A stretch of DNA of 59,595 nt, taken from positions 1 through 59,595 of the forward strand of contig JAFTIH010000014.1 of assembly GCA_017456985.1 (NCBI GenBank), given 5' to 3'. Numbering within the stretch: the first letter of the stretch is position 1; every line of letters starts with the position of its first letter. Made by a program: the position numbers and the translations under genes. A model generated the notes under the pieces. The model made no database searches. It saw only the letters and a program-made list of their open reading frames with translations, and had not been told where the DNA came from. The DNA comes from Clostridia bacterium (GTDB lineage: Bacteria > Bacillota > Clostridia > Oscillospirales > CAG-272). Shown here piece by piece: positions 1-59,595 of the stretch.

Positions 1-1620
1 GAGGATGGCGCGCGCAATGGCGATGCGCTGCTTCTGACCGCCCGAAAGACCCAGCGCGCCGTCACCGATCATGGTGCTCCAGCCGCGCGGCAGCTCGTTG
101 ACGAACTCGTGCACGCGCGCAAGCTCCATCGCCTCGATGATCTCGCGGTTGGGGGCGTCGGGGCGTACGATGCGGATGTTATCCCACACCGTGCCGTAGA
201 AGATGTAAGGGTTTTGCGGCACGACGCCGAAGGAAAGGCGCAGCTCGTGCGTTTCGTAGTCCTTGACGTTGCGGTCGTGGAGCAGTACCTCGCCGCCGTT
301 CACCTCGTAAAGACGCATCACGAGCTTGGTGAAGGTGGATTTGCCCGAGCCCGAGCCGCCCACGAGCGCAAGGCTCTCGCCGTATTTCATATGGCAAGAG
401 AGGTGGTCGAAGACGAGCTTTTCGCCGTACCCGAAGGAAACGTCGCGGAAGGCGATACAGGGCTTGCCTGCGCGCATCGCGGACTCCTTCTCGATCGCGA
501 CGGAGCGGCGTGCGTCCTCCGCGACCTCGGGGGTGGTGCTGTGCTCCGCGATAATGGCGTCGATGCGCTCCAGCGCGACGGCGGCGGAGCTTTGCGAGAA
601 GTAGATGTTCAGCCAGGAGATGATGACGCCGAGGATGGTGGTCATCGTGGAAAGGAATAAGTACAGCTCACCCACGAGGATGCTGCCCTGCAACACGAAG
701 ACGGCGCCCACGAGGTAGATGAGCGCGGTGCAGGCGTATTGCACGAATTCGGGCTTCGCCGCCTCCACGATGGTGGTGAAGGACACGTTGATGCCCGTGC
801 GCTTCAAGGTGTCGATATGCTCCTCGAAGGAGGCGATGGAGGCGTCCTCGATGGCGTACATCTTGGTCGCCTCGCCCCCGTGAAGGGCGTCCGTGACGTA
901 GTGGGAGGCTTCCTTTTCCGCGTCAAGGTACTTGCGATGCTCGGCGCGGATCTTCTTGTTCGAAAGGCGCATACACACCGCCATCAAAAGGGCGGCGGCG
1001 ACGACGATCGCCGTTAAGACGGCGTTGTAGGAAAGAAGCAGTGCGACCGAGATGGCAAGCGAGATCGCTTGGTACGGTACCATTTGAAAGATCTGCGAAA
1101 GGAACGCCTTGATGTTGTTCATCGGCGCGCCCATAATATAATTGTAGAGCTCGCCCGAGGAGTTTTTGTCGCGGAAGTGCATGCACATTCTTTGTACGTG
1201 TCCGAAAAATTTCGAGCGCAGAGAAAAGAGCGTGCCCTCTTGCAGCTTCAAGATGTTTTTGTAGCCGTATCGCCACGAAAAAAGTCTGCCGAGCGAAAAG
1301 ACGATGTAGGCGCCCGCGAGAATGGCGACGAAGATCAGACGCTCGCGGCGCGTGCTGTCTGCGTCAAAGGCGAAGAGTGTCTTGCCGAACAGGGTGAGGG
1401 GCGTGTTGCCAAGTCCCGTATCCACGATATATTTGATGACGAGGGGCTGTAGGGCGACGAAAAGACCCGTGATGAGCGAAAGCACCACCGCGACGGCGGC
1501 GTTTTTGCGGAAGGGCTTCATATAGGGAAAGAGCGTTTTCCAAAAGCCCTTTTTGTCCGTGTGCTTGAAGGGGGTGTGCTCCTTGGGGGTGGTTCTTGTT
1601 GCGTTTTCTGCTTTTTTCAT
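1..1620 (-). CDS. ABC exporter, fused permease and ATPase (5' part only)
   Basis: The gene runs off the left edge, so only the first 540 codons are present. The N-terminal part has several hydrophobic segments typical of an ABC type-1 exporter membrane domain (about residues 30-320). An ATPase domain follows, with Walker A GGSGSGKST near residue 420, a Q-loop VPQNPYIF, the signature LSGGQKQR, and ends at IARAIL just before the expected Walker B. The start is ATG at 1618-1620, preceded by GGAGGA and a strong promoter. Such proteins export lipids, peptides or drugs as homo- or heterodimers. The substrate cannot be told, and a partner gene may lie outside the window. Confidence 0.88.
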   Translation of the reverse strand, partial: MKKAENATRTTPKEHTPFKHTDKKGFWKTLFPYMKPFRKNAAVAVVLSLITGLFVALQPLVIKYIVDTGLGNTPLTLFGKTLFAFDADSTRRERLIFVAILAGAYIVFSLGRLFSWRYGYKNILKLQEGTLFSLRSKFFGHVQRMCMHFRDKNSSGELYNYIMGAPMNNIKAFLSQIFQMVPYQAISLAISVALLLSYNAVLTAIVVAAALLMAVCMRLSNKKIRAEHRKYLDAEKEASHYVTDALHGGEATKMYAIEDASIASFEEHIDTLKRTGINVSFTTIVEAAKPEFVQYACTALIYLVGAVFVLQGSILVGELYLFLSTMTTILGVIISWLNIYFSQSSAAVALERIDAIIAEHSTTPEVAEDARRSVAIEKESAMRAGKPCIAFRDVSFGYGEKLVFDHLSCHMKYGESLALVGGSGSGKSTFTKLVMRLYEVNGGEVLLHDRNVKDYETHELRLSFGVVPQNPYIFYGTVWDNIRIVRPDAPNREIIEAMELARVHEFVNELPRGWSTMIGDGALGLSGGQKQRIAIARAIL

Positions 1621-1674
1621 CGTTTCGTCCTCCGTGTCGGAAGTCGTTTTTTTGCAGGGGTCGCCTGCAAGTAC

Positions 1675-1703
1675 ATCATAGCGCACGCGCGCGATAAAGT
1701 CAA
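1675..1703 (-). promoter_or_regulatory. Sigma-A promoter of the ABC exporter gene
   Basis: On the minus strand, TTGACT (1698-1703) and TATGAT (1675-1680) are separated by exactly 17 bp. The site lies about 55 bp upstream of the exporter start codon, in the right orientation. Confidence 0.8.
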
Positions 1704-1756
1704 GCATTTTCGGGCTTTTTTCTTGATTTTTTTAAAAAAACAAGGGCGCTCGCGCG

Positions 1757-1802
1757 GCAAAAAAAGCGCGCCCTCGGGCGCGCTTTCCGTTTTGCAAACG
1801 GA
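1757..1802 (-). terminator. Hairpin plus T-run upstream of the ABC exporter promoter
   Basis: A perfect stem (AGCGCGCCC, 1765-1773, with GGGCGCGCT, 1776-1784) is followed on the minus strand by a run of seven T. A second small hairpin (CCGTTTTGCAAACGG) lies beside it. It would stop minus-strand transcripts coming from the argG side before they enter the exporter promoter. No minus-strand gene was found upstream that it would serve. Confidence 0.6.
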
Positions 1803-2074
1803 GCGGTGAAAAAGAAAAAGAACCGTCGCCCGCACGGTGAAAACACGCGAAGGGACAAAATATACGCGGTTTTTTGAATATTATTCATAAAACGGTGAAT
1901 AGAAAAGGGGTGTATGCACGAATAAAAGGATGTGAAATATACAGAAAAGGCGAGGTCTTCGCGCGGAATATGCAAAAATATGCAGTTGCGTTGTAGAAAG
2001 TGAACAAAACGGAAGGGTGCTTTTGGTAAAAACTGCGCAAAATGCAAGAAGAATATACAATTTGGGGAAAAGGC
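1803..2074. other. AT-rich intergenic region between the ABC exporter and argG
   Basis: No convincing gene is present. The region holds a small inverted repeat (ACCGT-N7-ACGGT near 1823-1840) and two palindromic AT-rich motifs resembling arginine-repressor boxes: TGAATATTATTCA near 1877-1889, one base short of the usual spacing, and TGCAAAAATATGCA at 1971-1984. These may belong to argG regulation. Confidence 0.5.
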
Positions 2075-2103
2075 TTGCAAGTTTTGAGAAAATATTGTAT
2101 AAT
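2075..2103 (+). promoter_or_regulatory. argG promoter
   Basis: TTGCAA (2075-2080) and TATAAT (2098-2103) have a 17-bp spacer. The start codon of argG lies 50 bp downstream. The -10 box is embedded in an ArgR-like palindrome. Confidence 0.8.
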
Positions 2104-2109
2104 CATACA
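2096..2109. promoter_or_regulatory. Candidate ARG box (ArgR/AhrC operator) over the argG -10
   Basis: TGTATAATCATACA has perfect 5-bp half-sites (TGTAT/ATACA) separated by 4 bp. This is the geometry of the arginine repressor operator (TGNAT-N4-ATNCA). Its overlap with the -10 box would allow repression by steric block. The identity is inferred from pattern and gene context; no argR gene lies in the window. Confidence 0.5.
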
Positions 2110-2152
2110 CGCAGAAAACAAAACCGCATTTTAATAAAGGAAGGAAACCACC

Positions 2153-3376
2153 ATGGACAAGAAAAACATCAAAAAGGTCGTTCTTGCGTATTCGGGAGGA
2201 CTTGACACCTCCATCATCATTCCCTGGCTCAAGGAAAATTACAACAACTGCGAGGTTATTGCTGTGTCGGGTAACGTCGGACAGGCGGACGAGTTAGAGG
2301 GACTTGAGGAGAAGGCACTTAAGACGGGTGCGTCCAAGCTGTACGTGCTTGACCTTACTGATGAGTACGTTGACGAATACATCATCCCCTGTATGAAGGC
2401 GGGCGCCATTTACGAGGAATATCTGCTCGGCACCAGCCACGCACGTCCCTGCATCGCCAAGGGGCTCGTGGAGATCGCGCTCAAGGAGGGCGCGGACGCC
2501 ATCTGCCACGGCTGTACGGGTAAGGGCAACGACCAGGTCCGTTTTGAATTGACCATCAAGCACTTCGCCCCCAATATGCCCATCATCGCGCCTTGGCGTG
2601 AGTGGGATATCAAGTCGCGCGAGGAGGAGATCGAGTACGCCGAGGCGCACAACGTTCCCTTAAAGATCAATCGCGAGACCAACTATTCGAAGGATAAGAA
2701 TTTGTGGCATCTCTCGCACGAGGGACTTGACCTTGAGGACACGGGCAACGAGCCTCTTTACGAGAAGCCCGGCTTCCTTGAAATGGGCGTTTCCCCCATC
2801 GCCGCACCCGACAAGCCCACCTACATTGAGTTAGAGTTCGAGGCGGGCATTCCCGTCGCGCTCGACGGCAAGAAGATGAGCGCCAAGGAGATCATTCTCG
2901 CGCTCAACAAGCTCGGCGGCGAGAACGGCATTGGTCTCTTGGACATCGTGGAGAACCGTCTTGTGGGTATGAAGTGCCGCGGCGTATACGAGACCCCCGG
3001 CGGCTCCATCCTTTACAAGGCGCACAGCGTGCTCGAAACGCTTTGCCTTGACAAGATGACGATGCACGAGAAGCAGAAGCTGGCGATCACCTTTGCGGAG
3101 CTGGTCTACAACGGTCAGTGGTTCACCCCTCTGCGCGAGGCGCTTTCCGCATTCGTGGATAAGACGCAGGAGCGCGTGACGGGTAAGGTCCGCCTGAAGC
3201 TCTACAAGGGCAATATGATCAACGCGGGCGTATGGAGCCCCTACTCCCTGTATAGCGAGGAGATCGCGACCTTCGGCGAGAGCGATTACAACCAGAAGGA
3301 TTCCGAGGGCTTTATCAACCTGTTCGGTCTTCCCATCAAGGTGCAGGCGCTCGTTGACGGCAAGGGCAACAAGTAA
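2153..3376 (+). CDS. argG: Argininosuccinate synthase
   Basis: ArgG joins citrulline and aspartate with ATP to form argininosuccinate, the penultimate step of arginine synthesis in the cytoplasm. The 407-aa length is normal for the family. The N-terminal PP-loop motif [10 protein letters not shown] sits at residues 11-20. The family segments [15 protein letters not shown] and [18 protein letters not shown] follow. ATG at 2153 is preceded by AAGGAAGG. It is the first gene of the arginine cluster and has its own promoter with a candidate ArgR box. A gap of about 160 bp with large hairpins separates it from argH. Confidence 0.97.
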
Positions 3377-3390
3377 TTTTCATCAAGCAT

Positions 3391-3414
3391 CCACTCTCCC
3401 TTTCGGGGGAGTGG
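3391..3414 (+). terminator. Hairpin after argG
   Basis: CCACTCTCCC pairs with GGGGGAGTGG with one G-T wobble across a short loop. There is no clean T-run, so it may stabilise the argG mRNA end or attenuate transcription rather than terminate fully. Confidence 0.4.
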
Positions 3415-3416
3415 AT

Positions 3417-3475
3417 AGCCAATCACAGCCCAAAAGGGTGCTTTTAGGCTGTGATTGGCTAATTGGCTTTTTATA
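3417..3475 (+). terminator. Long perfect inverted repeat between argG and argH
   Basis: A 14-bp arm AGCCAATCACAGCC (3417-3430) pairs perfectly with GGCTGTGATTGGCT (3447-3460). The 16-nt loop itself holds a stem AAAAG/CTTTT. The sequence then reads AATTGGCTTTTT, so it could terminate transcription in the plus direction. The length and internal symmetry also fit a small palindromic repeat element. Confidence 0.5.
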
Positions 3476-3540
3476 GAAGGATTTTAAAAAAGCGTTTTTG
3501 ACGAAAACACACCCCCGCACAGGGGGATAAGGAGTAAAGT

Positions 3541-4917
3541 ATGGCAAAGATGTGGGCAGGAAGAACGGACGGTGTGACCGACCGCGTGGCGGACGACTTC
3601 AACGCGTCCATTCATTTCGACTGCAGAATGTACCGCGAGGACATTGCGGGCAGTATGGCGCACGCCGCGATGCTGGGCAAGCAGGGCATCATCACCCCAA
3701 AGGAGGCAGAGATCCTTCGCGCGGGGCTGGCGGGGATCCTTGCGGACCTTGAGAGCGGTGCGCTCGCGTTTGACTACACCGCCGAGGACATTCATATGTT
3801 CGTGGAGGCGGAGCTGACCGCGCGCCTTGGCGAGGTGGGCAAAAAGCTGCACACCGCGCGCAGCCGCAACGACCAGGTCGCGCTTGATTTGCGCTTGCTT
3901 TTGCGCCGCGAGATGGACGAAATTTCCGCGTCGCTTCGCGAGCTTCTTTCGGTGCTCGCCGATCTTGCCGAAAAGCACGCCGCCACCATTATGCCCGGCT
4001 ACACCCATCTGCAACGCGCCCAGCCCATCACCTTCGGGCATTATTTAATGGCGTATGCGTCTATGATCGCGCGCGACCTTTCGCGCTATGCGGACGCCCG
4101 CGCGAGAATGAACCTCTCGCCCATCGGCTCCTGCGCGCTCGCAGGCACCACCTACGACACCGACCGCGCGTTTGAGGCGCGCGAGCTGAGCTTCGACGGG
4201 GTGATGGGGAACAGCCTTGACGGTGTTTCCGACCGCGATTTTTGTCTTGAATTTCTCTCGGCGTCTTCCATTCTGATGACGCATCTTTCCCGCCTTGCGG
4301 AGGAGCTGATCTTATATTCGAGCTGGGAATTCTCCTTTATCGAGCTTTCGGACGCCTACACGACGGGCTCGTCCATTATGCCCCAGAAGAAGAACTCGGA
4401 TATGGCAGAGCTCATCCGCGGCAAGACGGGCAGAGTCTTTGGCGATATGGTGGCGATGTTCACCATCTTAAAGGGACTCCCCCTCGCCTATAACAAGGAT
4501 ATGCAAGAGGACAAGGAGCGCGTCTTTGACACCGTTGACACCGTCAAGGCGTGCCTTGACGTTCTCACCCCGATGCTCGCGACGATGACGGTCAAGGAAA
4601 AGAATATGCGCGCGGCGGCGGCTGGCGGCTTTATCAACGCCACCGACCTTGCCGATTACCTCGTGACCAAGGGAATGCCCTTCCGAAGCGCGTACAAGAT
4701 CGCAGGCGAGCTCGTGGCGTATTGCATTGCAAACAAAACGACGCTCGAGGAGCTTCCTCTTGCGGTGTATCAGTCGTACAGCGACCTCTTCGACGAGGGC
4801 GTATTTGCGGCGATCGACCTTGACGCGTGCGTGGAGCGCCGATGCTCCGAGGGCGGTACCTCACCCAAGAGCGTGCGCGCGCAGGTAAACGCATTAAAGA
4901 ATTTTTTGGGAGAGTAA
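3541..4917 (+). CDS. argH: Argininosuccinate lyase
   Basis: ArgH cleaves argininosuccinate to arginine and fumarate, the last step of the pathway. The 458-aa length matches the fumarase/aspartase superfamily member. The superfamily signature GSSIMPQKKNSDMAELIRGK is clear near residue 275, and HTARSRNDQVALDLRL (around 103-118) and the TGYTHLQ-like PGYTHLQRAQP segment are present. ATG at 3541 follows AAGGAG with good spacing. argC begins 3 bp after its stop, so argH and argC are probably translated from one transcript. Confidence 0.97.
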   Translation: MAKMWAGRTDGVTDRVADDFNASIHFDCRMYREDIAGSMAHAAMLGKQGIITPKEAEILRAGLAGILADLESGALAFDYTAEDIHMFVEAELTARLGEVGKKLHTARSRNDQVALDLRLLLRREMDEISASLRELLSVLADLAEKHAATIMPGYTHLQRAQPITFGHYLMAYASMIARDLSRYADARARMNLSPIGSCALAGTTYDTDRAFEARELSFDGVMGNSLDGVSDRDFCLEFLSASSILMTHLSRLAEELILYSSWEFSFIELSDAYTTGSSIMPQKKNSDMAELIRGKTGRVFGDMVAMFTILKGLPLAYNKDMQEDKERVFDTVDTVKACLDVLTPMLATMTVKEKNMRAAAAGGFINATDLADYLVTKGMPFRSAYKIAGELVAYCIANKTTLEELPLAVYQSYSDLFDEGVFAAIDLDACVERRCSEGGTSPKSVRAQVNALKNFLGE

Positions 4918-4920
4918 GCG

Positions 4921-5841
4921 ATGACGAAGGTATTTATTGACGGCAGCGCAGGCACGACGGGGCTCCGCATCCACGAGCGCCTGTCTTTTCGCACCGACCT
5001 TTCCCTGATCACCCTTCCCGACGAGCTGCGCAAGGACAGTGCGGCGCGCCGTGAGGCACTCGCCGAGGCGGATATTGCCTTTCTCTGCCTGCCCGACGAC
5101 GCCGCCCGCGAGGCGGTCGCGCTTGCCGAGGGCTCGCGCGTGCGCATCATCGACACCTCGACCGCCCACCGCACGGCGGCGGGCTGGACCTATGGCTTTG
5201 CGGAGCTTGGCTATCGCGAGGCGATCTCGCAAACGGCGCGTCTTGCCAACCCCGGCTGTCACGCAAGCGGTGCGCTGGCGCTCATCGCCCCCCTCGTCAA
5301 GGAGGGCGTCTTAAAGGCGGACGCCGCGCTTTCCGTCTTTTCGCTGACGGGCTACTCGGGCGGCGGCAAAAAGATGATCGCGGATTACGAGAGCGCGGGG
5401 CGCGACGCCCTGCTTTCGGCGCCAAGACAGTACGCGCTGGCGCAAAAGCATAAGCATTTGCCCGAGATCACGGCGATCGGCGGTCTTGCGACGGACCCTG
5501 CGTTCTGCCCCGTCGTGGGAGATTTTTACAGCGGTATGGAGGTCACCGTTCCCGTGTTTGCGCGCGACCTGCGCGGTACGGCGGAAAACGTCAAAGAGGT
5601 TTACCGTGCGTATTTCGGCGGTCCCATCGTGCGATACGCCGAGGGCGCGGACGAGGGCGGCTTCCTCTCGGCATCCGCCCTTTCGGGCAAGGACGGTATG
5701 GAGGTCGCGGTGTTCGGCAACGACGAGCGCGTGCTTCTCGTGTCCCGCTTTGATAACCTCGGTAAGGGTGCCTCGGGTGCGGCAATTCAGAATATGAACA
5801 TTATGCTCGGCGTGGACGAAACGCTGGGACTTGACCTATAA
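4921..5841 (+). CDS. argC: N-acetyl-gamma-glutamyl-phosphate reductase, short type
   Basis: ArgC reduces N-acetylglutamyl phosphate to the semialdehyde with NADPH. The protein is 306 aa, shorter than the usual ~345-aa ArgC. Its sequence (FIDGSAGTTGLRIHERL at the start, ANPGCHASG around the catalytic Cys113) fits the second, shorter class of the enzyme. The N-terminal nucleotide-binding glycine motif GSAGTTG lies at residues 8-14. It sits 3 bp after argH and 17 bp before the preferred argJ start, in the order argH-C-J-B-D-F. Confidence 0.95.
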   Translation: MTKVFIDGSAGTTGLRIHERLSFRTDLSLITLPDELRKDSAARREALAEADIAFLCLPDDAAREAVALAEGSRVRIIDTSTAHRTAAGWTYGFAELGYREAISQTARLANPGCHASGALALIAPLVKEGVLKADAALSVFSLTGYSGGGKKMIADYESAGRDALLSAPRQYALAQKHKHLPEITAIGGLATDPAFCPVVGDFYSGMEVTVPVFARDLRGTAENVKEVYRAYFGGPIVRYAEGADEGGFLSASALSGKDGMEVAVFGNDERVLLVSRFDNLGKGASGAAIQNMNIMLGVDETLGLDL

Positions 5842-5858
5842 AAAGGATGGAGAAAACG

Positions 5859-7076
5859 ATGGTAAAAATGATTGAAGGCGGCGTTTGCGCCGCACAGGGC
5901 TTTACGGCGTCGGGCGTGCATTGCGGTATTCGCAAAAATCGCACCAAAAAGGATATTGCGCTGATCTTCAGCGAGGTCCGCGCGACGGCGGCGGCTGTTT
6001 ATACGCAGAACCTCGTGAAGGGTGCGCCCCTGACGGTCACCAAAAACCACATCGCGGACGGCTACGCGCAGGCGATCCTTTGCAACAGCGGCAACGCCAA
6101 CACCTGCAACGCGGACGGGATCCTCGTCGCAGAGCAGATGAGCGCGCTCGCGGCGGATGCGCTGGGCATCGCCGCCGCCGACGTGGTCGTGGCTTCCACG
6201 GGTGTCATCGGTCAGCCCCTTTCCTTGGAGCCGATTGCCGAGGGCGTTCCGCTTCTCGTGAAGGGGCTTTCCAAGGCGGGCGGCACGGACGCCGCCGAGG
6301 GCATTATGACGACCGACACCGTCAAAAAGGAGATCGCCGTGGAGTTTACCGTGGGCGGCAAGGTTTGCCGTCTTGGCGGTATTGCGAAGGGAAGCGGTAT
6401 GATCCATCCCAATATGGCGACGATGCTCGTCTTTTTGACGACGGACGCCGCGATCTCGCCCGAGATGCTCAAAAAGGCGCTCTCCACCGACGTCAAGAAG
6501 ACCTTCAATATGCTCAGCATCGACGGTGACACCTCTACCAACGATATGACCGTTCTGCTTGCCAACGGTATGGCAGGCAACGACCCCATCACCGCCGAGG
6601 GCGAGGACTTCGCCGCCTTTATGACGGCGCTCAACACCGTGACGGTGGCGCTTTGCCGCACGCTTGCGGGCGACGGCGAGGGTGCGACCAAGCTGCTCGA
6701 ATGCGTCGTGACGGGTGCAAAATGCGAGGAGTGCGCAAAGACGGTTGCCAAGAGCGTGATCTGCTCCAGCCTTTTCAAGGCGGCAATGTTCGGCGCGGAT
6801 GCCAACTGGGGCAGAGTGCTTTGTGCCATCGGTTACAGCGGCGCCCCCGTGGACGTGACGCGCGTGGACGTGTCCTTCCGCTCCGCGGCAGGTGAGATCG
6901 CCGTTTGCAAGAGAGGCGCGGGCATTCCCTTCTCGGAGGAGAAGGCGAAGGAGATCCTGCTTGAAAAGGAGATCGAGGTGCTCGTTTCTCTTGGCGATGG
7001 CGCTTTTGGCGCGACTGCCTACGGGTGTGACTTGACCTACGATTACGTCAAGATCAACGGCGACTACCGCACTTAA
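5859..7076 (+). CDS. argJ: Glutamate N-acetyltransferase / amino-acid acetyltransferase
   Basis: ArgJ moves the acetyl group from N-acetylornithine to glutamate and so recycles the acetyl group of the pathway. Some family members also use acetyl-CoA. The protein is synthesised as one chain that cleaves itself before a conserved threonine, here Thr188 in NMATMLVFLT. ATG at 5859 is preferred over an in-frame ATG at 5847: GGATGGAG lies 6-7 bases upstream of 5859, while 5847 overlaps that site. Length is 405 aa. The C-terminal GADANWGRVLCAIGYSG region is typical of the family. Confidence 0.95.
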   Translation: MVKMIEGGVCAAQGFTASGVHCGIRKNRTKKDIALIFSEVRATAAAVYTQNLVKGAPLTVTKNHIADGYAQAILCNSGNANTCNADGILVAEQMSALAADALGIAAADVVVASTGVIGQPLSLEPIAEGVPLLVKGLSKAGGTDAAEGIMTTDTVKKEIAVEFTVGGKVCRLGGIAKGSGMIHPNMATMLVFLTTDAAISPEMLKKALSTDVKKTFNMLSIDGDTSTNDMTVLLANGMAGNDPITAEGEDFAAFMTALNTVTVALCRTLAGDGEGATKLLECVVTGAKCEECAKTVAKSVICSSLFKAAMFGADANWGRVLCAIGYSGAPVDVTRVDVSFRSAAGEIAVCKRGAGIPFSEEKAKEILLEKEIEVLVSLGDGAFGATAYGCDLTYDYVKINGDYRT

Positions 7077-7109
7077 TGCAAACAATAGTTTACAAAAGAG
7101 GATAAAACG

Positions 7110-7973
7110 ATGGAAAAGCATTTTTCAAATGCCCAGCGCGCCGAGGTGTTAACGCAGGCGCTTCCTTACATTCAGCAATATAACGGCAAGATCGTGGTCG
7201 TCAAGTACGGCGGCAACGCGATGATCAACGAGCACTTAAAGGAGCAGGTGATGGAAGACCTCGTGCTTCTTTCGCTCGTTGGCGTCAAGGTGGTGCTCGT
7301 GCACGGCGGCGGTCCCGAGATCAACGACTTGATGGAGCGCCTTGGCAAGAAGGCGGAGTTCGTGGACGGATTACGTGTGACGGACAAGGAAACGGTGGAC
7401 ATCGTGCAGATGGTGCTTGCGGGCAAGGTCAATAAGAGCCTTGTCAATTTGCTCGGTATGAAGGGCGGCAACGCGATGGGACTTTCGGGTATGGATGCGC
7501 GCCTGATCGAAGCGGAGATCAAGGACGAGCGCCTTGGCTACGTCGGCAAGATCACGAGCGTCAACGTGGCGCCTGTGTCCGACCTGCTTGACCGCGGCTA
7601 CATTCCCGTCATTTCCACCATCGGCTGTGACCGCGAGGGCAACGCGTACAACATCAACGGCGACACCGCCGCGGCGTTTATCGCGGGTGCGCTTGGCGCG
7701 GAGAGATTGATTATGATGACGGACATCGCGGGCATTCTCAAGGATAAGAACGACCCGCAAAGCCTCATTCCTCACGTGACGATCGAGGAGGCGAAGGCGC
7801 TGTATTCGAGTGGCATCATCTCGGGCGGTATGATCCCCAAGGTGGATTGCTGTATTGAAGCGATCGAGCGCGGCGTCAAGAACGTGATCATTATGGACGG
7901 GCGTATTCCGCATTCGATTTTGATGGAGATTTTGACCGACGAAGGCGCCGGCACGATGGTTTCAAGATCATAA
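7110..7973 (+). CDS. argB: Acetylglutamate kinase
   Basis: ArgB phosphorylates N-acetylglutamate with ATP, usually the arginine-inhibited step in organisms with the cyclic (ArgJ) pathway. The 287-aa length is standard. Amino acid kinase motifs include VVKYGGNAM near residue 30, VLVHGGGPEIN near 65, and NINGDTAAAFIAGALGAERLIMMTDIAG around 187-214. The N-terminal helix (about 25 residues before VVKYGG) is the part that mediates arginine-sensitive hexamers in this family. It follows argJ by 33 bp. The next gene, argD, is separated by a repeat-rich gap. Confidence 0.97.
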   Translation: MEKHFSNAQRAEVLTQALPYIQQYNGKIVVVKYGGNAMINEHLKEQVMEDLVLLSLVGVKVVLVHGGGPEINDLMERLGKKAEFVDGLRVTDKETVDIVQMVLAGKVNKSLVNLLGMKGGNAMGLSGMDARLIEAEIKDERLGYVGKITSVNVAPVSDLLDRGYIPVISTIGCDREGNAYNINGDTAAAFIAGALGAERLIMMTDIAGILKDKNDPQSLIPHVTIEEAKALYSSGIISGGMIPKVDCCIEAIERGVKNVIIMDGRIPHSILMEILTDEGAGTMVSRS

Positions 7974-8287
7974 ATCGCGCGATGCATCGTTGCTTGCATA
8001 GGGCAGTGCGTAGCACAGCTCCTATGCGTCGCGCCTCGCCTTGCACGATTTCTGATTCTTGAAACAAGCTTTGCGGGCATAAATTTCACGGACATAAATT
8101 GCGCAATGCGTCGTTAAAGCTTCGACGCGGTCGGCTCGGCGTATGTAAATACGCCGTCGCCTTCCTTGCTCGCTTTGCCTAGCTTTGCACAATTTCTGCC
8201 TCGTGAAATGGGCAAAAAAACACTTTGAAAAGGTTTGGGGTGTGTGGGATTTTTTAAAATTCCTTGCAAATTCCCCTGATAACGATT
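7974..8287. repeat. Repeat-rich spacer between argB and argD
   Basis: No gene is evident. Two degenerate copies of one module lie in tandem: each starts ATAAAT(C/T)GCGC(G/A)ATGC(A/G)TCGTT (near 7971 and 8094) and ends TTGCAC(G/A)ATTTCTG (near 8041 and 8195). The second contains the hairpin GGCGTATGTAAATACGCC (about 8138-8155), which recurs after argF and oadA. The end, near 8228-8265, carries an AAAGGTTTGGGG(T/G)GTG element also found at 58573. These insertions seem to have pushed argD away from the rest of the cluster. Confidence 0.6.
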
Positions 8288-9457
8288 ATGAGCAAACTGA
8301 TTGAAAAAGACCAAGCCTTCGTGGCATCCACCTACGCGCGCTTTCCCGTGGCACTGACGCACGGAAAGGGCTCGCTCGTTTATGACGAGGAGGGCAAAGA
8401 ATATATTGATATGGGCTCGGGCATCGCGGTGACGGCGTTCGGTATGGCGGACGACGCGTGGCGTGCGGCGGTGGAGAGTCAGCTTTCCAAGCTACAACAC
8501 ACCTCGAACCTGTATTACACCGAGCCGTGTGCCGCGCTTGCCGAGATGCTGTGCGCACGCACGGGAATGAAGAAGGTATTCTTCGGCAACTCGGGTGCAG
8601 AGGCAAACGAGTGCGCCATCAAGGTGGCGCGCAAATATGCGGCACAGCGCCGCGGCGCGGATGCGCACCTCATCGTGACGATGAAGAACAGCTTCCACGG
8701 GCGCACGCTGACGACGTTGGCGGCGACGGGACAGGAGCATTACCACGAGCTGTATCAGCCGCTCACCCCCGGCTTTGTCCACGTGACGGCGGGCGACCTT
8801 GACGAGCTTCGCGCGGTGCTTGCGACGGGCAAGGTTGCGGGCATTCTGATGGAGATGGTACAGGGCGAGGGCGGCGTGTTCGTGCTTGATGCTGCTTACG
8901 TACAGGGCGCCGCGGCGCTTGCAAGAGAGTACGACGCGCTTTTGATGATCGACGAGGTGCAGACGGGCAACGGCCGCACGGGATCGCTCTACGCGTATAT
9001 GCAATACGGCATCGAGCCCGACGTCGTTTCGACGGCGAAGGGACTTGGCGGCGGTCTTCCCATCGGTGCGTGCCTGATCGGTGCGCGCGCGGAGGGCGTT
9101 CTGGGACACGGCGACCACGGCTCCACCTTTGGCGGCAACCCCGTTTGCTGTGCGGGCGCGCTTTCCATCCTCTCGCGGTTGGACGATGCGCTGCTTGCCG
9201 AGGTTACGGCGAAGGGCGACTATATCCGCGAGGCGCTGTCGGGCGCGAAGGGCGTGAAGAGCGTATCGGGGCTTGGACTGATGATCGGTATTGAGCCCGA
9301 GGACAAGAGCGCAAGCGATATTGTAAAGAATTGTTTACAAAACGGCGTTTTGTGCCTGACGGCAAAGCACAAGGTGCGCCTGCTTCCCGCATTAAACATT
9401 CCGTGGGACGACTTAAAGCGCGCCGTCGAGATCATCCGCGCGGCGTTTGCCGAGTAA
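8288..9457 (+). CDS. argD: Acetylornithine aminotransferase
   Basis: ArgD makes N-acetylornithine from the semialdehyde with glutamate as amino donor and pyridoxal phosphate as cofactor. The 389-aa product has GNSGAEANECAIKVARK, NSFHGRT, LMIDEVQTGNGRTG and the cofactor lysine Lys251 in STAKGLGGGLPIG. The start is taken as ATG at 8288, giving MSKLIEKD. A TTG 24 bp upstream is in frame but adds residues not expected in the family. No clear ribosome binding site precedes either, because repeat sequence runs almost up to the start. Confidence 0.95.
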   Translation: MSKLIEKDQAFVASTYARFPVALTHGKGSLVYDEEGKEYIDMGSGIAVTAFGMADDAWRAAVESQLSKLQHTSNLYYTEPCAALAEMLCARTGMKKVFFGNSGAEANECAIKVARKYAAQRRGADAHLIVTMKNSFHGRTLTTLAATGQEHYHELYQPLTPGFVHVTAGDLDELRAVLATGKVAGILMEMVQGEGGVFVLDAAYVQGAAALAREYDALLMIDEVQTGNGRTGSLYAYMQYGIEPDVVSTAKGLGGGLPIGACLIGARAEGVLGHGDHGSTFGGNPVCCAGALSILSRLDDALLAEVTAKGDYIREALSGAKGVKSVSGLGLMIGIEPEDKSASDIVKNCLQNGVLCLTAKHKVRLLPALNIPWDDLKRAVEIIRAAFAE

Positions 9458-9475
9458 GAAAGCGAGGTTTTCGTG

Positions 9476-10459
9476 ATGAATTTAAAGGGTAGGCATTTTT
9501 TGAAGCTTCTCGACTTTACGAGCGAGGAGATCGGATTTCTGATTGACACCGCCGCACGCTTAAAGGCGGAGAAGAAGGCGGGCATTCCGCACCGCATCCA
9601 CGAGGGCAAGCAGATCGCGCTCATTTTTGAAAAGACCTCGACGCGCACGCGCTGTGCCTTTGAGGTGGCGGCGCGCGACCTCGGTATGGGTGTGACCTAT
9701 CTCGACCCCTCGGGATCGCAGATCGGCAAGAAGGAGAGCATCGCGGACACCGCGCGCGTGCTTGGCAGAATGTACGACGGTATTGAGTACCGCGGCTTCG
9801 GTCAGGAGATCGTCGAGGAGCTGGCGCGCTATGCGGGCGTTCCCGTTTGGAACGGCTTAACCAACGAGTTCCACCCCACGCAGATCCTTGCGGACTTCCT
9901 TACTATTAAGGAGCATTTCGGCTCGCTTGCGGGCAAGAAGCTCGTCTATATGGGCGACGCGCGTTACAATATGGGCAACTCGCTGATGGTGGGTGCGGCG
10001 AAGATGGGGCTCCACTTCGTTGCTTGCGCGCCCAAAAAATACCAGCCCGCCCCCGAGCTGGTGGAAGCCTGCCTTGCCATCGCCAAGGAAACGGGCGCGA
10101 CCATCACGCTGGAAGAAGATCCGACGGTTGCCGTCAAGGACGCCGACGTCATCTACACCGACGTTTGGGTTTCGATGGGTGAGCCCGTCGAGGTCTGGGA
10201 AGAGCGCATCGAGGAGCTGGCCCCCTATCAGGTGAACGCCGCGCTGATGGCGGCGGCAAAGCCCGACACCGTCTTTATGCACTGTCTGCCCGCCTTCCAC
10301 GACCTCAAAACGACCGTGGGCAAGGAGATGGGCGAGCGCTTCGACCGCGACGCGATGGAGGTTACCGACGAGGTATTCGAGTCGGCACAGTCGATCGTTT
10401 TTGACGAGGCGGAGAATCGGATGCATACCATCAAAGCCGTTATGGCTCTCACCCTTTAA
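9476..10459 (+). CDS. argF: Ornithine carbamoyltransferase
   Basis: ArgF transfers the carbamoyl group from carbamoyl phosphate to ornithine, giving citrulline. Motifs are [14 protein letters not shown] (carbamoyl-phosphate loop, around residue 52), [21 protein letters not shown] and MHCLPAFHD with the catalytic HCLP. Length is about 327 aa, as usual. The start is ATG at 9476 (a GTG directly before it, 9473, is in frame); GCGAGG at 9462-9467 is the likely ribosome binding site. It is 18 bp after argD and closes the arginine cluster. Confidence 0.96.
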
Positions 10460-10484
10460 GCGGACGCTTTTTGGTGCAAATTCA

Positions 10485-10601
10485 CGCTCGCTCCCACTCG
10501 GCGTATGCTATACGCCGTCGGGTCGCGAATCGCAAATTTTCCCTCAAAAATCGCCTCGCTGAAAGCGGCGTGGGATAGGTTTGGGGGATTATGACGAGAG
10601 C
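10485..10601. repeat. Dispersed hairpin repeat after argF
   Basis: CGGCGTATGCTATACGCCG (about 10499-10517) is a near-perfect palindrome matching the core found after argB (8137-8155) and after oadA (34458-34476). Flanking sequence (CGCAAATTTTCC, AAAATCGCCTC) and a GGTTTGGGGG motif are also shared. It lies outside coding sequence and probably belongs to a small genome-wide repeat family. Confidence 0.6.
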
Positions 10602-10649
10602 CTTTTTGGTCTAATTTCATACTCGCTATAAACAGTATAGGTAAAAGAA

Positions 10650-10681
10650 AAAAGACGAAGCATTGCTTCGTCTTTTTTTAT
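10650..10681. terminator. Bidirectional terminator between argF and the sugar cassette
   Basis: AAGACGAAGC (10652-10661) pairs with GCTTCGTCTT, with A-run on one side and seven T on the other. It can end the rightward arginine transcript and the leftward sugar-cassette transcript. Confidence 0.85.
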
Positions 10682-10711
10682 ACAGCTTCAAATTTGCGCA
10701 TTTTTCTTTCG

Positions 10712-11062
10712 TTATCCAAGGGAATACACGACAACGCCGAGGATGATCAAAACGGTGCCGAGCAGTTGTCTTCGCGTGATTTTTTCCTTTAAAAAGAAGA
10801 AACTGAGCAAAGTGACAAAGATATATCCGCAGGACTCAATGATGGGAGACATAGAAAGCGGAACGACCTTTAAGGCGACCATAGAGACGATCGTGCATCC
10901 AAAAAACAGAGCGTATCCAATGATGACGTATGGGTTCAAGTATTCTCGTATTTTAGAAGGGTATTGAATACCGGAGCTTTTTTTTAGGAGAAGCTGAGAA
11001 ACGGAAGAAATAAATACGCTGGCAAGCAGAATCAAGGAATAAAGAACGAGCGTTTTATCCAT
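10712..11062 (-). CDS. Half-size EamA/SMR-type membrane protein, flippase-like subunit 2
   Basis: A 116-aa protein made of four hydrophobic segments with LLLKKSSG after the first and a terminal VLIILGVVVYSLG. This is the size and layout of one repeat of EamA/small-multidrug-resistance transporters. Its ATG overlaps the end of the upstream half-size gene by 8 bp, so the two are likely made together and form a heterodimer. ArnE/ArnF, which flip undecaprenyl-phosphate aminoarabinose in enterobacteria, have this arrangement. Its place next to a GtrB/ArnC-type transferase supports flipping of a polyprenyl-phosphate sugar. The cargo is inferred. Confidence 0.75.
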   Translation of the reverse strand: MDKTLVLYSLILLASVFISSVSQLLLKKSSGIQYPSKIREYLNPYVIIGYALFFGCTIVSMVALKVVPLSMSPIIESCGYIFVTLLSFFFLKEKITRRQLLGTVLIILGVVVYSLG

Positions 11063-11456
11063 CGTTTTCGCCCTCCGTTTCTCCTTTGCTCTCCGCGCCT
11101 GCCGTATCGGGCTTTTCGGCTTTTTCAGTCACCATCAGGATGACACCGACAAGGACGATCGCGGCCCCCGCGAGATGAAGCGGCGAAAGGGTTTCTTGAA
11201 ACAACACCACGCCAAAGAGCATGCTCCAAATGAGCGTGACCGATTTGTTGGCGAATGCAACGTTCAGCGGCATTCTTTTGAGTATTTGCTGCCATAAAAG
11301 GGCGTAGATGCCGAGAAAAAGGATCTGCAATGCATAAACAGCGAACCAGGGCAACGAAAAAAATTCCATCGCCGATGCGTATTTTGCACAAATGGAGCTC
11401 ATCGCATAAAGAAGAATAATGGCGTGAAGAAAAAACAGATTTTTGAATTTTTTCAT
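11055..11456 (-). CDS. Half-size EamA/SMR-type membrane protein, flippase-like subunit 1
   Basis: The 133-aa protein has four hydrophobic segments followed by a charged Glu/Gly-rich tail ending in EGENDG. ATG at 11456 is chosen because it follows the ATP-grasp stop codon by one base (TAA-A-ATG) and has GCGAGGG upstream. A longer reading would start inside the preceding gene. It overlaps the second half-size gene. The ADS-like AFANKSVTLIWSMLFGVVLFQE segment resembles EamA-type transporters. As with its neighbour, a role in flipping a lipid-linked sugar is inferred from the operon. Confidence 0.75.
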   Translation of the reverse strand: MKKFKNLFFLHAIILLYAMSSICAKYASAMEFFSLPWFAVYALQILFLGIYALLWQQILKRMPLNVAFANKSVTLIWSMLFGVVLFQETLSPLHLAGAAIVLVGVILMVTEKAEKPDTAGAESKGETEGENDG

Positions 11457-11457
11457 T

Positions 11458-12651
11458 TTAGCCCTCGCAAGACGGTTCCATAACCACGGAAATTCTTTCA
11501 TTGAAGGTTAAAACGGCACGGTTCATTTCCTCCAAGCTTTCGTATTCGTAGAAGATGTACGCGATGCGCTCATTCATACAGTTCTCAATTTTTTCGCCCG
11601 GCTCACACATCACGATTTTTTTATAGACGTGCTGCTCGATATCCTCGGGGATGCTATAGCGGACGAGCGTACCGTTTTGGGGTGCCATAATGCCGTGATG
11701 CCCGCAAAACGCTCTTTTTTGCGCGATTCTTTGAAGCGTAGCAGAATCTCCGCCCGTTTGCGTTATCACCTGTGCCATATGCCAGGGAAAATCGGTGTTA
11801 TCCTCTACGAGCTGTAAAAACTGATTGCCGAAGGGGCGTCGCATCATCTCGATGATGTAGAACCGCTTGCCGTTTCTGATGAGCTGGAACGCGAAAATAC
11901 CGTCGGCAAGATCCAAATCCTTTGCGATGAATTCTACCGTCCGACAAAGCTCCTCGGCGACGTCTGCCAGCTGCTCCGCGGGCAGGGTTTCCGATTGAAT
12001 GAGATAGGGATTGATCGGCGAGTAGGAATTGCATCCTGTATAGGAAACCACTCGCTTTCCTTGCAAAAAGGCAACGAAGGTTTGCTGCATGCCCGTAAGA
12101 AACGGCTCGATCACGATGTGCTCGGAGCGGGACATTTTGTAGGCGTTATCTACGGCAAGATAGCCCTCTTGCACACACGTCGCCTTCATAATTCCTTTTC
12201 CTCCGGTAAGATCGGTGGCTTTTACGATAACCGGATATTCTGCGGTATCAAGATACTTTTTTGCCGAGGCGGCATCGGAAAATACGATAGACGTTGGAGA
12301 GGGGATCCCCTTTTTTGCCAGATATTCTTTGAATTGATCTTTTAAATGCAAAAGCTTGGCGTTTTGAAACGTGTCGTGTCCCTGCCACCCCATTTTTTCT
12401 GCAACGTAGGCGGCGGTGATCACGCCGAAATCGTTGGCACAGCTGATCACGTGGCGGATCCCGTTCTTCTTGACCAGCGCGAGGATTTCTTCTTTGTTTG
12501 AATAGTCGGCGGGAATGTACTCGTCTGCATAGGTGTGTCCGACGAGATGCGGGGCGTTTCCCGTGGTGATGACGTAATATCCGAGCTTGTGCGCGCACTC
12601 TATGAGGGGGATCTCACAAAAGCTACCGTTTAAAACCAAAACCTTTTCCAT
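11458..12651 (-). CDS. ATP-grasp ligase of the sugar cassette
   Basis: A 397-aa ATP-grasp protein. The N-terminal part (VLVLNGSFCEIPLIECAHKLGYYVITTG) resembles the first domain of carboxylate-amine ligases. The ATP-binding part includes VIVKATDLTGGKGIMKA near residue 140 and the metal-binding region FIIEMMRRPFGNQ. ATG at 12651 lies one base after the transferase stop codon, with AAGGA upstream. Such enzymes form amide bonds between a carboxylate and an amine. In this operon an attractive substrate is the amino group of the 4-amino sugar made by the WecE-like enzyme, but that is inference. No characterised homologue is recognised. Confidence 0.8.
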   Translation of the reverse strand: MEKVLVLNGSFCEIPLIECAHKLGYYVITTGNAPHLVGHTYADEYIPADYSNKEEILALVKKNGIRHVISCANDFGVITAAYVAEKMGWQGHDTFQNAKLLHLKDQFKEYLAKKGIPSPTSIVFSDAASAKKYLDTAEYPVIVKATDLTGGKGIMKATCVQEGYLAVDNAYKMSRSEHIVIEPFLTGMQQTFVAFLQGKRVVSYTGCNSYSPINPYLIQSETLPAEQLADVAEELCRTVEFIAKDLDLADGIFAFQLIRNGKRFYIIEMMRRPFGNQFLQLVEDNTDFPWHMAQVITQTGGDSATLQRIAQKRAFCGHHGIMAPQNGTLVRYSIPEDIEQHVYKKIVMCEPGEKIENCMNERIAYIFYEYESLEEMNRAVLTFNERISVVMEPSCEG

Positions 12652-12652
12652 A

Positions 12653-13609
12653 TTATTTATCATCCTTGCTGTCATCGGGTTTGACGTTGTAGGTTTCCCT
12701 TATAGCAAATTGCGGTGCGTTGTTTATGCTGATATAAATTCTTCCGACGTATTCTCCGAGAAGCCCGAGAAAGAGCATAAGGATTCCCGAAAGCAAAAGG
12801 ATCGCCGTCATAATCAAGCTTTCCTGCATCGGGAAGGAGGGGCGGATAATTTTTTTGATGATCGTAAAAACACCGTAGGCAAAGCCACCGAAAGAGCAAA
12901 AAGCGCCAAGATAGGAGGCAAGTCTCAACGGTTTTTCCGAGAAGGCAGTAAAGCCGTTCATCCAAAGCGACAGAAGCTTTTTAAAGCTGTATCCCGACGC
13001 ACCGTGCTCGCGGGATTTGTGCTCGATCACGACGTTTGCCATGTTTCGCGTCACCCGCAAAATAAGTCCGTGAACGAAGGGGTAGGCGTTTTTGTATTTG
13101 ATAATTTCATCCAAAACGTATCTTTGGAACACGTAGTAGCTGTTAAGGTCGATATCCTTGGGCTTGCCGATGAGGGTGGAGGACATCCAAAAGCTGACCT
13201 TCGTGCCAAGCTTTCTGAAAATGGAGCGTTTTTTCTCTCCCTCGTATTTTGCGGAGACAAGGTCGTATCCCTCTTCAAGCTTATCGATCAGCTTGAACAT
13301 TTCGCAGGGCGGATTTTGTCCGTCATCGTCAAGACACACGATAATATCACCCGTTGCATAATTGAAGCCTGCCATCAGCGCGGAATGCTGACCGAAGTTT
13401 CTTGAAAGATCCAGAACCTTGCATTTTTCGTTCTCCTTGGCAACCGTCTTCAGCACGTCAAGGGTATCGTCCTTGGAGTAATCGTTAATACAAACGATTT
13501 CGTAATCGTATCTTCCGTCTGCCTCCACGGTAGCGATTATTTCGGATATCACGGCGCCAATCGATTTTTCGGAATTGTAGCACGGGATGATAAAGGACAG
13601 TTTCTTCAT
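12653..13609 (-). CDS. Polyprenyl-phosphate glycosyltransferase (ArnC/GtrB type)
   Basis: A 318-aa GT2 enzyme with two C-terminal membrane helices (about residues 230-252 and 265-290), ending in the typical GEYVGRIYISINNAPQFAIRE. The catalytic core has SFIIPCYNSEKSI at the start, CLDDDGQNPP around the DxD-like motif and LSRNFGQHSALMAGF. The family moves a sugar from a nucleotide donor to undecaprenyl phosphate on the inner face of the membrane. Here the likely donor is the dTDP-amino sugar made by the neighbouring genes. The ribosome binding site is weak. The ATP-grasp gene follows directly. Confidence 0.9.
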   Translation of the reverse strand: MKKLSFIIPCYNSEKSIGAVISEIIATVEADGRYDYEIVCINDYSKDDTLDVLKTVAKENEKCKVLDLSRNFGQHSALMAGFNYATGDIIVCLDDDGQNPPCEMFKLIDKLEEGYDLVSAKYEGEKKRSIFRKLGTKVSFWMSSTLIGKPKDIDLNSYYVFQRYVLDEIIKYKNAYPFVHGLILRVTRNMANVVIEHKSREHGASGYSFKKLLSLWMNGFTAFSEKPLRLASYLGAFCSFGGFAYGVFTIIKKIIRPSFPMQESLIMTAILLLSGILMLFLGLLGEYVGRIYISINNAPQFAIRETYNVKPDDSKDDK

Positions 13610-13630
13610 TATAAATATAACCTTTCTGCC

Positions 13631-14533
13631 TTAGGATTCGGAGTAGAATGCGATCAGCTCACAGATCGCGTCTTTGATGTCAACTTCGGGCGTGTATCCG
13701 GTGTCCCGCGTGATCTTTTCAAGAGAGATCTCCCAACGATAATCATCGTGGGGGTCTTCCGTTCCGGAATATACGATCTTAGAGCTTGATTTGGCAAGCT
13801 GAATGCAAAGCGCGGCGAGCTCCTTGTTGGAGATGAGATTATGGCTTGCAAGATTGTAGACTCCCTGCGCATCTTTTGAGCAGATCGCGCAGAAGATCGC
13901 CTTGGCGATGTCGTTTACGTGGATGTAGGTTTGACGGCGTGAGCCCGTTCCCAAAAGGGTAATATCCTCTCCGCGGATCGCCTTGTTGATAAATACGGGC
14001 AAAATGGTCTTGGGATTCATTCCGGGTCCCACGGGCGCGGTAATTCTAAAGCTCACGGTTCTTACGCCGTAGGTGTAGTACGCATAATTTGCCAGAAGCT
14101 CTTGCATTACCTTAGTACAATGATATACCGTAGGCGGCTTCAGAGGGTGGTCCTCTGTGACAGGACACGCGGTTGGCGTTCCGATGACGGGCTGGCTTGA
14201 TAGCTGCACGAAGGCTTTTATCTTTCTATCTCTGCACAGCTCAAGCAATCTTTGCGCGCCGACACAGTTGTTTTTTATAACGTCAAGCGTGTATGGCTCT
14301 TTGCGCATATCTGCCGCAAGATGAATAATGGCATCGGGCAGATCCCGTTCCGCCACGCCGTCAAACAGCTCGCTTGTCTGCTCGGTATATAAGTCGCAAA
14401 AAATATATTCATCCACGTCGTTTTTTGACCCTTCCGAACGGTCAAGCCCGATGACGTAGCAGCCTTTTTCTTTAAAATAACGAACTACGTGGCTGCCGAT
14501 GAAGCCGTTGGAGCCGGTGATCAATACCTTCAT
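13631..14533 (-). CDS. NAD-dependent epimerase/dehydratase (extended SDR)
   Basis: A 300-aa Rossmann-fold sugar-nucleotide enzyme. The NAD motif GSNGFIGSH starts at residue 7, the catalytic-type YHCTK (Tyr-x3-Lys) lies near residue 138, and LSSQP provides the serine region. The C-terminal half (GVYNLASH, GYTPEVDIKDAI) is typical of the UDP/dTDP-sugar epimerase family. It sits between the WecE-like aminotransferase (16 bp upstream) and the lipid-sugar transferase. It probably changes the stereochemistry or oxidation state of the dTDP-sugar. The exact reaction cannot be read from sequence. Confidence 0.85.
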   Translation of the reverse strand: MKVLITGSNGFIGSHVVRYFKEKGCYVIGLDRSEGSKNDVDEYIFCDLYTEQTSELFDGVAERDLPDAIIHLAADMRKEPYTLDVIKNNCVGAQRLLELCRDRKIKAFVQLSSQPVIGTPTACPVTEDHPLKPPTVYHCTKVMQELLANYAYYTYGVRTVSFRITAPVGPGMNPKTILPVFINKAIRGEDITLLGTGSRRQTYIHVNDIAKAIFCAICSKDAQGVYNLASHNLISNKELAALCIQLAKSSSKIVYSGTEDPHDDYRWEISLEKITRDTGYTPEVDIKDAICELIAFYSES

Positions 14534-14549
14534 AAAAACCTCTTAAGTG

Positions 14550-15680
14550 TTATTTTTTGTAAAATTCCTTGATGCGATCCGAAATAAACGCGACCTCTTC
14601 GACCGTTAAGCCGTAATATAAGGGAAGACGAAGAAGTCTTTCGCTCTCGCGCGTGGTGTACACGTCCTGCCCGTGGAAGCGACCGAATTTAATGCCTGCG
14701 GGAGCGGAATGAAGCGGGATATAGTGGAAGACGGCTTGGATCTCGTGTTCCTTTAAATAAGAGATCAGATCCGTGCGCTCCGCACAATCCTTTACCTTAA
14801 TATAAAACATATGCGCGTTGTGAACGCATCCGTCGGGAATAAAGGGGAGCTCGATGATCCCCTCGTCCATCAGGGGCTTCAAGGCGGTGTAATAGGCGTC
14901 CCAGCTGCGCATACGAGCGTTGTATATTTCGCGCTCCTTTTCGAGCTGTGCCCACAAATACGCGGCGTTCATTTCGCTTGGCAGATAGGAGGAGCCGTAG
15001 TCCACCCAGGTATATTTATCGACCTGTCCGCGGAAGAACTTGCTTCTGTCGGTGCCCTTTTCGCGGATGATCTCTGCCTTTTCTGCGAAATGAGGATCCT
15101 TGATGAGAAGCGCGCCGCCCTCACCCATACTGAGGTTTTTGGTTTCGTGAAAGGAATAGCAGCCCAAATCACCAAGGGTGCCCAGTGCCTTTCCGTGATA
15201 CGTTGAGCCAAATCCCTGTGCGGCGTCCTCGATGACGTACAGATTATGCTTTTGAGCGATGGCGTTGATCTTTTTCATATCACAGCTGACGCCCGCGTAA
15301 TGCACGGGGACGACCGCCTTCGTTTTGTCGGTGATGGCATCCTCAATGAGATCTGCGTTGATGTTCATCGTTTTGGGGTCCACGTCCACGAACACCACGG
15401 TCGCCCCTCTGCCTACGAAGGCGTCCGCCGTCGAAACGAAGGTGTAAGAGGGCATAATGACCTCGTCGCCCGGGCGAATATCGCATAAGATCGCCGTCAT
15501 TTCAAGGGCGTGCGTGCAAGAGGTGGTGAGAAGCGCGCGGGCAGTGCCCGTTTTCTCCTCGATCCACGCGTTACACTTTTTGGTGAACATTCCGTCACCG
15601 CAGATCTTGTGTGCTGCGATGGCGGTTTTGATGTGATCAAGCTCCTCCCCGACGAGTGGGGGAATGTTAAAATAAATCAT
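14550..15680 (-). CDS. wecE: dTDP-4-amino-4,6-dideoxygalactose transaminase-like
   Basis: This 376-aa PLP enzyme follows E. coli WecE/RffA closely as I recall that sequence: the beginning (FNIPPLVGEELDHI, KICGDGMFTKKC), GDEVIMPSYTFVSTADAFV, VPVHYAGVSCDM, EDAAQGFGSTY, the cofactor lysine in CYSFHETKN, IREKGTDRSKFFRGQVDK and VFHYIPLHSAPAG. WecE converts dTDP-4-keto-6-deoxyglucose to dTDP-Fuc4N. The substrate is available from RmlA and RmlB encoded 8-11 kb away. ATG at 15680 has AAAGGAG upstream. Confidence 0.92.
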   Translation of the reverse strand: MIYFNIPPLVGEELDHIKTAIAAHKICGDGMFTKKCNAWIEEKTGTARALLTTSCTHALEMTAILCDIRPGDEVIMPSYTFVSTADAFVGRGATVVFVDVDPKTMNINADLIEDAITDKTKAVVPVHYAGVSCDMKKINAIAQKHNLYVIEDAAQGFGSTYHGKALGTLGDLGCYSFHETKNLSMGEGGALLIKDPHFAEKAEIIREKGTDRSKFFRGQVDKYTWVDYGSSYLPSEMNAAYLWAQLEKEREIYNARMRSWDAYYTALKPLMDEGIIELPFIPDGCVHNAHMFYIKVKDCAERTDLISYLKEHEIQAVFHYIPLHSAPAGIKFGRFHGQDVYTTRESERLLRLPLYYGLTVEEVAFISDRIKEFYKK

Positions 15681-15710
15681 AAGTGATTCTCCTTTAAAAG
15701 CGAGGCGTAT

Positions 15711-17636
15711 TTACGTGGGGAGATACAGCGTTGCGTAGGTGAACAGATTGATGCAAACGAAAAGCGTGCAAAGGATGCCGCAAAGCAGATAGCGGTGCTC
15801 CTTTTTGGGAAAGCGCTCCAAGAGAAATTCATATCCCTTGCCGCAGAAGATGGCAAGCGGCAAAAAGGCGGGATAGCAATATCTGCCCTGCGCTTGGAAA
15901 TCGTTGGTGTAGCTGTTATAGATGGAAAGTCCTACCGTGATGAGCGCGCAAAGCAAAAGCGAGAGATAAAACGCAAGGGTCGTTGCGGAGGGCTTTTTTC
16001 CTTGCCTGAGCGAACCAATAAAGCGTGCGACGGTGCCGCCAAGCCCCACCAGAAGAAGCAGGATGACGAAGGCGTAGAAGCCCGAGGTGGAGAAGTATGC
16101 CATAGGACCGAAGCACGCGATGAAGCTCATCACCGTCGTCAAGACCCAGCCATAGGAGCCGAAGAGCATCTTCCAAAGGGAAACGCCGTCCTCCGCAAGG
16201 GTGATGCGGTTTGAGGGCTTAAGGGCGTCGATGGCGTACTTTTCTCCGTAATAGCTGCCGGTTTGGAAGCCGAGCAGATCGCCGTACAGCACGACGTGGC
16301 GGATAAAGCTGTATCCGACGAGCAGAACGACCACGCCCGCGACGACGCCTACAAGCTTCAAGAGCCCCTTGCGATCCTTGGGCTTTGCCGCAAGATAGGA
16401 GAAAATGCAGAAGAAGACGGAAAGGAGGATCCATGCATAGCTGTTATAATAGGAGAGCGCGCAAACGGCGATGCCGAGGGCAAGGAGCAGAGCGTAGCGT
16501 ATCTTCCATCCGCATTTCCAGCCGAGCAACCACGCGTAGGCGATCGCCGTGACGCCGAGAAAGGCAACGATATCGTTGTTTACGTAGGAGGAAAGGAAGA
16601 CGAACTGCGGCATAAAGGCAACGAGGAACACTATCGTGTAGCGCACCTCGGCGCGCGCAAAGAGCAGTTTACAGCATTTGATGACGAAATAGACGGAGAG
16701 TGTGGCGCAGATGACGCTGACCATACGCGCGGCGACGAGCAAGGAGCGCGCGTCGGACGCGAAGGGGGATACGAGCTTCATCAAAATGGCACCCAGCTGG
16801 TTGCAAAGCACGGTGGGCGAATGGGCGTAGGAGAAGCCCCAAGGGGAGAGAAGCTCGTCGTAAACGGGCAAGCGCCCGTGCTCGAAAATAAACTGTGTGA
16901 CCTCGTAGCGCATCGTTTCATCGGGACCGTAGTTGAGGGGCTGCTCGGTTGCCCACGCCGTGTAGAAGACGAAGAGCAGACCAAGGAGCACCCATTCCCA
17001 CGCGCATAACCCTCGCTCGCCTCTGTCCCGTAACAGTCCGAACAGCACGAACGCGATCGCACCGAGAAGGAAAAGGAAGCAAAGCACGGGTCTTGCTACG
17101 GAGAAGGCGCGGGCGAAGAAGTCCACGCGGTGATGATAGTCCCCCGTCGAAACGAGGACGTCCGCGAGCACGAATTCGCCGTCAATATCAAGACGGATAT
17201 CCGTGTAGGTGGCGCCGTTCGGAAGGGAAATGATGTATTCGGTCGTGCCGCTTGGCATCGTTTGGCGTCTGACGCTGTTTTGTTGCTCGAAGTCAAAGGA
17301 CGCGGTGCTGTAAAACGTTTCGACGGGCGTTTTGACGGCAAGCGGCTCGGCAAAGCGAAGCACGACGGTTTTTACGGGGGCGTTGATGCCCGCGAAGATC
17401 AGCTGGGGATCCGTGGCGCGGGGTGTATAGCGATGATCGCTTACCGTATAGTTGTGCGGGACGAGCTGTACGGCGCCGCTCCCATACACGGAAAGCGGCT
17501 CCGCGTCAAAGGTGGTCCTTCTTTCTGCCGTAAAAACGAACAGCTCGAGAAGAAGGGAGAGCACCAGTGCGCAAAGCAGGAGCGCGATCAGAAGCTTTCG
17601 GTTTTTATAGGAGTTTTGCAAACGGGAAGTTAGCAT
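15711..17636 (-). CDS. PMT/DUF2142-type membrane glycosyltransferase
   Basis: A 641-aa protein. After an N-terminal membrane helix comes an extracytoplasmic beta-rich stretch (about residues 35-170), then ten or more membrane segments. The first loop of the multispan part has LNYGPDETMRYEVTQF, matching the acidic PDE motif of DUF2142/PMT-like (GT-C) enzymes. These use polyprenyl-phosphate sugars to decorate lipids or surface polymers outside the membrane. As first gene of the cassette it is the natural ArnT-like final transferase. Start ATG 17636 is preferred over GTG 17642 because GAGGTG lies 5 bases upstream. Confidence 0.82.
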   Translation of the reverse strand: MLTSRLQNSYKNRKLLIALLLCALVLSLLLELFVFTAERRTTFDAEPLSVYGSGAVQLVPHNYTVSDHRYTPRATDPQLIFAGINAPVKTVVLRFAEPLAVKTPVETFYSTASFDFEQQNSVRRQTMPSGTTEYIISLPNGATYTDIRLDIDGEFVLADVLVSTGDYHHRVDFFARAFSVARPVLCFLFLLGAIAFVLFGLLRDRGERGLCAWEWVLLGLLFVFYTAWATEQPLNYGPDETMRYEVTQFIFEHGRLPVYDELLSPWGFSYAHSPTVLCNQLGAILMKLVSPFASDARSLLVAARMVSVICATLSVYFVIKCCKLLFARAEVRYTIVFLVAFMPQFVFLSSYVNNDIVAFLGVTAIAYAWLLGWKCGWKIRYALLLALGIAVCALSYYNSYAWILLSVFFCIFSYLAAKPKDRKGLLKLVGVVAGVVVLLVGYSFIRHVVLYGDLLGFQTGSYYGEKYAIDALKPSNRITLAEDGVSLWKMLFGSYGWVLTTVMSFIACFGPMAYFSTSGFYAFVILLLLVGLGGTVARFIGSLRQGKKPSATTLAFYLSLLLCALITVGLSIYNSYTNDFQAQGRYCYPAFLPLAIFCGKGYEFLLERFPKKEHRYLLCGILCTLFVCINLFTYATLYLPT

Positions 17637-17657
17637 AAGCACCTCAAAAATGTGATT

Positions 17658-18200
17658 TCATTTTCTTTGCGAAAAGAGGAAGGGCTCCGCCCGCGTCAGG
17701 CGGCGGACAAGGAAAAAAGCAAGAATGCCTTTGCACAGATCTCCCGCAAGAAAGGGGAGAACGAGCGCGGTGAGCGTGGCAAGGAAGGAGGCGTCCTTGG
17801 CGTAGAGCAGGGCGTAAAACGCGCCGCCGATCGCGTAAAGGAGCAAATGCGCGCCCACAAGCGAAAGGGCAAACGCGGCGCCGCGCCTGCGGGCGCCAAA
17901 GCCGACGGCGAGCGCGAAGAGGGGAAGCGCGAGAAGGAAGCCGCCCGTCGGTCCCGCAAACGCCGAGACCCCTGCGCCGAAGGCGGCAAAGACGGGGACG
18001 CCGAGGGCGCCGACGGCAAGATAAACGAGGACCGAGAGGGTACCCCAAAGCGGTCCGAGCACGCCTGCGATGAGCGCGACGCCCAGCGTTTGGAGCGATA
18101 CGGGAACGGGACCGAGGGGGAGCGCGATCCACGCGCACACGGCGACGAACGCCACGCCCAGCGCGGATGCGGTCAGTTTGCGTGTGCGCGCAGATCTCAT
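17658..18200 (-). CDS. bioY: Biotin transporter substrate-binding component (ECF S-component)
   Basis: BioY captures biotin in the membrane and works with the shared ECF ATPase/transport module, or in some cases alone. The 180-aa protein has about six hydrophobic segments and the family signature PVPVSLQTLGVALIAGVLGP near residue 31, followed by VYLAVGALGVPVFAAF and GPTGGFLLALPLFA. ATG at 18200 follows GAGGTG. It lies between aspS and the sugar cassette. No ECF module or biotin synthesis gene is in the window. A biotin-dependent decarboxylase is encoded at 31-34 kb, a plausible user of imported biotin. Confidence 0.93.
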   Translation of the reverse strand: MRSARTRKLTASALGVAFVAVCAWIALPLGPVPVSLQTLGVALIAGVLGPLWGTLSVLVYLAVGALGVPVFAAFGAGVSAFAGPTGGFLLALPLFALAVGFGARRRGAAFALSLVGAHLLLYAIGGAFYALLYAKDASFLATLTALVLPFLAGDLCKGILAFFLVRRLTRAEPFLFSQRK

Positions 18201-18275
18201 AAGACACCTCGTTTTGTCAAAAGCTTGGGCGGGGGCGCAGAGTGGGCGCGCCCCGCATTCTTTTTTTGTTTGGTT

Positions 18276-19559
18276 TTAGGGGTTCAGACGGTCGGGACCG
18301 CGGAAGATGAACATCGACTCCTTGATGGTAAGACCGAGAAGGAGCATCGTCATACGGTCCACGCCAAGACCGAAGCCGCCGTGAGGGGGGCATCCGTAGT
18401 GGAAGAATTCGGTGTAGAACTCGACGTCCTTGTCAAGTCCCTTTTCTGCCGCCTGCGCCTTTAAGACCTCGTAGCGGTGCTCTCTCTGTGCGCCCGTGGT
18501 GATCTCCACGCCGCGCCAGATCAGATCGTAGCCCTGGGGCACGCCGTCCTTGCGCATATGATAGAAGGCGCGCTTCTCGGCGGAAAAGTCGGTGACGAAG
18601 AGGAACTCGTGACCGAATTTGTCCGCGCAAAGGCGCTTGGTGAGCTTTTCCGCCTCGGTAGTCAGATCACCCTGCTCGCTCTCGGGGCAGGTGTAGCCGT
18701 AGCGCTCGGCAAGCTCCGCGTAGATCTCCTTTAAGCTCATACGGGGGAAGGGAAGCGTGGGAACGACCACGGGGATGCCGAACAGACGCTCGATCTCCTC
18801 GCCGTAGGCTTCCTTCACCTTCGCGAGCATATCGGCAAGAAGGGCTTCCTCAAACGCCATCACGTCCTCGAAGGATTCGATGTAGCTCATTTCAAGGTCG
18901 AAGCCCGTAAACTCGGTGGTGTGCTTGCTGGTGTAGGACTTCTCCGCGCGGAATACGGGACCCACCTCGAAGATGCGCTCAAGTCCGCTTGCCATCGCCA
19001 TTTGCTTATAGAACTGCGGGCTTTGCGCGAGATACGCGTCGCGGTCGAAGTAATTCAGCTTAAAGACCTCGCTTCCCGACTCGGATGCGGCGCCGATGAT
19101 CTTGGGGGTGTGGATCTCGATAAAGCCGTTAGCAAGCAGGAAATTGCGCATTGCGCCTACCATCACGGTCTGCGCCTTCATCATTAAAAGGTTCTTTTCA
19201 CTGCGCAGGTCGATCCAGCGGTAGTCAAGACGGGAGTCGATCGCGGCGCCGTCCTGAATGGGGAGCGCGGCGGCGATGGATTCGATACGGAGCGAGTCGG
19301 GCAGAATTTCGATGCCGCCCAGCTTCACGTATTCGCTGGCGATCGCCTCGCCCTCAACGGTGACGACGGAGTCAAGCGTAAGCTCGTCGCAAAGAGCGGC
19401 GATCTCGGGGAGCTTCGCCTTCTCGACGGTGACCTGGATCTTGCCCGTCACGTCGCGGATGACGAGGAACGCCATGCTTTTTTTGTTGCGGATGTTTTCG
19501 CAAAAGCCCGAAATGCGGACGCGGCCGGGCTTTACGTCCTTGATATAGATGCGGTTCAT
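18276..19559 (-). CDS. aspS: Aspartyl-tRNA synthetase, archaeal/short type
   Basis: Charges tRNA-Asp with aspartate; the short archaeal-type form is often non-discriminating and also charges tRNA-Asn. At 427 aa it lacks the GAD insertion of the ~590-aa bacterial enzyme. The N-terminal OB fold (VRISGFCENIRNKKSMAFLVIRD) binds the anticodon. Class II motifs are GFIEIHTPKI (motif 1), FRAEKSYTSKHTTEFTGFDLEMSY (motif 2) and GGFGLGVDRMTMLLLG (motif 3). Start ATG has TTTGGAGG upstream. Whether the genome also has GatCAB or a second AspRS cannot be seen here. Confidence 0.93.
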   Translation of the reverse strand: MNRIYIKDVKPGRVRISGFCENIRNKKSMAFLVIRDVTGKIQVTVEKAKLPEIAALCDELTLDSVVTVEGEAIASEYVKLGGIEILPDSLRIESIAAALPIQDGAAIDSRLDYRWIDLRSEKNLLMMKAQTVMVGAMRNFLLANGFIEIHTPKIIGAASESGSEVFKLNYFDRDAYLAQSPQFYKQMAMASGLERIFEVGPVFRAEKSYTSKHTTEFTGFDLEMSYIESFEDVMAFEEALLADMLAKVKEAYGEEIERLFGIPVVVPTLPFPRMSLKEIYAELAERYGYTCPESEQGDLTTEAEKLTKRLCADKFGHEFLFVTDFSAEKRAFYHMRKDGVPQGYDLIWRGVEITTGAQREHRYEVLKAQAAEKGLDKDVEFYTEFFHYGCPPHGGFGLGVDRMTMLLLGLTIKESMFIFRGPDRLNP

Positions 19560-19599
19560 TTTCTAATCCTCCAAAGAGTAAAAAATTAACGAAAGTTTT

Positions 19600-19619
19600 G
19601 GGGGAACGCGCGTTCCCCC
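19600..19619 (-). terminator. Perfect 20-bp palindrome between the GT2 gene and aspS
   Basis: GGGGGAACGCGCGTTCCCCC is fully self-complementary. On the minus strand it follows the large GT2 gene by about 20 bp and is followed by AAAACTTTCG, a weak tail. It could be a weak terminator or processing hairpin before aspS. Confidence 0.45.
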
Positions 19620-19638
19620 GTACAGGGAAAAACGGGAG

Positions 19639-21642
19639 TCAGGCAAGAGAGAAGTCCTCTTTGTCCAGAGAGAAGTTGGGGTTGTAGTAGGGGTCGCCTG
19701 CGTCAAGCACGTCCTGCCACTTACCATAGAAGCGGTCGATCTCGCCCATAAAGCGGCGGCGTTTTTCGGGGGTGTCCTCTAACCCGCGGCTTTTCGACTC
19801 GTAATGATACGCCTCAGCAAAGGGCGTAAAGACGATCAGGTAATCCTTTGCGCGGATCTTCATACAAAGATCCACGTCGTTAAAGGCGACGGCGAAGCCC
19901 TCGTCAAGACCCTCGACCTCATCCCATACGCGGCGCGGGATCATCATACACGCCGCCGTGACGGCGGACACGTTGTGTGCGTAGATGAGCCGCCCCATAT
20001 AGCCGGGGTGACGGCGCGGGAAGCCGCGGTGGTAGTGACCTGCCAGCGTCAGCAGTCCGATACCGATGCCTGCGTGCTGGACGGTGTCGTCGGGGTAGTA
20101 GAGCTTAGCACCCACGGCACCCACGTCCTCTCTTTGCGCGAACATCAGCATCTCCTCGATCCATTCGGGGGAGAGGATCTCGATGTCGTTGTTGAGCAGA
20201 ATGACGTACTCACCCTTTGCCTCGCGCACGCCGAGGTTGTTGATGGCGGAGTAGTTGAAGGTGCCCTTGCCGTCGCTCCACGTGACCACGCGGATGCGAG
20301 GGTCGTTCTGCAGGGTGTCGTAATAGCGGAAGGTCTCTTCCTCCGTGCTGTTGTTTTCCACGATGACGATCTCGTAATTCTTATAGGTGGTGCGGTTGCG
20401 GATGGAGCGAAGACAAAGGTCGAGGTCGTCCGTGTGGTCCTTGTTGGCAATAACGATGGAAATGAGCGGCGTCGCCTTCAGCTTGTAGCGGATGCGGTAC
20501 ATCGAGGGGACGACGGTGTCAAGCACCTCGCCCTCAAGACCCACGCGCGCAAGGTGATCGCGCAGTGCGCGGTGCGCCGCCTCGATCACGTAGGGCTTGG
20601 CGCCGATATCCGTGGCGACCGAGCCGCGATGGGCGCGCCAATAGTAAAGAATGATGGGGATATGCACGATCTTTTCTGCTTGCTCGGTCAAGCGGAGCAT
20701 CATATCGTAGTCCTGACTGCCGTCGCACTCGGGACGGAAATACTTGCCCGCGCGTAAAAGAAGCTCGCGCGAGAAGGCGTTGAAGTGGCAGATATAGTTG
20801 TTGGTGCGAAGCGTGTCGGGCGCGAAGTCGGGCTTGAAGTGCGGGCAGTACGCGTCCTTGGGGGTTTCGTGAAAGGTGTTTTCGTCGCTGTAAACGAAGT
20901 CGGCGCCCTTCTCACAGATAGCAACCATAAACTCGTACAGTGCCGCGGGGTGAAGGAGGTCGTCGTGGTCGAAAAGCGCGATATAGTCGCCCGTCGCCAT
21001 ATCGATGCAGGCGTTGGTGTTGCCCGAGATACCGAGGTTCTTTTCGAGCTTTTCGTACTTGATGCGCGCGTCCATCTTGGCGTAGGCAAGACAGATCTCA
21101 CCCACGTCGGGATGCTCACCGTCACTGCCGTCGGCAAGGCAAAGCTCCCATTTGGCATAGGTCTGCGCCCGTACCGACTCGATCATTTCGGTCAAGAACT
21201 TCTTCGGCGTGTTATAAAGCGGCACGAGGACGCTGAAGGTGACGTCCTTGGGGAAGACGCGCTTTTTCTGCTTGGCAAGCTCCTCGGCGGAGTAGGCGTC
21301 GCGGCGCGACGCTTTTTTCTCGTGCGAGCGCGAGCGCGCACGGCGGAAGGCACTTTTGAGCCCAAAGCGGCGCGCATAGCGGAGCGCCTTGTGCAAAAAG
21401 GCGAAGGGCGGGAAGCGCTTGAGCAGATCAAGGAGTGCGCGCAGGGGCTTCGTGAGCTTCCAAGATTGGGAATCCAAGACGGCAAGGTGCTCTTGCTCTA
21501 ATTTTGCGTAGCGCGTGCTGAGCTCCGCGTATTCGGCACGCAGGGCGGCAAGCTGCTCCTCGGTGGCGGAGAGCTCCGACGAGAGCGTCTCAACGCGTAA
21601 GACGAGCTCCTCGGCGGTCAGTTCAAATTGATTATCTTGCAT
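19639..21642 (-). CDS. Two-domain GT2 glycosyltransferase of surface polysaccharide
   Basis: A 667-aa protein with an N-terminal coiled coil (about residues 5-60), the linker SWKLTKPLR that often precedes such enzymes, and two GT2 domains. The first has FSVLVPLYNTP with ALFDHDDLL; the second has ISIVIANKDH with LLNNDIEI and ends in the FNDVDLCMKIRAKDY segment. Paired GT2 domains usually add two sugars or make a repeating linkage, often with rhamnose. ATG at 21642 follows GAGGAG with 8-base spacing and overlaps the ABC ATPase gene by 11 bp. It is the last gene of the rml-export operon. Confidence 0.9.
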   Translation of the reverse strand: MQDNQFELTAEELVLRVETLSSELSATEEQLAALRAEYAELSTRYAKLEQEHLAVLDSQSWKLTKPLRALLDLLKRFPPFAFLHKALRYARRFGLKSAFRRARSRSHEKKASRRDAYSAEELAKQKKRVFPKDVTFSVLVPLYNTPKKFLTEMIESVRAQTYAKWELCLADGSDGEHPDVGEICLAYAKMDARIKYEKLEKNLGISGNTNACIDMATGDYIALFDHDDLLHPAALYEFMVAICEKGADFVYSDENTFHETPKDAYCPHFKPDFAPDTLRTNNYICHFNAFSRELLLRAGKYFRPECDGSQDYDMMLRLTEQAEKIVHIPIILYYWRAHRGSVATDIGAKPYVIEAAHRALRDHLARVGLEGEVLDTVVPSMYRIRYKLKATPLISIVIANKDHTDDLDLCLRSIRNRTTYKNYEIVIVENNSTEEETFRYYDTLQNDPRIRVVTWSDGKGTFNYSAINNLGVREAKGEYVILLNNDIEILSPEWIEEMLMFAQREDVGAVGAKLYYPDDTVQHAGIGIGLLTLAGHYHRGFPRRHPGYMGRLIYAHNVSAVTAACMMIPRRVWDEVEGLDEGFAVAFNDVDLCMKIRAKDYLIVFTPFAEAYHYESKSRGLEDTPEKRRRFMGEIDRFYGKWQDVLDAGDPYYNPNFSLDKEDFSLA

Positions 21643-22378
21643 TTTTATACTCCTCACAGATCACAGCTGTCGGTCCGTCCCCACGCAGATGCCCCTTTTC
21701 TAACCAGATGACGCGCGAGCAAAGGCGCTCGATCTGTTCCATGGCGTGGGACACGATGAGAACGGTGGTGCCGCCCGCCATCATTTCGGCGATACGGGCT
21801 TCGCATTTTTGTTGGAAGAGGAAATCGCCGACGGCAAGGATCTCGTCAACGATGAGAATGTCGGGCTTCACGAGCGTAGCGATGGCAAAGCCGAGCCGCG
21901 CGATCATTCCCGAGGAAAAATTCTTGATGGCAACGTTTTCAAACGCGCGCAGCTCCGCGAAATCCAAGATCTCATCGTACTTCTCGCGGATGAAGGCGCG
22001 GTCAAAGCCCAGCACCGAGCCGTTGAGATAGATGTTCTCGCGCGTGGTCAGATCGAAGTCGAAGCCCGCGCCAAGCTCGATCAGGGGAGAGAGGGTGCCG
22101 TAGGTGACGGCGTGTCCCTCGGTGGGGCGCAGGATGCCCGAGATGATCTTTAAGAGGGTGCTTTTGCCCGAGCCGTTGAGTCCCACGATGCCCACGACCT
22201 CGCCGCGTTTGACGGTGAAGGAAATGTTTTCAAGAGCAGTGAACTCCTCAAAGCGCAGCTGCTTTTTGAGGAGCTTGACGAAAAACTCCTTGATGCTGTC
22301 GAGCTTCTCCTTAGGCATATTGAAGCGCATCGAAACGCCCTCTACGGTGACGGCGATATTGTTTTGATTTTCTTCCAT
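21632..22378 (-). CDS. Polysaccharide ABC exporter ATPase (Wzt/TagH type)
   Basis: A 248-aa ATP-binding subunit that would energise export of a finished glycan on its lipid carrier. It has the family beginning (VTVEGVSMRFNMPKEKLDSIKE), Walker A GLNGSGKST near residue 65, GTLSPLIELGAGFDFDLTTRENI, a signature-like FSSGMIARLGFAIA, Walker B PDILIVDEILAVGD and the H-loop VSHAM. It lacks the long C-terminal carbohydrate-binding domain of Wzt. ATG 22378 follows a strong AAGGAGG. The matching permease gene ends 10 bp upstream. Confidence 0.93.
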   Translation of the reverse strand: MEENQNNIAVTVEGVSMRFNMPKEKLDSIKEFFVKLLKKQLRFEEFTALENISFTVKRGEVVGIVGLNGSGKSTLLKIISGILRPTEGHAVTYGTLSPLIELGAGFDFDLTTRENIYLNGSVLGFDRAFIREKYDEILDFAELRAFENVAIKNFSSGMIARLGFAIATLVKPDILIVDEILAVGDFLFQQKCEARIAEMMAGGTTVLIVSHAMEQIERLCSRVIWLEKGHLRGDGPTAVICEEYKNAR

Positions 22379-22388
22379 AGCCGCCTCC

Positions 22389-23381
22389 TTAAATATAAAG
22401 AACGAATTTGTCCTGCGCCTTGCGGAAGCATAGGATGCCCAGCGCAAGGAAGAGGACGGAGAACAGAATACAAATGAGGTTTTCGTAAAGGCTCGGCACT
22501 CTGCCGTAGATCATTACGTCGCGGAAATAGGTGATATAGTGATACAGCGGATTGAAGCGCATCACGCTTGCAAGCCACGCGGGGAGAATGTCGACGGGAT
22601 AGATGATGGGCGACGCATACATCCACACCGTGAGGATCACGCTGTAAATATGCGCGAGGTCGCGGAAAAAGATGTACGCCGCCGAGAGAATAAGCGAGAT
22701 GCCGAAGGCAAAGAGAAAAACGTAGATCATCGGCAGCGGGAAAAGAAGCATCGCAAAGGAGGGCGTGATCTTACCCATCGCGGCGAACACCACGAAGACG
22801 ATGACGAACGCGATCAGCGAAAACAGCATATTCACCAGCGAGAAGATGCACTTCTCAAGCGGGAAGATATACTTGGGAAGATATACCTTTTTGATGAGGG
22901 GCGCGGCGTACGCGATGCTCATCATAGAAACGCTCGTTGCCTCCGAGATGAAGGTGAACATCAGGTAACCCGTCAGGTAAAAGAGCGCAAAGCCGCCCTC
23001 CACCTGCACGCGGATAATGTTGGAGAACACGGCGGTGAGCACCAGCATCATCAAAAGCGGGTTGAGGATGCTCCACAAAAGCCCAAGAACCGAACGGCGG
23101 TATTTGGTCTTGACGTCGCGCGAAACGAGGTCGAGAAGCAGATACCGATAACGGCGGATGGAGCCGACGTCCTTTTTGAAGGCTTCACGGTCAAAGAGCG
23201 TTTCAATGAGAAACGCAAAGATTCCGAGCGGCACGATGAGCCCGAGCACGCCGTGAAAGATATGAATATCCCACGACGCGGGGTTGGTGAGTGCGGCACG
23301 GTTGGGGATGAGTACGCCGAAGGCGAGCGCCGAGAGAAGAGAAAGGACGACCGCCAGGGCGTAAAACAGCTTCTTTTTCAA
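22389..23381 (-). CDS. Polysaccharide ABC exporter permease (Wzm/TagG type), N-terminally extended
   Basis: ABC-2 family permease with the signature SRDVKTKYRRSVLGLLWSILNPLLMM near residue 80 and six C-terminal membrane segments. The best start is TTG at 23381, with GGAG eight bases upstream, giving 330 aa. The usual TagG/Wzm is about 260 aa. The extra ~75 residues contain two more membrane segments (around 5-24 and 42-60). An alternative TTG at 23453 would overlap rmlC and has no good ribosome site. It forms the export pore with the ATPase encoded next. Confidence 0.88.
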   Translation of the reverse strand: MKKKLFYALAVVLSLLSALAFGVLIPNRAALTNPASWDIHIFHGVLGLIVPLGIFAFLIETLFDREAFKKDVGSIRRYRYLLLDLVSRDVKTKYRRSVLGLLWSILNPLLMMLVLTAVFSNIIRVQVEGGFALFYLTGYLMFTFISEATSVSMMSIAYAAPLIKKVYLPKYIFPLEKCIFSLVNMLFSLIAFVIVFVVFAAMGKITPSFAMLLFPLPMIYVFLFAFGISLILSAAYIFFRDLAHIYSVILTVWMYASPIIYPVDILPAWLASVMRFNPLYHYITYFRDVMIYGRVPSLYENLICILFSVLFLALGILCFRKAQDKFVLYI

Positions 23382-23436
23382 GGGAAAAACTCCTATTCGT
23401 TGTTTACGCACGGAGAAGGCTCCGCACGGCAGGGAA

Positions 23437-24003
23437 TCAGAACGCGAAGTCAAGCGCTCCGAGCGTGGGGTTCTTTTTGTCCTTGTCGCTGAGTAAGATC
23501 TCGCCCTCTACCGTGGGCCAGTCAATGCCAAGCGCAGGGTCGTTATAAAGCAGTCCGCCCTCGTCGGCAGGTGCGTACAGGCGGGTGCATTTGTAAGCGA
23601 AGGTCGCCGTTTCGGACAAAACGAGGAAGCCGTGGGCAAAGCCCTCGGGAACGTAAAACTGGCGCTTGTTGTCGCCCGAGAGGAGCACGCCCTCCCATTT
23701 GCCGAAGGTCTCGCTGTTGCGGCGCAGATCGACGGCGACGTCAAAGACCTCGCCCGAAAGCACGCGCACGAGCTTGCCTTGCGGGTTCGATTTCTGAAAA
23801 TGCAGTCCGCGGAGCACGCCGCGGCGGGAGTGCGACTCGTTGTCCTGCACGAAGGTGGCGGGGGTGCCGTCCAGATGCTTGACGAAGGGGGCAAATTCGT
23901 CGTTGAAGGTTTCCATAAAATAACCGCGCGCGTCACCGTAAACGGTGGGCTCCACGATATACAGATCCTTAATAGAGGTTTCGATAAACGTAAACTTTCC
24001 CAT
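23437..24003 (-). CDS. rmlC: dTDP-4-dehydrorhamnose 3,5-epimerase
   Basis: RmlC epimerises C3 and C5 of dTDP-4-keto-6-deoxyglucose, the third step of dTDP-L-rhamnose synthesis. The 188-aa cupin protein has GDARGYFMETF, RRGVLRGLHFQ with the catalytic histidine, GEVFDVAVDLRRNSETFGKW and YVPEGFAHGFLVLSE. ATG 24003 follows AAGGGG, 11 bp after the rmlB stop. A longer reading starting within rmlB was not used. The gene order is rmlA-D-B-C. Confidence 0.95.
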   Translation of the reverse strand: MGKFTFIETSIKDLYIVEPTVYGDARGYFMETFNDEFAPFVKHLDGTPATFVQDNESHSRRGVLRGLHFQKSNPQGKLVRVLSGEVFDVAVDLRRNSETFGKWEGVLLSGDNKRQFYVPEGFAHGFLVLSETATFAYKCTRLYAPADEGGLLYNDPALGIDWPTVEGEILLSDKDKKNPTLGALDFAF

Positions 24004-24014
24004 AGCCTGTCCCC

Positions 24015-25034
24015 TTAACGGTTGCCGTACATTTTTTCGTAGTAGTTCCGGTATTCGCCCGAGATGATCTTTTCCCACCACTCGCGGTTTTCAAGATACC
24101 ACTTGATGGTCTTTTTGATGCCGTCGGCAAACTTGGTCTCGGGGAGCCAGCCAAGCTCGCGGTGGATCTTGGTGGGGTCGATGGCGTAGCGCATATCGTG
24201 ACCCTTGCGGTCCGCGACGTAGCGGATGAGGTCCTCGCTCTTGCCAAGCTCCTTGAGGATGATCTTGACGATGTCGATGTTGCGCATCTCGTTGTGACCG
24301 CCGATGTTATACACCTCGCCCACCTTGCCCTTGCGGATGATCAGGTCGATGGCGCGGCAGTGGTCCTCCACGTACAGCCAGTCGCGCACGTTAAGACCCT
24401 CGCCGTAAACGGGAAGCTCCTTGTCGTACAGGGCGTTCGCGATCATCAAGGGGATGAGCTTTTCGGGGAAGTGATAAGGACCGTAGTTGTTCGAGCAGCG
24501 CGAGATGGTCACGGGGAGCCCGAAGGTGCGGTGATACGCCTGCACGAGCAGGTCGGCAGACGCCTTGGATGCGGAGTAGGGGGAGGAGGTGTGGATGGGG
24601 GTTTCCTCGGTGAAGAAGAGATCGGGGCGGTCAAGCGGCAGGTCGCCGTACACCTCGTCGGTGGAAACCTGGTGGTAACGGGTGATGCCGTACTTGCGGC
24701 AGGCGTCCATCATCACCTGCGTACCCATAATGTTGGTGTTAAGGAAGACACCGGGGTTCTCAATGGAGCGGTCCACGTGGCTCTCTGCCGCGAAGTTGAC
24801 GACCACGTCGGGATGCTCCTCCTCGAATACGCGGTAAACCGCCTCGCGGTCGGTGATATCCACCTTGCAGAAGCGGAAGCGGGGGTTGTCCATCACGGGT
24901 GCGAGCGTTTCAAGGTTGCCCGCGTAGGTGAGGCAGTCAAGACAAATGATGCGGTCCTCGGGATGCGCACCTAACATATAATGCACGAAGTTGCCGCCGA
25001 TAAAGCCGGCGCCGCCGGTAACGATGATCTTCAT
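24015..25034 (-). CDS. rmlB: dTDP-glucose 4,6-dehydratase
   Basis: RmlB oxidises and dehydrates dTDP-glucose to dTDP-4-keto-6-deoxyglucose, the branch point to rhamnose (RmlC, RmlD) and, here, probably to Fuc4N through the WecE-like enzyme. The 339-aa extended SDR has the NAD motif [14 protein letters not shown] at residues 6-19, [22 protein letters not shown] and the YSASKAS active-site Tyr-x3-Lys near residue 153. ATG at 25034 has AAAGGAG upstream. Confidence 0.96.
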
Positions 25035-25060
25035 AATGAAATCTCCTTTTCGCTGGTTGT

Positions 25061-25951
25061 TTAATCAAGCTCGGTGCCGTTTTCTGCAAAGAAGGCGGCA
25101 AGCGCGTCCTCCCAGTGGCGGAACTCATCCCCCACCGTGGCACGGAGGGCAAGATGATCCAGCGCGGAATAGGCGGGACGCTTGGTGGGGGTGGGGTATT
25201 CTGCGGTGGTGCAGGGAGAAACGGTCGCATCGATCCCCGCAAGCGAAACGATCCTTGCGGCGAAGTCAAACCACGAGCATTCGCCGTTGCCCGTGCCGTG
25301 ATAAACACCGTACTCCTCAGTCGTGGCAAGCTTTAACAGGTGGTGCGCAAGGTCGGCGGCGTTCGTGGGGTTGCCGCGCTGATCCGCGACCACGCGGCAC
25401 GCGCCTCTTTCCTTCGCGACGCGAAGGATGGTCTTGACGAAATTCTTTCCGTATTTTCCGTACAGCCAGGAGGTGCGCACGATAAAGTAGCGCTCCGTCT
25501 GCTCGCGGATATACTGCTCACCTAACAGCTTGCTTTTGCCGTAGGCGCTGATGGGTGCGGGAAGATCCCACTCTGCGTAAGGACGGTCACCGTCCCCCGC
25601 AAACACGTAGTCGGTCGAAACGTGGACGAGCTTCGCGCCCTTTTCACGGGCGACGATCGCAAGGTTGCGCGCGCCCAGCGCGTTTGCGCGGAAGGCGGTT
25701 TCCGTGTTCGTTTCACAGCCGTCGACGTTGGTATATGCGGCACAGTTGAAGATGACGTCGATCTCCTGATTTTCTAAAAACAGGCGGAGCGCGTCAAGGT
25801 CGCCCACGTCCACCTCGTCGATGTCGGCAAGGCAAAGGACGTTGCTCTCCTTTAAAATGTCGGGGGTGCCGAGCGCACTGTAGCCGCGCGCAAAGCAATC
25901 GGTCATCTCGCGGCCGAGCTGACCCTTTGCCCCCATAATCAAAATATTCAT
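25061..25951 (-). CDS. rmlD: dTDP-4-dehydrorhamnose reductase
   Basis: RmlD reduces the RmlC product with NAD(P)H to dTDP-L-rhamnose. The 296-aa protein starts with the dinucleotide motif [14 protein letters not shown] and has [23 protein letters not shown] and the YGKSKLLGE active site near residue 130. The start is ATG at 25951, overlapping the rmlA stop by one base (TGATG). A longer upstream reading would run through rmlA in another frame and is rejected. Confidence 0.95.
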
Positions 25952-26838
25952 CAGTACTTGATCTTTCCTTCCGCAACCTTTCTTAAATGTGCGCCGTAGG
26001 TGGATTTGCCGTAGCGCTCGGCGGCTTCGAGAAGCTTTTCCTTGTCGATCCAGCCGCGCAGGTAAGCGATCTCCTCGATCGCGGAGATCTTCACGCCCTG
26101 GCGCTTTTGCACGAGCTGAACGAACTCGCCCGCTTCGATCAGGGAGTCCATCGTACCCGTGTCGAGCCACGCAAAGCCGCGACCGAGCAGCTTGACGTCA
26201 AGCTCGCCCATTTCAAGGAACATACGGTTGAGGTCGGTGATCTCTAACTCACCGCGCTTGCCCGGCTTCAGATTTTTTGCCATTTCCACCACGCGGTTGT
26301 CGTAGAAGTACAGACCCGTCACGGCGTAATTGGACTTGGCTTTCTCGGGTTTTTCCTCAATGGAGATGGCGCGTCCCGTCTCGTCGAACTCCACCACGCC
26401 AAAGCGCTCGGGGTCGTCCACGTAGTAGCCGAAGACGCTCGCACGGCGGTTCTTCTCGGCGTTTTCCACCGCCTCGCGCAGGATCTTCGAGAAGCCGTTG
26501 CCGTAGAAGATGTTGTCGCCCAGCACCATCGCGCAGGCGTCGTCGCCGATGAACTCCTCGCCGAGGATAAATGCTTGCGCAAGACCGTCGGGCGAGGGCT
26601 GCTCCTTATAGGAGAGGTTAAGTCCGTAGTCCGAGCCGTCGCCGAGCAGCTTTTGGAAGTTGGGTAAGTCGCGCGGCGTGGAGATGATGAGAATGTCACG
26701 GATCCCCGCGAGCATCAAGGTCGAGAGGGGATAATAGATCATAGGCTTGTCATAGATGGGGAGAAGCTGCTTGGAGGTGATCATGGTCAGCGGATACAGG
26801 CGCGTTCCCGAGCCTCCTGCGAGTACGATTCCTTTCAT
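25951..26838 (-). CDS. rmlA: Glucose-1-phosphate thymidylyltransferase
   Basis: RmlA makes dTDP-glucose from glucose-1-phosphate and dTTP, the entry to all dTDP-deoxysugars. The 295-aa protein starts [18 protein letters not shown], the nucleotidyltransferase signature, with Lys in [21 protein letters not shown] and [19 protein letters not shown]. Its ATG overlaps the stop of the upstream GT2 gene by 4 bp (ATGA). In this family dTDP-rhamnose is often the feedback inhibitor. Confidence 0.97.
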
Positions 26839-27818
26839 TTTGTTTCTTCCTTTCTTTTTGGCGAATTTATTTTTTGTTTTTTCTTTTTCTTGGGATTGTA
26901 AGCGCCGAACAGATACAGCACGCGGAAGCCGAGGTTTTCAAAAAAGCCTTGCCTATGCGCGCGCGTGCGCGATAAAAATTTAAGTCGCGAGAGGACGCCG
27001 CGCTCCGCGCCCGCGAGAAAGCTGTCGATCTCGCGCGCGTAGCGCTCCTTTAGGGGCGGGGCGTCTGCCCTGCGCGTTGCCTCGCGAAAGGCGAAAAGCT
27101 GTTTCCCGTGACCGTTCGGCACGCCCGCAAGCGTGCGGCGTATGCGGTTTTTCAAAACCGAGAAGGGGGTGTTCCCGTAGCCGATGGCGTTGCGTCCGTG
27201 CTGGCGGTAGAGCGTGACGGGCTCCGTATCAAAAAGGATGGTGCCAAAGGCGGCGGCACAAAGATATGCGTAATGGTCCATCACGAACATATCGGGGGTG
27301 TAAAGCGTTTCTAACAGCGCTAGCATCTTGCGGTTATATACCTGCGTGTGACCGATGCAGACGTTCTGCACCATCGCGTTTTCAAAGCAGGGCTCGCGCG
27401 TGGGCTTGCGCGTGACGCCGATGATCTTACCCTCCTCGTCCGTCAGATGGGAGCGCGCGCAGTAGAGCACGGGCTCGTCCGCAGGGGCGCCGTCCAGCGC
27501 CGCCACGGCGCGCGCTACCTTCTCGGGAAGCCACACGTCGTCCTGGTCGGCGTAGGCGAAATACGAGCAAGAGCGGTCGGTGTGCGCAAAGAGAATGCGG
27601 AAGCTCTCGTCAAGCCCTACGTTCTCCCCGAAGATCACCTCGAAGCCGTGTGCGTCGCGGTATTCTTCTAAGATCGCCCGCGTGCCGTCGGTCGAGCCGT
27701 CGTCGCGGATGAGAAGCTTCACGTCCTCCGCGCCCGCAAGCGTCAGAAAGCTGTCAAGCTGCGCGCGCAGATAACGCTCGCCGTTATAGGTGGAAAGTAG
27801 GATCTGTACGGTATTCAC
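26835..27818 (-). CDS. GT2 glycosyltransferase, rhamnosyltransferase-like
   Basis: A 327-aa single-domain GT2 enzyme with [46 protein letters not shown] and NRKM, a pattern common among putative rhamnosyltransferases. The C-terminus is lysine-rich. GTG at 27818 is chosen because AAAGGAG lies six bases upstream; an ATG 39 bp earlier lacks such a site. It opens the rml-export operon and has its own promoter at 27973-28001. It probably adds rhamnose to the lipid-linked glycan. The acceptor is unknown. Confidence 0.88.
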
Positions 27819-27972
27819 AGCCGTCTCCTTTCGTGTGCGGATCTGTCCAAGATTCATTCTGTGCAGGTTTCCTTAATGAAGGTGCACACGCTCACGCACG
27901 GTGCGCGCGATGCGCAGAACACGCGCGCGTTGCGCTTGGGCGCACACGTGCATTATATTTATAACTTATAGT

Positions 27973-28001
27973 ATTATAACAAAGTAGCGCGCATTATGCA
28001 A
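27973..28001 (-). promoter_or_regulatory. Promoter of the rml-export operon
   Basis: Minus-strand TTGCAT (27996-28001) and TATAAT (27973-27978) are separated by 17 bp. About 150 nt of GC-rich leader, with many GCGC repeats, separates it from the first start codon. Confidence 0.75.
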
Positions 28002-28088
28002 GAGTTTTCTTTAAAATAGTAGGCTCCTCCCCCAAAAAAGGTGAAAAATACCCGCAAAAATGGAAAAAGATGACAAATAAAGTCAAAA

Positions 28089-28121
28089 AAAGGAAGAGCC
28101 GAGGCGCTTGCCTCGGCTCTT
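28089..28121 (-). terminator. Terminator after the deoR-like gene
   Basis: AGAGCCGAGGC (28095-28105) pairs perfectly with GCCTCGGCTCT (28110-28120) across a GCTT loop. The minus-strand continuation is TTCCTTTTTTT. Confidence 0.9.
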
Positions 28122-28206
28122 TGTGACGCTGACGCGCTCCGCGCGGATTTTGCAAAAAAACAAAGATACGCGCGGGCGGTCGAAACGCGCTATAAGCGGG
28201 CAGGCT

Positions 28207-28959
28207 TCAGTCCTCGACGAAGATGAATTCGGTGTCGGGAAACGATGCCTTGACCTCTTCGTCAAAGGCGTAGTCGCAGATGACGCCCGAGATCTCGGAA
28301 AAGGAAAACCCGAAGGCCGTGAGGGCATCCGAAAGCTTGCTGTGATCCGCTAAATAATAACTTTTGTTTACATTTTCAAGCATTATGGTGTGGATTTCGT
28401 GAAAAAGTGCGCTATCCGAGCCCACCCTTCCGCGTGCGGAAAAATACCCCGTGGAAAAGAAAGCCTTGTCCGCGAACAGGTGCCGCGCGTTCTGCGTGGT
28501 GATGCCGCCCGCGAGCATAGAGGGCTTCTCTATCACAGTGCCGCCGAGGCAGATGACCTCTACGTCGTATTCCCCCAAAAAGAGGGCAAGGCGCAAATTG
28601 TTCGTGATGACGCGAAGGCCCTTTTTGTCAATTAAAAACTGCCCCATACTCTCGGCGGTGGTGGAGGCGTCGATGAAAACAGTATCGCCGTCGTTGACCA
28701 GTGCGGCGGCGGCGCGCCCGAGGTGCCGCTTTTCCTTTTTCATAAAATCGTAGCGCAGGGGCAGGGAAGGCAGACGCGTTTTTTTCGCAAGCTCCACGCC
28801 TCCGTAGCTCCGCTTGACGAGCCCCGCCGCCTGTAGGTGATTTAAGTCGCGGTAGATGCTGGCGGGGCTGTAATGCAACAGCTCGCACAGCTCCTTCACG
28901 GTGGCGTAATGCTGACGCTTCAAGATCTCCAAAATACTGTCCTGCCGTTGCTTTCTCAT
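28207..28959 (-). CDS. DeoR-family transcriptional regulator
   Basis: A 250-aa DeoR/GlpR-type regulator. The N-terminal winged helix (MRKQRQDSILEILKRQHYATVKELCELLHYSPASIYRDLNHL) binds DNA. The rest is the sugar-phosphate-binding domain with DGDTVFIDASTTAESM and VITNNLRLALFL. It is divergent from the MATE transporter gene. A repeated TTTGAGAA motif lies between them, so it probably represses the transporter and itself. The effector is unknown. ATG has AAGGAG upstream. Confidence 0.9.
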   Translation of the reverse strand: MRKQRQDSILEILKRQHYATVKELCELLHYSPASIYRDLNHLQAAGLVKRSYGGVELAKKTRLPSLPLRYDFMKKEKRHLGRAAAALVNDGDTVFIDASTTAESMGQFLIDKKGLRVITNNLRLALFLGEYDVEVICLGGTVIEKPSMLAGGITTQNARHLFADKAFFSTGYFSARGRVGSDSALFHEIHTIMLENVNKSYYLADHSKLSDALTAFGFSFSEISGVICDYAFDEEVKASFPDTEFIFVED

Positions 28960-28985
28960 CCTGCGTTCTCCTTAAAAAATGATAA

Positions 28986-29046
28986 ACTTTGAGAATGTTT
29001 CAAAATAACTAACCTGATTGACAAAGTTTGAGAAGGTTGCTATACT
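28986..29046 (+). promoter_or_regulatory. MATE gene promoter with repeated candidate DeoR operator
   Basis: TTGACA (29018-29023) and TATACT (29041-29046) have a 17-bp spacer. The 16-bp motif ACTTTGAGAATGTTTC (28986-29001) recurs as AGTTTGAGAAGGTTGC (29025-29040), the second copy filling the spacer. The start-to-start distance is 39 bp. Confidence 0.7.
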
Positions 29047-29086
29047 CATTATAGAGAAAAAAAGCATCGTTGTCAAGGAGGCAGGT

Positions 29087-30442
29087 ATGAAGGTCGTCAA
29101 AAATCTGACGGAAGGCAATATTTATAAGAATTTCTTTCTCTTTGCGATCCCCCTGATCGCGGCGTCGTTGCTTTCCTCGATGTACGGCACGGTCAACGCG
29201 ATGATCGCGGGCAAATATATCGACAACTTCGCAATGGGTGCAGTTGGCGCGACCGAGTCGTTCAATACGATGATCAGCTGCCTGTTTTCGGGCTTTACCA
29301 TCGGTGCGACCATCCATACCTCGCGTCTGTTCGGGCAAAAGGATTACAGAGGCGTCAAGCGGAACATTTTCGCCATTCTTTCCTTTCTCGTCGTGGGAAT
29401 TCTGACGGTGAGCGTGCTGACGCTCCTCCTTCACCGTCCGCTCCTTTCCTTCCTTGCGATCGATGAGAGCATCCTTGCGGATGCGCGTACTTATTTCCTG
29501 ATTTACGTTGCAGGACAGCTCTTTCCCATCTTCAACGTCGCGGTCATCCAGATCCTGCACGCCGTGGGCATCACGAACTTCATCTTTTATATGTCACTCC
29601 TTTCGATGGGGCTCAACGTCGGTGGCAACCTCTTTACGGTGCTGGTGCTTGATATGGGGGTCGCAGGGCTTGCCGTTTCTACCGTCACGTCCGCCGCCAT
29701 CGTCACGGTGCTTTACCTGTTGAAGCTTCGCACGGCGTTCCGCGATATGCCCTCCGAGCGCGTGAAGATCGGCTTCTATCCCTCTATGCTGCGCGCGACG
29801 CTTCGTTACTCGCTCCCCGCATCCTTACAGCAGGGCGTGATGTATCTTGCCACCTTCTTCCTCTCCCCCGCCATCAACGTGCTGGGGCCCGCCGCGACTA
29901 CGGGCTACGCCGCCGCGCTCCGCATCTACAACATCTCGGCGCCCTGCTACCAGAATTCCTCCAAGGCGGTCGCCAACTACGTTTCGCAAAGCATCGGCGC
30001 GGGCAAAACCGAAAACATTCCGCGCGGATTGCGCGTGGGACTTTTGCAGGGCGCCTTGCTTTTGCTCCCCTTCGCCCTTGGCACCGTGATCTTTGCAAAG
30101 CCCCTTGCCTCGCTCTTCTTCGAGAGCGGCTATACGGGCGAAGCATTCGCATACGCCGTGCATTTCTCGCGCGTCTATATGCCGCTCGTTTATCTCAATA
30201 TGCTCAACAATCTCGCACACTCCTTCTTCCGCGGGATGGGCTCGATGCTAGAGCTGTTCGTTTGTACCCTCTCGGGAAGCGCGTCGCGCCTCGTCGCTAC
30301 GGTCGTCCTCGCGCCGATGCTCGGGATGGAGGGCGTGTTTATCGCCTGGGCGATCAGCTGGGCGGCGGAGGCACTGCTTTGCGTGGTCCTCTACCTTACG
30401 CGCTACCGCACGCTTGCACAGATCGAAAAGAGAATACGGTAA
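29087..30442 (+). CDS. MATE-family efflux transporter
   Basis: A 451-aa membrane protein with about 12 hydrophobic segments. It opens with LTEGNIYKNFFLFAIPLIAASLLSSMYGTVNAMIAGKYI, typical of MATE proteins of Clostridia, and has a repeat of that layout in the second half. These transporters expel cationic drugs or metabolites using Na+ or H+. ATG at 29087 follows AAGGAGG. The gene is divergent from the DeoR-type regulator. Substrate unknown. Confidence 0.9.
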   Translation: MKVVKNLTEGNIYKNFFLFAIPLIAASLLSSMYGTVNAMIAGKYIDNFAMGAVGATESFNTMISCLFSGFTIGATIHTSRLFGQKDYRGVKRNIFAILSFLVVGILTVSVLTLLLHRPLLSFLAIDESILADARTYFLIYVAGQLFPIFNVAVIQILHAVGITNFIFYMSLLSMGLNVGGNLFTVLVLDMGVAGLAVSTVTSAAIVTVLYLLKLRTAFRDMPSERVKIGFYPSMLRATLRYSLPASLQQGVMYLATFFLSPAINVLGPAATTGYAAALRIYNISAPCYQNSSKAVANYVSQSIGAGKTENIPRGLRVGLLQGALLLLPFALGTVIFAKPLASLFFESGYTGEAFAYAVHFSRVYMPLVYLNMLNNLAHSFFRGMGSMLELFVCTLSGSASRLVATVVLAPMLGMEGVFIAWAISWAAEALLCVVLYLTRYRTLAQIEKRIR

Positions 30443-30448
30443 AAAAAG

Positions 30449-30480
30449 AAAAAAGCACTTGAGAGGGTGAGTGCTTTTTT
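30449..30480 (+). terminator. Terminator after the MATE gene
   Basis: AAAAGCACT pairs with AGTGCTTTT (30470-30478) and a run of six T follows. Confidence 0.85.
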
Positions 30481-30491
30481 GCGAGTACCTC

Positions 30492-30520
30492 TTGACAAAG
30501 CGCTCTTTTTTTGCTATCCT
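30492..30520 (+). promoter_or_regulatory. tRNA-Ala promoter
   Basis: TTGACA (30492-30497) and TATCCT (30515-30520) have a 17-bp spacer and lie 10 bp before the mature tRNA 5' end. Confidence 0.75.
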
Positions 30521-30529
30521 TATAGCAAC

Positions 30530-30605
30530 GGGGCATTAGCGCAGTTGGGAGCGCACAACACTGGCAGTGTTGGGGTCAGGGGTTCGAATCCCCTATGCTC
30601 CACCA
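30530..30605 (+). tRNA. tRNA-Ala (anticodon GGC)
   Basis: A complete 76-nt tRNA with encoded CCA. The acceptor GGGGCAT pairs with ATGCTCC, including the G3-U70 wobble that identifies alanine tRNA. The anticodon stem is CAACA/TGTTG, with loop CTGGCAG and anticodon GGC at 30563-30565. The T-arm contains GGTTCGAATCC. It has its own promoter and a terminator directly after. Confidence 0.97.
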
Positions 30606-30611
30606 GAAAAA

Positions 30612-30639
30612 AACTCATCCGAACCGGATGAGTTTTTTT
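30612..30639 (+). terminator. tRNA-Ala terminator
   Basis: ACTCATCCG (30613-30621) pairs with CGGATGAGT (30625-30633), then a run of T. Confidence 0.9.
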
Positions 30640-30640
30640 C

Positions 30641-30829
30641 AACTAAATCCGCCTTCGTCGGAATAAATCCACTTCGTGGATGAAATCGCTACGCGATGAA
30701 ATCTGCCTTGCGGCAGGAGTGGATGGCGGATTTAATTTCATCTGAGGCGAAAGCCGAAGATTTCATCCGAACGGTGTGAGGATTTCATCACCGCAGGTGA
30801 TTTCATTTAAGGTTCGGTTTTCATTGAAG
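30641..30829. repeat. Stem-loop array downstream of tRNA-Ala
   Basis: No gene is present. Short hairpins follow one another, each separated by GAA: ATCCAC/GTGGAT, ATCGC/GCGAT and CTGCC/GGCAG, enclosed by AAATCCGCC (30645-30653) and GGCGGATTT (30725-30733). Further hairpins with the inverse spacer TTTCATC follow to 30810. The whole can fold into a multibranched cruciform. A similar design is seen at 38907-39095. Confidence 0.7.
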
Positions 30830-30874
30830 ATGCTCCACCAAAAAAACTCCGATCCCTTGCGGATCGGAGTTTTT
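30830..30874 (+). repeat. Duplicate tRNA-Ala 3' end with a second terminator
   Basis: ATGCTCCACCA (30830-30840) exactly repeats the last 11 nt of the tRNA (30595-30605). It is likewise followed by an A-run and a terminator hairpin (ACTCCGATCC/GGATCGGAGT, 30846-30870, then T). It may be the remnant of a second tRNA copy or of a recombination event at the tRNA end. Confidence 0.65.
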
Positions 30875-30963
30875 GATTGCCCTTCGGGCAAGGTATCGAA
30901 CGGCGAAAACAGGATCATAAGCCGTCGTGCTGTAAATTTTATGTGAACTTTAATAAAAAAGAC

Positions 30964-30992
30964 TTGTAACTTTTATAATAATAAGATATTCT
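30964..30992 (+). promoter_or_regulatory. Promoter of the oxaloacetate decarboxylase operon
   Basis: TTGTAA (30964-30969) and TATTCT (30987-30992), 17-bp spacer, about 40 bp before the first gene. The local sequence is AT-rich, unlike the surrounding coding DNA. Confidence 0.6.
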
Positions 30993-31032
30993 AATAGTAA
31001 TTTTGAATTTTTCACGCAGGAGGTGAAAGAAT

Positions 31033-31365
31033 ATGACGATGTTTTTGGAAGCTATGAGCTTTGGCGACAGTCTTATCAGCTCGCTCGTCGGCATTTTGAT
31101 CGTGTTTATCGGTCTGATCTGTCTGATCGCGCTCGTTACGATCATGGGTGCGATCTCTCAAAAGCTGTTGAGTGGTGAGAAGAGCGCAAAGCCCGCACAG
31201 AAGAAGGCGGCTGCTCCCGCGCCCGCGGCAAAGAGCGGTGCGGCGAAGAGCGGTACGATCGAAAACCGCGATGAGCTGGTGGCAATTTTCAGCGCTGCAG
31301 TTGCAGAGGAGCTGGGTACGGACGTCAGCGCGATCCGCGTGGTGTCCTTGAAGGAAATCGGTTAA
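31033..31365 (+). CDS. oadG: Oxaloacetate decarboxylase gamma subunit
   Basis: The small gamma subunit anchors and assembles the decarboxylase. This 110-aa protein has one membrane helix (about residues 15-38, [25 protein letters not shown]), a lysine/alanine/proline-rich linker, and a C-terminal segment ([30 protein letters not shown]) usual in OadG proteins. ATG follows CAGGAGGTG. It is the first gene of the order gamma, biotin carrier, beta, alpha. Confidence 0.85.
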
Positions 31366-31415
31366 TTTTTGCGGCAAACGCCGCTACATTCTATGAGAAA
31401 AGAAAGAGGTATATT

Positions 31416-31775
31416 ATGAAAGCTTACAAGGTAACTCTCAACGGCAAGGTTTACGAATTCACCATCGAAGAGATCAACAAGGCAGATATCAAGCCTGTCG
31501 CTGCTGCTCCCGCCGCTGCACCCGCTGCTGCTCCCGCTCCCGCTGCTGCTCCTGCCGCAGGCGGTGAGACCGTCAAGAGCCCGATGCCCGGCACCATTCT
31601 CGACGTGAAGGTGTCCGCAGGTCAGACCGTCAAGGCGGGCGACCTTCTGATGGTTCTTGAAGCAATGAAGATGGAAAACGAGATCCTGTCCCCCGTGGAC
31701 GGCACCGTTTCCGTTTTGAGCGTATCCAAGGGCTCGACCGTAGAAACGGGCACCGTGCTTTGCGTGCTCGCGTGA
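31416..31775 (+). CDS. Biotin carboxyl carrier protein of the decarboxylase
   Basis: A 119-aa protein with a short N-terminal strand region, an Ala/Pro-rich flexible linker (about residues 27-50) and a biotinyl domain. The biotin attachment site is Lys85 in [11 protein letters not shown]. It shuttles the carboxyl group from the alpha (carboxyltransferase) subunit to the membrane beta subunit. In many bacteria this domain is fused to the alpha subunit; here it is separate, and the alpha gene downstream lacks it, as expected for a split system. Confidence 0.93.
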
Positions 31776-31805
31776 TCCTTTTTTCTACGGAAAGGAATTC
31801 GCATT

Positions 31806-33008
31806 ATGGACGCATTTTTTAAATTCTTCACAGACAGCGGCTTCGTCCGCTTCTTTGAGGGGGACGGCTGGAAGCAGCTCGTGATGATCGCCATCGCGTG
31901 CGTGCTGCTCTATCTTGCTATCGGCAAGAAGTTTGAGCCGCTTCTCCTTCTCCCCATCGCTTTCGGTATGCTGCTGACCAATCTGCCCGGCGCGAATATG
32001 TTCCACGAGGAGATGTTTGCGGGCGGTCACGTGCATTGGGATATGCTGACGGGCGGCTCCGCAGGCTTGCTTGACTGGCTGTATCTGGGCGTTAAGCTGG
32101 GCATTTACCCCTGCTTGATCTTCTTTGGCGTTGGCGCGATGACCGACTTCGCTCCCCTGATCGCTAACCCCAAGAGCATGCTGATGGGCGCTGCTGCACA
32201 GCTTGGTATCTTCCTTACCTTCCTTGCGGCATCGAATATCGGTGCGCTTGGCATTGAGGGACTTTCCTTCACGGCACAGGAGGCGGCTTCCATCGGTATC
32301 ATCGGCGGTGCGGACGGTCCTACGGCAATTTTCGTGACCACCAAGCTAGCTCCCCAGCTGCTCGGTCCCATCGCGGTTGCCGCATACTCCTATATGGCGC
32401 TCGTTCCTGTCATTCAGCCGCCCATTATGCGCCTGTTGACGACCGAAAAGGAGCGCAAGATCGTGATGAAGCCCCTGCGCACCGTTTCCAAGAGAGAGCA
32501 GATTTTGTTCCCCATCGTGGTTACGGTCTTCGTGGCGCTTCTCGTGCCCGACGCCGCATCGCTCGTGGGCTCCTTGATGCTTGGTAACCTCTTCCGCGAG
32601 AGCGGCGTGACCGAGCGCCTTTCCAAGACGGTACAGAACGAGCTTTGCAACATCGTCACCATTTTCCTTGGTGTGACGGTGGGCGCAACGGCGACTGCCG
32701 CAACCTTCTTGGATCTCAGAACGATCGCCATCATCGTCATGGGCGTGATCGCGTTTGGTATGGGTACGGCGGGCGGCTTGCTTCTCGCGAAGCTGATGAA
32801 CGTTTTCCTGCCCGAGGGCAAGAAGATCAACCCCCTGATCGGTTCTGCGGGCGTTTCCGCCGTGCCGATGGCGGCGCGTGTTTCTCAGGTGGAGGGACAG
32901 AAGGCAAACCCCTCCAACTTCCTTCTGATGCACGCAATGGGTCCCAACGTGGCGGGCGTGATCGGCTCTGCGATCGCCGCAGGTGCCTTGATCAATATGT
33001 TCGGCTGA
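31806..33008 (+). CDS. oadB: Sodium-ion-translocating decarboxylase beta subunit
   Basis: The beta subunit decarboxylates carboxybiotin and pumps Na+ out of the cell. The 400-aa protein has about nine or more hydrophobic segments. Family motifs include [39 protein letters not shown] with the conserved Asp, [20 protein letters not shown] and [21 protein letters not shown] at 31806 follows GGAAAGGA. It lies between the biotin carrier and alpha genes. Substrate choice is set by the alpha subunit. Confidence 0.95.
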
Positions 33009-33026
33009 TAAGAAAGGAAACAAACT

Positions 33027-34424
33027 ATGGCTAACAAGCTTTATATTACCGATACCGTTCTGCGCGATGCGCATCAGTCGCAGGCGGCAACCCGTATGCG
33101 CCTTGAGGATATGCTTCCCGCATGCCGTGCGCTCAACGAGGTCGGCTATTGGTCGCTCGAGTGCTGGGGCGGTGCTACCTTCGACTCCTGCATGCGCTTC
33201 TTAAAGGAAGATCCTTGGGAAAGACTGCGCGCCATTCGCCGCGCGATCCCCGACACCAAGCTCCAGATGCTCTTCCGCGGTCAGAACATTCTCGGCTACC
33301 GTCATTATGCGGACGACGTGGTAGAGGAGTTCGTCCGTCTTTCCATCAAGAACGGCATCGACGTCATCCGTATTTTCGACGCACTCAACGACGTGCGCAA
33401 TCTCGAGGCGGCGATCCGCGCCACCAAGAAATACAAGGGTCTTTGCGAGGCGGCGATCTCCTATACCGTCAGCCCCGTGCATAACGAGGAATACTTCGTT
33501 GAGCTGGCAAAGAAGCTTGAGGATATGGGTGCGGATACCATTTGTATCAAGGATATGGCAAACCTTCTTTTGCCCTACGACGCGTACTCGCTCGTCACGG
33601 CACTCAAGAAGAAGGTCAGCGTGCCCATCCACCTGCATACCCACAATACCACGGGTACGGGCGATATGACCTATCTTTTGGCGGCACAGGCGGGCGTTGA
33701 CATCATCGATACCGCCATTTCTCCCCTTGCCAACGGCACCTCGCAGCCCTCGACCGAGGCGATGGTCGCAACGCTGGCAGGCACCGAGCGCGACACGGGT
33801 CTGGATCTTTCCAAGCTCTCTGAGGTCGCCGCACACTTCCGCGGCGTCGCGCAGAAGCTGAAGACGCAGGGCTCGCTTGATCCCAAGGTGCTTAACGTTG
33901 ACCCCAACACCCTGCTTTATCAGGTTCCCGGCGGTATGCTTTCCAACCTCATCTCCCAGCTCAAGCAGGCGGGCGCTGAGGATAAGTATTACGAGGTGCT
34001 GGCAGAGGTTCCGCGCGTGCGCGAGGACTTCGGCTATCCCCCTCTGGTAACCCCTACCTCGCAGATCGTGGGTAGCCAGGCAGTGCTTAACATCCTTGCA
34101 GGTGAGCGCTACAAGATGGTCACCAAGGAATCCAAGGCGCTCCTGCGCGGCGAGTACGGCGCACTTCCCGCTCCCGTGAACGAGGCGGTTCGCAAGAAGG
34201 CGATCGGCGACGAGGAGGTCATCACCTGCCGTCCTGCCGATAAGCTTGCTCCCGAGCTTGAAAAGCAAAAGGCGGAGGCAGGCGAGCTTGCGAAGTGCGA
34301 GGAGGACGTGCTGAGCTACGCACTCTTCCCCCAGGTTGCCAAGACCTTCCTTGCGGAGAAGTACGCGCCCCCTGTTGAGGAGCCTGCCGTTCGCGAGCTC
34401 TTCGTAGAAGATCTCGGTAACTGA
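33027..34424 (+). CDS. oadA: Oxaloacetate decarboxylase alpha (carboxyltransferase) subunit, without biotin domain
   Basis: The alpha subunit moves the carboxyl group of oxaloacetate to biotin, giving pyruvate. The 465-aa protein has TDTVLRDAHQSQAATRMR at the start, DVIRIFDALNDVRNL, metal site CIKDMANLL and HLHTHNTTGTGDMTYL, and the C-terminal PYC/OadA domain (DPNTLLYQVPGGMLSNL). It ends without a biotinyl domain; the separate carrier supplies it. One detail: the metal motif reads HTHNT where HTHDT is usual. It is the last gene of the operon. Confidence 0.92.
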   Translation: MANKLYITDTVLRDAHQSQAATRMRLEDMLPACRALNEVGYWSLECWGGATFDSCMRFLKEDPWERLRAIRRAIPDTKLQMLFRGQNILGYRHYADDVVEEFVRLSIKNGIDVIRIFDALNDVRNLEAAIRATKKYKGLCEAAISYTVSPVHNEEYFVELAKKLEDMGADTICIKDMANLLLPYDAYSLVTALKKKVSVPIHLHTHNTTGTGDMTYLLAAQAGVDIIDTAISPLANGTSQPSTEAMVATLAGTERDTGLDLSKLSEVAAHFRGVAQKLKTQGSLDPKVLNVDPNTLLYQVPGGMLSNLISQLKQAGAEDKYYEVLAEVPRVREDFGYPPLVTPTSQIVGSQAVLNILAGERYKMVTKESKALLRGEYGALPAPVNEAVRKKAIGDEEVITCRPADKLAPELEKQKAEAGELAKCEEDVLSYALFPQVAKTFLAEKYAPPVEEPAVRELFVEDLGN

Positions 34425-34435
34425 CGGAGCTTTTT

Positions 34436-34555
34436 GGTAAAAATCGACGATCCTCGCTCGACGTATGGAAATACGCCGTCGCTGCGGTGCCCCGATTTTC
34501 CGCAAAAATCTCTCGTCAGGAACCTGACGGAGCTTTCCATAAAAATCCTGTCAGC
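34436..34555. repeat. Dispersed hairpin repeat after oadA
   Basis: CGACGTATGGAAATACGCCG (34458-34477) matches the hairpin core after argB and argF. It is flanked by a longer near-repeat: CTGACGGAGCTTTTTGGTAAAAATC (34423-34447) and CTGACGGAGCTTTCCATAAAAATC (34524-34547) enclose it in the same orientation, suggesting a small inserted element with direct repeats. Confidence 0.6.
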
Positions 34556-34572
34556 AAACGCAAACAAACAAC

Positions 34573-34606
34573 AAATACGAGGCTGGAAACAGCCTCGTAT
34601 TTCCCC
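34573..34606 (+). terminator. Terminator before the copper locus
   Basis: AAATACGAGGCT (34573-34584) pairs perfectly with AGCCTCGTATTT (34591-34602). It separates the decarboxylase operon from csoR-copA. Confidence 0.8.
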
Positions 34607-34612
34607 CCCATT

Positions 34613-34635
34613 TATATACCCCCGTGGGGTATATA
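34613..34635. promoter_or_regulatory. CsoR-type copper operator
   Basis: TATATACCCC (34613-34622) and GGGGTATATA (34626-34635) form a perfect 10-bp inverted repeat with a 3-bp centre. This is the TACCCC/GGGGTA pattern of CsoR operators. It lies 45 bp upstream of csoR, so the repressor would shut off csoR-copA until Cu(I) is bound. Confidence 0.85.
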
Positions 34636-34679
34636 GGAGTGAAAAGTGAAGAGGGAAGAGAGAAGAGAAAAAAGAGAGT

Positions 34680-34967
34680 ATGGAAAAGAGAATAAAAAAG
34701 AGGTGTGCGCGTGAGGTGTCGGCGCTGACGGCGCGGCTTCACCGCATTGAAGGACAGGTGCGCGGGATCGCGCGGATGATCGAGGAGGACGGCTATTGCG
34801 TTGACGTGCTCAACCAGACCGCCGCCGTGCGCGCCGCCTTGCTTTCCTTTGAAAAGGTCCTGCTTCGCAGTCATATTGAAGACTGCGTGACCGCGGACAT
34901 TAAGGCGGGGAAGGAGGGAGCCGCAGAGGAGCTTACGACGCTTCTCGGGCGGCTGATCGGCGGATGA
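34680..34967 (+). CDS. csoR: Copper-sensing repressor CsoR
   Basis: A 95-aa all-helical repressor of the CsoR/RcnR family. The Cu(I) ligands Cys40, His65 and Cys69 are all present with the spacing of M. tuberculosis CsoR (25 and 4 residues). The helix RLHRIEGQVRGIARMIEEDGYC is typical. It releases DNA when it binds Cu(I), allowing CopA synthesis. Its gene is preceded by a CsoR-type operator and overlaps copA by 4 bp (ATGA). The ribosome binding site is weak (AGAGAG). Confidence 0.93.
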   Translation: MEKRIKKRCAREVSALTARLHRIEGQVRGIARMIEEDGYCVDVLNQTAAVRAALLSFEKVLLRSHIEDCVTADIKAGKEGAAEELTTLLGRLIGG

Positions 34968-37465
34968 AAACGAAATATACCGTAACGGGAATGAGCTGTG
35001 CCGCCTGCTCCGCACGGGTCGAAAAGGCGGTCAAGGCACTGGACGGCGTGACGGATGCTACCGTCAATTTGCTAACCGGCAGTTTACAAGTAGAGGGTTC
35101 CGTCGCCCCGCAAGCGGTGTGCGACGCCGTCGTGCGCGCGGGCTACGGTGCGAGCGCTTTGGGCGACGCGCCCCCGCCGACGGGGGAGAACGACACGGGT
35201 GAAAAGGGGCGCCGCCGCGCCACGCTTGTGCGCTTTTTCGTGTCGCTCGGACTGCTTTTGCCCTTGATGTATCTTTCGATGGGCGGGATGCTTTCGCTTC
35301 CCGCGATCCCGCTCCTTCGGGAAAATCCCGCTATCGCCGCGCTTGCGCAGATGCTTCTTTCTGCGGCGGTTTTGATCTTAAACGGCGGATTTTTCGTGCG
35401 CGGCGTGAAGGGCGTTTTGCACCGTGCGCCGAATATGGACACGCTCGTGTCGCTCGGCTCGGGGGCGTCCTTCCTTTATAGCACGGGCGTGCTTTTCTTG
35501 ATGCTGTACGCACTCGGCAAGGGGGATGCGGCGCACGCTTCGCACTTGCTTCATAATTTGTATTTTGAGTCGGCGGCGATGATCCTCGTGCTCATCTCGC
35601 TTGGTAAAGCGCTAGAGGCGCGCGCCAAGGGTAAGACCACGAGCGCCATCCGCGAGCTTCTTTCTCTGGCACCCGAGCAAACGACGGTGCTTCGCGAGGG
35701 CGCGCCCCTCGTCATTCCCACCCGCGACGTGCGCGTGGGGGACACGGTGGTGCTTCGTCCCGGGGAGCGCGTGTCGGTGGACGGGGTGATCCTCTCGGGC
35801 GAGGGCGCGTTTGACGAGAGTGCGCTGTCGGGCGAGAGCCTTCCCGTGGATAAAAAGGCGGGGGATCGCGTTTTTTCTGCGACCGTCAATCTTTCGGGCG
35901 CCATTTTGTACCGCGCGACGGGCGTCGGCGAGGATACGGTGCTCGGCAGGATCGTGGCGACCGTCAGGGAGGCGTCCGCGACGAAGGCGCCCATCGCCAA
36001 GCTCGCTGACCGCGTGTCGGGCGTATTCGTTCCCGTCGTGACGGGGCTCTCGCTTCTTACCTTTATTTTATGGTGGGCGATCGGCGGGGAGCTGTCCGTT
36101 GCGGTAAACCACGCGATCTCGGTGCTCGTCATCAGCTGCCCCTGCGCGCTTGGTCTTGCCACTCCCGTTGCGGTAATGGTAGGAAGCGGCAAGGGCGCGA
36201 AGAGCGGCATTCTCTTTAAAACGGCGACCGCACTGGAAAACGCGGGCCGCATCCGTACCGTATTTCTTGACAAAACGGGTACCGTCACCGAGGGGCGTCC
36301 CGTGGTGACCGATCTCTTTCCCGCCGATGGGGTATCGGAGCAAACACTTTTGCTTCTCGCCGCCTCGCTCGAAGCGGGAAGCGAGCATCCGCTCGGGCGC
36401 GCCGTGTGCGCGTACGCCAAGGAGCGCGGTGTTTCGCCGCTCCCCGTGACGGATTTCCGCGCGGATGCGGGGGCGGGCGTTCGCGCCGTTTTGGACGGCG
36501 CTCACCTTCGCGGCGGGAAAGCTGACTATTTGGACGCGCCCGTGGACGGCGCGCTTGCCGCGCGCCTGGCGCGCGAGGGAAAAACGCCCCTCTTTTTCGC
36601 CCGTGACGGCGTGCCACTCGGCACGGTCGCCGTGGCGGATGCCGTTCGCGCGGACAGTGCTGACGCGGTGGCGTACCTCAAAAGCCACGGCATCCGTACC
36701 GTTCTTCTGACGGGCGACCGCCGCGACGTGGCGGATGCAGTTGCCCGCAGCGTGGGAATTGACGAGGTCATCCCCGAGGCAACGCCCGAGGGCAAGGCGG
36801 ACGCCGTGCGCGCGGCGCGCGCGCAGGGTATGGTGATGATGGTGGGCGACGGCATCAACGACGCCCCCGCCCTCACCGCCGCAGACGTCGGCGCCGCCGT
36901 CGGTGCGGGAACGGATATTGCCATCGACAGCGCCGAGCTGGTGCTCTCGCGCGAGGGGCTGACGGGACTTGCCGACGCCGTTGCGCTTTCCCGCGCGGTG
37001 ATGCGCAACATCAAGCAAAATCTCTTCTGGGCGTTTTTCTACAACCTGCTGGGCATTCCGCTTGCCGCGGGCGTGTTCGTTCCCCTTCTCGGGTGGACGC
37101 TTTCCCCGATGGTGGGTGCCGCCGCAATGAGCCTTTCGAGCCTTTACGTCGTGTCAAACGCCCTTCGCCTTGGCGCCGTCCGCTTGCCCTTTGCAGCGCG
37201 CCCCGAACGAGAAATGCATAAAAATCAAGATAAAAACGAAAGGAAAACCGTAAAAATGCAAACAAAACTTAACATTGAAGGAATGATGTGTCCCCATTGC
37301 GAGGGGCGCGTTCGCGACGCTCTGCTTGCAACGGAGGGCGTAGAGAGCGCCGCCGTCAGCCATAAGGACGGCACTGCCACCGTGACGCACGACGGGCGCA
37401 CGAATGCCGAGGCGCTTGCCGCCGTGGTGACGGGTGCGGGCTACAAGGTAACGTCCACCACTTAA
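34964..37465 (+). CDS. copA: Copper-exporting P-type ATPase with a C-terminal CopZ-like domain
   Basis: CopA pumps Cu(I) out of the cytoplasm. The 833-aa chain has an N-terminal heavy-metal domain (GMSCAACSARVEKA), about eight membrane helices, the ion site SCPCALGLATP near residue 391, phosphorylation motif DKTGTVTEGRP near 436, SEHPLGRA, and MVGDGINDAPAL. After the last helices a Lys/Asn/Asp-rich linker leads into a second heavy-metal domain (GMMCPHCEGRVRDAL, from about residue 765) that looks like the chaperone CopZ. An in-frame ATG with AAAGGA upstream precedes that domain. Confidence 0.95.
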   Translation: MKTKYTVTGMSCAACSARVEKAVKALDGVTDATVNLLTGSLQVEGSVAPQAVCDAVVRAGYGASALGDAPPPTGENDTGEKGRRRATLVRFFVSLGLLLPLMYLSMGGMLSLPAIPLLRENPAIAALAQMLLSAAVLILNGGFFVRGVKGVLHRAPNMDTLVSLGSGASFLYSTGVLFLMLYALGKGDAAHASHLLHNLYFESAAMILVLISLGKALEARAKGKTTSAIRELLSLAPEQTTVLREGAPLVIPTRDVRVGDTVVLRPGERVSVDGVILSGEGAFDESALSGESLPVDKKAGDRVFSATVNLSGAILYRATGVGEDTVLGRIVATVREASATKAPIAKLADRVSGVFVPVVTGLSLLTFILWWAIGGELSVAVNHAISVLVISCPCALGLATPVAVMVGSGKGAKSGILFKTATALENAGRIRTVFLDKTGTVTEGRPVVTDLFPADGVSEQTLLLLAASLEAGSEHPLGRAVCAYAKERGVSPLPVTDFRADAGAGVRAVLDGAHLRGGKADYLDAPVDGALAARLAREGKTPLFFARDGVPLGTVAVADAVRADSADAVAYLKSHGIRTVLLTGDRRDVADAVARSVGIDEVIPEATPEGKADAVRAARAQGMVMMVGDGINDAPALTAADVGAAVGAGTDIAIDSAELVLSREGLTGLADAVALSRAVMRNIKQNLFWAFFYNLLGIPLAAGVFVPLLGWTLSPMVGAAAMSLSSLYVVSNALRLGAVRLPFAARPEREMHKNQDKNERKTVKMQTKLNIEGMMCPHCEGRVRDALLATEGVESAAVSHKDGTATVTHDGRTNAEALAAVVTGAGYKVTSTT
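37256..37465 (+). CDS. copZ: Possible independently translated CopZ-like copper chaperone
   Basis: The last 69 codons of copA form a complete CopZ-like protein beginning MQTKLNIEGMMCPHCEGR, in the same frame. ATG at 37256 has AAAGGA about ten bases upstream, inside the linker-coding sequence. Separate synthesis of a soluble chaperone from an internal start is plausible, alongside the fused form. CxxC (CPHC) is the Cu(I) site. Whether the internal start is used cannot be decided from sequence. Confidence 0.45.
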   Translation: MQTKLNIEGMMCPHCEGRVRDALLATEGVESAAVSHKDGTATVTHDGRTNAEALAAVVTGAGYKVTSTT

Positions 37466-37490
37466 TTTTCCGCAAGTTTGCGAAAAAATG

Positions 37491-37519
37491 TTGACTTCAC
37501 AAGAAAACTTTGGTATAAT
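37491..37519 (+). promoter_or_regulatory. Promoter of the second beta-subunit gene
   Basis: TTGACT (37491-37496) and TATAAT (37514-37519), 17-bp spacer, 40 bp before the start codon. The gene is therefore independent of copA transcription. Confidence 0.85.
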
Positions 37520-37558
37520 ACTCTTTGCTAAAAAAACAAAGTATTGAGAGGAACCGTT

Positions 37559-38695
37559 ATGGATAATATCCTGCAAACCTTATTTGGCTCCGTGACCGAG
37601 GTCACCTGGCAAATGGCTGTGATGTGGCTCATCGGCGGCGCGCTCATCTTCTGCGCGATCAAGTTCGATATGGAGCCCACGCTTCTTCTGCCTATGGGCT
37701 TTGGCGCGATTTTAGTGAACCTTCCCCTTTCGTCCGTCATCGGCTATTTCGAGGTCAACGGCGAGTGGATCGAGGGTCCCATCGCTACGCTTCTTAAGGC
37801 GGGCATCGACAACGAGTTATTCCCCCTGCTTCTCTTCATCGGTATCGGCGCGATGATCGACTTCGGACCGCTTCTTCGCAACCCGAAGCTGATGCTCTTC
37901 GGTGCCGCGGCACAGTTCGGTATCTTCTTTACCCTTTGCATGGCAAGCCTGTTCGGCTTTGAAACCAACGATGCGGCGTCCATCGCCATCATCGGTGCGG
38001 CGGACGGCCCCACCTCCATCTTTGTGGCGGGTGTCTTAAAGTCCAACTACATCGGTGCCATCATCGTGGCGGCGTACTCCTATATGGCGCTCGTGCCCAT
38101 CGTACAGCCCCCCATCATCCGTTTGCTCACCACCAAGAAGGAGCGCCTCATCCGTATGGAGGATAAGGGCGTTCCCGTTTCTAAGCTCACCCGCATCCTG
38201 TTTCCCATCGTGGTGACCGTCATCACGGGCGTCGTGGCTCCCAAGTCGGTTGCCCTCGTCGGCTTCTTGATGTTCGGTAACCTCATCCGCGAGTGCGGCG
38301 TGCTGAATTCTCTCTCCGAAACGGCGCAAAAGGTGCTTGCCAACCTCGTGACGCTGCTGCTCGGTATCACCGTAGCGGGTCATATGCAGGCTGACAAATT
38401 CCTGCGTCTTGACACCCTGCTCATCCTTGCGCTGGGTCTTGTCGCCTTCATCTTCGATACGGCGGGCGGCGTGCTCTTTGCCAAGCTGATGAACCTCTTC
38501 TCCAAGACCAAGGTCAATCCTATGATCGGTGCGGCGGGCATCTCTGCGTTCCCCATGTCCTCGCGCGTGGTGCATAAGATGGGTCTTAAGGAGGATCCCC
38601 AGAACTTCCTTCTGATGCCTGCGGCAGGCGCCAACGTAGCAGGTCAGATCGCCTCGGTCATCGCGGGCGGTATGATCCTCAATTTCTTCGGTTGA
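37559..38695 (+). CDS. Second sodium-translocating decarboxylase beta subunit (orphan)
   Basis: A 378-aa homologue of OadB, clearly related to the gene at 31806 (shared [54 protein letters not shown]). It pumps Na+ while decarboxylating carboxybiotin. No alpha or biotin carrier gene is next to it; only a 51-aa gamma-like gene follows. It may share the alpha subunit of the first operon or pair with genes elsewhere. ATG 37559 follows GAGAGGA; TTG at 37544 is in frame but unlikely. Confidence 0.92.
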   Translation: MDNILQTLFGSVTEVTWQMAVMWLIGGALIFCAIKFDMEPTLLLPMGFGAILVNLPLSSVIGYFEVNGEWIEGPIATLLKAGIDNELFPLLLFIGIGAMIDFGPLLRNPKLMLFGAAAQFGIFFTLCMASLFGFETNDAASIAIIGAADGPTSIFVAGVLKSNYIGAIIVAAYSYMALVPIVQPPIIRLLTTKKERLIRMEDKGVPVSKLTRILFPIVVTVITGVVAPKSVALVGFLMFGNLIRECGVLNSLSETAQKVLANLVTLLLGITVAGHMQADKFLRLDTLLILALGLVAFIFDTAGGVLFAKLMNLFSKTKVNPMIGAAGISAFPMSSRVVHKMGLKEDPQNFLLMPAAGANVAGQIASVIAGGMILNFFG

Positions 38696-38713
38696 TAAGG
38701 GAGGGCATAGAAA

Positions 38714-38869
38714 ATGATCAATTTTAACGCATTCGTTGATATGCTGTGGTACCTGTTGTTCGGTATGCTCGGCATCTTCGTCGTGGTGCTCGTTATCATC
38801 GCCGTGACCTACGGACTGACCATCCTCTCCACGGTCATCGAGCGCAAGATGAACAAAAACAAAGAATAA
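38714..38869 (+). CDS. Small membrane protein, OadG-like gamma subunit candidate
   Basis: A 51-aa protein starting MINFNAFVDMLWYLLFGMLG with one long hydrophobic helix (about residues 11-38) and a basic tail ending KMNKNKE. ATG 38714 has GGGAGGG about nine bases upstream. It lies 18 bp after the orphan beta-subunit gene and is followed at once by a terminator, so it belongs to the same transcript. Size, topology and position suggest a minimal gamma subunit. It lacks the Ala/Pro linker and C-terminal part of the OadG at 31033. Confidence 0.65.
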   Translation: MINFNAFVDMLWYLLFGMLGIFVVVLVIIAVTYGLTILSTVIERKMNKNKE

Positions 38870-38874
38870 AAAGC

Positions 38875-38905
38875 AAAAAGCACCTGCGTGAGCAGGTGCT
38901 TTTTT
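38875..38905 (+). terminator. Terminator after the orphan beta-gamma pair
   Basis: AAAAAGCACCTGC pairs with GCAGGTGCTTTTT across a GTGA loop, ending in a T-run. Confidence 0.9.
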
Positions 38906-38906
38906 A

Positions 38907-39095
38907 ATGAAGCGCGGCAAAGCCGCATAAAGCAGAGTGATACTCTATGAAGCGCGGCAAAGCCGCATAAAGTAGAGTGATACGCTATGAAGCGCGGCAA
39001 AGCCGCATGAAGCAGAGTGATGCTCTATGAAGCGCGGCAAAGCCGCATGAAGCAGAGTGATACGCTATGAAGTGCGCACTTCGTGCGCATGAAGC
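38907..39095. repeat. 40-bp tandem repeat built from two hairpins
   Basis: Four complete 40-bp units start at 38907, 38947, 38987 and 39027; a divergent fifth starts at 39067. Each unit reads ATGAAG, a hairpin GCGGC-AAA-GCCGC, ATAAAG or ATGAAG, and a hairpin AGAG-TGATA-CTCT (variants GTGATGCTC and GTGATACGC). Changes between units are few, so the expansion is recent. The fifth unit has a different hairpin, GTGCGCA-CTTC-GTGCGCA-like. It contains no unique spacers and is not a CRISPR. Confidence 0.85.
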
Positions 39096-39126
39096 AAAAG
39101 GGAAAACCTCGGTTTTCCCTTTTTTA
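39096..39126. terminator. Bidirectional terminator at the end of the repeat
   Basis: AAAAGGGAAAACC pairs with GGTTTTCCCTTTT. It serves the minus-strand aminotransferase gene that ends at 39130. Confidence 0.85.
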
Positions 39127-39129
39127 TTT

Positions 39130-40305
39130 TTATTTTTTAAGATCCTGCATCATTTTTTCGATGCGGTCGAGCGCCTCGTCGATATGCTTCATCGAATAGG
39201 CGTAGGAGATGCGTGCAAAGCCCTCGCCGCACTCGCCAAAGGCGGTGCCCGGAACGATGGCGACGCCGTATTCCATCAAAAGCTTTTCGCAAAACTCCTC
39301 GCTCGTGAGCCCGAAGCCCGAGATGTTAGGGAACACGTAGAACGCGCCCTCGGGGGTGAAGCAACGGATGCCCATCTTGCGCAGTCTTGCCACGAGGTGG
39401 GTGCGGCGGCGGTTGTACTCCGCCTTCATTTCCTCGATGTCCTCGTCGCCGTTGCGCAGTGCCTCGACTGCCGCGAACTGCGAGGTCGTGGGCGCGCACA
39501 TAATGGCGAACTGGTGGATCTTGAACATCTCGTGGGTGATGGGGGCGGGGGCGGCGGTAAAGCCCATACGCCAGCCCGTCATCGCGTACGCCTTGGAAAA
39601 GCCGTTGACCACGACCGTGCGCTCCCGCATATCGGGGAGCGAGGCGAAGGACACGTGCCGCTTGCCGTAGGTGAGCTCGGCGTAGATCTCGTCCGTCAGC
39701 ACCATAATATCCGTGTCACGCACGACGTCGGCGATGGCTTCGAGGTCCGCCTTCTCCATAATAGCGCCCGTCGGGTTGCCCGGGAAGGGCAGGATGAGCA
39801 GCTTGGTTTTTTCCGTGATGGCGGCGCGAAGCTCGTCAGCCGTCAGGCGGAAGTTGTTTTCCTCTTTGAGCGGGATCTCTACCGTCACGCCGCCCGTCAG
39901 ATGGACGATGGGCGCGTAGCAAACGAAGGAGGGGGTGGGGAGAATGACCTCGTCCCCCTCGTTGACGAGGGCGCGGATCACAAGGTCGATCGCCTCACTG
40001 CCGCCGACGGTGACGAGGATCTCGTCCTTTGCGGCGTAGGAAAGCCCAAAGCGGCGCGAAAGGTAGCGGCTGATCTCCTCGCGAAGCTCCATCGTGCCTG
40101 CGTTGGAGGTGTAATAGGTGCGTCCCTTTTCGAGGGCGCTGATGCCCGCCTCGCGAATGTGCCAGGGGGTTTGGAAATCGGGCTGTCCGACCGTCAGCGC
40201 CACGACGTCCTTCATCTCGTCGAGCATATCGAAAAACTTTCGGATGCCCGATGGCTTGATGTCGCAGGCACGGCGGGACAGGACCTTCTCGTAAGAAATG
40301 CTCAT
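39130..40305 (-). CDS. Class I/II pyridoxal-phosphate aminotransferase
   Basis: A 391-aa fold-type I aminotransferase of the aspartate/aromatic group. Motifs: LTVGQPDFQTPWHI, YTSNAGTMELREEI, VTVGGSEAIDL, PGNPTGAI, VLTDEIYAELTY and the cofactor lysine in NGFSKAYAMTGWRMG. Members act on aromatic amino acids, alanine or aspartate; substrate is not clear. Its ATG overlaps the stop of the Lrp/AsnC gene by 4 bp, so that regulator and this enzyme are made from one transcript. Confidence 0.9.
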   Translation of the reverse strand: MSISYEKVLSRRACDIKPSGIRKFFDMLDEMKDVVALTVGQPDFQTPWHIREAGISALEKGRTYYTSNAGTMELREEISRYLSRRFGLSYAAKDEILVTVGGSEAIDLVIRALVNEGDEVILPTPSFVCYAPIVHLTGGVTVEIPLKEENNFRLTADELRAAITEKTKLLILPFPGNPTGAIMEKADLEAIADVVRDTDIMVLTDEIYAELTYGKRHVSFASLPDMRERTVVVNGFSKAYAMTGWRMGFTAAPAPITHEMFKIHQFAIMCAPTTSQFAAVEALRNGDEDIEEMKAEYNRRRTHLVARLRKMGIRCFTPEGAFYVFPNISGFGLTSEEFCEKLLMEYGVAIVPGTAFGECGEGFARISYAYSMKHIDEALDRIEKMMQDLKK

Positions 40306-40778
40306 AGAATGTTTCCTCGCTCGTCGGTGGGTGCGGAGCCGAAGATCACGTTGTGATCCTTGTAGCGGCGCAGAATGAAATGGGTGGCAGTCGAGGTGAC
40401 GGCGTCGAGCGTTGCAAGCTTTTGTGCCACGAAAACGGCGACCTCGCGCATCGTTTTGCCGCGAAGCGTCACCGCAAGGTCAAAGCCGCCCGACATCAGA
40501 TATACGCTTTCCACTTCGGGATAGTTGTAAATGTGCTCCGCGATCTCGTCGTAGCCGCTACCCATTTTGGGCGTGACCTTGAGCTCGATGAGCGCGCCTA
40601 CGTACTCGCTGTCCGTCTTGTCCCAGTCGATGACGGTGGTGTAGCCGAGGATGATGCCCGACTTTTCGTATTCATCGATCAGCCTTTTGACGTCGCCGAC
40701 CTCCTTTTCGCACATCAGCGCCAGCTCCTCAGCGGAAAGATGGGCGTCCTTTTCAAGATATTTTAAAAACTGTTTCAT
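40302..40778 (-). CDS. Lrp/AsnC-family regulator
   Basis: A 158-aa protein with an N-terminal helix-turn-helix (about residues 8-55) and a C-terminal RAM ligand-binding domain (YVGALIELKVTPKMGSGYDEIAEHIYNYPEVESVYLMSGGFDLAVTL). Such regulators sense amino acids as octamers and control nearby amino acid genes. The ATGA overlap with the aminotransferase gene suggests a local circuit. ATG 40778 has AAAGGA upstream. Confidence 0.9.
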   Translation of the reverse strand: MKQFLKYLEKDAHLSAEELALMCEKEVGDVKRLIDEYEKSGIILGYTTVIDWDKTDSEYVGALIELKVTPKMGSGYDEIAEHIYNYPEVESVYLMSGGFDLAVTLRGKTMREVAVFVAQKLATLDAVTSTATHFILRRYKDHNVIFGSAPTDERGNIL

Positions 40779-40782
40779 CGCG

Positions 40783-42384
40783 TTATTTTCCTTTCGTGTG
40801 CCCCGCTTTGATGTCCTCAAAGGAAAGGCCGTATTTTTGTGCAATATCGGTGGCGTAGCTCTTGCCGTCGGGGGAGGTGCGGTGAATGAGGAAGGAGCGC
40901 CTGCCCTCTTCCATTCCCGCGACGAGGTTGTCGATGGGAGCACCGCCCTCTGCCGCCGCACGCTCGTTGATCTGTCCGACCATCGCGGCAAGCTCGTGTA
41001 AGTGGGTGGAGAAGATGCCGCGGCAGCCGATCACGGAGAAGCCCGCAAGCAGCTCGGCGGCGATAAAGGACGCTTCGTACGCGCCCGTCGAGGAGAGCGA
41101 CTCGTCAAGAAGCACGAGGCTGTTTTGTGTCACGGTGTCGAGAATTTCGCGCAACCGCGCGCACTCCTCGCCAAGACGACCCTTGTCGATGGTGTCGTCC
41201 GCACCCGTCGGGAAGTGGGTGTAGATGGCGTCTACGGGACTGATTTCAGCGTCCGCCGCCGCGACCGAAAGCCCGAGCATCGCCATGGCGACCGAAAGAC
41301 CCACGGCGCAGGTGATGACGCTCTTGCCGCCACGGTTAGGACCCGTCAGCACGTAAAGGCGCGCCTTTTCGTCAAAGCACAGGTCGTTCGGGACGGCGTC
41401 CTCCTCGATGCGAAGCGCCACGTCGGGGTTATAAAGCCCCGTCGCGCGGTAGCACTTTTCTGCCATCGGACGGATGCGCGGGGTCGAGAGCACACAGCCG
41501 CGCGCCCGGAGGCGCTCCGTCAGCTCGGTGGCGCGGGTGATAAATTCGATCTCGGGGAGAATGCGCAAAAGAAAATCGGTGTTGTCAAGCACGTACTCGC
41601 CCACGATGGCGCGCCAAGCGCGTACCGAGGAGCGGAAGACGCGGTCGATGGCGCTGTGGAAGGCGGTCTGCATCGCTTCCTTGCGGTTCTCCGACTGCCC
41701 CTTGTCAAAGGGAACGATGTCCGCGATGCAGGTGAAGGCGTCGTTTTTAAAGCTCATACGCAGGATCTTATCCAGCGTTTTGCCCGACTTGAAGGGCTCG
41801 GCGTTGATGGAGATGACGCCCGCGTCCTTGGGGCGAAGCTCCGCGTCGAGATTGACGCCCACCGTGATGCTCTTGACCTCACGGATGCGCGAGGAAAGGC
41901 GGGAGAGATCCTCGTTTAAGTCGCGGTAGTATTCGCTTTCCGCAAGCTCGTAAACGGTATCGGCAAGCGCGCGGAAGGCGGGGCTGGTAAGCTCCTCGCG
42001 CAAGGGAAGAAGCCCCGTGCGAAGCGCCTCGATGCAGGTGATATACAGCTCGATCTCGGTGATGCTGTAAAGATAGCTCTCGCCCGACGCCTCTGCGGCG
42101 TCAAGACGGCGAAGCTCCTCAATATCCGAAAGGATGGGAAGGACCTTGCCAAGCACCGTCACCAGCTCGGGGTGGGCGGCAAGCTCCGCAAAGGTCGCCT
42201 GACGGTAGGCAAGCACCGCTTCGTCGTAGGAAAAGAAGTCGGATAAGGCACTGTTTTTGAGAGAAAAAAGGGAAGTGAGCCCCAGCTCCTCGCACACCTC
42301 GCCCGAAACAAAGGGAACGTCCCGTCGCTCCGCGTGGCGGCGACGGCTTTCTTCATTCGGGTATAAAAGGCTCAAAAACTGCAT
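40783..42384 (-). CDS. Short MutS-family ATPase of unknown role
   Basis: A 533-aa protein made of a helical MutS core and the MutS ATPase domain: Walker A LTGPNRGGKSVIT, Walker B NSLVLLDESLSSTGAYEA and FSTHLHELAAMV. It lacks the N-terminal mismatch-binding domain of MutS1 and the Smr nuclease of MutS2, so it is neither. Start ATG 42384 follows AAGGGAG. The gene lies 4 bp upstream of the Lrp/AsnC gene and shares its promoter. Its function cannot be named. Confidence 0.82.
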   Translation of the reverse strand: MQFLSLLYPNEESRRRHAERRDVPFVSGEVCEELGLTSLFSLKNSALSDFFSYDEAVLAYRQATFAELAAHPELVTVLGKVLPILSDIEELRRLDAAEASGESYLYSITEIELYITCIEALRTGLLPLREELTSPAFRALADTVYELAESEYYRDLNEDLSRLSSRIREVKSITVGVNLDAELRPKDAGVISINAEPFKSGKTLDKILRMSFKNDAFTCIADIVPFDKGQSENRKEAMQTAFHSAIDRVFRSSVRAWRAIVGEYVLDNTDFLLRILPEIEFITRATELTERLRARGCVLSTPRIRPMAEKCYRATGLYNPDVALRIEEDAVPNDLCFDEKARLYVLTGPNRGGKSVITCAVGLSVAMAMLGLSVAAADAEISPVDAIYTHFPTGADDTIDKGRLGEECARLREILDTVTQNSLVLLDESLSSTGAYEASFIAAELLAGFSVIGCRGIFSTHLHELAAMVGQINERAAAEGGAPIDNLVAGMEEGRRSFLIHRTSPDGKSYATDIAQKYGLSFEDIKAGHTKGK

Positions 42385-42424
42385 AGCGCGTTGCTCCCTT
42401 CCAATAAAATAAAGACACACCGTT

Positions 42425-42453
42425 ATTTTAGCACATTTTTCTCCCATACGCAA
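42425..42453 (-). promoter_or_regulatory. Promoter of the mutS-like, Lrp/AsnC and aminotransferase operon
   Basis: Minus-strand TTGCGT (42448-42453) and TAAAAT (42425-42430), 17-bp spacer, 41 bp before the start codon. Confidence 0.65.
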
Positions 42454-42494
42454 GGGGAAATCCAAAAAAAAAATAAAAAGGGCGCCAAAGCGCT

Positions 42495-42524
42495 CAAAAA
42501 AGGCGCGGCTCAAAAGAGCCGCGC
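42495..42524 (-). terminator. Terminator after the DUF5107-like gene
   Basis: GCGCGGCTC (42503-42511) pairs perfectly with GAGCCGCGC (42516-42524); on the minus strand it is followed by CTTTTTTGAG. Confidence 0.9.
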
Positions 42525-42534
42525 GCGTTGCGGA

Positions 42535-45500
42535 TTAGTGTAAAAATCCGTATTTTGCAAAGAAGTGTGCGAAGTGGTTGTCGCTGACAAGGGAAGCGCT
42601 CTCGCGCATTTTTTCTCTTGCCGTCACCGCATCGCCGCGATAAGCGTCGATGAATGCCGTGAGGTAGAGATGCTGCGCGCGGCGGCACTTGGCGGCGCCG
42701 TCCACGAAGGGGATAAAGAAGGGCGTCGTGCCGAAGAATCCGCCCGAGGAGCCATCCTTGATTTTATCCCACGCGCGCCCGTAGGCAGTCACGAGGCGGT
42801 CGGCGTGCGTTCCTTCTCCCAGACGGCGGGAGGCGCACGCCTGATAGTAGGGAAGCTCCTTTAAGTGCATATTGCTGAAATACTCGATTTCGGTGTCGCG
42901 GATGTAGCGGTAGATGGCGTGCGCCTCCTCTGTGCGTCCGAGCGCTTCAAGGCACAACGCCTCGTGGTAGCGCAGCGGGATGCGCTTGCAGTGGTTCCAA
43001 ATGCCCGCACCCAGGCTCTCGGGAAGCGTCTGTCCCGCAAGGAAGTGAGAGAGCGCCCCTTGTGCGTCGCCCGCGTCCAGCGCCGCCTTACCCTTGCACA
43101 AATACGCGTACATATACTGGTCTGCGATGGCGTGCTCGCCGCCCTCACAGGGGACGAAGGCGTGGGAAAGCAGCACCGCAAGTGCCTCATCGTACTCGCC
43201 CGCCTGGTTGAGCGCCTTGGCAAGCTCGGTCAGCACGTCGTCGCGCGTTGTGGTGTGGGCGCGGATGAGCGCGACCTTTTCCTCGGGCGCGACGCCCATT
43301 TTGTCCGCAAGGCAAACGCACTCGTAAAGAAGCTCCTCGTCGAGGGGATATTCCTCGCAAAGCGCGCGCATTAAGCGGTAGGCGTCGTCGGCGCGGTCAA
43401 GGTGCGAGAAGTACGCCACCGCGAGGTTTCTGCGGCTCGTGGGGTCGGCGCCCGCTTCCCAAAGTGCCGCCGCCTCGGCGTAATGGCGGTTGTGATACAG
43501 AATACAGCCCGCAAGCATTCTTGCCTCCTCGCTTTCCGTCGCAAGAGAAGAAAGGATGGCAAGCTCGCCCGCGCGGTGGGGGTACGCCTTACCGAGAGGT
43601 GCCGCTTGCGCCTTTGTGCGGAGCGCGGCGGCTTCCGTTTCCTCCTCGGTGAGCGATGCCAGCACGTAGTAGGTCATCTTGCACGCCGCGTCGGGACGGG
43701 CGTTGACGAGTCCCGCGAGCAGGGCGCGTGCGCGCGCCGTTTCGCCCATTGCAAGCAAATCGAAGCAAAGGTCAAGGCAGCTTTCCTGGGGGTTCGAGTC
43801 GAGCGGTGCGTAAAAGTCGCCCTCGCCCGAAAGGAAGCGCATCAGGTGGTCAAGCGGATCGGCGGCAAGCGTTTCTTTTGCGATACGCGCGGCTTCCTTT
43901 TCGTTCCCAAGACGGCTCTCGGCGAGATACGAAACGGCAAGGGCAAGTGCGTTCTTTCTGCCGTAGTCGAGCGCCTGCGCCGCGTCGCGCTTTGCGCCGT
44001 GCGCGTCGCCCTTTTTGAGGGAAAGCACCGCCGCGCGCGTCATCGCCTTGGCGACGGCGTCCGCCGCCCAAGCGGCTTTGCGGTAGGCGTCGTAGGCTTC
44101 CTTGTCGCGGCCTTGTGCCTCCAAGATCTTACCCAGCACGTAGTAGGCGTCGCCGCTCTCGTGGCGCTCGTTGAAGGCACCGAGCGCGGAAATGGCGCGG
44201 CGTGCGTACTCCTCTGCTTCCGCAAGGGAGAGGTGACGGAGCGCGTAGTCCGCCATCGCGACGAGCGAGGGGATATGCTTTGCGTCGCGGCGGAGTGCTT
44301 CGAGGAAATAGGCGTCGCACTCCACGGCGGGGTCGCGGTACTGATCCACGTGCGTGCCTGCAAGGTACAGCTCGCGGGTGGTTTGCAGCTCCGCGGGCGC
44401 GGGGGTGTCGGTGATGACGGGGGGCATCGCGTGGCGATCGTACTCGCGTTCCTCGTAAACGGCGATCTCTTCACCGTTCGCCTCGACCGTCACGGTGACG
44501 AAGCGGGGCAACTCACAGACGGGGAAGGAGAGGGGCGCGTCGGGCGAGAGGGTGCAGACCTCGTCAAGAAGCGTCTTGCCGCCCGCCGTGACCGTCACGC
44601 GGGCATCTTTTGCGCATCGGGTGCTTTGCAGATGGAGCGCCCCCGCCTCGCGGTCAATGCGCAGCGCGCAGGCAAGGTTGGCAAACGAGGGGGTGCCGAT
44701 CTTCGTGATGGGGTACCAGTGCTGGGAAAACTCCTTGGTTTCGTAGGGCGCGAGCCAGGAGAAGTTGGGCTGGTTGTCCGAATACGAGCCCGCCATCAGC
44801 TCGGCGTACTGTCCGTCGGTGTCCGTCAGGGCGCGCTCCCAGGAGCGGGCAAGCTGTCCGTACGCCCAGGTGAACATTTTTTTGCCCGGCGACACGTGGT
44901 GGTCGCCGATATGCACCACGCCGCAGCCCTTTCCGTGGTCATAGCCGCCGAAGAAATCGAAATCGGAGGCGCAGGCAAAATACGAGGTCGCCTCGCGCGT
45001 GTTCTTATGCATAGAAATGTCGCGGTCCTCCTGCATCGGGATGCCGTTGAACACGCCGTCCCCCGCGATGGGGTAGCTGATGCGCGACTTCAAGTAGTGG
45101 AAGTTGACGTAGGACACGTCGGCGGGGAAAAAGATCTGATAGCTTTCGTTCACGGGAACGGCGGCGTTCTCCCACCAAAGGAAGGAGCGGCGGTCGGGTG
45201 TGCGGTTATAAAGGCGCATCCGCGTTTCAAACGAGCTCTCGCCCGGGCGCAGGATGACGCTCACCATACCCTTCATACGGTCGATGGGGTCGTGCTCCGA
45301 AAGATGGCAGGCAACTGAGCCGTCGGGGTATTCCTCTACCGTGAAGTCGCAGGGCAGAAAGCCCGACGCGCGGTGGTGGAAGGGCCAGTTGAACTCTACA
45401 CCGCCCGAGATCCAAGAGCCGAGCACGCCGATGAGCGCGGGCTTGATGACGTGCTGCTTGTAGAAAAAGTCGTAGCCCGTGGTTTTGTCGAGCGCGGAAT

Positions 45501-45744
45501 AAATTCTTCCGCCGATCTCGGGCAGGATCTCAAGCTTCACGAACTCGTTTTCGAGCGTTACGACGGTGTACGCGCGGTCGATCTTCTCCTCGCGGCACAC
45601 CTGCATCACCACCTTGTTGGGGTAGGGACGCCCCGAGGAGCGCTGATGCACGCGGTTTTCCGCGAACATAGGAAGATCCTCGGCGGGGGGCTCGGGATAG
45701 GTAGGGATCACAAGGCTTGCAACGGAAAAACGTACTTTTTTCAT
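42535..45744 (-). CDS. Large DUF5107/TPR-like protein
   Basis: A 1069-aa protein without signal peptide. The first ~370 residues (LENEFVKLEILPEIGGRIYSALDKTTGYDFFYKQHVIKPALIG and GGVEFNWPFHH) match the DUF5107 type, a beta-sandwich that resembles sugar-binding aldose-epimerase-like folds. The rest is a long chain of helical repeats rich in A/E/Y, consistent with TPRs. The family is found beside carbohydrate-utilisation genes. The divergent AraC-type gene probably regulates it. A role in handling a plant or host glycan is inferred; no catalytic residues are assigned. Confidence 0.8.
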   Translation of the reverse strand: MKKVRFSVASLVIPTYPEPPAEDLPMFAENRVHQRSSGRPYPNKVVMQVCREEKIDRAYTVVTLENEFVKLEILPEIGGRIYSALDKTTGYDFFYKQHVIKPALIGVLGSWISGGVEFNWPFHHRASGFLPCDFTVEEYPDGSVACHLSEHDPIDRMKGMVSVILRPGESSFETRMRLYNRTPDRRSFLWWENAAVPVNESYQIFFPADVSYVNFHYLKSRISYPIAGDGVFNGIPMQEDRDISMHKNTREATSYFACASDFDFFGGYDHGKGCGVVHIGDHHVSPGKKMFTWAYGQLARSWERALTDTDGQYAELMAGSYSDNQPNFSWLAPYETKEFSQHWYPITKIGTPSFANLACALRIDREAGALHLQSTRCAKDARVTVTAGGKTLLDEVCTLSPDAPLSFPVCELPRFVTVTVEANGEEIAVYEEREYDRHAMPPVITDTPAPAELQTTRELYLAGTHVDQYRDPAVECDAYFLEALRRDAKHIPSLVAMADYALRHLSLAEAEEYARRAISALGAFNERHESGDAYYVLGKILEAQGRDKEAYDAYRKAAWAADAVAKAMTRAAVLSLKKGDAHGAKRDAAQALDYGRKNALALAVSYLAESRLGNEKEAARIAKETLAADPLDHLMRFLSGEGDFYAPLDSNPQESCLDLCFDLLAMGETARARALLAGLVNARPDAACKMTYYVLASLTEEETEAAALRTKAQAAPLGKAYPHRAGELAILSSLATESEEARMLAGCILYHNRHYAEAAALWEAGADPTSRRNLAVAYFSHLDRADDAYRLMRALCEEYPLDEELLYECVCLADKMGVAPEEKVALIRAHTTTRDDVLTELAKALNQAGEYDEALAVLLSHAFVPCEGGEHAIADQYMYAYLCKGKAALDAGDAQGALSHFLAGQTLPESLGAGIWNHCKRIPLRYHEALCLEALGRTEEAHAIYRYIRDTEIEYFSNMHLKELPYYQACASRRLGEGTHADRLVTAYGRAWDKIKDGSSGGFFGTTPFFIPFVDGAAKCRRAQHLYLTAFIDAYRGDAVTAREKMRESASLVSDNHFAHFFAKYGFLH

Positions 45745-45775
45745 AAAAACCTCTTTACTTTTGACGTTTGATGTT

Positions 45776-45846
45776 GTAAGATAAATATAGCACGGTTCTG
45801 ACTTTTTTTGTAGAGAAAAAACTATGGTATTTTTATCTTATCTTAC
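45776..45846. promoter_or_regulatory. Divergent control region with inverted repeat
   Basis: GTAAGATAA (45776-45784) and TTATCTTAC (45838-45846) are perfect 9-bp inverted copies about 54 bp apart, flanking the promoter area between the DUF5107-like gene and the AraC-type gene. They are candidate binding sites for the AraC-type protein. Confidence 0.5.
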
Positions 45847-45864
45847 GGTAAAGGAGGAGATGCT

Positions 45865-46647
45865 ATGTTCGCGTTGCCAACCGATCTGACGGCGGGGAGC
45901 TACGATTCGCGCGAGCATTTCGGCGCAAAGTATTCTCCCACGCGCAAAGCGATGCGCTTTGAGATCGAGTATTATACCGAGGACGGGCAGCAAACGTACG
46001 TGGACGGTGTCGCTCACCCCATTCGCGCGGGCTGGGTGCAGATCGCGAAGCCGGGACAGCTACGATACAGCCGCTTGCATTTCCGCACCCGGTTTTTGAA
46101 ATTCCACGCGCAGGGCGAGCTTGCCGAGCGGCTTTTGGCAGCGCCTGACTTTTTTGCCAGCAGCCACCCTGAGCGTATTCTTGCGCTGTTCGATGAGATT
46201 ATTTTGTTATATGAAGCCAACCGTAACGAGTTAAAGCTGTATGCAAAGCTGCTCTCCCTGTTTGACCTCGTGCTGTACGACGCGCGGATCCCGAGCGAGC
46301 ACAGCGGCGTCTCCTACGCGCTCGTTGCGCGCGCAAGACGGTACATCGAAGCCCACGCGGCAGAGCCCATCGCGCTTGCCGACGTCGCGCGCGAGGTGAG
46401 CCTGTCGCCCTCGTATTTTCACAGCCTCTTTACGGGCGCCACGGGCAAAACGCCCCACGAATATCTGATCTTTTGCCGCATCGCTCTCGCCAAGCGGCTT
46501 TTATGGGATACCGAGATCCCCATCCCCGAGGTCGCGGAGCGCGCGGGCTTTGGCTGCCAGCAGTATTTCGGGCGCGTCTTTAAAAAGGAAACGGGACTAA
46601 CACCCGGGAAATACCGCAAAAACGCGGGCGAAACCTACTATATGTAA
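45865..46647 (+). CDS. AraC-family transcriptional regulator
   Basis: A 260-aa regulator with an N-terminal cupin-like sensing half and a C-terminal double helix-turn-helix (IEAHAAEPIALADVAREVSLSPSYFHSLFTGATGKTPHEYL and IPIPEVAERAGFGCQQYFGRVFKKETGLTPGKYRK). ATG follows AAGGAGGAG. It is divergent from the DUF5107-like gene and probably activates it in response to a sugar. The ligand is not known. Confidence 0.92.
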   Translation: MFALPTDLTAGSYDSREHFGAKYSPTRKAMRFEIEYYTEDGQQTYVDGVAHPIRAGWVQIAKPGQLRYSRLHFRTRFLKFHAQGELAERLLAAPDFFASSHPERILALFDEIILLYEANRNELKLYAKLLSLFDLVLYDARIPSEHSGVSYALVARARRYIEAHAAEPIALADVAREVSLSPSYFHSLFTGATGKTPHEYLIFCRIALAKRLLWDTEIPIPEVAERAGFGCQQYFGRVFKKETGLTPGKYRKNAGETYYM

Positions 46648-46680
46648 ACAATTCTTTGCATTTTGCAGAAAGGATATCTT

Positions 46681-47169
46681 ATGAACGAAGCAAAACCCGC
46701 TCGCATCGCGAGCTTTGAGGTGGATCACACGGTGCTTCTTGAAGGGATGTATATCTCCCGTCGGGACGGCGACGTCGTGACCTACGACCTGCGCACCCGC
46801 CGCCCCAATATGGGGGACTATATGGACAACCGCACGATGCATTCGCTAGAGCATCTGTTCGCGACCTTTATCCGCTCCTCGGAGATCGCCGACAAGGTCA
46901 TCTACTTTGGTCCGATGGGTTGTCAGACGGGCTTTTATCTGCTCGTGCGCGATCTTCCCGCCGAGGAGGTGCGCGCGGCGACGGTGGCGTGCTTAGAACG
47001 CATTCTTGCGTACGACGGACCGATGTTCGGCGAGAGTGCCGTGGAGTGCGGTAACTATAAAAACCTCTCGCTTGCGGACGGCAAGCGCGAGGCAGAGCGC
47101 TATCTTGCGGTGTTAAAGCGCACTGAGGGGCGCGGATTTCATTACGAGAAGGGAGCGGGACAGAAATGA
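46681..47169 (+). CDS. luxS: S-ribosylhomocysteine lyase
   Basis: LuxS splits S-ribosylhomocysteine into homocysteine and DPD, the precursor of autoinducer-2. The 162-aa protein has the metal-binding HSLEH (His54, His58), the catalytic cysteine in GPMGCQTGFYL (Cys81) and a distal cysteine in SAVECGNYKNLSL as third metal ligand. ATG 46681 follows AAAGGA. Its last codons overlap mtnN by 4 bp (ATGA), placing both steps of S-adenosylhomocysteine recycling in one operon. Confidence 0.96.
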   Translation: MNEAKPARIASFEVDHTVLLEGMYISRRDGDVVTYDLRTRRPNMGDYMDNRTMHSLEHLFATFIRSSEIADKVIYFGPMGCQTGFYLLVRDLPAEEVRAATVACLERILAYDGPMFGESAVECGNYKNLSLADGKREAERYLAVLKRTEGRGFHYEKGAGQK

Positions 47170-47855
47170 TCGGCATTATCGGTGCTATGCAAAGCGAAAC
47201 GGCGGCGCTGATCGCCGCGATGACGGACACCACGTCCGAAACGGTCAGCGGCGTCACCTATACGAAGGGAATTTTGGAGGGCAAGGAGGTCGTCGTCGCG
47301 ACCTCGGGCATCGGCAAGGTCTTTGCCGCCGTCTGCGCGCAGACGATGATCCTCTGCTACGCGCCCTCGCTCCTCATCAATACGGGCGTGGCAGGTACGC
47401 TCACGACCGCGCTTTCGGTGGGGGACGTCGCCGTCGCCTCGTCGCTCGTCCAGCACGATATGGACACCTCGCCCTTAGGCGACCCCGTGGGGCTCGTGTC
47501 GGGCATCAACAAGATCTATTTTGACGCGGACGGGCGCGCCGTCGAGGCGTTTTGTGCCTGCGTACAAGCCGAGGGCGGCAAAAGCGTGGTCGGCACCGTC
47601 GCCTCGGGCGACCAGTTTATCGCATCCCCCGAGAAAAAGAAGGCGATCGTCGAGCGCTTTTGTACCGTCGCCTGCGAAATGGAGGGCGCCGCCATCGCGC
47701 ACGTCGCCTTTATCAACGGTACCCCCTTCGCCGTCCTGCGTGCCATCTCGGACTCCGCTGACGGCGAGGCAAGGGTGGACTACCCCACCTTCGTAAAACT
47801 TGCCGCGGCGAGAAGTGTCGCCGTCCTTCGCCGCTATTTAAGAGAATTTGCATAA
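47166..47855 (+). CDS. mtnN: 5'-methylthioadenosine/S-adenosylhomocysteine nucleosidase
   Basis: MtnN (Pfs) removes adenine from S-adenosylhomocysteine and methylthioadenosine. The 229-aa protein starts MIGIIGAMQSETAAL, with TSGIGKVFAA, NTGVAGTL, the catalytic region VACEMEGAAIAHVA and RAISDSAD. It makes the substrate for LuxS, encoded just upstream. The first copy of a downstream 127-129-bp repeat begins at its last codon (GCATAA), so the repeat and gene end are joined. Confidence 0.96.
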   Translation: MIGIIGAMQSETAALIAAMTDTTSETVSGVTYTKGILEGKEVVVATSGIGKVFAAVCAQTMILCYAPSLLINTGVAGTLTTALSVGDVAVASSLVQHDMDTSPLGDPVGLVSGINKIYFDADGRAVEAFCACVQAEGGKSVVGTVASGDQFIASPEKKKAIVERFCTVACEMEGAAIAHVAFINGTPFAVLRAISDSADGEARVDYPTFVKLAAARSVAVLRRYLREFA

Positions 47856-48263
47856 AATTCCCCCTGCCTTCGTTAACGGCTCGGGGCAGTACCAAGTACA
47901 GCTCCCTCGCCGTGTGCCTCGGCAGGAGAAATTTTCTATCAAATTCTCGCAAGAAAACGGGAGTTTTGCAAGAAAAACGCATAAAATTCCCCCTGCCTTC
48001 GTGAACGGCTCGGGGCAGTACCAAGTACAGCTCCCTCGCCGTGTGCCTCGGCAGGATAAATTTTCTATCAAATTCTCGCAAAAAACAGGACTTTGCAAGA
48101 AAAGCGCATAACCCCCTGCCTTCGTGAACGGCTCAGGGCAGTACCAAGTACAGCTCCTTCGCCGTATGCCTCGGCAGGAGAAATTTTCTATCAAATTCTC
48201 GCAAAAAAACGGGAATTTTGCAAGAAAAGCGTATAACCCCCTGCTTTCGTTAACGGCTCAGGG
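47851..48263. repeat. 127-129-bp tandem repeat after mtnN
   Basis: Copies start at 47851, 47980 and 48107, with a partial one at 48231-48263. Each begins (G)CATAA..CCCCCTGCCTTCGT, holds CAGTACCAAGTACAGCTCC and GCCTCGGCAGGA, and ends in GCAAGAAAA(A)CG. The copies differ at few positions. Minus-strand readings give a repeated peptide (SCTWYCPEP with about 42-residue period) that has no start signal or conserved frame across copies, so it is treated as non-coding. Nothing else was found in 47856-48300. Confidence 0.85.
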
Positions 48264-48303
48264 GGTACGATGACCGCACTCTTGCCGTCCTCTGCTTCAC
48301 ATA

Positions 48304-48347
48304 GGACAAAAGCTGTCCTTTCTTTTTCGTGAAGGATATCGTAGAAT
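48304..48347 (+). promoter_or_regulatory. Palindrome and -10 box upstream of the ADP-ribosylglycohydrolase gene
   Basis: GGACA (48304-48308) and TGTCC (48314-48318) form an inverted repeat with 5-bp centre, followed by TT, 21 bp and TAGAAT (48342-48347). The same arrangement, base for base in spacing, precedes the viperin gene. The palindrome plus the following T-rich stretch could also terminate leftward-entering transcription, so both roles are possible. Confidence 0.6.
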
Positions 48348-48376
48348 AAACGCAACGAACAAAAGGAGGACTGCCA

Positions 48377-49198
48377 ATGCTTGGAGCAATTATTGGAGAT
48401 ATCGTGGGAAGTCGCCACGAATGGAAAAACAACAAAAGGAAGGATTTCCTTTTGTTTACGGCGGACTGTCATTTTACCGACGACAGTTTAATGACGCTTG
48501 CCATCGCGGAGGCGTTTACGTTCTTTAAGGGCGATTGGCACGATCCCGACTTTCAAGGCTACGTGATTGAGCGTATGGTGAAAATGGGGCGGGCACACTC
48601 GGAACGCCGCTTCTGGGGCGCAAGCTTCTATCGCTGGTTTATGTACAATCCCAAGCCCTACAACAGCTTTGGAAACGGGGCGGCGATGCGCGTTAGCTCA
48701 GTCGGCTGGATCGCGAAAAGCGAGGAGGACGTCAAGTATTTCTCCCGCCTCGTTACCGAGGTTTCGCACGATCATCCCGAGGCGCTCAAAGCGGCGGAGG
48801 CGGTGGCGATGGCGATCTACCTCGGGCGCACGGGCGCCCTGATGGAGGACATCCGCGCGCGGATGCTCGCGTACTATCCCGAGATCGAGAAAATGACGGT
48901 GCGCAGGATCCGCGACTATTGCAACGTCGAGGACGGCACGTTCATCACCTGCCAAAGAAGCGTCCCCGAGGCGATCGTTTGCTTTCTCGAATCGACCTCC
49001 TTTGAGGACGCCGTCCGAAACGCCGTTTCTCTCGGCGGCGACGCCGACACGCAGGGCGCGATCACGGGCTCGATGGCGGAAGCTTACTACGGCGTGCCGA
49101 TCGAGCTTGAGGATAAGGCGCTCACTTACCTGACGCCCGAGCTTGAGGGCATCTACCACGCCTTCCGCCTCGTGAAGAGCAAGCGCGCCGCGCGGTGA
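48377..49198 (+). CDS. ADP-ribosylglycohydrolase family protein
   Basis: A 273-aa DraG/ARH-type protein. The binuclear metal residues are visible: GDIVGSRHE (Asp8), FTDDSLMT (Asp35, Asp36) and SLGGDADTQGAITGSMAEAYYG near residues 217-238. Such enzymes remove ADP-ribose from proteins or nucleic acids, or hydrolyse related compounds. ATG 48377 has AAAGGAGGA upstream. It shares a promoter palindrome with the viperin gene 3 kb away, which suggests a stress or phage-defence role, but this is inference. Confidence 0.88.
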   Translation: MLGAIIGDIVGSRHEWKNNKRKDFLLFTADCHFTDDSLMTLAIAEAFTFFKGDWHDPDFQGYVIERMVKMGRAHSERRFWGASFYRWFMYNPKPYNSFGNGAAMRVSSVGWIAKSEEDVKYFSRLVTEVSHDHPEALKAAEAVAMAIYLGRTGALMEDIRARMLAYYPEIEKMTVRRIRDYCNVEDGTFITCQRSVPEAIVCFLESTSFEDAVRNAVSLGGDADTQGAITGSMAEAYYGVPIELEDKALTYLTPELEGIYHAFRLVKSKRAAR

Positions 49199-49203
49199 AA
49201 AAA

Positions 49204-49240
49204 TGAAGTTTTCGCAGGGATGCGAAAGCTTCTTTTCCGT
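49204..49240 (+). terminator. Terminator after the ADP-ribosylglycohydrolase gene
   Basis: GAAGTTTTCGCA pairs with TGCGAAAGCTTC (one G-T wobble), followed by TTTTCC. It separates this gene from the next promoter. Confidence 0.8.
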
Positions 49241-49241
49241 A

Positions 49242-49270
49242 TTTACTTTTTCTGTTCCTTGTGTTATAAT
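49242..49270 (+). promoter_or_regulatory. Promoter of the coiled-coil/membrane protein pair
   Basis: TTTACT (49242-49247) and TATAAT (49265-49270) with a 17-bp spacer, about 30 bp before the start codon. Confidence 0.8.
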
Positions 49271-49300
49271 GAGAAAGAGAAAAGATTTTGGGGGACGAGG

Positions 49301-50113
49301 ATGTTCAGTTTTTTAAAGGACCTTGACGATCGACTTTACGAGCGGTATCGCACGCTTGAACGCAATATCAAATCCGCGAGCAATTCGTTTTACGACGCAT
49401 ATTTGGATTTACAAGAGCATTTCTTGCGCTATGTGTTGGAGAAAGAAGGGATCGAGAGCAGTGCGGGTAATTCCTCGGGCTCGATTTTGAAAAATCCCGC
49501 TTGCCGAAAGTTCTTCCTTTCTTTTGTAAACTTAGATCCTCACACGTATGAGAAAATGGCGGATTATGCGCAAAAGGTCAACGCGCACAAGCACAAAAGA
49601 GAAAAGCACGTTACCCTTGACACGGTCTTGAAATACGTTGCCGTGATCTACGACGTCACCGCCGCCTATGCAAGCTACAAGGGAATTGCTTGCACGCCGT
49701 TTGCACTTTCGGAGTATGTCGAGATGTTTGGCGTCTTCGAGAAAGAAAACGCAACACTTCGCGCCGAGCGCGACAAGCTGCGCGAGGAGCTTGCCGTTTC
49801 GGTTGAGGAAGGAAAGCTTAAAGAAACTGATATTGAAACGTTTCGGAGCCTTGCGTCGCGCGCTGCACTCGACAAGCTTTCTCTCGAGGAGCAAAACGCC
49901 GAGCTCCAAAAGCAGATCAGTACCCTTAAGGATATCAAGCTTTCTTCGATGGAGGACAAGCTCAATCGCACGATCGAAATGCTTCTTTCCTTGCAAGAGG
50001 CTGTGGTTGAAAATCGCGTCGCTTCTTATGCGGCAGGCGATGCCATTTGCGGTCGGGAAATGTTCAAGGCATACGTTGAGAAGGCAAAAGGGGATTTGAA
50101 CGATGGAAAATAA
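49301..50113 (+). CDS. Coiled-coil protein of unknown function
   Basis: A 270-aa soluble protein, start ATG 49301 after GGGGGACGAGG. Residues 1-150 are mixed helical (FSFLKDLDDRLYERYRTLERNIK; LDTVLKYVAVIYDVTAAYAS). Residues about 160-235 are a coiled coil (FEKENATLRAERDKLREEL; LSLEEQNAELQKQISTLK). It is not recognised as a known family. It overlaps the following membrane protein gene by 11 bp, so the two probably work as a pair. It lies between an ADP-ribosylglycohydrolase gene and the viperin locus, in a region of lower GC than the operons to the left. Confidence 0.75.
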   Translation: MFSFLKDLDDRLYERYRTLERNIKSASNSFYDAYLDLQEHFLRYVLEKEGIESSAGNSSGSILKNPACRKFFLSFVNLDPHTYEKMADYAQKVNAHKHKREKHVTLDTVLKYVAVIYDVTAAYASYKGIACTPFALSEYVEMFGVFEKENATLRAERDKLREELAVSVEEGKLKETDIETFRSLASRAALDKLSLEEQNAELQKQISTLKDIKLSSMEDKLNRTIEMLLSLQEAVVENRVASYAAGDAICGREMFKAYVEKAKGDLNDGK

Positions 50114-50855
50114 ATCGCTGTTTGAACAACTGGAGCAGATCAACGAAAACCAGCAAAAAATACTCGAAGCGATAAATCAAGGCGATACAGACTCTGTAAA
50201 AACAACGGTTTCTCAAAGAAACCGTGCATTCGTGCTGAAAAATTTCATTCAGCGATCCATACACGAATATATGTGGTTCGGAACGAAAGAGGGGTTCGGT
50301 AAGGATAAGAAGCTCGCACTGATTTTAATACTGTCGTCTATTGTCAGTATGATCATTTGCACGATAGTTGCCTCTGTTTCTTTCGGACTTTACAGCACCT
50401 TTACGCTGTTCGAAAATATTTGGCTCTTTCTTATGCTGTTTGTTTTGAAGTACACGTGCAAGACGAAAAAGAACTATTCCGATTTAGAGTATTCCTTTGA
50501 CAGCTTTGAGAGGTTTGTCCCCGATGCTGACGGCGTTTGGCGCTGTACGACCTATAAGAAAAAATACGTATGGTTTTTCGTTTTGGCGTGCATTGCGTTT
50601 TTGTCGAACGTAATTTTTGCCTGGTTGGATGATCATAGTACACCTTTGCTGGTCACGATTTTGGAGCTTGGAACGTTGGCTCTCAATCTATTTACCGTTT
50701 ATAAAGTGACGGATTTTTTTGCAGGATATGGTCCGATTAGATTTAGCGGTATGAATGAAGAGGGCACGGCAAGAGTGGTTTTGATATTTGACACGGCAAT
50801 AAATAAGCTTTATACCGAGGAAGATTATTTGGAAACTTTTCCTTTTATGAAGTAA
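50103..50855 (+). CDS. Four-helix membrane protein of unknown function
   Basis: A 250-aa protein with a polar N-terminus that includes a short coiled coil (SLFEQLEQINENQQKILEAI), then two membrane segments (about 75-95 and 100-117), a cytoplasmic stretch, and two more (around 160-177 and 183-203). The C-terminus is soluble. It is not recognised. The coiled-coil tail could bind the partner encoded just upstream (11-bp overlap). A sensor-effector pair is possible but not shown. Confidence 0.72.
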   Translation: MENKSLFEQLEQINENQQKILEAINQGDTDSVKTTVSQRNRAFVLKNFIQRSIHEYMWFGTKEGFGKDKKLALILILSSIVSMIICTIVASVSFGLYSTFTLFENIWLFLMLFVLKYTCKTKKNYSDLEYSFDSFERFVPDADGVWRCTTYKKKYVWFFVLACIAFLSNVIFAWLDDHSTPLLVTILELGTLALNLFTVYKVTDFFAGYGPIRFSGMNEEGTARVVLIFDTAINKLYTEEDYLETFPFMK

Positions 50856-50874
50856 TCCGAGGTGCGAAAAACAC

Positions 50875-50901
50875 AAGGGGCGAATTTCGCCCCTTTTTCT
50901 A
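50875..50901 (+). terminator. Terminator after the membrane protein gene
   Basis: AAGGGGCG (50875-50882) pairs with CGCCCCTT (50888-50895), then TTTCT. Confidence 0.8.
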
Positions 50902-50945
50902 TTACAAAAAAGATGATCGAAAGAGATAGGAAAGCGAATCGGCAA

Positions 50946-51010
50946 GCATAGCACGCTATGCGCTTTTTTGCGGGAGCCTTGCTTCCGCTTCAAAGTCCTT
51001 GACTTTGTGA
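50946..51010. repeat. Small stem-loop cluster upstream of the viperin locus
   Basis: Three hairpins stand in a row: GCATAG/CTATGC (50946-50961), GCGGGAG/CTTCCGC with central CCTTG, and CAAAGT/ACTTTG with central CCTTG. They resemble the stem-loop arrays at 30641 and 38907. The -35 box of the next promoter lies inside the last hairpin. Confidence 0.5.
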
Positions 51011-51027
51011 CAGATATATGATATACT
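50999..51027 (+). promoter_or_regulatory. Promoter of the HTH gene before the viperin
   Basis: TTGACT (50999-51004) and TATACT (51022-51027), 17-bp spacer. The sequence ACAGATATATGATATACTGT across the -10 is an imperfect inverted repeat and could be an autoregulatory site. Confidence 0.75.
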
Positions 51028-51088
51028 GTTAGCGTTTCATAGGCGACTCCGGAGCATTGCGTAAGCTGAGCAAAGGAGGTATTTGCTC

Positions 51089-51310
51089 ATGAAACAAACG
51101 AATATGGATCTCAACAAAATCGTTGGGATCAACTTAAAACGTGCGATCAAGGAATCCAAGTGGAGAACGCAAGAGCGATTCTCCGAGGCGTTTGGCGCAG
51201 AGGTCAGAACCGTCGGAAGATGGTGCAACCAGGGCGTTGATAAGCTCTCCTTGATTCAGCAGATCGCTGATTTCCTTGAGATCGACGTTTTGGCACTCCT
51301 CTCTCTGTGA
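51089..51310 (+). CDS. Small helix-turn-helix protein next to the viperin
   Basis: A 73-aa protein with a single XRE/Cro-like helix-turn-helix (LNKIVGINLKRAIKESKWRTQERFSEAFGAEVRTVGRWCNQGVDKLSLIQQIADFLEI). ATG 51089 follows AAAGGAGG with 8-base spacing; TTG 51083 is too close. It has its own promoter and a terminator that overlaps its stop codon. It is the most local candidate to bind the GGACA-N5-TGTCC palindromes upstream of the viperin and ADP-ribosylglycohydrolase genes. That link is inferred. Confidence 0.8.
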   Translation: MKQTNMDLNKIVGINLKRAIKESKWRTQERFSEAFGAEVRTVGRWCNQGVDKLSLIQQIADFLEIDVLALLSL

Positions 51311-51324
51311 GAGGGGTGCTTTTT
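51293..51324 (+). terminator. Terminator after the small HTH gene
   Basis: GCACTCCTCTC pairs with GAGAGGGGTGC (one wobble), then CTTTTTAT. The hairpin begins inside the last codons of the gene. Confidence 0.8.
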
Positions 51325-51334
51325 ATATAGAAAC

Positions 51335-51378
51335 GGACATTTTCTGTCCTTCCCGGGCAAGCAGAATTTTGTTATACT
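51335..51378 (+). promoter_or_regulatory. Palindrome and extended -10 promoter of the viperin operon
   Basis: GGACA (51335-51339) and TGTCC (51345-51349) form an inverted repeat centred near -43, followed by TT, 21 bp and TATACT (51373-51378). The -10 is extended (TGT-TATACT) and there is no good -35, which fits activation by a protein bound at the palindrome. The identical layout occurs at 48304-48347. Confidence 0.7.
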
Positions 51379-51411
51379 GTAATCACAAAAAACAAAAGGA
51401 GATTGCAACCG

Positions 51412-52263
51412 ATGAAAAAACCGAACGTTATCAACTTTCATATCACAGACGCGTGCAATTATAGCTGCCGTTATTGCTTCGCAAACTTTAAGATGCAGGA
51501 TCTTCCGCTTGCCGATGCCAAGCGAGTGGTGGATAGCATCGTCACCTATTTTCGGGAAAACGGAATTGCGGACGGCAGAATTAACATTGCCGGTGGCGAG
51601 CCGCTACTCTACCGCCGATTGGATGCGGTCATTGATTACATCGTAGAGAAGGGGGTCAAGGTTTCCATTATTACGAACGGCTCACGGCTTACCGAGGAAA
51701 GGATCGCCGCTTGGTCCGACAAGGTTTCGATGATCGGCATCAGCGTGGACGCGATCACGCCTGCGGCGGAGGTGCGCATCGGAAGATGCGACGGGTGCGA
51801 GCAGGTCAACACCGTCGAGCATCTTACAAAAATGGCAAGTGCCATTCGCAAAGCGGGCATCAGGCTGAAAATCAACACGGTCGTTTCCAAAATAAATCTT
51901 GACGAGGATATGCTATCGCTTTATCGCGCGGTAAAGCCCGACAGATTAAAGCTGATTTACCTTCACGTGGTGCGTTATGCAAACGAATGGCCCGATACGA
52001 TGGACCTGATTCCGACCCTTGGAGAGTACCATGCGTTTATCGAAAAAAACCGATATGAGGACGAGTGTGAGCTTGTGTGCGAGGGACCGACGGATATGGA
52101 AAACTCGTATTTTATGATCAATCCGCACGGAGAGGTTTACATCAACTGCTTGGGCATCGAAAAGAAATACGGCAATTGCATCTACGAGCCGCTTTCTCAG
52201 ATCTTTGAGAGGCTTCCGTTTGATGCTAAGAAGTTTTCCCTGCGTTATGAAGAGGAGGTTTAA
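51412..52263 (+). CDS. Prokaryotic viperin-like radical SAM enzyme
   Basis: A 283-aa radical SAM protein that follows the viperin pattern from end to end. It has the 4Fe-4S cysteines 15, 19 and 22 in DACNYSCRYCF, GGEP at 61-64, SVD (111-113) with VRIGR, LKINTVVSKINLDEDM (152-167, compare FKINSVINRFNVEEDM of human viperin), and the C-terminal stretch ENSYFMINPHGEVYINC (230-246) followed by LPFDAKKFSLR. Viperins turn a nucleoside triphosphate into its 3'-deoxy-3',4'-didehydro form, a chain terminator of phage RNA synthesis. ATG 51412 follows AAAAGGAG. Operon with the next two genes. Nucleotide specificity is unknown. Confidence 0.85.
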   Translation: MKKPNVINFHITDACNYSCRYCFANFKMQDLPLADAKRVVDSIVTYFRENGIADGRINIAGGEPLLYRRLDAVIDYIVEKGVKVSIITNGSRLTEERIAAWSDKVSMIGISVDAITPAAEVRIGRCDGCEQVNTVEHLTKMASAIRKAGIRLKINTVVSKINLDEDMLSLYRAVKPDRLKLIYLHVVRYANEWPDTMDLIPTLGEYHAFIEKNRYEDECELVCEGPTDMENSYFMINPHGEVYINCLGIEKKYGNCIYEPLSQIFERLPFDAKKFSLRYEEEV

Positions 52264-52266
52264 AAA

Positions 52267-53019
52267 ATGAGCGAAACGAAATATTACAGAGTCGGCGCAT
52301 TTTACAAAGACGAAAACAGTAAAGCGGTCATCATTCAAGTTCACGACCGCAAAGAAGCGGAGAGTTGGGTGCCAAGGGTGAAGGCAATGCTCTATCCCGG
52401 AGAGGATACGGCAGAGTTCAGAGTAAGCATTTTTGAGTTCAGGCTGCAAATCAATCTGAATAACCTAAACCATTACCGCATCACCGTTGAGCGCCCCGTG
52501 ACGCATGCCTTCAAGGATGAGTGGGAGGAGTGCAACTACCAGACCGCGCAAGCATTTGACGCGCTTGTAGAGGCAGAGGGCGAGGACGATGCCAAGGCGA
52601 AATTTATACAGGAGCATTTCGAGTTTTATGCGAACGGCAGAACACCCGAGCAATATGATATTTACGCCGACGAGGTGCCCATCGAGCAGGTAATCGAGGA
52701 GGAGCAGAGGATGCTTCGTCAACGGCTGGTCAGCAAATACGCGCTTGAGCAGTTTGGGGATATGCCCGTTAAAGAGTTCAGCCGAATAATGCGCCGCGAG
52801 GAGAAGGAGGGCGATATGTTTTACAAAGCGCTGTCGGAACATCTTCGCAGACTTCGTATGACGGAATATCTGGAGAAGCGGCTTGATACGCAAAAGCTTT
52901 CGCACGCGGAGTTCTGCAAGATCCGTGACGCGCTTTGCAAAGCAAGAATCGGCGATGCGTTCGAGAAGATCAACCGTGATGCCATAGCAAAATACGGAAA
53001 GGAAGGACAGGTCGGATGA
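52267..53019 (+). CDS. Unrecognised protein in the viperin operon
   Basis: A 250-aa soluble protein. The first ~75 residues are mixed strand and helix (YYRVGAFYKDENSKAVIIQVHDRKEAESWVPRVKAMLYP). The rest is helical and highly charged (VIEEEQRMLRQRLVSKYALEQF; RRLRMTEYLEKRLDTQKLSHAEFCKIRDAL). No known domain was recognised, and it is not a nucleotide kinase, the usual viperin companion, by any visible motif. ATG 52267 lies 3 bp after the viperin stop codon, and its stop overlaps the exonuclease ATG (ATGA). Translation of all three is probably coupled. Confidence 0.75.
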   Translation: MSETKYYRVGAFYKDENSKAVIIQVHDRKEAESWVPRVKAMLYPGEDTAEFRVSIFEFRLQINLNNLNHYRITVERPVTHAFKDEWEECNYQTAQAFDALVEAEGEDDAKAKFIQEHFEFYANGRTPEQYDIYADEVPIEQVIEEEQRMLRQRLVSKYALEQFGDMPVKEFSRIMRREEKEGDMFYKALSEHLRRLRMTEYLEKRLDTQKLSHAEFCKIRDALCKARIGDAFEKINRDAIAKYGKEGQVG

Positions 53020-54116
53020 AATACTTGTTTTTAGATATTGAATGCGCAGACGGCGGCAAGGGGACTATATGCTCCTTCGGATGCGTGATCGCCGACGAGA
53101 GCTTCAAAATCCTTCGGCGCGAGGACATCATTATCAACCCCGAGGGACGCTTTTATTTGACCGGGCGGGCAGGAAGACCCGATATTGAATTGGCGTATCC
53201 AATAGAACGCTTTCGCCTTGCGCCAAACTTCGCTTATTACTATCCGCGCATCAAGGCACTCGTTGAAAACGAGGAATATTGCGTCGTTGGGCATTCTGTT
53301 GGTGACGACGTGACGTATCTCAACAAAGCGTGTGCGCGGTATGGGCTTGTGCCACTGTGCTTTGGCTTTTTCGACACCCAGAGAATGTATCGCGAGATTT
53401 TGGGCGAGAAAAATCAGATTTCTCTTGAAAACGCGGTTCGTGCGTTGCTCCCGACGGAGCGATTCAGAGCGCACCAAAGCGTGGAGGATGCGAGGGCAAC
53501 GATGCTCGTGCTCAAGGCCTTGTTAGAAAAGAAGGGGGTGCGCTTTGAGGCTTATCGGACAAGCACCGACCGATGCACGGGCAGGGCAGTGGACGGACGT
53601 TGCGTTTGGGACTATACGCCGCCGCAGAGCGAGGGACGTCGTCATCGCGATCACGCACTGCAGTGTGAAAAAGGCGAAAACGTAATGCTCCGCGGCAGAA
53701 AAAACCATACCCTTTTTCTTCGATATTTGGACTATGGCGAGAGCATCGGAGAGAAAAGCGACAAGCTGAAGGGGATGAAGGTGTCGGTTTCGATGAATTA
53801 CGAAACCGAGCATTTCAAGGAAATGATCCTGCTTGCGGGGATGATCAAGGCGGCGGGCGGTGAGTACGTTTTGAGGGCATCGGGCGCGAATATTTTTGCG
53901 ACTGTTGACGTAAGAAACGAGGATGGAACGCCCCGCCGATGCTCACGCGGCGAATACGTGCAAAAAGAGATCGAGAGCGGTAGAGAGATCGAGCTTATCA
54001 CCCTTGATGAGCTTCTTGCGCGGCTCGGAACGAGCCGCGCGTGGCTGGAAGGCGCGCCCTTGCCCGACGTTGAGTATCTGCTTGACGAGAAGTATAAAAG
54101 GAGCGCGAGTGCGTGA
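53016..54116 (+). CDS. DEDDh 3'-5' exonuclease with C-terminal BRCT-like region
   Basis: A 366-aa protein. Residues 1-175 form a DnaQ-like exonuclease: FLDIECADG (Asp7, Glu9), GHSVGDDVTYLN and HQSVEDARATML (catalytic His and Asp). After a linker, about residues 240-355 (LKGMKVSVSMNYETEHFKEMILLAGMIKAAGGEYVLRASGANIFATVD) look like a BRCT module. Such exonucleases trim single-stranded DNA or RNA. It is the last gene of the viperin operon and could act on nucleic acids ended by the viperin product, which is inference. Confidence 0.82.
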   Translation: MKYLFLDIECADGGKGTICSFGCVIADESFKILRREDIIINPEGRFYLTGRAGRPDIELAYPIERFRLAPNFAYYYPRIKALVENEEYCVVGHSVGDDVTYLNKACARYGLVPLCFGFFDTQRMYREILGEKNQISLENAVRALLPTERFRAHQSVEDARATMLVLKALLEKKGVRFEAYRTSTDRCTGRAVDGRCVWDYTPPQSEGRRHRDHALQCEKGENVMLRGRKNHTLFLRYLDYGESIGEKSDKLKGMKVSVSMNYETEHFKEMILLAGMIKAAGGEYVLRASGANIFATVDVRNEDGTPRRCSRGEYVQKEIESGREIELITLDELLARLGTSRAWLEGAPLPDVEYLLDEKYKRSASA

Positions 54117-54124
54117 TGAAAGAA

Positions 54125-54156
54125 ACGCCCTGCCAGAAGGCAGGGCGTCGCTTTTT
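54125..54156 (+). terminator. Terminator of the viperin operon
   Basis: ACGCCCTGCC (54125-54134) pairs perfectly with GGCAGGGCGT (54139-54148), then CGCTTTTTA. Confidence 0.9.
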
Positions 54157-55615
54157 AATGGGTGATCTTGTTGCCGATAAAGGCGAGAATGGTGTCCACT
54201 GTGACGATCTCCTTATTTTGCATAAAGATATCGATCAGGGTGTCGTAATCGGACAGAAGCTTATTTAAGTCGGCAGTGCTCACGTTGCTCGTGAGGGTGA
54301 CGTTGTTTTTGTCGTTTACCTCGTCGGTCAGATCGTTATAGTATTTTTCCTGAATGAAGAACATCGGCACCTGTGCCTTTACAACCTCGTAGGCTTCGTC
54401 GGTGGCATTATATACGTAGAAGTACTGCGTGCGGAACTCGATGTCATAATGACGGGAGCCGACGAGGGGCTTTTTGGGGGTCCAAGGCGTGCTTTTGCCG
54501 TTAATGAAGAATGCGGCGGGTGTGTCGTCGTTCATCTGCTCACGGTACTTAATGCTTTGGAGTCCCGTCAGGGTGTTGAGGTCGAACCACAGCGTGTCGT
54601 AGGACAATGCGGAGAGCGTTTCTTTGACCTCGTAGCCGATCAGCTTGCCCGTATCAAGGTCGTAAAGCTCCGAAATATAACCCTTGAAGCCGACCATTCC
54701 GTCCGCTTTGTTGCCGACGGCACTGACGTAGCCGTCACGCACGTAAAAGTCTGCGGCACTGGCGATCTCAACCCCTGCTACCGTCAGATATTCGTAAATA
54801 TGACCCGTAACGTCCTCGCCGTCACGCTCGACCATAAAGAAAGCACGGCGCACGCCGAGATAGCGAATGGCAAAGGTGTAAGCGTCCTCGGTGACGGTGT
54901 AGCAAAGGGCGTTCGCGTCGCCAATTTGTACGCGCACGGTTTTTTCGTTGGTTTCTACGTCAAGCGAGAGGGCAATTTGTGCCGTCTGTCCTGCAAGCGT
55001 ATAGTCAAGAACGTAGAACAGAACATCATCCTCAAAGTAAATCGTGACCGTATAAATGCCGTTTTGGAAGGAATGGCTTGCCGTTGCGTCGGGGTTGTTA
55101 TCAAGATAGTTGTTGAACGCTACGACGGAAGAAGTCGTCAACCCTTCGATAACCTCAAGCGCACGGTAGAAAACTTGTGATTGCGCCATATTTTCAAGGA
55201 TCATATTCCATTGCTCTCCAAAGCCGCCCGCTGCAATGCTTCCCGTATTGACAAAGCCGGAATAGTCCGTTACGATCTGATTTTTCGAATTCAGATGATT
55301 GCCTTGCGGCGTCATAGATTCGGGAAGATAAGAGTAGGGGTCAAGAAGGTAGCTCTCAAGCAAGGTGGAAAGGTATGCCTTGAGCTGTATTTTTTCATTC
55401 TCGCTCATACCGCCGTCAGTGTTACCGCCGTCGGTGTTGCCGCCGTCGGTGTTACCGCCGTCAGTGTTGCCACCGTCGGTGTTGCCGCCGTCGGTGTTGC
55501 CGCCCGTTTGGCTGTTGTCGTTGCCGCCACCATTAGGCTCGGGGGATTCGTTGCAGGCGATCAGTCCGCAAAAGAGTGAGAGGATTAAAAGAATCGAAAT
55601 CAGGATTTTTTTCAT
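54155..55615 (-). CDS. Secreted lipoprotein with GGNTD repeat linker
   Basis: A 486-aa lipoprotein. The signal MKKILISILLILSLFCGLIAC ends in a lipobox cysteine (Cys21). A low-complexity spacer (about 26-69) contains six GGNTD units encoded by a 15-bp tandem repeat, which keeps the folded domain away from the membrane. The remaining ~410 residues are beta-rich and not recognised. ATG 55615 follows AGGAG. It forms an operon with the membrane protein encoded 18 bp upstream. Confidence 0.85.
   Translation of the reverse strand: MKKILISILLILSLFCGLIACNESPEPNGGGNDNSQTGGNTDGGNTDGGNTDGGNTDGGNTDGGNTDGGMSENEKIQLKAYLSTLLESYLLDPYSYLPESMTPQGNHLNSKNQIVTDYSGFVNTGSIAAGGFGEQWNMILENMAQSQVFYRALEVIEGLTTSSVVAFNNYLDNNPDATASHSFQNGIYTVTIYFEDDVLFYVLDYTLAGQTAQIALSLDVETNEKTVRVQIGDANALCYTVTEDAYTFAIRYLGVRRAFFMVERDGEDVTGHIYEYLTVAGVEIASAADFYVRDGYVSAVGNKADGMVGFKGYISELYDLDTGKLIGYEVKETLSALSYDTLWFDLNTLTGLQSIKYREQMNDDTPAAFFINGKSTPWTPKKPLVGSRHYDIEFRTQYFYVYNATDEAYEVVKAQVPMFFIQEKYYNDLTDEVNDKNNVTLTSNVSTADLNKLLSDYDTLIDIFMQNKEIVTVDTILAFIGNKITH
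55409..55503 (-). repeat. 15-bp coding tandem repeat
   Basis: Six successive 15-bp units (plus-strand form GCCGCCGTCGGTGTT with single-base variants) encode GGNTD. Units are clean in length, so the number may vary between strains by slippage or recombination without changing the frame. Confidence 0.85.
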
Positions 55616-55633
55616 ATAGGTTCTCCTATCATT

Positions 55634-56047
55634 TTAAGCAATTTCTTTTTCGCGATAGCCCATCACGATTGCGTAGGGATAAACGAACAGGGACATCACG
55701 AGCCCGAGCGCGATGGCAAGCAAGCCGAACGCGCACGCCAAAAGCAGTCCGAGGATCCAGAACAGAAGCTTTACGGTGAGCAGCCAGAGAATGCCGTCGA
55801 GGTCAAGGGTGAAGATGAGTCCCGGAAATTTGACAAAGCCCCAGCCGAAAACGGTGACGATCATTTCGCCTACGAAGTTGTTGTCAAGAATCAGGCAGGA
55901 AACGAGGGTGTAGACCAGAACGCCAAGGATCGCAAAGGCGATGAAGAGCTTTACGTCCTTTTGGTAGATCGCGAGTGCGGCGCCTACCGAGAGGAGAATA
56001 CCGCCCGAGATGCCACCCCAAATGTAGGATTTCGTTGTAGTTAGCAT
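55634..56047 (-). CDS. Small multi-span membrane protein
   Basis: A 137-aa protein with four to five hydrophobic segments (YIWGGISGGILLSVGAALAIY; LFIAFAILGVLVYTLVSCLIL; LLFWILGLLLACAFGLLAIALGLVMSL). Not recognised. ATG 56047 follows AAGGAGG. It is the first gene of the pair with the lipoprotein, controlled by a promoter that carries two ACCCATAG boxes, and is divergent from an XRE regulator. Confidence 0.75.
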   Translation of the reverse strand: MLTTTKSYIWGGISGGILLSVGAALAIYQKDVKLFIAFAILGVLVYTLVSCLILDNNFVGEMIVTVFGWGFVKFPGLIFTLDLDGILWLLTVKLLFWILGLLLACAFGLLAIALGLVMSLFVYPYAIVMGYREKEIA

Positions 56048-56104
56048 AAAAGCCTCCTTGAAAAATGAAAATAAAAATGAAAGTGAAGCGGGGGTCACGC
56101 CCCT

Positions 56105-56133
56105 ATTATACACCCATAGTTTTAAAAAGTCAA
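56105..56133 (-). promoter_or_regulatory. Promoter of the membrane protein/lipoprotein operon
   Basis: Minus-strand TTGACT (56128-56133) and TATAAT (56105-56110), 17-bp spacer. ACCCATAG boxes occupy the spacer (56112-56119) and abut the -35 (56133-56140). Confidence 0.85.
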
Positions 56134-56206
56134 CCCATAGATGCTTAAAAATTTATCTTATAGGCGATATAATATAGATAAATAAGGGAGGATTTTTCCT
56201 ATGGGT
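56112..56206. promoter_or_regulatory. Three ACCCATAG boxes, candidate XRE operator
   Basis: ACCCATAG occurs at 56112-56119 and 56133-56140, 21 bp (two helical turns) apart, and inverted as CTATGGGT at 56199-56206 over the start codon of the XRE gene. The XRE-type protein probably represses both directions. Confidence 0.6.
56168..56173 (+). promoter_or_regulatory. Likely -10 of the XRE gene
   Basis: TATAAT lies 28 bp before the start codon. The -35 region (TTAAAA) is weak. Confidence 0.5.
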
Positions 56207-56515
56207 GATGAAAAGCTATTAAGGGAAATGGGTGCGCGGATCAGTGCCAGGCGCAAGGAATTGCACTTGACGCAAGAGGCACTTGCTGAGAAGATGGACG
56301 TGTCGCTTCAAATGATCTCTAATCTTGAGCTCGGGAAAAAGGCGATCCGTCCCGAAAATTTGGTCAAGCTGTGTCAGGTGCTTTCTGTCAGTGCGGACTA
56401 CATTTTGCGCGGGGTACAGTCTGAGGTGGCGATCTCTGCCTTTCTTGATAAATGTCAGAAGCTCCCTTACGAGAAACAGCGACTGTTAGAGATCATTGTG
56501 GAATCCTGGGAATAA
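56201..56515 (+). CDS. XRE-family transcriptional regulator
   Basis: A 104-aa protein with one HTH_3 domain near the N-terminus (MGARISARRKELHLTQEALAEKMDVSLQMISNLELGKKAIRPENLVKLCQVLSVSADYILRG) and a short helical C-terminus. ATG 56201 follows AAGGGAGG. It is divergent from the lipoprotein operon. ACCCATAG boxes in the shared region suggest it controls both. No relation to a phage or toxin gene is visible. Confidence 0.9.
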   Translation: MGDEKLLREMGARISARRKELHLTQEALAEKMDVSLQMISNLELGKKAIRPENLVKLCQVLSVSADYILRGVQSEVAISAFLDKCQKLPYEKQRLLEIIVESWE

Positions 56516-56520
56516 AAAAC

Positions 56521-56551
56521 CGCCCTGCCTTTCGGCAGGGCGAAATTTTTA
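56521..56551. terminator. Bidirectional terminator between the XRE gene and the YwaF-like gene
   Basis: CGCCCTGCC (56521-56529) pairs with GGCAGGGCG (56534-56542), followed by AAATTTTT. Confidence 0.85.
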
Positions 56552-57376
56552 TACGGGAGTTTCTTCTTGGACGGGTTCGGGTGCCTCGGAGGTTTGGGGC
56601 GCTGTGGGTGCCTTGTGGCGCGAGGCGATGAGGTAAAAGACGCCGTAGAAGGCGAGGATATAGAGGACGAACAGCAGCACGACGCCGATGGGGTAGAGGA
56701 TGGGGTTGCCGCCGACGAGGTTGTAGACGATATCGTAGGGCGTGCCGTCGCCGCGGACCAAGAACATATAGTTATAGTCGAGAAGGGCGTTGGCGATCGC
56801 CGCGGCGATGCAGAAGAAGAAAAGAATGCCGAAGGTGATGGGGATGTTCTTCTTTTTCATGCTTGCCATACCCGAGATGGCGATATAGAGCGAGGAAAAG
56901 CCCGCGATGGCGTGCGTGATGCCCGAGACGACGTTGTCAAAGCCGAGCACGGGATAGGACGCGTAATTGTTGCCCGCGGCGTAGGTGCCAAGCAACGCGC
57001 CGAGGATGCCGAAGATAAAGACGAAGTCAAGCGCCGCTTGCTTGAAGGTGCCTTCCTTCGAAAAGGCGGCAACGGGGAGCGCGATCAGCTGGATCGAGCA
57101 AAGGAAAAGAGGAAGCGAATACAAAAAGTCCCACGGGTCGCCCGCGCGGAAGCAGCAAAAGACGATCTTGAACAGCTCAAGCGTATCCATTAAGATCGCC
57201 GCGACGACGAGCACGTGGTTCTTTTTCGCGTCGGTGCGCGACGCGTTTTTTCTGCCGAGAACGACGGCGAGTGCCACCATGGCGAGCATTAGGAACGTCA
57301 CGAAGCATAGGTGCTGCCAGGATAAATAGCCCTCGGGCTCACGGGTGTACCCACCCCATCCGAAAAATTCTTTCAT
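56549..57376 (-). CDS. YwaF/TMEM164-like membrane protein
   Basis: A 275-aa protein with about seven hydrophobic segments and a Pro/Glu-rich tail (APTAPQTSEAPEPVQEETPV). The second half of segment three (DFLYSLPLFLCSIQLIALPVAAF) matches the YwaF type. Function of the family in bacteria is unclear. ATG 57376 is preferred because AGGAG lies seven bases upstream; an ATG six bases earlier is too close. It has its own promoter. Confidence 0.8.
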   Translation of the reverse strand: MKEFFGWGGYTREPEGYLSWQHLCFVTFLMLAMVALAVVLGRKNASRTDAKKNHVLVVAAILMDTLELFKIVFCCFRAGDPWDFLYSLPLFLCSIQLIALPVAAFSKEGTFKQAALDFVFIFGILGALLGTYAAGNNYASYPVLGFDNVVSGITHAIAGFSSLYIAISGMASMKKKNIPITFGILFFFCIAAAIANALLDYNYMFLVRGDGTPYDIVYNLVGGNPILYPIGVVLLFVLYILAFYGVFYLIASRHKAPTAPQTSEAPEPVQEETPV

Positions 57377-57415
57377 AGTCATACTCCTACTGTTTCATCA
57401 GGGTTCGACAGAGTC

Positions 57416-57444
57416 AGTATAGCACAAAGGGGCAAAAATGTAAA
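57416..57444 (-). promoter_or_regulatory. Promoter of the YwaF-like gene
   Basis: Minus-strand TTTACA (57439-57444) and TATACT (57416-57421), 17-bp spacer. Confidence 0.75.
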
Positions 57445-57922
57445 GAGTTTTTGACGAAGAAGCGACAATTCGCGCAAAAGACGGCTGTGTTTACGAGGTG
57501 ACGGAGAACCGTTTTTCGGAGAAAAACAGTTGGGGTCCCACACCCGCCCAAAAGGAAAAGCAGGTTTCCTCAAACCTGCCTTTTGGTGCGGGTTAAAGGT
57601 AAGCAAGCATAAACAGTTGATAACTGTTTATGCGAAGCGCTTAACTGAAATAAGAAAAAATGAAGTGAGGCTGTGCCGAACGCGCATTTTGACTATATTT
57701 CAGGAAGGTAGAACTGTTTTTTGTGACGCGCCCGAAGAAAATAAGGAGAAAGGAAGCGGAGCTATGCTTCGCGCGCATTTCGACTATATTTTCGAGCCGT
57801 CGGTGAACCTCGGGTTAAAGGACTTGATTCTCGCGCGAACTGCGCGCTCGGTCTTCCGCGGCTCTGACAGTCCCAAGGCCTTCATTCACTACCGCTCCCC
57901 TTCAAGTCCTTTCCCCCTTCCG

Positions 57923-57963
57923 AAAATTAAAAGCAGCACCACAAGGGTGCTGCTTTTAATTTT
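57923..57963. terminator. Strong bidirectional hairpin in the repeat block
   Basis: An 18-bp perfect stem (57923-57940 with 57946-57963) with A and T ends. It is adjacent to the second copy of the tRNA-Leu 3' fragment. Confidence 0.8.
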
Positions 57964-58142
57964 GGTGCGGGTAAAAGGTAAACGAGGGAAAACGGTTGAT
58001 AACCGTTTTCCCGAAGTGCTTAACTGAAATAAGGAGCGTGAGCCGTGAGGCTGTGCCGAATGGGGAAGGCGACTATATTTCAGGAAGGGAGAACCGTTTT
58101 TCGGAGAAAAACAGTTCAAGTCCAACACCCGCCCCAAAGAAA

Positions 58143-58168
58143 AAACCTCGTCTTGCGACGAGGTCTTT
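58143..58168 (-). terminator. tRNA-Leu terminator
   Basis: ACCTCGTC pairs with GACGAGGT, with an A-run on the plus strand (T-run on the minus strand), directly after the tRNA 3' end. Confidence 0.85.
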
Positions 58169-58171
58169 TTG

Positions 58172-58258
58172 TGGTGCGGGTTAAAGGACTTGAACCTTCA
58201 CAGCCTTGCGACCATAAGAACCTGAATCTTACGCGTCTGCCAATTCCGCCAAACCCGC
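58172..58258 (-). tRNA. tRNA-Leu (anticodon CAG)
   Basis: A complete 87-nt class II tRNA with encoded CCA. The acceptor GCGGGTT pairs with AACCCGC. Anticodon stem TAAGA/TCTTA encloses TTCAGGT, with anticodon CAG at 58222-58224 on the minus strand. A long variable arm (about TGGTCGCAAGGCTGTG) and T-arm GGTTCAAGTCC follow. Confidence 0.97.
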
Positions 58259-58521
58259 ATATAAAATTGTTGCACCAAGCTTTGCTTGCACGGCGTAGTG
58301 CGTACCGTGACGCGGCGTCTGCCAGCGACTCGCTGTCGCTCGCGTGCATAAGTTCCCCAGCCCTCGACTGCCGCGCTATCGCTCGCATTCTCGGTGTGTC
58401 ACTTAAATTCCGCCAAACTCGCATATGAAGTTTCCCATTTGATTTTTACACGGAGCGGGATCTCCGAGGCGGTGTGTTTTACATGCTCCGCAGTCTTGTC
58501 CCGAACTCGGAACAAAAAAGA
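58259..58521 (-). repeat. tRNA-Leu leader region with a broken 5' tRNA copy
   Basis: AATTCCGCCAAACTCGCAT (58407-58425) matches the 5' end of the real tRNA (58242-58260) with one change, and GCGTCTGCCA (58315-58324) matches the next part of the D-arm. Together they look like a tRNA-Leu 5' half split by about 80-100 bp. No gene was found in 58259-58620. Confidence 0.6.
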
Positions 58522-58549
58522 GTATAACACGAAAAAAACGATTTGTCAA
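58521..58549 (-). promoter_or_regulatory. Promoter of the tRNA-Leu region
   Basis: Minus-strand TTGACA (58544-58549) and TATACT (58521-58526), 17-bp spacer. It lies about 90 bp before the broken tRNA copy and 260 bp before the intact tRNA. Confidence 0.85.
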
Positions 58550-58570
58550 GAGTTTTTTTCGTTTTTCTTT

Positions 58571-58618
58571 TAAAAGGTTTGGGGGTGCGGGGGAATTTCC
58601 TTAAAATTCCCCCGTTTT
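58571..58618. repeat. AAAGGTTTGGGGG element after addA
   Basis: AAAAGGTTTGGGGGTGCGGG followed by the hairpin GGGGGAATTT/AAATTCCCCC. A related sequence (AAAGGTTTGGGGTGTGTGGG, then TTTTAAAATTCC) lies upstream of argD at 8228-8265, and a shorter piece at 10579. The hairpin may end addA transcription. Confidence 0.55.
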
Positions 58619-58619
58619 C

Positions 58620-59595
58620 TTATTGGTGCGGCTGATAAAGGAGCTTGCCCGCGTGCAGGGAATAGATGGCGAGGGTGGGGGCTTTGCCGAAGATCTGCTC
58701 GATGGCTTTTCCGTAGAGGGTGAGCTGCTCGTCGTGCCTGTTCCAAAGGAACGCGCGTTCCCGTTCGGTGTCGCCGAGGGCGTCGTTCGGGATGCGGTCG
58801 GTCTTGTAGTCGAGGAGCAAAAGCGTGCCGTCGGCGCATTCGACGAGCAGGTCGACGACGCCTTGGACGAAAACGGACAGATCCCGATAGGCGTCCTTTT
58901 CGCGCTCGGAGAAGAGCGCGGCGGGCAGGTGCGCGTGGAAGCGGAACTCGCGGTAGCACTTTTTGCGGGCGCGTAGCAGCGCGGCGCAGGGAGAGGTGAG
59001 GAAGCGCGCCAGCTCGTCCTTGCGCACGCGCGCGGCGTCGTCGGGGGTGACGTAGCCGCCCGTGACGAGGCGGTCAAGCTCGCTTTCAATGATGCTTCCT
59101 GCATTTTGACTACCGTCGGTTAGCAAAATGCGGTCAAAATCGCAGAACTGCAAGAAAAGGTGGGTTGCGGTACCCGCTTTTGCCGCGGCGTCGTCCTCTT
59201 TTCCCGAGAGGAAGGCGGGGACGGTGGGAGAAAACGCCCGTGCGGCGGTTGTGGGTTCCGCGTCCTCGGTTGCGTCGGTGTCGGTCGCGTCAAGAAGCGA
59301 GGAAAGGGGGGCGGGGGGCGTGGTGTCGTCAAAGGCGGAGCGTTCGGCAAGCTCGTCGAGCACGCCCGGGTAGAGCGCGGACACCGAGAGCTTAGCGGGC
59401 AGGCGGGTTGCCGCCTCGTGGGGGTAGCGGAAGGCAAAGCGCTCGCGGTAGCGTGCGCGGAGCGCGTCCACCTCGTCCTCGCTTTGCGCGTCTGCCGCGT
59501 CGGCGTTTGCCTCGTTCTCGCCTTGCACTGCCGCCGCGTCGGCGTTTGCCTCGTTCTCGCCTTGCACTGCCGCCGCGTCGGCGTTTGCCTCGTTC
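58620..59595 (-). CDS. addA: AddA helicase-nuclease, C-terminal part
   Basis: The gene enters from the right edge; about 325 C-terminal codons are visible. The PD-(D/E)xK nuclease domain is recognised by GTATHLFLQFCDF, VFVQGVVDLLVECADGTLLLLDYKTDRIP (Asp-x-n-Asp-Tyr-Lys) and a C-terminal YSLHAGKLL. AddAB processes double-strand breaks for recombination and degrades phage DNA. Before the nuclease domain lies a repeated 13-residue linker (QGENEANADAAA). The true start is outside the window, so no start was chosen. No addB is visible. Confidence 0.85.
   Translation of the reverse strand, partial: NEANADAAAVQGENEANADAAAVQGENEANADAADAQSEDEVDALRARYRERFAFRYPHEAATRLPAKLSVSALYPGVLDELAERSAFDDTTPPAPLSSLLDATDTDATEDAEPTTAARAFSPTVPAFLSGKEDDAAAKAGTATHLFLQFCDFDRILLTDGSQNAGSIIESELDRLVTGGYVTPDDAARVRKDELARFLTSPCAALLRARKKCYREFRFHAHLPAALFSEREKDAYRDLSVFVQGVVDLLVECADGTLLLLDYKTDRIPNDALGDTERERAFLWNRHDEQLTLYGKAIEQIFGKAPTLAIYSLHAGKLLYQPHQ
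59501..59595 (-). repeat. 39-bp tandem repeat inside addA
   Basis: Units begin at 59501, 59540 and 59579 (the last cut by the window edge) and are nearly identical. They encode a 13-residue acidic Ala/Asn/Glu repeat in the linker between helicase and nuclease domains. The total copy number is unknown. Confidence 0.85.

Follow-up and report, generated by a model that had tools for sequence, protein, structure and literature searches.

Viperin is an ancient antiviral enzyme, and the locus described here, which lies in a 59,595-nucleotide stretch of a Clostridia genome (the window), raises the question of whether a viperin gene with unusual neighbours forms a new kind of defence operon and how such an operon might be switched on. 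An earlier note on this DNA had proposed a viperin operon with a protein of no known family and an exonuclease in place of a nucleotide kinase, preceded by a small HTH gene. All four genes are found as described, with a 3-bp gap between the viperin and 250-aa genes and an ATGA overlap between the 250-aa and exonuclease genes, and profile searches gave no nucleotide kinase match among the cassette genes. The operon is laid out as follows.

51412..52263, + strand: prokaryotic viperin, 283 aa (profiles, PADLOC, PDB match, residues and tree)
52267..53019, + strand: 250-aa protein P0002, unknown family, related to XTK82706.1 of phage PV036423
53016..54116, + strand: predicted DEDDh 3'-5' exonuclease P0003, 366 aa, with a possible BRCT-like tail (Pfam and motifs)
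54125..54148, + strand: terminator-like hairpin after the operon (hairpin scan)

Comparison of its sequence firmly supports the 283-aa protein as a true prokaryotic viperin. It matches the NF038283 profile over its whole length at 249.5 bits (curated cut-off 180), while the runner-up score across 398 genomes of the phylum, no more than six candidates being scored in each, was 90 bits. The eukaryotic viperin model TIGR04278 gives 102.4 bits, under its cut-off of 450, and the best MoaA model 69 bits. PADLOC calls the protein pVip, its top model being PDLC02903, 'viperins not associated with kinases', and the top PDB match is RSAD2/viperin (8.5e-26), as against 1.5e-8 for MoaA. Both of the viperin-specific motifs that had been quoted are present together with the CxxxCxxC motif (Cys15, 19, 22). 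In the final tree, built from 40 of 82 viperin rows and 12 outgroup rows, the window viperin and 39 other viperins separate from 12 other radical SAM enzymes with support of 100/100, so that it does not fall outside the viperin clade; the outgroup consists of radical SAM proteins, true MoaA having been compared by profile and PDB scores. A first tree, from which three outgroup rows were dropped as too short, had placed a badly extracted outgroup row (L012_OUT) beside the window clade at 84/73. Placement with MoaA or SPASM enzymes was rejected on the profile scores and the tree.

The window viperin retains the viperin-invariant residues when compared with 74 other viperin rows (including two identical pairs) and 12 outgroup rows; N8, H10, R125, K153, N155, K180, E224 and R278 are conserved among viperins and are not the rule in the outgroup. 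At W179, 70 of the 74 other viperin rows have tryptophan; all eight members of the window viperin's clade have Leu or Ile there. This substitution, together with the missing kinase partner, would fit an enzyme of changed chemistry, acting on another nucleotide or on something other than a triphosphate and serving metabolism or signalling instead of chain termination; we consider this very unlikely given that the eight residues listed above are retained. A viperin without a kinase is in any case not unusual, because PADLOC holds a separate model for such proteins, which is the best match here. Compared with other pVip systems (NF038283, PADLOC PDLC02903), the window viperin shares the profile match, invariant residues and tree position, but it differs in the clade-specific replacement of W179, and its operon differs in the 250-aa protein, the DEDDh exonuclease, and the HTH gene with its palindrome (see below).

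The same order of viperin, 250-aa and DEDDh exonuclease genes occurs in a second Clostridia genome, L062 (73, 66 and 69% identity respectively), with a 2-bp gap and then a 1-bp overlap. Here the operon sits inside a six-gene block common with the window, and the flanks differ. Homology detected by blastn, which sets the limits of the block, runs from 49301 to 54037 in three pieces with none outside; short scattered tblastx fragments beyond it, among the matches listed, were treated as noise. As delimited by this alignment, the conserved unit is larger than first described, beginning at 49301, upstream of the HTH gene.

49301..50113, + strand: ORF A, 270 aa, unknown family, 72% identical to its L062 and 48% to its phage PV036423 counterpart (mechanical ORF start 49220; conserved start 49301)
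50103..50855, + strand: ORF B, 250 aa, unknown family, with hydrophobic segments seen by eye
51089..51310, + strand: HTH regulator, 73 aa (PHROG 8 transcriptional regulator, 5.7e-7)

In each of the six genes, most differences between the window and L062 fall on the third base of a codon, which argues that these are real genes under purifying selection. The recurrence of the three genes in a genome with different flanks supports viperin, the 250-aa gene and the exonuclease gene as one unit, the full operon being known from two genomes only. No integrase or phage structural gene was seen by eye beside the cassette in the window gene list, and ORF A was detected in one of 345 genomes, its own.

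The 250-aa protein is, as had been claimed, of no known family: neither Pfam nor NCBIfam gives a match at E 1, and its best PHROG and PADLOC matches are only 0.095 and 0.011 (the latter Csa3, 14.3 bits). Its predicted structure, made from two sequences, is too poor for a fold search (mean pLDDT 51.7, pTM 0.36). The protein was found in one of 59 relatives (its own genome) and, by profile, in two of 394 genomes of the order, its own and G1182. In G1182 an N-terminal piece lies directly 3' of the HTH gene, where a contig end cuts the 250-aa gene, and viperin was not found in that genome. Homologues of ORF A (47.8%, 5e-72), the HTH protein (45.8%, 7e-14) and the 250-aa protein (32.8%, 1e-18) all occur in a single record among 50,697 phage records, the gut phage NatCom_17901 (PV036423, Ca. 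Heliusvirales), within 4.5 kb of each other and near a serine recombinase (Resolvase, 119.3 bits) at the record end. This phage also shares the palindrome promoter, but its HTH gene is on the opposite strand and neither viperin nor a related exonuclease was found in it; the gene at the place of ORF B has no BLASTP similarity to ORF B. Searches with viperin (P0001) and with P0003 gave no match in phages, and those with P0002 and P0003 none in plasmids. A search of genome contigs with P0001 alone found none, and viral-contig scans with P0003, A1, P0005, A7, A8 and A9 found no relatives.

These distributions bear on the proposal that the two companions are new components of defence by viperin. 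The operon recurs in L062, which stands in its favour, whereas in both the phage and G1182 the 250-aa protein is present and viperin was not found, which argues for a member of a phage-type regulon and against an adaptor of viperin by descent. A tblastn search of the stretch examined at the 80 viperin loci retained after scanning genomes found either companion at L062 and at none of the other 79. It is therefore unlikely that the two companions are parts dedicated to a new viperin system, one an adaptor and the other a nuclease, notwithstanding the tight three-gene order in two genomes, the third-position bias in all three genes and the presence of other nucleases beside other close viperins. 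The 250-aa protein is not specific to viperin, and it would instead be a member of a phage-type regulon with viperin and exonuclease as cargo.

P0003 is assigned as a DEDDh exonuclease, in agreement with the earlier note, by two Pfam profiles above cut-off (PF21762, 34.4 against 27; PF00929, 24.7 against 24) and by the DxE, D and HxxxxD motifs; cleavage in the 3'-5' direction is predicted. The L062 homologue passes the PF21762 cut-off only (38.2; PF00929 22.1), and both proteins retain D7, E9, D97/D98, H153 and D158, which we take to be the catalytic residues. The BRCT-like tail was borne out weakly: a class relative, L050, matches PF00533 at E 0.017, under the cut-off, and the predicted structure of the exonuclease (mean pLDDT 38.3, pTM 0.33, two sequences) is too poor for a fold search.

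Relatives of the exonuclease are present in 9 of 391 genomes of the class, including its own. They resemble it in carrying PF00929/PF21762 and a BRCT-like tail, at 32-44% identity over the matched parts, but lie in other gene settings, and a tblastn comparison of 2.7-3.9 kb of their loci found no viperin, which again weakens the case for a part special to viperin. Because of these other settings, and since the phage stretch bears other cargo (for example an Abi_2-like gene, below cut-off), viperin and exonuclease might have nothing to do with each other and simply travel together in a slot for defence genes or cargo on a phage-type element; the exonuclease gene would then be a DnaQ-like housekeeping gene that was captured and is unconnected with ddh-nucleotides. 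We regard this as somewhat unlikely, as the tight translational spacing is kept in two genomes and nucleases recur beside the closest viperins.

Among the sister-clade viperins, RNase III is over cut-off in all three loci tested and Smr in the one tested, and the arrangement is alike in 5/5 loci, which makes these a second nuclease pairing; the neighbour census omits two loci without a parsed viperin gene, L069 and L101. HicA and RelE are published partners of viperins (PMC10865869), and that study (mBio 2024) poses as an open question why RNases recur beside bacterial viperins. On the published operons as described there, an RNase-type gene adjoins viperin as in the window, but the RNases are of toxin type, whereas the window has a DEDDh exonuclease and the sister clade RNase III and Smr. 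Taken together, the RNase III, Smr, HicA and RelE pairings suggest that RNA-cleaving partners of viperin recur. The present locus bears on this question and on the regulation of viperin.

How the cassette might be regulated is suggested by the following elements.

50999..51027, + strand: promoter-like site of the HTH gene, TTGACT-17-TATACT with TG (10/12 matches)
51292..51320, + strand: terminator-like hairpin at the HTH gene end (a similar hairpin aligns with it in L062 and L144)
51335..51349, + strand: palindrome GGACATTTTCTGTCC, candidate operator of the viperin operon (sequence match, spacing)
51373..51378, + strand: -10-like TATACT, exactly 23 nt after palindrome GGACATTTTCTGTCC, without a good -35
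48304..48318, + strand: palindrome GGACAAAAGCTGTCC, candidate operator before the ADP-ribosylglycohydrolase gene (exact match, spacing)
48377..49198, + strand: ADP-ribosylglycohydrolase gene (PF03747, 115.5 bits against a cut-off of 26.2)

The HTH protein is 89% identical to that of L062, 50% to that of G1182 and 46% to that of phage PV036423; its Pfam HTH_26 match is below cut-off. The promoter-like site claimed for this gene is there, but the region scanned holds two sites of that quality where 2.8 would be expected, which is not above chance. Terminator-like hairpins number 13 against 3.9 expected.

The palindrome GGACA-N5-TGTCC is present upstream of the viperin or the 250-aa gene in all four related loci (the window, L062, G1182 and the phage), the L062 operator having one mismatch; with further copies in the window and the phage there are six sites in total. 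A -10-like hexamer, with 4-6 of 6 matches to TATAAT, lies exactly 23 nt from the palindrome at 6/6 sites, and the summed -10 score was matched in none of 20,000 mononucleotide shuffles, with or without L062. Sequence comparison thus places an HTH gene in all four loci beside a candidate operator at a fixed distance from a -10-like element. The 1.8-Mb genome of the window holds four exact sites (reversed-pattern control, 0), of which the two outside the cassette sit in long ORFs and lack a -10, while the cassette's two do not sit in such ORFs. The palindrome by itself is not specific, as is seen from exact sites against the reversed-pattern control in five other genomes: 6 vs 1 (G004), 5 vs 4 (G057), 3 vs 4 (G048) and 1 vs 1 (G001 and G007). 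Sites in G004 C20, G000 C11 and G000 C4 were rejected, having no tblastn match to cassette proteins and no -10; the G004 C20 site carries the phage's own letters, with cassette gene and -10 absent nearby. A scan for the phage-form operator with two -10 positions returned one viral contig, with cassette genes absent in the 11.3 of 59 kb examined, and viral contig L153 was judged to be a chance hit.

The second palindrome of the window, GGACAAAAGCTGTCC, has a -10-like TAGAAT 23 nt beyond it (48342-48347), and the ADP-ribosylglycohydrolase gene that follows, with ORF A and ORF B downstream of it, is probably under the same control as the viperin operon. This gene is outside the block shared with L062, where the block has none, and the palindrome at up to two mismatches is absent from 260 bases around the L062 ORF A start.

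A plausible explanation, to which we give a probability of roughly 0.55, is that a phage-type regulon forms the base of the cassette, which would act as an inducible module against phages. In this model the HTH protein would bind the palindrome, centred near -43, and activate transcription, activation being proposed because there is no good -35 box; the protein is possibly a repressor instead. Viperin would make the 3'-deoxy-3',4'-didehydro form of a ribonucleoside triphosphate, and this product would terminate phage transcripts. The exonuclease would act at RNA (or DNA) 3' ends to degrade stalled or terminated products, either strengthening the block or removing damaged ends that belong to the cell itself; its substrate may be DNA. 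The 250-aa protein would be a regulon member shared with the phage, and the ADP-ribosylglycohydrolase may reverse phage ADP-ribosylation.

The viperin cassette of a gut bacterium is apparently run by a regulator and DNA switch also carried by a gut phage. This suggests a way in which infection could be coupled to defence by viperin. With one regulator, one 15-bp site, a fixed spacing, a three-gene operon and a phage with the same switch, the locus offers a compact case for experiment. A more specific form, which we consider quite unlikely, is a tripwire in which the HTH activator of an entering phage directly switches on viperin and exonuclease through the shared promoter switch; were this so, the phage's nucleotide-supply step would itself set off production of the chain-terminating nucleotide. 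The switch-bearing genes of the phage are its 250-aa gene and its ribonucleotide reductase and thymidylate kinase genes, further copies of the palindrome lying before the ribonucleotide reductase genes.

The genes described in the earlier note are all present as it stated, and its identification of the 283-aa radical SAM protein as a viperin is borne out. In a profile search the protein reaches 249.5 bits with the NCBI model of prokaryotic viperins, whose cut-off is 180; the eukaryotic viperin model gives 102.4 bits, under its cut-off of 450, and the MoaA model 69 bits. The PADLOC model that fits it best is the one named 'viperins not associated with kinases', and the closest solved structures are viperins (8.5e-26), with MoaA at 1.5e-8. 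Among 398 genomes of the phylum, each with up to six candidates scored, 76 match the protein at 1e-20 or better, only the window's own genome passes the viperin cut-off, and the runner-up reaches 90 bits. In an alignment that sets it beside 74 further viperin rows and an outgroup of 12 radical SAM proteins of other kinds, R125, K153, N155, K180, E224 and R278 are conserved in all 74 viperin rows, and N8 and H10 in 73 with one gap each; none of these is the rule in the outgroup, where N155 occurs in three rows and R125 in two. As a mark of the window's clade, all eight of its members have Leu or Ile where 70 of the 74 have a Trp. A tree separates 40 viperin rows from the outgroup (12 rows) with 100/100 support; in it the window viperin pairs with that of L062, a second Clostridia locus, at 100/99, the viperin of L063 joins at 100/98, and five further viperins (L064–L068) are sister to this group at 91/84. 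The protein is thus a member of the viperin family.

The 250-aa protein and the DEDDh exonuclease, recognized by its motifs, had been proposed as viperin companions. A scan yielded 286 relatives, of which 80 viperin loci were kept; by tblastn in the stretches compared, the two accompany viperin in L062, a Clostridia MAG from water deer, and in none of the other 79. Identities between the window and L062 are 89% for the HTH protein, 73% for viperin, 66% for the 250-aa protein and 69% for the exonuclease. Homology by blastn spans window positions 49301–54037 in three pieces, with none outside this block across 16.8 kb of L062; ORF A and ORF B, which precede the HTH gene, are therefore members of the block, and the sequence on either side is not the same in the two loci, suggesting that the block was transferred or that its surroundings were rearranged. 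Differences at third codon positions dominate in all six genes (for viperin, 0.18/0.14/0.58 at positions 1/2/3). Downstream of the operon, a lipoprotein-like gene contains a 15-bp tandem repeat (55386–55520).

Parts of the block occur elsewhere. Of 50,697 phage records, tblastn with the 250-aa protein hits one: PV036423, that of the human faecal phage NatCom_17901. This is also the sole phage record for ORF A (47.8%, 5e-72) and the HTH protein (45.8%, 7e-14); ORF B has a positional counterpart only, and viperin and the exonuclease have no match in the collection. The three homologues lie within 4.5 kb, adjoining a large serine recombinase at the record end; an Abi_2-like gene, at 19.5 bits short of its cut-off of 25.6, separates those of ORF A and HTH. 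Because of the recombinase we take the phage to be temperate; its taxonomy line reads Ca. Heliusvirales, and Ca. Heliusviridae are described as temperate, widespread gut phages (PMC9226167). G1182, a genome of the same family as the window's, has an HTH homologue (50%) followed directly by the start of a 250-aa gene (75% over 48 aa) at the contig end, and an exonuclease relative (32%) distant on the same contig. It has no viperin at this locus or elsewhere in the genome (best match 1.1e-4). The proposal that the two companions are parts of a viperin system is thus upheld only partly, since the 250-aa protein occurs without viperin in both the phage and G1182, a distribution which indicates that it is independent of viperin.

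A palindrome, GGACA-N5-TGTCC, lies between the HTH gene and the following gene in all four loci, and two of them have a second site.

Palindromes and their positions
Window 51335: GGACATTTTCTGTCC, between the HTH gene and viperin
L062 7923: one mismatch, between the HTH gene and the following gene
L144 (the G1182 locus) 282: between the HTH gene and the following gene
PV036423 5956: between the HTH gene and the following gene
Window 48304: second exact copy, before the ADP-ribosylglycohydrolase gene
PV036423 6932: second copy, upstream of a 135-aa gene and of the genes for ribonucleotide reductase and thymidylate kinase

Each of the six sites has a -10-like hexamer that begins exactly 23 nt past the palindrome (TATACT, TAGAAT, TAAACT, GATAAT, TACAAT, TATAAT), and there is no good -35 hexamer (1–3 of 6 matches). 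The summed -10 score of 30, or 26 without L062, is reached by none of 20,000 mononucleotide shuffles in a test covering spacings of 10–35. Four exact palindromes occur in the genome that the window comes from, against none for the reversed-pattern control; the two other than the window sites listed above are inside long ORFs without a -10. Elsewhere, exact palindromes against the same control number 6 vs 1, 5 vs 4 and 3 vs 4 (genomes G004, G057 and G048). As the palindrome alone is common elsewhere, the conserved switch is argued from position, spacing and gene context. The site centre near -43, together with the lack of a good -35 box, suggests an activator site. Three 125-bp tandem repeats (82–100% alike) and a partial fourth occupy window positions 47860–48263, just before the ADP-ribosylglycohydrolase gene.

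In the working we propose, the HTH protein would activate two operons and viperin would make a chain-terminating ddh-nucleotide, viperins being known to produce these from CTP, GTP and UTP (PMC10865869). The exonuclease might break down terminated or stalled products, or strip terminators off the cell's own RNA, and the 250-aa protein would have a role common to cassette and phage. In mammals viperin is paired with the interferon-induced DEDDh exonuclease ISG20, a possible parallel. The boldest reading would have an activator made by the phage itself trip the viperin operon. Membership of the viperin family stands, and a new kind of system is not claimed; the novelty here lies in the pairing of viperin with a DEDDh exonuclease in an operon that a phage-type switch would control.

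Neighbours of other viperins (genes of at least 60 aa on the same strand within 150 bp, at most two per side) were parsed in 78 of the 80 loci, giving 127 proteins in 65 clusters. The largest is a small family of 16 members, two of three tested matching HicA below the cut-off of 27 (20.4 and 21.2 bits), followed by a kinase family of 13 (one tested, Thymidylate_kin, 50.7 bits). HicA and RelE adjoining viperins have already been published, in a paper that also poses the question of whether RNases contribute to viperin antiviral action (PMC10865869). In all five loci of the sister clade a ~760-aa gene precedes viperin and a ~112-aa gene overlaps its end by 4 bp.

RNase III/viperin/Smr operons
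L064: 5290–8800
L065: 5674–9181
L066: 5639–9184
L067: 5642–9184
L068: 2046–5535

The ~760-aa protein has an RNase III domain above the cut-off of 27 in all three tested (28.9, 30.0 and 33.4) and, by eye, keeps its two motif blocks in all five; the one ~112-aa protein tested has an Smr domain (34.9, cut-off 25.7). At E 0.1 no PADLOC model recognizes the L066 partners, and these operons are a candidate separate system. Viperin partners of the DEDDh, RNase III or Smr type are not reported in the literature searched, which includes portions of PMC11291487 and PMC12988326 and leaves key papers uncovered, making this absence weak. The L063 viperin has an HNH-like gene as partner, slightly under cut-off (20.4 vs 21.4); a ParE-like toxin in L125 and an NYN domain protein in L116 are single cases.

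Two leptospiral viperins (L113:3877–6195, L135:2894–5167) have a ~760-aa protein upstream, which in L113 weakly resembles NERD/Card1-like nucleases, at scores under the cut-off, and in L135 shows no such match. The Treponema saccharophilum viperin (L036:2441–6804, L070) lies in a tight operon with genes annotated as nucleotidyltransferase, PEP/pyruvate-binding dikinase and cysteine desulfurase, the first two genes of a Sutterella locus (L069) resembling those of this operon. In L071 (4378–8183) the gene after viperin encodes an ankyrin-repeat protein of 937 aa, whose PADLOC match, a weak one, is CARF-like, and the L123 viperin has an ankyrin partner as well.
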